From a virus: a stretch of DNA of 24,479 nucleotides. Every line of letters starts with the position of its first letter. Position 1 is the stretch's first letter. The notes under the pieces are model-generated. The model made no database searches and was not told the DNA's origin. It was given only the letters and a program-made list of their open reading frames with translations. A program made the position numbers and the translations under genes. Shown here in pieces: positions 1 to 24,479 of the stretch. The stretch spans positions 1-24,479 of the IMG/VR virus record IMGVR_UViG_3300032287_000466, one strand, 5' to 3'.

Positions 1-770
1 ACAGGGTCATCAGTACCAGAGTTATAATCAATAAAATGAATAATGTCTGAGGTTCCTGCACCAACAGGTGACACAGCAGTTGAAGTAACATTGGATGCAG
101 TTTTTGCGTAAGTAAAAGTTGTGGTTGTTGGAACACCAGTAACACGGTATTCACCGTTAAATGTGGCATCAACACCTGTAATAACTATTTGCATACCAAC
201 GGCTAAACCGTGTGCATCTACAGTTGTTAAAGTAGCAACGTTAGAAGTCAAAGCCTTATTGTTAATAGATACAGTTATTCTTGCAAACACTTTATCAACA
301 TCGTGACCATCTAAAAGAAGTGCTTCATCTCTATCTGATTCACGAATGGAACGAAGTTTAAGACTAGCAGAAGTAGTTACGTGAGAAGTATCAACATCTT
401 TAAGAAGACTTACTTCACCTTTAGTCCAAACATCTATACCTTCAGAGTCAAGAAATCTGTAACGTAAAGTTTCATCCTGTGCAGGTTCAAAGAACTTTGC
501 TCCAGCACCAAGGTGACAAGATGATTGAGAACGAAACCACCAACCAGTAAATGATTGTTCACCTGGCTCAGTTGTTTGGTCAATCTGTTCACGTTTAGAA
601 GGTGCAGATTCTCTACGATAAGGTTGCTCATCTGTTGCAGCAATAAAGAATGGCATATTGTTTATTGCAATATCAAAAGATATATCAGATAACTGGTAGT
701 TAGTTGATACATCAGGTGAGATGGCTAAATCGTAAGCAAAGTCTTCTGTTATGTCTTTAATAACAGTCAC
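1..770 (-). CDS. Large tail protein, N-terminal part (partial, runs off window)
   Basis: An open minus-strand frame of about 256 codons begins with GTG at 770-768 and stays open to the window edge, so its C-terminus is missing. A weak Shine-Dalgarno (GGTAGG) lies about 9 nt upstream, and only 4 nt separate it from the previous stop. The N-terminus reads MTVIKDITEDFAYDLA. Around residues 45-90 it has the signatures ESAPSKREQ, EPGEQSFTGWW and RSQSSCHLGAG, which I associate with large virion or tail proteins of actinophage-like genomes. Around residues 180-230 there is a beta-rich repeat (ATLTTVDAHGLAVGMQI, then FNGEYRVTGVP), a small Ig-like module common in phage tail proteins. Role inferred: a tail or adhesion structural protein at the distal end of the fibre cluster. 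Family recognition is from memory; the frame itself is certain. Confidence 0.75.
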   Translation of the reverse strand, partial: MTVIKDITEDFAYDLAISPDVSTNYQLSDISFDIAINNMPFFIAATDEQPYRRESAPSKREQIDQTTEPGEQSFTGWWFRSQSSCHLGAGAKFFEPAQDETLRYRFLDSEGIDVWTKGEVSLLKDVDTSHVTTSASLKLRSIRESDRDEALLLDGHDVDKVFARITVSINNKALTSNVATLTTVDAHGLAVGMQIVITGVDATFNGEYRVTGVPTTTTFTYAKTASNVTSTAVSPVGAGTSDIIHFIDYNSGTDDP

Positions 771-774
771 TTAA

Positions 775-999
775 TTAACCTACCAATGCTGCGATTTCAG
801 CCTCAGATAATCCGAGTGCTGCTAATTTAGCCTTTCCTGCTTCTTTATCAGCCTCTGCTTGTGCTTTGGCTGCATCTTCAATTTCTTTTTGTTCAGCGTA
901 TGCTGCAGCATCTTGGTCGCGTTGTGCGAGTTCTTGTGCTGTTAGTTCTATTTCTTCTACTGCACCTGTGGCACAGTTGACTACAAGTTTAGTTGCCAT
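775..999 (-). CDS. Small conserved phage protein, Ala/Glu-rich helical
   Basis: A 74-aa protein. It begins MATKLVVNCATGAVEEIELT, a short beta element containing Asn-Cys. A long charged alanine-rich helix follows (about residues 20-58), then a small hydrophobic C-terminal helix (AALGLSEAEIAALVG). Proteins with this opening and a C-terminal 'ALGLSEAE' tail often sit next to the 114-aa gene upstream in aquatic phage genomes; this is recollection, not a search. The ATG overlaps the preceding gene by 11 nt, which suggests translational coupling. Its position among fibre genes suggests a chaperone or structural accessory for tail fibres, but the function is unknown. Confidence 0.7.
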   Translation of the reverse strand: MATKLVVNCATGAVEEIELTAQELAQRDQDAAAYAEQKEIEDAAKAQAEADKEAGKAKLAALGLSEAEIAALVG

Positions 1000-1333
1000 A
1001 TTCTATCTCTTTCCATTCTAGTTGTTCTTCATCCCATTGATAAAATAATCCATCTGTTGGGTATGGGGTTGGGGCATTCCATTGACAGGTGTCTTCGTTA
1101 AGAAGCCAAGAGTCAAATGGTTTTGGGGCAATAAACGCATCACGCACAGTGTCATAGGTGTAACCTATGCCTGCAAAGTTTTTGCGAATGTTACTGTTGT
1201 ATGAGGTTTGTACCCAAGTTCCGCCAAGATTAAGGTCGTTGGCTAGGAACTCTTGTCCTCTGTGTTCTTGTGCATTGTCTACTACAAGTACTTGTGTAAC
1301 AATGTTGTTTTCTATTTGGGCAAAGTGTGCCAT
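989..1333 (-). CDS. Conserved aquatic-phage protein of unknown function
   Basis: A 114-aa protein that starts on the TAATG overlap with the stop of the Gly-rich fibre gene. Key stretches are IVTQVLVVDN near the N-terminus, GIGYTYDTVRDAFIAPKPF in the middle (about residues 56-74) and the tryptophan-rich end (WLLNEDTCQWNAPTPYPTDG, then YQWDEEQLEWKE). Homologues with the same 'GYTYD..RDAFI.PKP..SW.L' core are very common in cyanophages and other marine or freshwater phages, usually beside tail-fibre genes. No biochemical role is known to me. The co-location suggests a fibre-associated or virion accessory protein. Confidence 0.75.
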   Translation of the reverse strand: MAHFAQIENNIVTQVLVVDNAQEHRGQEFLANDLNLGGTWVQTSYNSNIRKNFAGIGYTYDTVRDAFIAPKPFDSWLLNEDTCQWNAPTPYPTDGLFYQWDEEQLEWKEIEYGN

Positions 1334-2673
1334 TATTTTGCGTACCTCACTATAACTATACCTGAACCGCCAGCGCCACCGTTTTTGAAAGTGTTGCTAC
1401 CGCCTCCGCCACCACCGCTACCAGTATTAACAGTTGCAGAAGTTCCATTGACAGCCGTGCTACCACCAGCACCACCACCGCCAGAGCCACCAGCACCACC
1501 AGTACCTGATTGACCACCACCGCCGCCACCGCCAGCGTAAGTTGTTGATGTACCAGAAATGGAAGTTGCTACACCTGCTCCACCTACAGCACCATTGCTA
1601 TTGTTAGCATTATTGGCTCCAACAGCAGAAGCACCACCGCCACCACCACCTGCAGCACCTGCGGTTGTGTTTCCATTTCCACCAGCAAAACCTTGGTTAG
1701 CGGTTCCTGCACCACCACTGTTTAATTCAGAACCACCACCACCTGAACCACCTGTGGCACCACTGTTACCTAAACCTTTAAATCCTCCACCACCACCGCC
1801 TGTGGAAGTTATTGTACTAAATACTGAATTAGAACCATTAGTTCCTTTAGCGTCTGTAGTTGCGCCTGCACCACCTGCGCCCACAGTTACTGTGTACGCT
1901 GTAGCAGTTAAACTTAAAGCAGACTCAAGTGTTCCACCACCACCTGTTGCGCCGACTGTGCAACGTAAACCACCTGCACCGCCACCACCGCCACCAACGT
2001 TACCGCCTCCTGCGCCTCCTGCAACTACAAGGTAGTCAGCAGTCAAAGAAGTTAACGGAGTGAAAGTACCAGACCAAGGGAAAGTGTGATACACATAAGT
2101 ATCATCATAAGTAATGATTCCACCTGTTGCTTTAGCGTTTCCTGCTGCTGGCACGTTTGATACACCATACAAAGTAGCAGTAGAATACTGTTTAAACAAT
2201 TGAGTATTAGACTCTACATAAAAAGTTATAGAAGTAATAGCAGCAGTATCAGACCACAAACCAGCAACCAAACCCTGATAACCTGATGTTGCATTATTTT
2301 CTCTAACAGTATCAGCACTATAAGATTTGTAGTTAGCAGAAGTGTAATTAGGAATATAAACTTCTGAACTACCAAACACTGAAGCAGTATCTGTGTCTTG
2401 AGTTGCCACCCCAATTGAGCCAAAAGATTCAGCAGAACCACTAATGCTAGTAGCAGCAGCACCACTACCTTGAACAGTTCTACGAGAATAGTTAGCAGAA
2501 GCACTATTAAATCTTAATTGAAAATCGCTTTGTGTTCCAGTATTTCTATCACTGCGAACAGATAAAACAACTTTTAAATCAGTATAGGTTTGTGGAATGC
2601 TAGTGAACTCAATAGTGGAAGAGCCACCAGAACCAACAGTAACAGTTTGAATTGCTTTAAAAGTATTTGCCAT
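1333..2673 (-). CDS. Tail fibre/adhesin: beta-sandwich N-domain plus glycine-rich C-domain
   Basis: A 446-aa protein with two parts. The first, about residues 1-175, is a beta-sandwich module with the signature STIEFTSIPQTYTDLKVV and an end TATLYGVSNV. It is shared with the two genes immediately upstream, so it is a duplicated family. The second, from about 180, begins with the strand-rich GGIITYDDTYVYHTF. It continues as an extreme glycine-rich region (about 215-435, long GGGGG runs) and closes with GGSGIVIVRYAK, the hallmark end of the 'Gly_rich' phage fibre domain. Such domains form polyglycine-II bundles in receptor-binding tips such as phage S16 gp38; by analogy this is probably the host-recognition protein. 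The ATG overlaps the previous stop (TAATG). The proline-rich frames opposite it are complement artefacts. Confidence 0.8.
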   Translation of the reverse strand: MANTFKAIQTVTVGSGGSSTIEFTSIPQTYTDLKVVLSVRSDRNTGTQSDFQLRFNSASANYSRRTVQGSGAAATSISGSAESFGSIGVATQDTDTASVFGSSEVYIPNYTSANYKSYSADTVRENNATSGYQGLVAGLWSDTAAITSITFYVESNTQLFKQYSTATLYGVSNVPAAGNAKATGGIITYDDTYVYHTFPWSGTFTPLTSLTADYLVVAGGAGGGNVGGGGGGAGGLRCTVGATGGGGTLESALSLTATAYTVTVGAGGAGATTDAKGTNGSNSVFSTITSTGGGGGGFKGLGNSGATGGSGGGGSELNSGGAGTANQGFAGGNGNTTAGAAGGGGGGASAVGANNANNSNGAVGGAGVATSISGTSTTYAGGGGGGGQSGTGGAGGSGGGGAGGSTAVNGTSATVNTGSGGGGGGSNTFKNGGAGGSGIVIVRYAK

Positions 2674-3173
2674 TATGCGTTCGCTCCTAAAATACCGTAG
2701 AGATTAAAAGTTGAACCAGAAGCAAAAGAACTTGTTGTGGGAACTAAAACTACAGAAGAAATAGCAGCCGTACTTCTCCATAAACCAACACCAAGACGCA
2801 CAGTTGAACCAGCAAAATTAGCGCGAGCGATAAAAGTTTTATATGTTGTTGTGTTTGAATAATTCATAATATGCAAAATATTCGGTGCAAGAGAAGCCAA
2901 ACCCTCATAATAAAGAATCGTACTAGAACTTGTAGAAGCATCTCTTGTTGATGCAGCAGTAGTACCATCTCCGTAAAGTAATGTTCTTGAATAATTTGTT
3001 GCTGTGTCACCATTAAATTGCACACCTATTGATGAACTTGTAGCACTTGATATAGAGAAACAATTAGCGACAAGAATTAAATCTGTGTATGTTTGTGGAA
3101 TAGAACTAAAAGTAACAGAAGCAGCAGTTGCCCCAAGTGTTATTGATGCTATCGGTGTGTACGTTGCAGCCAT
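2673..3173 (-). CDS. Fibre-associated beta-sandwich protein (duplicated module)
   Basis: A 166-aa protein made almost entirely of the module found at the N-terminus of the 446-aa fibre and in the 192-aa gene upstream. It has an N-terminal SVTFSSIPQTYTDLILVANC, a central QFNGDTATNYSRTLLYGDG, and a C-terminal AAISSVVLVPTTSSFASGS followed by a strand ending FNLYGILG. The module looks like an all-beta virion or receptor-binding fold. The set of three tandem copies points to gene duplication and divergence. It starts 3 nt after the upstream stop and its own stop overlaps the next ATG (TAATG), so the three are probably made together as parts of one fibre assembly. The exact role is unknown. Confidence 0.75.
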   Translation of the reverse strand: MAATYTPIASITLGATAASVTFSSIPQTYTDLILVANCFSISSATSSSIGVQFNGDTATNYSRTLLYGDGTTAASTRDASTSSSTILYYEGLASLAPNILHIMNYSNTTTYKTFIARANFAGSTVRLGVGLWRSTAAISSVVLVPTTSSFASGSTFNLYGILGANA

Positions 3174-3176
3174 TTG

Positions 3177-3755
3177 TTACCCCTTAATTCCGTATAAAGC
3201 AAAAGTACTACCAGTTAAAAGATTAGTACCATCAGCATCAGTTGTTAACTTGATACTTGTGATAGCAGAAGTTGAACGCCAATTACCAGAATAAAGAACG
3301 GCGTATCCTGGATAACTACCTGTTCCATTATTGTCATAACCACTGATTGCTCTTGTAGTTTTATATTTATTTGTATTTGCGTAATCAAGAATATCAATAA
3401 TGCTTACAGAAAAATTGTTTGCTAAAGCAGCACTTCTCAAAGCAACACCAACACCAGCAAAAGATGCACTTGCTGCCCCAAAACTTGTTGCTGTTGCACC
3501 TGAACCAACTAAACCGTGCCTAGAATAATTTGTTGCAGTATCAGAATTAAATTGAATTTTAAGATTATCTCCATCAACACCACCAGAAGATTGAACACGA
3601 ACTAAACCTCTTATTTGCAAATGGGTATAAGTTGAAGGAATAGAAGTAAACTCAATACTTGATTGAGCACTACCTAAAGTTGTTGTAGCAATCTGATAAA
3701 AATCAGTCAACTTAGTTGACATATTAGATGAAGCAGTTATACCAAAAATAGGCAT
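3177..3755 (-). CDS. Fibre-associated beta-sandwich protein (duplicated module)
   Basis: A 192-aa protein if translation starts at the ATG at 3755, which overlaps the stop of the previous gene as TGATG. A longer frame begins at 3785 but would run 30 nt into the upstream gene. The core repeats the family signature SSIEFTSIPSTYTHLQIRG near residues 35-55, then QFNSDTATNYSRHGL and a terminal GSTFALYGIKG. It is the largest of the three related modules when the glycine-rich tail of the third is excluded, with an insert around GYDNNGTGSYPGY. It probably contributes to a multi-subunit adhesin. Confidence 0.75.
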   Translation of the reverse strand: MPIFGITASSNMSTKLTDFYQIATTTLGSAQSSIEFTSIPSTYTHLQIRGLVRVQSSGGVDGDNLKIQFNSDTATNYSRHGLVGSGATATSFGAASASFAGVGVALRSAALANNFSVSIIDILDYANTNKYKTTRAISGYDNNGTGSYPGYAVLYSGNWRSTSAITSIKLTTDADGTNLLTGSTFALYGIKG

Positions 3756-4108
3756 CAGACACTCACATCCCCAACAAGAACCCAACCATCAGTAGAACGC
3801 TTAATCAAAGAAGCACCAGACCACTGTGCACGAAACTTCAAACCAGGAGTACCATTCACAGTCACACCACCAGCACCAGCAACAGTAACCTGACCAGCAC
3901 CAGTCTGCAACAAGTTAACCTGTGAACCAACAGGAAACGCAACAGAAGAATTAAGAGGCACAGTAACAGTAATAGCAGAAGCATTACTCAACTCAACCAT
4001 AGTATTATTAGCATCAGTCAACACCAAAGTATACGTGGTACCAGTCTGTGCATTAGTTGTTAAAACAGAAGAAGCAGAAACTGCCCCACCAATAATCGTT
4101 ACAGCCAT
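3755..4108 (-). CDS. Virion/fibre protein related to the C-terminus of the 263-aa fibre protein
   Basis: A 117-aa protein whose residues 18-115 closely match the last ~100 residues of the 263-aa protein two genes upstream. Both contain NAQTGTTYT, then NASAI.(L/V)TVPLN.SVA.P.G, GAGQVTVAG..GVTVN, LK.RAQ and W.L(I/V)GD. This is a beta-rich module common in phage tail-fibre and capsid-decoration proteins. It starts on the TAATG overlap with the previous stop. It probably arose as a duplicated, free-standing copy of the fibre domain. Role inferred: fibre or virion surface component. Confidence 0.75.
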   Translation of the reverse strand: MAVTIIGGAVSASSVLTTNAQTGTTYTLVLTDANNTMVELSNASAITVTVPLNSSVAFPVGSQVNLLQTGAGQVTVAGAGGVTVNGTPGLKFRAQWSGASLIKRSTDGWVLVGDVSV

Positions 4109-4437
4109 TAACTTATCTCGCTTCCGAAAGCACTAAAGGAAGAAGTTCCAGTAGTTGAATAAACAGTAACAACATCAGTAGTATCCAATGTTGCACCAAT
4201 AGTGAAAGTTAACACAGCACCAGAAGCCAACGGAACACCGAAAGCAATATAGTGTTGGTTAGCCAAGGTTGCACCAGCAGGGCGAATTGCTATACGGATT
4301 GTGTCCTGGTTGGCACCAGTGTTTGCAACATTTATTGTTGAAACAATTGTGTCAGTTAAAGAAGGTGTTGTGTAAAGTGTTGTTGCAGTTGTAGCACTTG
4401 GAGCAGATTGTCCAAGAACTTTATATATTGTTGGCAT
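4108..4437 (-). CDS. Small beta-rich virion protein
   Basis: A 109-aa protein when started at the ATG at 4437, which forms a TAATG overlap with the upstream stop; a longer frame from 4467 would cut 30 nt into the previous gene. The sequence is Thr/Ala-rich: YKVLGQSAPSATTATTLYT, then STINVANTGANQDTIRIAI and HYIAFGVPLASGAVLTFTIG. The 'VLGQ.AP.A...T.LYT.P' opening with a following beta-sandwich is frequent in small structural proteins beside phage tail or neck genes. It looks like an Ig/jelly-roll type domain. Function inferred as virion decoration or fibre accessory; no catalytic residues are seen. Confidence 0.75.
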   Translation of the reverse strand: MPTIYKVLGQSAPSATTATTLYTTPSLTDTIVSTINVANTGANQDTIRIAIRPAGATLANQHYIAFGVPLASGAVLTFTIGATLDTTDVVTVYSTTGTSSFSAFGSEIS

Positions 4438-5228
4438 TAGTTTGTTGTATCTCCAATCAGAACCCAAGTATTGGTGTCAAGTTTAATTAAAGTTGCAACA
4501 GAATATTGAGCACGAAGTTTTAAACCACTAGAAGCATTAACAGTTACCCCAGCATCCCCTGCAACTGTTACTTGTCCAGCACCTTTATTGTAAAGATGAA
4601 TCTGAGCACCAGTTGGATAAGCAACACTAGCGTTTAAAGGAACAGTTAAAGCAATCGCTGAAGCATTATCTAAAGTAACAACCTTACCATTATCTGCTAA
4701 AACAGTTGTGTATGTTGTACCAGTTTGAGCATTAACAGTTGGGTTAATTGAACCACCGTTAATAGTTGGTGTTGTTAAAGTTTTATTAGTAAGTGTTTCA
4801 GTACCAGTTAAAGTAACAACACCAGTTAAAGTATTGCTTGAAGCACTAATAGTTTTATTAGTAAGAGTTTGTGTATCTGTTGTACCAACCACAGAACCAG
4901 TAACATTGTGAACACCAGCAGAACCATAGATATGGTTTTGTGGTTCTTGTAAATCACGAGCAGTAATCATATGGCGCACTTGTGCACCAGAGTCGTGAGA
5001 AACACCAGTGGTGCCATCTTGACCACGAGTAATAGTTACAGTTGTTCCAGAAGATAAAGCACTAACAGTAACAATTTCTTCGTTAGCAGTATCAGGTTCA
5101 ATAACCATAGTGAACGGATATGTTGGTATGCCAGTTAAGTTATTTAACTGCATAGTTGTAACAGATGAGTTCATTGACAAAGCCAATGACTTAGCATCTA
5201 ATGTAGATGTATAATTCCTTGCTGGCAT
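4437..5228 (-). CDS. Tail fibre protein with LTNKT repeats
   Basis: A 263-aa protein. Residues about 10-95 form an N-terminal virion-attachment type domain: SVTTMQLNNLTGIP, then EEIVTVSALSSGTTVTITRG, QDGTT and a GAQV strand, a pattern widespread at the start of phage fibre proteins. Residues about 105-165 hold degenerate 'LTNKT' repeats (QTLTNKTIS, ETLTNKTLTTPTING), typical of the shaft of trimeric phage fibres. Residues about 165-263 are the beta domain shared with the 117-aa gene. It begins 13 nt after the stop of the 297-aa gene. Role: fibre or spike component, inferred from this architecture. Confidence 0.8.
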   Translation of the reverse strand: MPARNYTSTLDAKSLALSMNSSVTTMQLNNLTGIPTYPFTMVIEPDTANEEIVTVSALSSGTTVTITRGQDGTTGVSHDSGAQVRHMITARDLQEPQNHIYGSAGVHNVTGSVVGTTDTQTLTNKTISASSNTLTGVVTLTGTETLTNKTLTTPTINGGSINPTVNAQTGTTYTTVLADNGKVVTLDNASAIALTVPLNASVAYPTGAQIHLYNKGAGQVTVAGDAGVTVNASSGLKLRAQYSVATLIKLDTNTWVLIGDTTN

Positions 5229-5241
5229 CTAATTTATTTCC

Positions 5242-6121
5242 TTATCTTGTGTAGTGAACACGGATTGGGTAACGGTCTCTTAACTTACTTGTTTCTTCAT
5301 CAAGTCTTTGTGTATACAAAGCAAGCAAATATCTTGCGGCATTAGTACCAGCATTAAGAGGAATCTTATTTGATTGAATATCTGCTTCAGGTGATGTCAA
5401 AGTTAAACGACCTGGGTCAATCATTGAAGCCATACGATAAGCAGCACCGTAAACAAGAACATCTTTACAAGACAAAGGAAGACCTGTAACATCTTCATAA
5501 TCATCTTGGTCTATTTCAAAAGTGTCAGGTTGTTTAGTGTAAAATACTTGAACAGTTCTACCTGGAACTATAGTGTCATAAACTGATAAAGAGTTATTAG
5601 AATTAAATTCTGTTGTACTAGCCATAGGGTCAATACGCCAAGAACGAATAGGAACCCATTCCTGTGTTGGACCAACAGTTTGCCAAGCAACAGCCAAAAT
5701 TGTTTCAACATCATTAGGTAAAGCATAAGTTAACACTGCTGGAGAGTATTCAAAAGTATATGTACCAGTACCAAATACGCTAGGAAAAATTGCACGAACA
5801 GTATCGTTAATTGCTTTCTTAATAGTACCTCTAGGATAAGTTGGTTTAATAATAACTTGTGTACCAACAGTGTGAGAAGATTTTGTTGTACCTAAATATC
5901 CTCTACCGTAAGGTGGGATAGTCACAACACCTGTGTTCTTATCATAAGAGTCAACCCAGATAAGTTCATCATCAATTTGGATAATACCTTTAGCAACATT
6001 GTCTGCTGATGAAAGAGTTATACTTGTAGCGGTAGAAGTAACAGCAGCAGTTAAGTGCGTTGACCTATCTTGGCGTAAAGTAAAACCTTGAAGGTTTAAT
6101 GATACTTCATCAACCATTTCT

Positions 6122-6135
<14 letters not shown>
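5242..6135 (-). CDS. Conserved virion protein, possible neck/tail adaptor
   Basis: A 297-aa protein. Residues ~1-95 contain a beta module (STATSITLSSADNVAKG, then IIQIDDELIWVDSYD and RGYLGTTKSSH) like the N-terminal domains of phage tail proteins. The middle (about 105-235) is alpha/beta and includes AINDTVRAIFPSVFGTG, EWVPIRSWRID and VFYTKQPDTFE. The C-terminal half is helical (DVLVYGAAYRMASMIDP to a final RDRYPIRVHYTR). Its position between the glycosyltransferase and the fibre genes, and its mixed domain structure, suggest an adaptor that anchors fibres or closes the head-tail joint. It overlaps the preceding gene by 14 nt. I cannot name a family. Confidence 0.65.
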
Positions 6136-8027
<1,892 letters not shown>

Positions 8028-8375
8028 TTAGCGAGTAACCTCTCCTCTGACAACAAATTTTCCTTCAAGAACTCTAGTCACAACACTTGTGCTAGTTTGA
8101 GTTAATTCTAAATCATAAGTATGACGACCAGCAATTATATCTGTTGTATTTGCTGCAGTTAAAGACAAAGTTACAGTACCACCTGCAGAGAAAGATATTC
8201 TACTATTAGCAGTGGTCAATTCAATAAGAACAGTATCAGCATTAAGGAAAGAACGTACTTGCATTTTGGCTGTATAGTTGCCAACTAAATTCCAGGCAGT
8301 ACCATCAGTTTTAATTGTAAAAATTAAACTGAAAGTAGAACCCTGGTCACAGACCATATTATATCTACCAGCCAT
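8028..8375 (-). CDS. Beta-rich virion protein (fibre/baseplate-like)
   Basis: A 115-aa protein with an all-beta pattern: MVCDQGSTFSLIFTIKTDG, then NYTAKMQVRSFLNADTVLI, VTLSLTAANTTDIIAGRHT and a closing VTRVLEGKFVVRGEVTR. The 'QGSTFS...W.L.GYTA.MQ.R......L.L' arrangement is very common in small phage proteins next to fibres and resembles the N-terminal domain of BppU-type baseplate proteins. That similarity is recalled, not searched. It starts on the TAATG overlap with the preceding small gene and abuts the collagen-like gene without a gap. The context suggests it anchors or caps the collagen-like fibre. Confidence 0.75.
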   Translation of the reverse strand: MAGRYNMVCDQGSTFSLIFTIKTDGTAWNLVGNYTAKMQVRSFLNADTVLIELTTANSRISFSAGGTVTLSLTAANTTDIIAGRHTYDLELTQTSTSVVTRVLEGKFVVRGEVTR

Positions 8376-8536
8376 TATTTACCTTTTCTTGCTACAGCAG
8401 CGTTATCTACTAGATTCGGATACTTCCTACCAGCAGCCTTAGCACGAGCCTTAGCGTTATTAATCTGTGAAGGTGTTAACTTCTTAGAAGTTTTCTTAGG
8501 GTTTTTCTTATCCCAAAATGCTGTTTTCTTTTTCAC
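8375..8536 (-). CDS. Small Lys-rich phage protein
   Basis: A 53-aa protein if started at GTG 8536, where GTGA overlaps the previous stop TGA and AAGGTG lies about 6-8 nt upstream. An in-frame ATG at 8557 would give 60 aa but needs a 25-nt overlap with the previous gene. The sequence is strongly basic (KKKTAFWDKKNPKKTSKK), then a helical segment LTPSQINNAKARAKAAGRKY and the end ARKGK. It belongs to a run of small basic proteins downstream of the capsid gene. Function unknown; nucleic-acid binding or virion packing is possible. Confidence 0.65.
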   Translation of the reverse strand: MKKKTAFWDKKNPKKTSKKLTPSQINNAKARAKAAGRKYPNLVDNAAVARKGK

Positions 8537-8793
8537 CACTTCACCTTGTCTGCCCAATAAGCGGCACTCATTTTACCTTTAGCAATATTTTTTGCGTGAC
8601 GTGCTTTAAAAGATGCTTGACGTTTAGTTGGTGTTCTGTCCCCAGTTACACCTTGTTGTCCAAAGCGGATTGTCTTAACCTGTGAACCTTGTTTAGCCAC
8701 AACAATGTGTGACTTCTTAGGATGGTTAGGAGTCCGCTTTGGTCGATTATAACCAGCGACTCCAGCCCTTTTAAGGCGTGAGTCTTTCATCAT
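8533..8793 (-). CDS. Conserved basic phage protein (AGYNRPKRTP family)
   Basis: An 86-aa, highly basic protein. It has the conserved core VAGYNRPKRTPNHPKKSHIV followed by VAKQGSQVKTIRFGQQGV, a basic middle and the end KARHAKNIAKGKMSAAYWA. I recognise close relatives in phages of aquatic bacteria and in other large viruses, annotated only as a domain of unknown function; I do not give an accession because I cannot check it. It begins on an ATGATG that overlaps the previous stop (TAATG). Its basic charge and place in the structural operon suggest a virion or DNA-associated role. Confidence 0.8.
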   Translation of the reverse strand: MMKDSRLKRAGVAGYNRPKRTPNHPKKSHIVVAKQGSQVKTIRFGQQGVTGDRTPTKRQASFKARHAKNIAKGKMSAAYWADKVKW

Positions 8794-9272
8794 TATTTTT
8801 TCTTCTTCCTAAAATCTCTTGTACCATAGATTGCTGCAGCAGCACCAACAGGACCAAACGGTGCAGCGATTCCGCCAACAACTTTACCAATAGTGCGTGA
8901 AGTTTTATTACGGTCAGCCTTCATCTTTGATGTAACAGCCTTCTGTTGAGCAGAAGTTAAATCAGCAAAACTTTGCCTTTTAACAACTTTACCAGCACCG
9001 TTACGTTTAACAGCAGTTTTCTTAAGAGTTGACTTAACAGGACCAGCCATAACTTTGGACCTTTTAGAACCCATAACTCCACCAGCAGGAATAGATTTAC
9101 CTGTTGAAACTTTAGCACCAGCAGTAGCCTTGGCTAATCTCTTAGCACCGTACATACGCTTGATTGCTTCTTGGTATTCTGGAGTACGACGACTCTTTGC
9201 AGCAGCAAGAGCCTTAGTCATACCCATCTTTTTAATTTCATCAATGGTTGATTGTTTAACTTTAATAGCCAT
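8793..9272 (-). CDS. Basic Ala/Lys-rich protein with hydrophobic Gly/Ala segment
   Basis: A 159-aa, very basic protein. The N-terminal ~50 residues are helical (VKQSTIDEIKKMGMTKALAA and KRMYGAKRLAKATAGAK). The middle is Lys/Ser/Gly-rich. The last third has LTSAQQKAVTSKMKADRNK, then a hydrophobic stretch IGKVVGGIAAPFGPVGAAAA at about 129-148 and the end DFRKKKK. The layout (basic, 'T.AQ.KA', then a Gly-rich hydrophobic segment) resembles the Lys-rich 145-aa protein between terminase and portal, so the two may be distant paralogues. It could be an internal virion protein with a membrane-active helix. Function unknown. Confidence 0.7.
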   Translation of the reverse strand: MAIKVKQSTIDEIKKMGMTKALAAAKSRRTPEYQEAIKRMYGAKRLAKATAGAKVSTGKSIPAGGVMGSKRSKVMAGPVKSTLKKTAVKRNGAGKVVKRQSFADLTSAQQKAVTSKMKADRNKTSRTIGKVVGGIAAPFGPVGAAAAIYGTRDFRKKKK

Positions 9273-9274
9273 AG

Positions 9275-9433
9275 TTACTTCTTAGGTTTTTTAGGTACTG
9301 CTTTTTCTGCAGGAGATGCAGGAACTACACCGTTTGGCATAGGCATAGGATTGATACCATTAGGCATCATAGGAACTTTAGTTCCATTTCCGTGATTGTA
9401 TTTAGGATAGTTACATCCACAAGTTGCACACAT
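9275..9433 (-). CDS. 52-aa Cys-containing small protein (CxxCxC)
   Basis: A short gene found by reading the frame directly: ATG at 9433-9431, stop TAA at 9277-9275, 52 aa. It starts MCATCGCNYPKYNHGNGTKV, with Cys2, Cys5 and Cys7 plus His14 as possible metal ligands. A proline-rich middle follows with PMPMPNG, and the tail is basic (KAVPKKPKK). It sits 1 nt after the preceding stop and 2 nt before the next ATG, so it fits the operon exactly. Tiny proteins opening MCATCGC are frequent in similar phages in my recollection. Metal binding is an inference. Confidence 0.7.
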   Translation of the reverse strand: MCATCGCNYPKYNHGNGTKVPMMPNGINPMPMPNGVVPASPAEKAVPKKPKK

Positions 9434-9434
9434 A

Positions 9435-9545
9435 TTATTTCTTCTTTCCTGTTTTTTTCATCTTAGTCATTGATTTTTTCTTTGAATCTATTTTCTTCAT
9501 ATCCATCATTTTTTTGCCTTTAGGCATTTTTTTTCCGTACATCAT
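9435..9545 (-). CDS. 36-aa Lys/Met-rich peptide
   Basis: A short gene read directly: ATGATG at 9545-9540, stop TAA at 9437-9435. The 36 residues contain 16 Lys and 8 Met, with only two acidic residues (MMYGKKMPKGKKMMDMKK to TKMKKTGKKK). It begins 1 nt after the stop of the 83-aa gene and ends 1 nt before the 52-aa gene. That spacing, and the survival of the frame through two long A-runs, argues that it is translated. It is probably disordered or a cationic helix. A nucleic-acid or membrane-binding role is possible but unsupported. Confidence 0.6.
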   Translation of the reverse strand: MMYGKKMPKGKKMMDMKKIDSKKKSMTKMKKTGKKK

Positions 9546-9546
9546 A

Positions 9547-9798
9547 TTATGCTCCGTATGCTATTCCAGTTTTGTTTGATACATCTATTGCCCTACGTAT
9601 ATCTTTCGTCTTAGTAGTATCAGGTTGAATACCCTGAGACCTAGCCGTACGATATAACGCAAGTTCATTATCCCACTTTTTAGCGGACATATCCATCCTA
9701 CTTGATGCTTCACCTGGATTCAAATCAAGTGTTGAAGCCTTACAGCCAAAACATCCTTCAACAAAATCAGGATGTGTACGCTCTCTATGTAAACTCAT
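9547..9798 (-). CDS. Conserved phage protein with CxxC motif
   Basis: An 83-aa protein. The N-terminus HPDFVEGCFGCKASTLDL carries Cys16 and Cys19, a possible zinc knuckle with nearby His residues. Then come a Pro-Gly-Glu turn and a helix with DNELALYRTARSQGIQPD. Proteins with 'CFGCKAST...GEA.SR...KW..EL..Y..AR.QGI.P' are widespread in actinobacterial phages in my recollection and are usually hypothetical. It overlaps the previous gene by ATGA (4 nt). It probably acts in assembly or as a minor virion component; no function is established to my knowledge. Confidence 0.75.
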   Translation of the reverse strand: MSLHRERTHPDFVEGCFGCKASTLDLNPGEASSRMDMSAKKWDNELALYRTARSQGIQPDTTKTKDIRRAIDVSNKTGIAYGA

Positions 9799-10070
9799 TT
9801 AGTCCCCAAAATTTTTTCAATTCTTTCAATAGCATCCTTCATAGAAGAACCACCATTATTACTTAACTCACCGTCAAGTCTGTTAAGTCTTTCCATAACA
9901 CCAGGAACAGCATCCCTACCTGGACCACCAGGTTCGCCTTCCCAATCGCGGCGAAATTTTTCCAACCATTCCATCATAGAACGAGTCTTTCGAACTGTTG
10001 GAGCAATCACAAAAAACACAGAAGCAATTGCACTTGCAGTCGCACCTGCTACAAGAATGTTCTCTATCAT
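9795..10070 (-). CDS. Small membrane protein with N-terminal TM helix and coiled-coil tail
   Basis: A 91-aa protein. Residues about 5-24 (ILVAGATASAIASVFFVIAP) form one clear membrane helix with few residues in front. A basic stretch (TVRKTRSMMEWLEKFRRDW), a Gly/Pro loop (EGEPGGPGRD) and a C-terminal amphipathic helix (MKDAIERIEKILGTK) follow. One-TM proteins with this layout occur in many actinophages, sometimes called holin-like or DUF2746-like, but the position in the structural operon without an endolysin leaves that open. Overlaps of 4 nt (ATGA) on both sides indicate coupled translation. Confidence 0.7.
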   Translation of the reverse strand: MIENILVAGATASAIASVFFVIAPTVRKTRSMMEWLEKFRRDWEGEPGGPGRDAVPGVMERLNRLDGELSNNGGSSMKDAIERIEKILGTK

Positions 10071-10324
10071 CCTTCAAAGTTACTTTCAGTAATGCCGATG
10101 CCAGCGTTAATAAGTGCAGTCTTTTGGTCTGACGTAACATCGTGTTCGTGTCCTCCTGCATAGTATTCAGTAGAAGAATCTATTTGGTCAGTTGATGGAA
10201 CTCTAATTTTATAATATGTATTGCCAATTTTTAACACACTAATTCCTCGGTCTAACTTGTAACGGTAGAATAGACCCCAGCCTGCTGGTCCTTCAGCAAC
10301 TGTTGGTGGAAAAAACTTTGGCAA
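10067..10324 (-). CDS. Small conserved phage protein, beta-rich
   Basis: An 85-aa protein, the first gene after the capsid gene. Core: GPAGWGLFYRYKLDRGISVL, then KIGNTYYKIRVPSTDQID, EYYAGGHEHDVT and a C-terminal TALINAGIGITESNF. It looks like a small beta domain with a 'YR.PRG..VL..GG.Y..VR.P....L..A...Y.GG....VT' pattern that I associate with short proteins following capsid genes in actinophages. It could be a head decoration or head-completion protein. Function not established. Its start lies 25 nt from the hairpin that follows the capsid gene. Confidence 0.65.
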   Translation of the reverse strand: MPKFFPPTVAEGPAGWGLFYRYKLDRGISVLKIGNTYYKIRVPSTDQIDSSTEYYAGGHEHDVTSDQKTALINAGIGITESNFEG

Positions 10325-10344
10325 TTTAAAATCCTTTGAGTAAG

Positions 10345-10373
10345 AGTAACCCCCACTTGACGTGGGGGCTACT
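10345..10373 (-). terminator. Strong hairpin downstream of major capsid gene
   Basis: On the transcribed strand a 12-bp stem (including one G-U pair) pairs 10362-10373 with 10345-10356 around a 5-nt loop (GUCAA). The core is CCCCCAC/GTGGGGG. It lies between the capsid stop and the next start. The sequence that follows (CTTACTC) has no proper U-run, so it may act as a partial terminator or as an mRNA 3'-end stabiliser that boosts capsid expression over downstream genes. Confidence 0.6.
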
Positions 10374-10387
10374 GATAATGAATCTAA

Positions 10388-11413
10388 CTATGAAGCGTTA
10401 ATGCTTGAAGAAGATTCAATTCTGTATAGTGCTTCTTCACGGTAACGCTTGAAGCCTAATACTCCGTACCAACCAATTGGGCGCAAGCGCATCAATTTGT
10501 CAGTTACGTTTCCAATAACTACGTGTGGTTCTTCAGCAACTGCTTCAGCAAGTGCTTGTTGACCAGCAAGTAATGTACGGAACACACGTGCACTTGAACC
10601 ACCATCGGTGGCGTTGTACAAGCGTGGTGATTCGATGAAGTAAGCACCTTCGAATGTTCCAATTTCTCCTGCCCAAATTTCAGCATTTGATTGGTATTCG
10701 TGAGGTAATCTCCAAGCACCTGAACCTGTTTCTGCACGTAAGTCGTGTGAAACTTCTGGATGTATTGCACACCAGTATAGGGAACCTTTACGAGCAACTG
10801 CTTTACCTGCACGTAACTTTGCAATAGCAAGACGAATGTCTGCTGCTTTCAAAGTGTGAGCGCCAGTAACGTTAGTTGTTGCTGTTGCGCGTGTGCCTGA
10901 TGCGTTGCTTGCGTAGATTACGTTTGTTCCACCGCGAAGTTCTGTTTGAACAATTTCGTCGATAGAATCTGCCATATTGAACGCAACAATGTTTGCAATT
11001 GCTGGGTCAACTTCAGCAAGTGACATCAATTGCAGTTTGCGTGTGGTTAGAACTGCGTTACCGTATTCGTTAAGAGTTACGGTTACAGCAGTTGGTGTAC
11101 CAATCGCTACTGAATCTGGGTCAACTTGTTCTGATAAAGCAGTTGTTGCCTTGGACATATCATTGTAAATTTGAAATACAATGGATGAACCAGGCATTGA
11201 TTGACGCGCTGGGCGTTTGTCTGCGACTGAACGTAGTAATGGTTGAGAGCGAAGTGCGAACTCAACTAGACGGTCGTAAGCCTTTTGAACGAGACCTGCA
11301 CCATTAGATGGTGTAAAGGCTCCTACGTTGTTTGCGCTTGCGTATTGACCGCCACCAAGACCACCGTTAGTTGTTGCAGAGCCCGCAGAGAGCGCGGTAT
11401 AGTTTTCTGCCAT
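10388..11413 (-). CDS. Major capsid protein, N4-gp56/P22 coat-like (HK97 fold)
   Basis: A 341-aa protein. The N-terminal ~35 residues are Gly/Ser/Asn-rich. The body has VQKAYDRLVEFALRSQPLLR, then FQIYNDMSKATTALSE and a beta strand AVTVTLNEYGNAVLTTRKL. Next are a helix AEVDPAIANIVAFNMADSID with EIVQTELRGG, then LYWCAIHPEVSHDLRAET and IGTFEGAYFIESPRL, and the end is IGWYGVLGFKRYREEALYRI. The 'H.....DLR......W......G.IG.F.G..F.E.P' pattern is the signature of the N4-gp56 family of major capsid proteins. A good Shine-Dalgarno (AAGGA) lies ~9 nt upstream of the ATG. The gene follows scaffold by 27 nt, the standard order. Confidence 0.92.
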   Translation of the reverse strand: MAENYTALSAGSATTNGGLGGGQYASANNVGAFTPSNGAGLVQKAYDRLVEFALRSQPLLRSVADKRPARQSMPGSSIVFQIYNDMSKATTALSEQVDPDSVAIGTPTAVTVTLNEYGNAVLTTRKLQLMSLAEVDPAIANIVAFNMADSIDEIVQTELRGGTNVIYASNASGTRATATTNVTGAHTLKAADIRLAIAKLRAGKAVARKGSLYWCAIHPEVSHDLRAETGSGAWRLPHEYQSNAEIWAGEIGTFEGAYFIESPRLYNATDGGSSARVFRTLLAGQQALAEAVAEEPHVVIGNVTDKLMRLRPIGWYGVLGFKRYREEALYRIESSSSINAS

Positions 11414-11440
11414 TTCGGTTATTCCTTAGATAGTAGTTAG

Positions 11441-11917
11441 TTAAATCTCCCCACCTTGTTGGAAAATCATATTTGTGATTTCATCAGCAGATTCTGCATT
11501 TTGTAATCTTAAATACAAATCATCCAAACCAGCAGGAGATTGAGCATTAGCAGTAACAGAATCGATTTGTCTGAGTGTAGCCAAATCAGGCTTCACATCA
11601 TCAGGTGTCTGTACTGTTAAACCAAAGACTTCAGCGTTCTCCGCAATCCAGTTATCGATTGAATCTGGATTCGCCTCAATTTCTTGAGGAATGAACTTTG
11701 CTATCTTTGGACTTACACCCTTACTTTCAAGAACTGATTTGATAACGTTGTGACGTTGTTCAGTCTTAATCGAAGATAGTTGTCCTTCCATTTCGGAAAG
11801 CATTTTAGATTTAGTTTTCAACTCCTTACGAAGTTGCTTTAATAAATCGCTATCTGATTGTTGACTTTGATTAATATCATCATCGTCGTCTTCCCATTCT
11901 TGATATGTGTTGCTCAT
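11441..11917 (-). CDS. Capsid scaffolding protein
   Basis: A 158-aa acidic protein directly upstream of the major capsid gene. Residues 6-13 are EWEDDDDD. Residues ~20-52 form a charged coiled coil (LLKQLRKELKTKSKMLSEME). Later parts include a small helical domain (VLESKGVSPKIAKFIPQEIE) and a C-terminal helix with LDDLYLRLQNAESADEI. Size, acidic N-terminus, coiled coil and location match phage scaffolds that guide procapsid assembly and then leave. The ATG at 11917 overlaps (ATGA) the end of an open frame that I interpret as a frameshift extension of the upstream gene. Confidence 0.85.
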   Translation of the reverse strand: MSNTYQEWEDDDDDINQSQQSDSDLLKQLRKELKTKSKMLSEMEGQLSSIKTEQRHNVIKSVLESKGVSPKIAKFIPQEIEANPDSIDNWIAENAEVFGLTVQTPDDVKPDLATLRQIDSVTANAQSPAGLDDLYLRLQNAESADEITNMIFQQGGEI

Positions 11918-12039
11918 CGCAACGCTCCCATTCTATTTGTGTTAGTCGCAAGCCTCACGTTAAATCTGGGGGGATTTAGATGGCTCTTGCTACCAGTCTT
12001 GTTACTCTCGTAGGGGCTGGTCGGTCCTACCGAGGGTCT
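11914..12039 (-). other. Candidate +1 frameshift extension of the 411-aa gene (41 codons)
   Basis: After the TTT TAG end of the 411-aa gene, the +1 frame is open for 41 codons and ends in TGA at 11916-11914, overlapping the scaffold ATG as ATGA. It has no early ATG, GTG or TTG start. The peptide looks like real protein (RPSVGPTSPYESNKTG, then HLNPPRFNVRLATNTNR and a final MGALR). With a +1 shift the upstream product would grow from 411 to 452 aa. Alternatives are a base error in the assembly or a true noncoding spacer. Frame openness and the overlap are seen; recoding is inferred. Confidence 0.5.
12004..12037 (-). other. RNA hairpin immediately after the UUU UAG stop
   Basis: On the transcribed strand 12037-12026 (ACCCTCGGTAGG) pairs with 12014-12004 (CCTACGAGAGT): 10 base pairs with one mismatch and one bulged G, and an 11-nt loop. 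The stem begins directly after the TAG at 12040-12038. No U-run follows, so a classical terminator is unlikely. It could stimulate recoding at the stop, or be an mRNA processing or pausing site ahead of scaffold and capsid. Confidence 0.55.
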
Positions 12040-13273
12040 AAAATGCGCCTGTTGATTGACGCGATAGTGAAGCAGTTGAAGTACCTGCTTGTCCACTGAA
12101 TGTAGACTTTTCTCTTTCTTGAAGTTTCTTACGGCGCTGTGAAGCCAAACCAAAGAATGCTTCTTGTTGAAGTTCGTTAGAAAGCATACTTGTATCTTCT
12201 CCATAAATTTGTGCAAGTTTTTCAGTAGTTGGTTGAACCTCAGCAATATTGGCATACGCTTCTTTAGCAAGATTACCAATCTGTTCAGTTGACATACCAG
12301 CAGTAGTTAACTGTTTCTCAAGTTGACTTACGTTCTCTTCAGCAACATTAACATTACTCATTGCTGCACCTGTACGAATTTGTGCTTTACGAAGATTTGT
12401 ATCTAACTGACTAATACCTTCAGTTCCCTTCATCAAAGCAAGGGCAATTTGTGAACGTTGTTTAGTTGGGTCACCAACACCGTAACCACCAAAGTAATTA
12501 CTTAATTGTGTTTTCAAAACGTCAGGTGCATTATCAATTTTAGTGAACACATTATCTACGCGAGCCTTTGCTTCATCAAGAGAAACAGCACCGCCAATTA
12601 AAGCGCTATATGTTTCTTGATTAGCAAGTTCACCAAGACTGTATTGATTAAATAAGTCACGATAAGTTTGTTCAGCAGTAAGATATTGTGCAGGATTGTA
12701 AACTGATAATCCTAATTTTTTACGTCCTTCATTACCAATAAAACGTGTTTTATATGCTGTTGTATCAGGTAACATAAGTGATGCTTCTTCAGAAGAATAA
12801 CCTTCTGTCATAAATTTTTTAATATCAGGAACTAAAGAATCTAAACCATTGTCTTTAAATTCTTTTTCAAGAAGAGCAAAAGCACTACGACGATTTGCTT
12901 CTTGTGTTGCAGCATAAGGGTCAGGTAAAGTTCTATTACCGCCACCTTGAGTTTCACTTGTACCATCACTGTAAGTAATAGTTATACTGCCGTCAGCGTT
13001 AGTAACTCTACCAGTTTCTGTTCTAGTAGCAGGTGTCCCACCAGTTGTACTAGTTGTACCTATACCTGGGACTTTAAAAGTGGTACCAGTAAACAAAACA
13101 GTTGAACCTGCTGTTTGTCTAGCAGCCAAAGTTTTGTTAGCAGAAATTGCTTGGCTAATTTGTGCAGTGGTAACTTTTTGACCAGTCGCAGCGCTTACTG
13201 CTTTAGCAATAGATGCAGGAGTGTCGCCTTTACCAACTGTTACTTTGCCAGTATTTTTATCAACCGTTGCCAT
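12038..13273 (-). CDS. Virion-associated protein with LysM-like N-terminus (putative ejection protein)
   Basis: A 411-aa protein. Residues ~10-72 resemble a divergent LysM domain (GKGDTPASIAKAVSAATGQ, then QAISANKTLAARQTAGSTVL and GTTFKVPG). A Thr/Gly linker follows. From about 125 the protein is helical, with ANRRSAFALLEKEFKDNGLD, LGLSVYNPAQYLTAEQTYRD and a long helical region at ~300-360 (AQIRTGAAMSNVNVAEENVS). It is the third member of a block with the 1584- and 364-aa proteins between portal and scaffold, which I infer to be internal or ejected virion proteins; a LysM would fit cell-wall contact during DNA entry. It starts directly after the upstream stop. The end is unusual: TTT TAG followed by a hairpin and an open +1 frame. 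Confidence 0.7.
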   Translation of the reverse strand: MATVDKNTGKVTVGKGDTPASIAKAVSAATGQKVTTAQISQAISANKTLAARQTAGSTVLFTGTTFKVPGIGTTSTTGGTPATRTETGRVTNADGSITITYSDGTSETQGGGNRTLPDPYAATQEANRRSAFALLEKEFKDNGLDSLVPDIKKFMTEGYSSEEASLMLPDTTAYKTRFIGNEGRKKLGLSVYNPAQYLTAEQTYRDLFNQYSLGELANQETYSALIGGAVSLDEAKARVDNVFTKIDNAPDVLKTQLSNYFGGYGVGDPTKQRSQIALALMKGTEGISQLDTNLRKAQIRTGAAMSNVNVAEENVSQLEKQLTTAGMSTEQIGNLAKEAYANIAEVQPTTEKLAQIYGEDTSMLSNELQQEAFFGLASQRRKKLQEREKSTFSGQAGTSTASLSRQSTGAF

Positions 13274-14368
13274 TTATCTTAACCCAAAATCTTGAAGAAT
13301 TTTATTCGCATATCCTGCTGCTTCTTCACGAGCATTATTTGTGTACTCCCATTGAGGACTGTTGCGTAACATTTTATTAAAGTCTCCAAAGTTGGGAAGA
13401 GTTGATAAAGCATTTTGAATATATCTATTATCAAGTTTAATTGTTTCAGGGTTAATCTCTAAAACATTAGACATTCTATTAATGTATTGTGAAGCAATAT
13501 CTTTAACAGTTAAACCTTGGTCAATGAAAGAAGCAAGGTTTTGATAAGTTGCTTTAGCAGTATTTTGAATCTTTGTTCTAACAGTTTCAACAGCATTCTT
13601 ATCTGTTAAACCACTAAGAGCATATTGACGTACTTCAGCATCAGATAACGAAACGTTATAATCGGAAGCAAGTTTACGAATATCACGAAGGTTAGCACCT
13701 ATTGCACCACCAGCATTTTCAACACCTTTAGTGTCAATGTATTTAGAAACATACTTTAAAGCCAGCGCTTCGCGGTCTTCGTTAGTTACACCAGGAGTAA
13801 CAACCTGTGTAGTTGTGTTTCCACTACGAATAGTTTGCTGTTTAGAAACATTAGTTTTCTCAAGTTTGTTTAATTCTTTGTAATAGTTTTGGAAGTCTTT
13901 AGCATCAGCATCAGTACCAATATAGTCGCGCATAAGTTTATTAAAATAATCATACGCATCTTCTTTAGTACTTATAGATGGCTGTAAGAGAACACTTGTT
14001 CCATCACCTAAACCAAGCATATCTTGATTAAGACTTACTTCATTAGCAATCCAAGTATCAAAAGGTTTAGTTCTATCACTTAATCCATAACCATCAAGTA
14101 TTTTATTAAAAGCACTATTAGCATTAGTAGAGTTCTTAGGTGAGTAACCTGGATTGTATGCTTGAATGTATCTTAAAATATCTCTTCTAGTATTTTGGTC
14201 CTGTGTTTTAGAATACAAATCATAGGCTTGTGCTACTTTGTAAACTTTACCACCAAGAGTAATATTGTTAGCAGAACTACCACCAGTAGTAGAACTATCT
14301 GAACTACCACCTGGTCTATACTTGTCATACTTGTCAATATCATCTTCAAATACTGGAGGATTAGCCAT
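13274..14368 (-). CDS. Putative internal virion protein
   Basis: A 364-aa protein starting on the TAATG overlap with the stop of the 1584-aa gene. The N-terminus is acidic and Gly/Ser-rich (VFEDDIDKYDKYRPGG). It continues as mostly helical sequence, with VAQAYDLYSKTQDQNTRRDI, YNPGYSPKNSTNANSAFNKI, DAYDYFNKLMRDYIGTDADA and a C-terminal NAREEAAGYANKILQDFGLR. I see no catalytic motif or membrane helix. The 'PFDTWIANEVSLNQ' segment and the overall composition resemble structural proteins near portals of actinophage-like genomes. It is likely part of an internal or ejection complex with its neighbours; function unproven. Confidence 0.65.
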   Translation of the reverse strand: MANPPVFEDDIDKYDKYRPGGSSDSSTTGGSSANNITLGGKVYKVAQAYDLYSKTQDQNTRRDILRYIQAYNPGYSPKNSTNANSAFNKILDGYGLSDRTKPFDTWIANEVSLNQDMLGLGDGTSVLLQPSISTKEDAYDYFNKLMRDYIGTDADAKDFQNYYKELNKLEKTNVSKQQTIRSGNTTTQVVTPGVTNEDREALALKYVSKYIDTKGVENAGGAIGANLRDIRKLASDYNVSLSDAEVRQYALSGLTDKNAVETVRTKIQNTAKATYQNLASFIDQGLTVKDIASQYINRMSNVLEINPETIKLDNRYIQNALSTLPNFGDFNKMLRNSPQWEYTNNAREEAAGYANKILQDFGLR

Positions 14369-17300
14369 TATTTATAAACTCCGAATTCATCTTGTTCAAG
14401 AAATCTGTCATACCAAAGAGCAAACTTTGGTGAATTACGTTTAGCATCAGCAACAAAGTTATCAACAGTATCTCTTAAGACTTGATTACTTGTTGAATTA
14501 ATATCACTTGATTTACTGTTTTCTAGTTCATTACTTACATAATCTCTGAAGTCCATATACTCAACAAGCCATTGAAACGCTGGTTCATTTTTAAACCAAT
14601 CACTGTTAGTAAACTCTTCATCTTCTAACATTGTATCAATTGTTCGTAAAGTGGTTTTATATTTACCTAGTTTAAAACCTTCTTTATATGTATTATACCA
14701 ATCAGGATTTACAGCCTTCTGGTCCTCAACAAATTGTTTCTTTGCTTCCTTAAGCCAAGTTGCCCCGCGAGAATTGATAGAAACAAATCCTTCTTTTTCT
14801 CTTTCAGAATCAAGCCAAGATGCAAACTTATTATACTCAGCCCAACCAACTTTAACCTTAGCGTTAATCAAAGCAGTTTCAACAGGGATATCATTACGAT
14901 AAGTAACGTCACCTGTCATACCTGGTTTATTTAACAATTGAAAAACATATGCTGATTGGTCAAACTTTGTTTCAGCACCCCAACTGTTTGTTATAAGTTG
15001 TGTAACAAAAGGGTCTTGGTTTGGGTCGCCAACAATTTTAGAAATAAGATAACGATGCTTAACAGACTGGTCTGATGCAGCAGTACTTGCTTCAACCCCT
15101 GTTGTATTCTGACGGAATGTTGTTACAACCATTTCAAAATACTCTGGATACTTTTCATAGAACATAGCATCTGCTTGTTCAAAACCATACTTGTTTTGTA
15201 GTTCTCTATACTTATTAAAGAACTCATCAAACTGTGTTGCGTATTGTGGGATAACACCAAATGTCGAGTTAACACCAAAGCGTAAAGCAAATAACCAACT
15301 AGTTCTTTGAGTAAGTTCTTCAGGTGTTGGTTCTGTTGTTCTTAAACCTAATTTGTATTTTTGATTTTCAATTGCTGTTATCTTTTGCATTTGAGAAAGA
15401 TAAGCATTGTCATCAATACCTCTTGCCAGAGAAACAACACGTTTAATGTTTGCTGGTAATGTTAAATCAAGTGAACCAAATTCTTTTGAAGAACCATTAG
15501 GTAAAACATATTTATCAATAAAGAGTCTTTTAATTGGTAAATCTAAACCAGTTGTTCTTTGAATTTTTGCATCCAAGTAAGGAACTGCTCTTACTAAATT
15601 AGAAACACCGACTTGAACTATTGGACCAAATCCTGCTGACCACCAAGGGTCACCAGAAAAAGGAATTGCTAATCTTGTTATGGGAAACTTAAACGAATCA
15701 AACTCAGAAAAACCTGGGTACTTTTTCCAAGACTCTGGTATCTGTAAAGTTAATAATGGTTCCCCAGTTTCTGGGTCATTCTCAATAAGTTCTTTATTGT
15801 ATGGGTCTTGCCATACTTGTGTTGGTCTAATAAGAGGTTTAGGGTTTTCAAATATTAACTTAGAATAAACACGAGTAGTGTTTAATGCTGCTTGAATAAA
15901 TGGTGACATAAAAGAAGTGTATGCTGCAAAGTTAGAGTATCTTCTAACAGTATACAATACACGGTTAGTTTCTTTTAATGCTTCACGATGTGCTGCTTTT
16001 TCAACACCAGCAATTTCTTCTGCAGATGTTGCTTTACCTGTACGCTGTTGTTTAGCAACGAGTGCTTGACCACCACGTTCGATAGCAGTTTTGTAAACAC
16101 TATCATAAAATGGGTGACGTACTAAAGCATCTTCAGGCATTGAGGCTAAGAATTTAAATGCTGTATTGGTGTAGTCTCTTGCTATATCACGCCAATTTCT
16201 ATCTAAAGGTCTACCAATAATTTCACCATAAACAGGACTTAGTTGTTCACCAAGTTGACCCATTCGTGCTTCAAGTTCATAGGCTGATGGCATCTGTTCG
16301 TATGGTTTAGTTGCTATATCATATCGAACTGATTGGTCTGGAAAATAAGTTTGAACTTCATTCCATCTATCAGCAATATAGTTATCTACATTGATTGGTG
16401 ATTTCTTGTTTTCTTTAGTTGCTAATTCAACATTAGTGTTACGAAATTCTTTTTTAGCAACACGGTCTGAAGAAACAAACCATTGTTTAATTTTATTAAG
16501 TTCACTTCTAATATGTCTAGGACCAAGATTTGTGTCAATTAATAACATTTTTCTGGTAACTTCTGTTTGACGTAACTGTCTACCAACAACATATAATGAT
16601 GGGAAATAGTTAGGGTTAGTAGGTTCTACCATATCCCAACCATAGGTTCTGTATTGTGAACCTTGCATTAAAGGGTTACGTATTTCTTTTGTTTGGCGTT
16701 GCAATGAAGAAGATAGTTTCATTCCCATTGAACCAATAGCGCCAGACTTTGAACCTCTGAATTGAAGATTATCTATAACAATATTCTCTTGACCTTGACG
16801 TATTTTGTTATATTTACCACCACGTTTTTTAGTAGCAGTATCAATCTTTACTAACATATCTGAATATAATAGTTCTTGTTTATTTAAGTTTTGATTTAAA
16901 TCATCTAGGTCTTCGTTGATTCTTTGTATTCTATCTTTAATCTTTGTTTTCTCGTTAGACCTAATATCTTTTTTACGAAGTTTGTTTTGTTCGTTTAATA
17001 GATTATTAGATAACTGTTTTTGTTTATCTCTAAGGATTACCAGTTCATTCTTTTGCCATTTAACTATAGAGTTCCAAGAATTTAATGTTGCTTTGGGTGC
17101 TTTAATTCCTAATTCTTGGGCAATGTTATATTTTTCAATACGATTGCCAACAATACTATGGTATAGATTGTTAGATAAATTCTTTGAACCTTTGGCTAAA
17201 GCCATAGCCATACCCATTATACTTTGTTGGTATAATGCTGTACGAATAGAACCTTCTGCTACGTTACGTTGTGGGTAACCAAAGCGCAACAAGGTTGCTG

Positions 17301-19122
17301 GTCTCCACACAGAATCAAAAGCAAAGTATGCGCGTTGCATACCATCTTTAATACCTAATGTGGCATCTCTTAAGAAATCTAAATCTCTTCTAGCAAATGT
17401 TTCATATAGTTTTATATCAAGTAATGGTACTGCTTCGCCAAGTTGTGAACTTAATACAGGGTCTGTAATAATCCATTCACCCTCATTGTAAGCAAAACCT
17501 GTTTTACGATAATGGTTTAGAACATTTGCTCGTCTTTGGTCTATCTTCCATTTAATAACATCACTGATAGTTGTAGGGTTTTTAACACCTTCAAGTTCAG
17601 CCCATTGACGTTCTGATTGGGAAAGTTTTCTATTAAGACCATACTTTTTATTGATTGCTTTAACCATAGAGTTTTCTATTCTTAAAGCAACAGCAATTCT
17701 ATCGAAGTCTGATTGTGCAGAAAGATATTGGTTAATAAGTTTTCTTTTTTGGAAAGCACCTTTATTAGTCTTTAATGGTTTTACTTGGTCCATAAATGCT
17801 ATCAGTTCGTCTGCTGAACCTGATGAGTTAATACCTTTATGTTCTAACCAACCTGAAGGTTTTTGTAAACCTGACCAAGAAATAACTCTAATAGCGTGGT
17901 CATATACTGATTGTTTAATTGTTTTTGTGGACCATTCAAGTCCATCAATTCTATTTAAATTACCTGTTTTAAGTCTTGATGTTTCATTTAAAAATGCTTT
18001 TGCTCTAGCGTTAGATATCTCTCCGCGTGCTTTTTCAACAAATGAGAAACGTGAAGGCATAATTGCTTTATCGCCAATGAATGGTGATTCAAGTGATGCA
18101 TCATTAACACGGTTCATTATGGCACGGAAACTAGTACTACGTTTCTTTATATCTTCTATAATATCTACGGTTTTAATGCCTAGTTCTTTATCTTTTAAAA
18201 GCATTTCGTTTACGTCACCATTGTAACGTAGGTCTGCTATGTATTGTAAATCTTGTTTAGCAAGTTTAGTTGATTTAGTTCTATCAATAATATCAGCAAT
18301 TGATGCTGCTTCTTTCTGTAAACGTCCTAGTGCTTGCTCGTCACCTAGCATTGCACGGAAAGAATCTTCAGCAATAGGTCTTGCTTTTACACCATAATTC
18401 TCTATGTTAATGTCACCAAATACACCAGAGATAAGTTCAGGGTTGTTAGACATTTGTGCTATAGGATGTTTGTATAATCCTGCAGAATCTGATTGTAAAG
18501 CATAGTCAATGAATGATGAAGCACCTTTAGTAGAGGTTATTTTCTTTATACCTTCAAGGTCACCTATTGGTGCTTTAGGGCTAATTAACTTACCTTTAGC
18601 AAGTGCTCCTGCTTCGGCACCTACAATGAATGGGTCAGCATACCAGGAAACAGCAAAGTCACCTAAACCTGTAGTCCATTTACCTATGATTTCTTCATCG
18701 AATGCTTTACGGCGTTGTGCATCATCATAGATATTAAAGTCTTTACGTCCACCTGTTGGAACATTAACGCCTAATGATTCTGCTACGTTAAATGCTTTTC
18801 TTGGTAGATTAAATGGGGCTAAATCTGATGCACCAAATAATGCTTGTGTTGGGGAAATCTTTTGTGCAGGTCCACGATAGGTGGATGCAATGTCTGAGAG
18901 TTGGAAACCGTCTTTAAATTCTGGATTATCTTGGTCAGTTAAAAGCGCTGCAGTTGAAAGACCTGCACCAATAGTACGTTGAACTTCGCCTATTTTATTA
19001 AGAGCAGTACGTCTTTTGGTATTTTCAGGTGCAGCATATTCTATGGCTTCGCCAAGAACTGCTTTACCTTTTTCAATAACGTTGTTATCAACCCAGTTAG
19101 CCCAGTCTGAAACTAAACTCAT
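14368..19122 (-). CDS. Giant (1584 aa) virion protein, putative internal/ejection protein
   Basis: A 1584-aa protein, the largest in the window, between portal and scaffold. The N-terminal region (1-150) includes AVLGEAIEYAAPENTKRRTA and is helical. A middle part has SVWRPATLLRFGYPQRNVAE and a predicted coiled coil at about 688-765 (VILRDKQKQLSNNLLNEQNK, IQRINEDLDDLNQNLNKQE). The C-terminal half has conserved-looking aromatic patches (YSNFAAYTSFMSPFIQAALN, AIPFSGDPWWSAGFGPIVQV) and ends YDRFLEQDEFGVYK. No enzyme motif is obvious to me. Large proteins in this position are internal virion proteins that enter the cell with DNA in some podoviruses (compare T7 gp16 by size only); this is inference. 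Its ATG overlaps the previous stop by ATGA. Confidence 0.75.
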   Translation of the reverse strand: MSLVSDWANWVDNNVIEKGKAVLGEAIEYAAPENTKRRTALNKIGEVQRTIGAGLSTAALLTDQDNPEFKDGFQLSDIASTYRGPAQKISPTQALFGASDLAPFNLPRKAFNVAESLGVNVPTGGRKDFNIYDDAQRRKAFDEEIIGKWTTGLGDFAVSWYADPFIVGAEAGALAKGKLISPKAPIGDLEGIKKITSTKGASSFIDYALQSDSAGLYKHPIAQMSNNPELISGVFGDINIENYGVKARPIAEDSFRAMLGDEQALGRLQKEAASIADIIDRTKSTKLAKQDLQYIADLRYNGDVNEMLLKDKELGIKTVDIIEDIKKRSTSFRAIMNRVNDASLESPFIGDKAIMPSRFSFVEKARGEISNARAKAFLNETSRLKTGNLNRIDGLEWSTKTIKQSVYDHAIRVISWSGLQKPSGWLEHKGINSSGSADELIAFMDQVKPLKTNKGAFQKRKLINQYLSAQSDFDRIAVALRIENSMVKAINKKYGLNRKLSQSERQWAELEGVKNPTTISDVIKWKIDQRRANVLNHYRKTGFAYNEGEWIITDPVLSSQLGEAVPLLDIKLYETFARRDLDFLRDATLGIKDGMQRAYFAFDSVWRPATLLRFGYPQRNVAEGSIRTALYQQSIMGMAMALAKGSKNLSNNLYHSIVGNRIEKYNIAQELGIKAPKATLNSWNSIVKWQKNELVILRDKQKQLSNNLLNEQNKLRKKDIRSNEKTKIKDRIQRINEDLDDLNQNLNKQELLYSDMLVKIDTATKKRGGKYNKIRQGQENIVIDNLQFRGSKSGAIGSMGMKLSSSLQRQTKEIRNPLMQGSQYRTYGWDMVEPTNPNYFPSLYVVGRQLRQTEVTRKMLLIDTNLGPRHIRSELNKIKQWFVSSDRVAKKEFRNTNVELATKENKKSPINVDNYIADRWNEVQTYFPDQSVRYDIATKPYEQMPSAYELEARMGQLGEQLSPVYGEIIGRPLDRNWRDIARDYTNTAFKFLASMPEDALVRHPFYDSVYKTAIERGGQALVAKQQRTGKATSAEEIAGVEKAAHREALKETNRVLYTVRRYSNFAAYTSFMSPFIQAALNTTRVYSKLIFENPKPLIRPTQVWQDPYNKELIENDPETGEPLLTLQIPESWKKYPGFSEFDSFKFPITRLAIPFSGDPWWSAGFGPIVQVGVSNLVRAVPYLDAKIQRTTGLDLPIKRLFIDKYVLPNGSSKEFGSLDLTLPANIKRVVSLARGIDDNAYLSQMQKITAIENQKYKLGLRTTEPTPEELTQRTSWLFALRFGVNSTFGVIPQYATQFDEFFNKYRELQNKYGFEQADAMFYEKYPEYFEMVVTTFRQNTTGVEASTAASDQSVKHRYLISKIVGDPNQDPFVTQLITNSWGAETKFDQSAYVFQLLNKPGMTGDVTYRNDIPVETALINAKVKVGWAEYNKFASWLDSEREKEGFVSINSRGATWLKEAKKQFVEDQKAVNPDWYNTYKEGFKLGKYKTTLRTIDTMLEDEEFTNSDWFKNEPAFQWLVEYMDFRDYVSNELENSKSSDINSTSNQVLRDTVDNFVADAKRNSPKFALWYDRFLEQDEFGVYK

Positions 19123-19283
19123 TCAGTTGATTCCTTTGTTAAAATGTTTATAATGTTTTGATGGTCTTCTGTTGTTAGTTCATCAACGTGTGACAAACCC
19201 CAAGCAAGTCCTGCGTTGTCAAATCCAAAAGCGTCAAGATAATTTGAAAAACTTACTGCCCATTCTGATACTTCACCAGCCAT
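19119..19283 (-). CDS. Small acidic protein (54 aa)
   Basis: A short gene read directly: ATG 19283-19281, stop TGA 19121-19119, 54 aa. Both ends are coupled: TAATG with the upstream stop and ATGA with the start of the 1584-aa gene. The sequence is acidic and helical: MAGEVSEWAVSFSNYLDAFG, then LAWGLSHVDELTTEDHQNI and ILTKESTE. I do not recognise a family. The perfect overlap on both sides and normal-looking codons make translation likely. A partner or chaperone of the 1584-aa protein is possible. Confidence 0.7.
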   Translation of the reverse strand: MAGEVSEWAVSFSNYLDAFGFDNAGLAWGLSHVDELTTEDHQNIINILTKESTE

Positions 19284-19735
19284 TATAGGCTCCGTAAGTA
19301 TTTTACAAATGTGCTAAGTGTTGCTGGTGCACCTTCTTGGTTAGCAGCAGTTTCAATTATTGGTAAGTATTGTGTTAATTTTCTTAAATCTTCTTTACGT
19401 GGACTTTCAGGTCTACCTGTTCCAACATTTAAACCAATATCTGCTGGACCTGGACCTTCACCAAATGGCATCCCTACTTCTGGTGCTTCGTTTGGTCTTT
19501 CAGTTGGTGCAGTAATTGGTGTTACTTGTGGTAGTTGTGCAAGTTTACCTGGAGATACTTTAGGTGTTGTTACTTTTGCTGGCTTACCTGCCATTGGGGC
19601 AGACTGTTGTTGTTCTAAGTTTGCTTTACCTTCACCATATTTTCCACCAGCATAGTAACGCATTGCTTGTTTGGAAGGATTCTGGTCTGTTCTTTTAGAT
19701 TTGTTGCCAATACCTGATACAACTTCTTTAGCCAT
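19283..19735 (-). CDS. Proline-rich protein downstream of portal
   Basis: A 150-aa protein starting 3 nt after the portal stop. The N-terminus is basic (MAKEVVSGIGNKSKRTDQNP, RYYAGGKYGEGKANLEQQQ). The middle is Pro/Gly-rich and probably disordered (VTTPKVSPGKLAQLPQV, PNEAPEVGMPFGEGPGPAD). The C-terminal ~35 residues are helical (DLRKLTQYLPIIETAANQEG, ATLSTFVKYLRSL). Its place beside the portal suggests a head-associated or assembly protein. Related 'K.R.DQNPSKQ..RYY..G.YGEG' proteins occur after portals in similar phages in my recollection. Function unknown. Confidence 0.7.
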   Translation of the reverse strand: MAKEVVSGIGNKSKRTDQNPSKQAMRYYAGGKYGEGKANLEQQQSAPMAGKPAKVTTPKVSPGKLAQLPQVTPITAPTERPNEAPEVGMPFGEGPGPADIGLNVGTGRPESPRKEDLRKLTQYLPIIETAANQEGAPATLSTFVKYLRSL

Positions 19736-19738
19736 TTA

Positions 19739-21478
19739 TTATCCTAATTGTGAAAGTAGTTCTTGTAATCCTGCTGGTGGTTGTTCAGGTTGACCTGGTT
19801 GAGGGGCCCCTGGAGCGGCTGCAGCAGGAGCAGGAGGGACGGCTTGCTCAACTGGCGCCATTGGAGGTACTCCAGGGGCAACTTGTGGGGCAGGAGCAGG
19901 GGCTGATGCAAATACTTTAGTTACTGCTTCTTCTATTTGCGTACCTTTTTGGCGCTCTTTTATTACTTCTGCCATTTTCATTGCAAGTTCTGAAGGGTCT
20001 TGTCCTTGTGCTACCATTTCTGGGATAGCATTTGCTAATCCAGACATTGATGCGTTGAGATTGTCGCGCATACGTTGAACATCTATTTGTTGTTGTTCAC
20101 CTGTTACGTTCATTGACCAAGGAAGTTCGCGCATTACGAAGTCTCTTGATATCAAATCTGCACCAAGTGCTTGTAGTGAGAAGATTAAGGCACGGCTTGG
20201 GTCAAGTCCTGACATCAAACCGTAGCGTACTTGAATTGAATAGTCACCTTTAATGTCTTTACGTGGGTCATATTCTAATTCGTATTTAGCACCGTTAGAT
20301 ACGGTGTTAATTTTCTTTGGTCCTGCAAAAAGTTTTTCATCCATCTTAAAACATAATGACATTACGTCTTCAAATGTGTCTGTTAAAATTTGTTGACCAG
20401 TTTTAACTTGGGTATCAAATGCGCCAAGTAAGGCTTGAACACCTTGACCTGTAATAATAGATGCATCAATGGTACCTGAACGTCCTTCAGGGTATCTTGC
20501 ACCCATACGCATTTCTTGTTGCAATAATGCTGCTTCAGTGAACGCAGCAGGTGGAACCTCTAAGCCTACACGGCGAATGTTCTGCGGCTGAGCAGTTCTA
20601 AGTATTGCATCAGGTCCAAAAGCAAACTCTTGGACATCATTTGGTACGGCAAGTGGTGCGTTGATTGATTTTTCTGCAGCATCCATTGCCAATTGAGCAA
20701 AACGTGCGCGTGCGATTTGTACCCATAGTACATCATCGAATTGACCACGTGGTTCACCGTCAATTCCTGGGCGCATTGCAACGCGTACCATCACTTCACC
20801 CATTGGGTTATCTGTGCTGGTTAAAACTAGGTTACCTCTAGTAGGTAAGTATAAAAGGATAACGTCTTTATCTTCATAACGAATCATTTCTAATTCGGAA
20901 TAAAGGTCAACTTCATCCATTTTGTATCCGTTAAGGATTTCTCTTTCAAATTCTGGGAATTCAACAATAAGTTCAGCAATTGTTTTAATGTATCTTTTTG
21001 TAAAAGATATTACACGACCATAACGGTCAAATTCTGGGTATGAACCAAGTGGGTTCTCTACACGTATACGTGGAAGATTTGATTCTATATCTGCTTCAAC
21101 AACTATAGGTAAGAAACCGTAGGTTCCATACCAATCAGCACCTGTGTACATTTGTGTTTGTAGACGTGCGTGTTGAATATAGTTATTTGCAATAAGGGTT
21201 TTAGTATCAGCAAACTTTTTTGCACGGTCAGAGTTAAGAGTTGATGTGCAGTTAAATGATGGTAGTGGTGCTAAGACCTCGCTGACGTCGCGTGCGGCAA
21301 CGTCAACGAAGTTTGCAATCATAGCCTTGGTTGCACCTTCAGGAAACATTTCTGGAAATACGTTAACAAGGTTGCCTCGACGTACTTCAAGAACGTCACC
21401 CATACGTGCGTCGCGCGCAGCGTTGCGGCGTTTTAATGCCTCAACTTTGGCTGCAATTCTTGTTATATTTGTTGACAC
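19739..21478 (-). CDS. Portal protein
   Basis: A 579-aa protein starting with GTG at 21478 (Shine-Dalgarno GAGGTAAG just upstream). The portal ring forms the DNA entry vertex and terminase docking site. Features: N-terminal helix RIAAKVEALKRRNAARDARM, a 'clip/wing' region with ENPLGSYPEFDRYGRVISFT, the stem and crown half with FAQLAMDAAEKSINAPLAVP, then GRSGTIDASIITGQGVQALL and ILTDTFEDVMSLCFKMDEKL, and a disordered Pro/Ala/Gln tail from ~525. Size, the position after terminase and the 'NPLG..PEFDR.GRV' motif fit portals of this phage type. The GTG overlaps by 1 nt (TAGTG) the stop of an upstream open frame that lacks a start codon. Confidence 0.88.
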   Translation of the reverse strand: MSTNITRIAAKVEALKRRNAARDARMGDVLEVRRGNLVNVFPEMFPEGATKAMIANFVDVAARDVSEVLAPLPSFNCTSTLNSDRAKKFADTKTLIANNYIQHARLQTQMYTGADWYGTYGFLPIVVEADIESNLPRIRVENPLGSYPEFDRYGRVISFTKRYIKTIAELIVEFPEFEREILNGYKMDEVDLYSELEMIRYEDKDVILLYLPTRGNLVLTSTDNPMGEVMVRVAMRPGIDGEPRGQFDDVLWVQIARARFAQLAMDAAEKSINAPLAVPNDVQEFAFGPDAILRTAQPQNIRRVGLEVPPAAFTEAALLQQEMRMGARYPEGRSGTIDASIITGQGVQALLGAFDTQVKTGQQILTDTFEDVMSLCFKMDEKLFAGPKKINTVSNGAKYELEYDPRKDIKGDYSIQVRYGLMSGLDPSRALIFSLQALGADLISRDFVMRELPWSMNVTGEQQQIDVQRMRDNLNASMSGLANAIPEMVAQGQDPSELAMKMAEVIKERQKGTQIEEAVTKVFASAPAPAPQVAPGVPPMAPVEQAVPPAPAAAAPGAPQPGQPEQPPAGLQELLSQLG

Positions 21479-21609
21479 TACTTACCTCTAAATTTTCTTT
21501 TTTTAGGTACATAATAATAGTTTAATGTACCATCAGGGTTAGTTCTGTTTTTACTTCTTTCGATTCTTTCGAAACCTTGTTTGATTATATCAGTGTTTCG
21601 TTTATCTAC
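21478..21609 (-). other. Candidate -1 frameshift extension of the 145-aa gene (43 codons)
   Basis: The -1 frame past the 145-aa stop codes 43 residues (starting VDKRNTDIIKQGFERIERSK, with NPDGTLNYYYVPKKRK near the end) and stops at TAG 21480-21478, sharing its G with the portal GTG. The frame closes upstream at a TAA just before the A-run and contains no ATG, GTG or TTG, so it cannot start by itself in a standard way. Its basic, protein-like character matches the 145-aa protein. A -1 shift would give a 188-aa fusion. A length error in the A9 run, making one continuous 188-aa gene, is the main alternative. Confidence 0.6.
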
Positions 21610-21618
21610 TTTTTTTTT
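21606..21618 (-). other. Slippery site A AAA AAG followed by UAG
   Basis: The last codons of the 145-aa gene read TCA AAA AAA AAG TAG on the transcribed strand. A AAA AAG is the same heptamer used for -1 frameshifting in E. coli dnaX. The zero-frame stop follows it immediately. An SD-like AGAGAAG lies about 13 nt upstream, as in several bacterial frameshift sites. I see no strong hairpin downstream, only a short TTTCGAAA palindrome about 35 nt away. Confidence 0.55.
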
Positions 21619-22043
21619 GAAGGGTTATACTTCTCTGGAAATTTTCTTCTTAACGCTGAAGTTCTACCAATGTTTCTTTCAAGTTGTGATGTTGGTTGGC
21701 TTGCGCGAGTTGTTCTTGCAGGGGCTTTAGAGTTACTTAAAGCACTTTTCATTTTATTAAGGGTTTGGTCAAGTTTCATTTTCTTTGCAGGAATACTTTT
21801 ACGAACAGCAACTGCTCCACCCTTGCGTGCTAGGCTTGCGCCACCAACCATTGAAGCAACTGTTACTACACCTTTAGCAACAGACTTTGCTTGTTTAACG
21901 TTATAGGCTTTTTTCTGTGCAGGGGTCATTGCTTTATATTTTTTAGAATTAGCACTGATTGCTTTTTGTACATCAGCAGCGCCACCTTTACGGCTGTAGG
22001 CTCTTGAGGTACCCATTGATTTCTTTTTATTGTCTTTTGGCAT
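21606..22043 (-). CDS. Lys-rich basic protein between terminase and portal (zero-frame product)
   Basis: A 145-aa, strongly basic protein starting 8 nt after the terminase stop. The N-terminus is MPKDNKKKSMGTSRAYSRKG. A helical region AVQKAISANSKKYKAMTP-type sequence with AQKKAYNVKQAKSVAKG follows. A hydrophobic Gly-rich stretch VVTVASMVGGASLA lies at about 76-89, and the C-terminus is basic (RRKFPEKYNPSKKK). Its design resembles the 159-aa protein after the capsid gene. Position and charge suggest a DNA-binding head or packaging accessory. The zero frame ends at AAG TAG inside a nine-A run; a -1 shift would add 43 residues. Function unknown. Confidence 0.7.
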   Translation of the reverse strand: MPKDNKKKSMGTSRAYSRKGGAADVQKAISANSKKYKAMTPAQKKAYNVKQAKSVAKGVVTVASMVGGASLARKGGAVAVRKSIPAKKMKLDQTLNKMKSALSNSKAPARTTRASQPTSQLERNIGRTSALRRKFPEKYNPSKKK

Positions 22044-22051
22044 TGTTTCTC

Positions 22052-23953
22052 CTATTGATAAAACATTTCTGATTGTTGTTCAGCAAACGCTTCATCTAAA
22101 TCAACAATGAATCTGCTTGCTAATTGTTTTCTACTAGCCCAACGTGATGTCATATAGTTTGTGGTGGAACCTGAACGTTCAACCCATTCTCTTACAACAA
22201 TCTCGCAGAACCACAAAGCCATAACCATATCAAATGGTTGACCTTTTCTCATATCTGGTTTCCAGACAATGAGTTGGTTAATTAAAGCCTTAATGCCTTC
22301 ACTGTTACTAGTTGAAGGTAAATCTATAAGGTTGGAGTCTCTAAGGAATTTGTTTTCGCTAGACGCTCCAAACAACGGAGCCATCGATGCAATCCCAAAA
22401 TCGACGTCCCATTTGTTGTTACCAGTGAAGTGCTCACGAAATATGATTCCACGAGAAGCAAGAAATTCACGTATCGCTTCGTCTTTCGTAAGGAATAACT
22501 GAAACGCATTCTTCTCCACTACTACAACGTTAGGTTGATATTTGATTGTCCACTCTTGAATTAAGTTTCGAATTTTTTCAGGGGTAGGTTCGGTCATATT
22601 TATTGCATCAAGAACATAACGTTTTTTGGTTTCAACATCTACAGCAATTATAACTGCTGCTGTGGCACCAGCCATTGCAGGGTCCATACCCATAACAATA
22701 CGAAACGTGCCATCATTAGGATGACCTGGTGAACCTAAACGTAAAGGACCAACTTTACGCATCCCACTTATAGAACTTTGAACACATACAGGGGGGAATA
22801 TGGAATCCTGTTCAACATCTTGTTGCTGGTATACCATAGCCCAAGTTTGGGGTGTGACTTCTGAGCGACGTTGGTAAAGCGCAGGACCATCCCACTTTGG
22901 ATAGAGTCCATCAGAATCAGGTGTGGTGTCCTCGTCACCGTCCCAAGGACGGTCGCTTCGAGACCAGAGCGTCACCCAGTCGTCACTTTTATCCGCAACC
23001 TCAAGAACTGCTGGCATAGCCAAATAGGTGAAAGGGGTTTTGCCCCCAGACCAATGTTCTGGATTACGAAGTTCACGGTACAGGTCATTAGATGCAATGC
23101 GTGTACCAACAATTAGAAGTTTACCGTTTTTACCCAAACGTGTAATAACTTCTTGCTGTAACCACTTGATTTGCTTTTCCCATTCGTGGGCGTTAGCACC
23201 AGTGATACAGTCATCAAGAATAATTAAATCGGCGCGTGCACCGTAAATTTGTCCACCCATACCCAATGCTTGAAGAGTAGGGTCTTTCTCAGAAGAGTCT
23301 CTAGCCTCAGCACCAAGGTACACTGTGTCAGTGCGCCAAGTATCAGCGTCTTCTTGCCAACCACCCTCAGGACCATACATAGCCTGAAGTTTCTGCCACC
23401 TAGGGTGAGACAAGCGTTGCTTAATAGCATACACAAACTCGCGTGCCTTATACAAAGTCTTAGACACAATAATAATACGAACGTTAGGGTTAAGCGCAAC
23501 CCTATAAGTTGAATAGTTAATAGTCACAGTAGTGGACTTGGCGTGCTCAGGGGGAATATTAATCAAAACACGGTTACGTGTTGCAGGCTCATACACCATA
23601 GAAGGATGAACCCACGCAGGTTCCCCTTTTTCCAACAAAGAAATAAAGTTCTCCTGGTGGGGGAAAACCTTCATATCCAAATACTGCTCAGAAAACTCTT
23701 TAAACGTTACATCAAACTTATCAGACGACTTCTTACCAGCCCGAACCTCATCCCTAGAGATACGAGCGTCATCCAAAAGTTCGCGAAATTTTTTATCAGT
23801 CTTAGTCCAATACTTTACCGTGTCAGGTTTAACCCCAGCCACCTTCGAAGCATCAGCCACAGTCATCCCAGACCCCAAAGCCTTAAGGAAATCGTCCTTC
23901 CTATGGGCACTCAGTTCCCTGGTATGGTGCGCGTCCCCAGCCTTAGCCGACAT
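22052..23953 (-). CDS. terL: Terminase large subunit with N-terminal HTH
   Basis: A 633-aa packaging motor from the ATG at 23953, chosen because GGTGG lies 8 nt upstream; TTG at 23968 or GTG at 23965 would add 4-5 residues. Residues ~25-55 form a helix-turn-helix (MTVADASKVAGVKPDTVKYW) that resembles a small-terminase DNA-binding domain. ATPase: Walker A-like IPPEHAKST at ~133-141, Walker B LIILDD at ~243-248, followed by a 'VGTR' coupling segment near 290. Nuclease (RNase H fold): VMGMDPA near 420, VVVVEKNAF near 475 and FDMVMALWF near 573 supply the acidic residues. It cuts and packages concatemeric DNA at the portal. No separate small terminase gene is visible in the window. Confidence 0.93.
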   Translation of the reverse strand: MSAKAGDAHHTRELSAHRKDDFLKALGSGMTVADASKVAGVKPDTVKYWTKTDKKFRELLDDARISRDEVRAGKKSSDKFDVTFKEFSEQYLDMKVFPHQENFISLLEKGEPAWVHPSMVYEPATRNRVLINIPPEHAKSTTVTINYSTYRVALNPNVRIIIVSKTLYKAREFVYAIKQRLSHPRWQKLQAMYGPEGGWQEDADTWRTDTVYLGAEARDSSEKDPTLQALGMGGQIYGARADLIILDDCITGANAHEWEKQIKWLQQEVITRLGKNGKLLIVGTRIASNDLYRELRNPEHWSGGKTPFTYLAMPAVLEVADKSDDWVTLWSRSDRPWDGDEDTTPDSDGLYPKWDGPALYQRRSEVTPQTWAMVYQQQDVEQDSIFPPVCVQSSISGMRKVGPLRLGSPGHPNDGTFRIVMGMDPAMAGATAAVIIAVDVETKKRYVLDAINMTEPTPEKIRNLIQEWTIKYQPNVVVVEKNAFQLFLTKDEAIREFLASRGIIFREHFTGNNKWDVDFGIASMAPLFGASSENKFLRDSNLIDLPSTSNSEGIKALINQLIVWKPDMRKGQPFDMVMALWFCEIVVREWVERSGSTTNYMTSRWASRKQLASRFIVDLDEAFAEQQSEMFYQ

Positions 23954-23965
23954 ATACAAAACCAC

Positions 23966-24006
23966 CAATATTATATAATATAAGGAAATCGCAACAAGCG
24001 ATTTCC
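23966..24006 (-). promoter_or_regulatory. Candidate late promoter overlapping an inverted repeat, upstream of terminase
   Basis: A perfect 9-bp inverted repeat (GGAAATCGC at 23984-23992, GCGATTTCC at 23998-24006, 5-nt spacer) is followed on the minus strand by a 14-nt palindrome ATATTATATAATAT that contains TATAAT. A weak TTGTTG about 16 nt upstream falls inside the repeat loop. It may be a promoter with an operator over its -35, or a terminator-like hairpin ending upstream transcription. The host sigma preference is unknown. Confidence 0.4.
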
Positions 24007-24020
24007 ATTAAACACTACCC

Positions 24021-24047
24021 CTTTCGCCACAGGCGTCAGGGCGAAAG
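24021..24047. repeat. Inverted repeat CTTTCGCC/GGCGAAAG
   Basis: An 8-bp perfect inverted repeat (24021-24028 with 24040-24047) with an 11-nt loop, 15 nt beyond the first inverted repeat. Neither strand has a U-run directly after it. It could be a regulatory protein site, an RNA hairpin or part of a packaging site. Confidence 0.45.
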
Positions 24048-24252
24048 CAATATAATAAAAACCCTTACACTATATCTAACCTGTTAGCACACCAAAACCT
24101 AACAACAAAAACCAAAAAAACTACATAACCGCAGGTCAGGTAGGGTCCAAACAACCACCAAAAGTTAAAGAACGGATGTACTACCCCCCATTATAACTCA
24201 TATTTAACACTCTGGGGTTTGTTTATTTATCCACTGCAACTAGGCATTAGGT

Positions 24253-24306
24253 AATAGATAACTAAACAACTACAACTAAGTAAGTAGTAACTGTTGTCTA
24301 TCTATT
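24253..24306. repeat. Imperfect inverted repeat AATAGATA...TATCTATT
   Basis: Arms AATAGATA (24253-24260) and TATCTATT (24299-24306) are complementary. An inner pair ACAAC (24266-24270) and GTTGT (24293-24297) continues the stem after an asymmetric internal loop, giving 13 pairs around a 22-nt loop. It may be a cruciform, an RNA hairpin or an operator. Confidence 0.4.
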
Positions 24307-24359
24307 CTTTAATATCGGCGCATTAATTTATTTAGTAATTGCATTAGGGAATTGTTTTT

Positions 24360-24426
24360 GTTTCTATTAGAAACAGTTTTAGTTTTAGTTAGTTGTTTTA
24401 GTTGATTTAGTTTCTATTAGAAACAG
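24360..24426. repeat. Two identical palindromes GTTTCTATTAGAAACAG, 50 bp apart
   Basis: The 17-nt sequence GTTTCTATTAGAAACAG occurs at 24360-24376 and again at 24410-24426. Its core GTTTCT-ATT-AGAAAC is a 6-bp inverted repeat. The 50-bp spacing is close to five helical turns, as expected for cooperative operators. The spacer is made of TTTTAGTT-like repeats. This is probably a regulatory protein binding pair, or iterons of an origin. Confidence 0.55.
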
Positions 24427-24445
24427 CGTTAAAAGTTGCGCGTTA

Positions 24446-24468
24446 TTTTGACCCCCACTTTTGACCCC
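24446..24468. repeat. Tandem TTTTGACCCC repeats at window edge
   Basis: TTTTGACCCC occurs at 24446-24455 and 24459-24468 with a 13-bp period. More copies may lie past the window edge. It is unlike the neighbouring AT-only sequence and may be the start of an iteron array or an operator. Confidence 0.4.
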
Positions 24469-24479
24469 TATTGAGTGCC

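Follow-up and report, generated by a model that had tools for sequence, protein, structure and literature searches.

The window analysed here is the whole 24,479-nucleotide stretch (positions 1-24,479) of the IMG/VR virus record IMGVR_UViG_3300032287_000466, and the putative recoding locus within it lies entirely on the minus strand. The gene for the terminase large subunit (22052..23968; PHROG 38, E 3.5e-64) is followed by a Lys-rich gene of 145 aa, which we call the core (21606..22043, TAG included), and then by the gene for the portal protein (19739..21478; 579 aa with a GTG start; PHROG 104 portal, E 7e-23). The core starts from an ATG with the Shine-Dalgarno sequence AGGAG (22049..22053) 5 nt upstream, and its 3' end reads TCA AAA AAA AAG TAG, containing a slippery run of exactly nine adenines (A9; 21610..21618) with the 0-frame stop TAG (21606..21608) directly 3' of it. 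From this point 43 codons can be read in the -1 frame, from GTA (21609) to AAG (21481), and this extension (21481..21609; VDKRNTDIIKQGFERIERSKNRTNPDGTLNYYYVPKKRKFRGK) ends in a TAG (21478..21480) that overlaps the portal GTG as TAGTG, the last G of the stop being the first base of the portal gene. The extension frame in the window contains no ATG, GTG or TTG, and there is no room for a start of its own further upstream, because a TAA closes the -1 frame just 5' of the run, six codons before the GTA. Joined through a frame change at the junction KKKV, core and extension (145 + 43 residues; extension peptide NPDGTLNYYYVPKKRK) amount to 188 aa. The preliminary description of this DNA had reported a 145-aa Lys-rich gene ending in A AAA AAG TAG, a start-less -1 frame of 43 codons ending on the portal GTG, and products of 145 and 188 aa; coordinates, codons and lengths all agree with the sequence. 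A weak hairpin of 8 pairs (21570..21600; -6.1 kcal/mol) lies 3' of the run and is limited to the window's own sub-lineage. Downstream of the portal gene the minus strand encodes a 1584-aa protein (14368-19122) that matches PHROG 10618, of unknown function (E 1e-59).

No significant Pfam or PHROGs match was found for the core, and tblastn returned no relatives in phage genomes. AlphaFold predicts helical structures at low confidence, both for the core (pLDDT 63) and for the in-frame fusion found in contig L088 (pLDDT 57). The protein, rich in Lys, Ala and Gly, is encoded between terminase and portal by a gene that is optional, the portal following directly after the terminase in many relatives; our guess would be a basic helical protein, either DNA-associated or a minor component of the head. 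The closest isolated phages are the Planktophila phages E7 and F5, at 55% portal identity, whose host is LanE-43 (PMC10202952). A host search with the portal against bacterial genomes gave no match, and the host of these nearest isolates served as a guide in its place; the window phage and its relatives probably infect abundant freshwater (lake) actinobacteria. The window also encodes a second Lys-rich protein of 159 aa ending in RKKKK (8793-9272, minus strand), in which a stretch of about 40 aa close to the N-terminus has 51% identity to a portion of the gene that follows the terminase in Planktophila phage E7 (L122:2286-2741).

The A9 run and the extension in related contigs

Relatives were gathered from IMG/VR using the portal and extension sequences as queries, giving an extension-bearing set of 35 contigs including the window, with 27 distinct extension sequences; contigs L116-L120 were chance matches to an unrelated protein and were dropped. 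Scanning for the pattern A9GTA added no contig to this set. A lone A9G is not unusual in a window of this composition, where 0.50 are expected by chance over both strands and 39 of 100 shuffles contain one. What goes beyond chance is that the A9 stands at the end of a gene, that an open -1 frame leads precisely to the portal start, and that the arrangement is kept: the exact A9, a G, a TAA or TAG (30/30) and a -1 extension ending on the portal start were found together in 30 of the 35 contigs, counts that are not independent trials because common descent and recombination connect the alleles. The preliminary description had looked to related phages for persistence of the A-run and of the two-frame arrangement, and both do persist.

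The codon preceding the run is TCA, GTA, ATA, ACA or GCA, so that the amino acid varies and the third base is constantly A. In other parts of these genes KKK is without exception broken up as AAA AAG AAA (11/11), and at the joint it is AAA AAA AAG after xxA (19/19). In the compared stretches around the gene this is the sole run of at least nine A on the coding strand; longer versions of the contigs add two further A9/A10 runs, both in intergenic terminator-like hairpins. To judge from this codon usage, selection acts on the A-run itself, and on the whole A9 rather than merely on a heptamer. The two additional runs, at about position 199 of L127 (reverse complement) and at L133:1263, are placed within a terminator-like hairpin (CCCCCAGT...ACTGGGGG) upstream of the terminase. 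In the window, the only other run of at least eight A on the coding strand is an A8 near the start of a tiny Lys-rich ORF (9436-9545, minus strand; MYGKKMPKGKKMMDMKKIDSKKKSMTKMKKTGKKK).

The remaining contigs carry altered joints. Core and extension are fused in frame by an A10 in two contigs (L019 and L088) and, lacking A9, by an A8 followed by CAG in two others (L021 and L093, representing one allele). The preliminary description had held that raw counts of 8 or 10 A would mean one continuous gene; A10 does give a fusion, and it occurs in only 2 of the 35 contigs. In the last contig, L018, the two parts are joined in frame at the ancestral site, and 13 codons downstream stands a new A9 (CCT AAA AAA AAA CTG AAA TAA), from which a -1 shift enters the rest of the extension; the 0-frame stop comes two codons past the A9 CTG, and the heptamer A_AAA_AAG is absent there.

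The extension is 43-56 aa long and basic. Seven hand-picked close pairs show 33 differences in all, 25 of them at third positions of the -1 frame (p about 8e-7 against an expectation of one third). Between the window and L109 there are 7 synonymous and 0 nonsynonymous differences, with 6 and 0 for L015/L086 and 3 and 1 for L006/L008. The signal was not seen in one more distant pair, L013/L017, and distant pairs are saturated. The extension thus appears to be under purifying selection in the -1 frame, and the protein-level conservation anticipated in the preliminary description is found in the third-position bias of the close pairs. Core homologs in L038, L048, L049 and L050 stop at the position that corresponds to residue 141 and lack the extension. 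Judged by their reading frames, these four would represent the short product alone in natural form, as L019, L088, L021 and L093 would the long product alone.

That a -1 frame change lets one gene make two products, of 145 and 188 aa, is the best reading of these data and a well-supported one. This central claim of the preliminary description gains from the A9 in 30 of 35 contigs, the four fusions, the one moved A9 and the selected extension; conservation of the A9, selection in the -1 frame and the occurrence of purely short-form genes as well as of pure fusions are established at the level of sequence, and we infer from the sequences that both proteins are produced. Because relatives keep the A9, fusions exist, the third positions are biased and short-form homologs occur, it is unlikely that the site is due to sequencing error, to chance or to an independent gene.

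Possible transcriptional or ribosomal slippage

With some reservation, we favour programmed recoding by transcriptional slippage on the A9 over a shift made by the ribosome, and both kinds of slippage may be acting. Most transcripts would carry the A9 and give the 145-aa basic protein ending at the stop right after the run. RNA polymerase would slip on the nine-A run, so that a fraction of transcripts would carry A10 and give the 188-aa protein with its C-terminal extension (or one of 189 aa, should the additional A bring in a further lysine codon). The short and long forms, having the core in common, would presumably both be used in the head or in DNA packaging. Transcriptional realignment is the class to which A-runs longer than seven are assigned, and frameshifting reached 40% in E. 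coli with a cassette of nine A (PMC3711429); in Citrobacter tssM1, poly-A slippage reaches 20-25% free of any stimulator (PMC4256274). At the locus studied here a homopolymer of at least eight A is conserved as a run, including the wobble base of a codon that is otherwise variable.

Several observations nevertheless weigh against RNA polymerase. The direction is always -1, the 35 contigs holding only -1 or in-frame (A10) alleles and no +1 allele, and the stop is adjacent except in L018; by the GeneTack rule of thumb, a single shift direction together with an adjacent stop indicates ribosomal frameshifting. Two heptamers on which ribosomes can slip, A_AAA_AAA and A_AAA_AAG, overlap at the A9, and ribosomes of E. 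coli slide in vitro along successive AAA codons, unaided by stimulators (PMC4363877). Furthermore, the A9 alleles share ancestry, and the host is presumed from a portal identity of 55% to the Planktophila phages.

Ribosomal -1 frameshifting at A_AAA_AAG or at the overlapping A_AAA_AAA, with the stop beside the slip site, is accordingly a possible explanation, if the less probable one. Besides the constant direction and the sliding on AAA-AAA seen in vitro, it can draw on the presence of both heptamers in frame in 30 of 30 A9 contigs and on the weak 3' hairpin of the window's sub-lineage (z about -3 over 40 nt). This hairpin is, however, no general stimulator, because the other A9 alleles lack it, and neither a Shine-Dalgarno-like element nor a downstream hairpin is conserved among 16 representatives. 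The conserved run also exceeds a heptamer, extending into the free wobble base, and the new site of L018, an A9 CTG with its stop two codons on, is not A_AAA_AAG.

The tRNA complement of the candidate hosts may also argue against the ribosome. The shift at the E. coli dnaX heptamer relies on a single tRNA-Lys(UUU) that is weak on AAG, and a CUU tRNA lowers a shift of the dnaX type. By contrast, tRNA-Lys(CUU) is present in 8 of 8 acI genomes including LanE-43, which also carries tRNA-Lys(UUU), with the phage host presumed from portal identity; in the likely hosts this should weaken slippage on AAG. One tRNA-Lys is present in E. coli (PMC4363877), and pairing of tRNA-Lys(UUU) with AAG is described as weak (Tsuchihashi and Brown 1992, as cited in PMC4066793). 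The preliminary description had identified A AAA AAG as the slippery heptamer of dnaX: the heptamer is indeed in frame in every A9 contig, yet the ribosomal mechanism attached to it is not established, and conservation of the whole A9, the lack of a conserved stimulator and, less firmly, the tRNA-Lys(CUU) of the likely hosts make a dnaX-type shift the weaker reading.

In a third scenario, an A would be gained or lost in replication at the DNA level, so that by phase variation each genome would be committed to one product, the short form with A9 or the fusion with A10. The A10 alleles of L019 and L088 would fit, all the more as L088 is close to the A9 allele of L016, with core and extension almost identical. 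However, the 32 run-bearing contigs at the ancestral site divide into 30 with A9 and 2 with A10, no A11 was seen, A8 occurs only in the L021/L093 allele and there in frame, and the extension is still under selection in A9 genomes. We therefore consider phase variation improbable as the main explanation, though it is possible alongside slippage.

Still less probable is that the extension forms a small gene of its own, on which translation reinitiates after terminating at the overlapping stop. This reading finds its example in L010, L011, L012 and L098, where the 0-frame stop overlaps an ATG of the extension as TAATG. The preliminary description had regarded an extension with its own ATG in relatives as evidence against recoding; such relatives are confined to these four contigs, and their sub-lineage keeps the A9. 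The other 31 contigs have no start at this place, and four carry the in-frame fusion. We therefore rejected an independent gene with its own start, except that in the TAATG lineage it may play a supplementary part. That a continuous gene was misread in sequencing or assembly has a negligible probability, for although homopolymers are error-prone and the A10 of L019 or L088 could individually be an error, the A9 recurs in thirty contigs from many different metagenomes and has moved in L018.

Relation to known recoding systems

Recoding in phages is best known from tail chaperones and from capsid extensions made by the ribosome. The tail assembly chaperone G/GT of lambda resembles the present gene as a case of -1 recoding with two products in a phage late operon; the gene described here differs in lying between terminase and portal instead of beside the tape measure gene, and shows no similarity to it by PHROGs or Pfam. 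C-terminal extensions that are frameshifted in some relatives and in frame in others, as here, include the capsid and Ig-like extensions of T7/T3 (gp10), A2 and Listeria phages (PMC5009743). Our tests, in contrast, gave no capsid or tail identity and no Ig-like match, and the extension, of the length given above, is basic and helical at low confidence.

With regard to the run itself, there is a likeness to dnaX (tau/gamma) of Thermus thermophilus, where, as proposed here, nine A in lysine codons lead to two products with a common N-terminus (PMC3711429). There, however, it is the short product that arises from slippage, into a stop, and the gene is a cellular polymerase gene for which the process is experimentally proven. 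The E. coli dnaX gene has the in-frame A AAA AAG in common with ours and differs in the points raised above, namely the upstream Shine-Dalgarno element and downstream stem-loop, neither of which is conserved here, the tRNA-Lys(CUU) of the likely hosts, and the A9 as the conserved unit. An A homopolymer yields truncated and full-length forms, at levels of tens of percent, in Citrobacter tssM1 and Shigella mxiE/spa13 (PMC4256274, PMC5009743); these are bacterial secretion genes, whereas the present gene belongs to a phage packaging/head operon and has a core and an extension that reassort.

We found no prior description of an A9 recoding gene of this kind in the open-access literature. Frameshifted C-terminal extensions in phages and slippage on A-runs in bacteria are both known, and it is their combination, at a position between terminase and portal, that is new. 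A conserved A9 at this position would add a new place for phage recoding, and probably another mechanism. Annotations probably lack the long protein, since a gene caller would close the reading frame at the first stop codon. The cultured Planktophila phages E7 and F5, which grow on LanE-43, make tests in a related host feasible.

Exchange of cores and extensions

The two parts of the gene have different histories in some pairs of contigs. L002 and L012 share 98% of the core end and 35% of the extension, and L008 and L009, conversely, agree in 98% of the extension and in the entire portal N-terminus but in 27% of the core end. These comparisons argue that core and extension are exchanged independently, with the A9 as an invariant joint that links two variable cassettes; the run may itself be a recombination point, or it may simply mark the boundary of two selected pieces. 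We tentatively suggest, as an idea that may well prove wrong, that the A9 joint could be a modular recoding site, at which cores and extensions are swapped and a short and a long product are always made by slippage of RNA polymerase. If true, the head/packaging operon of these phages would contain a two-cassette gene that is combinatorial and linked to slippage. Reassortment of the same kind is seen in L015/L084 and others, and in these pairs, as in the two above, the portal is nearly constant.
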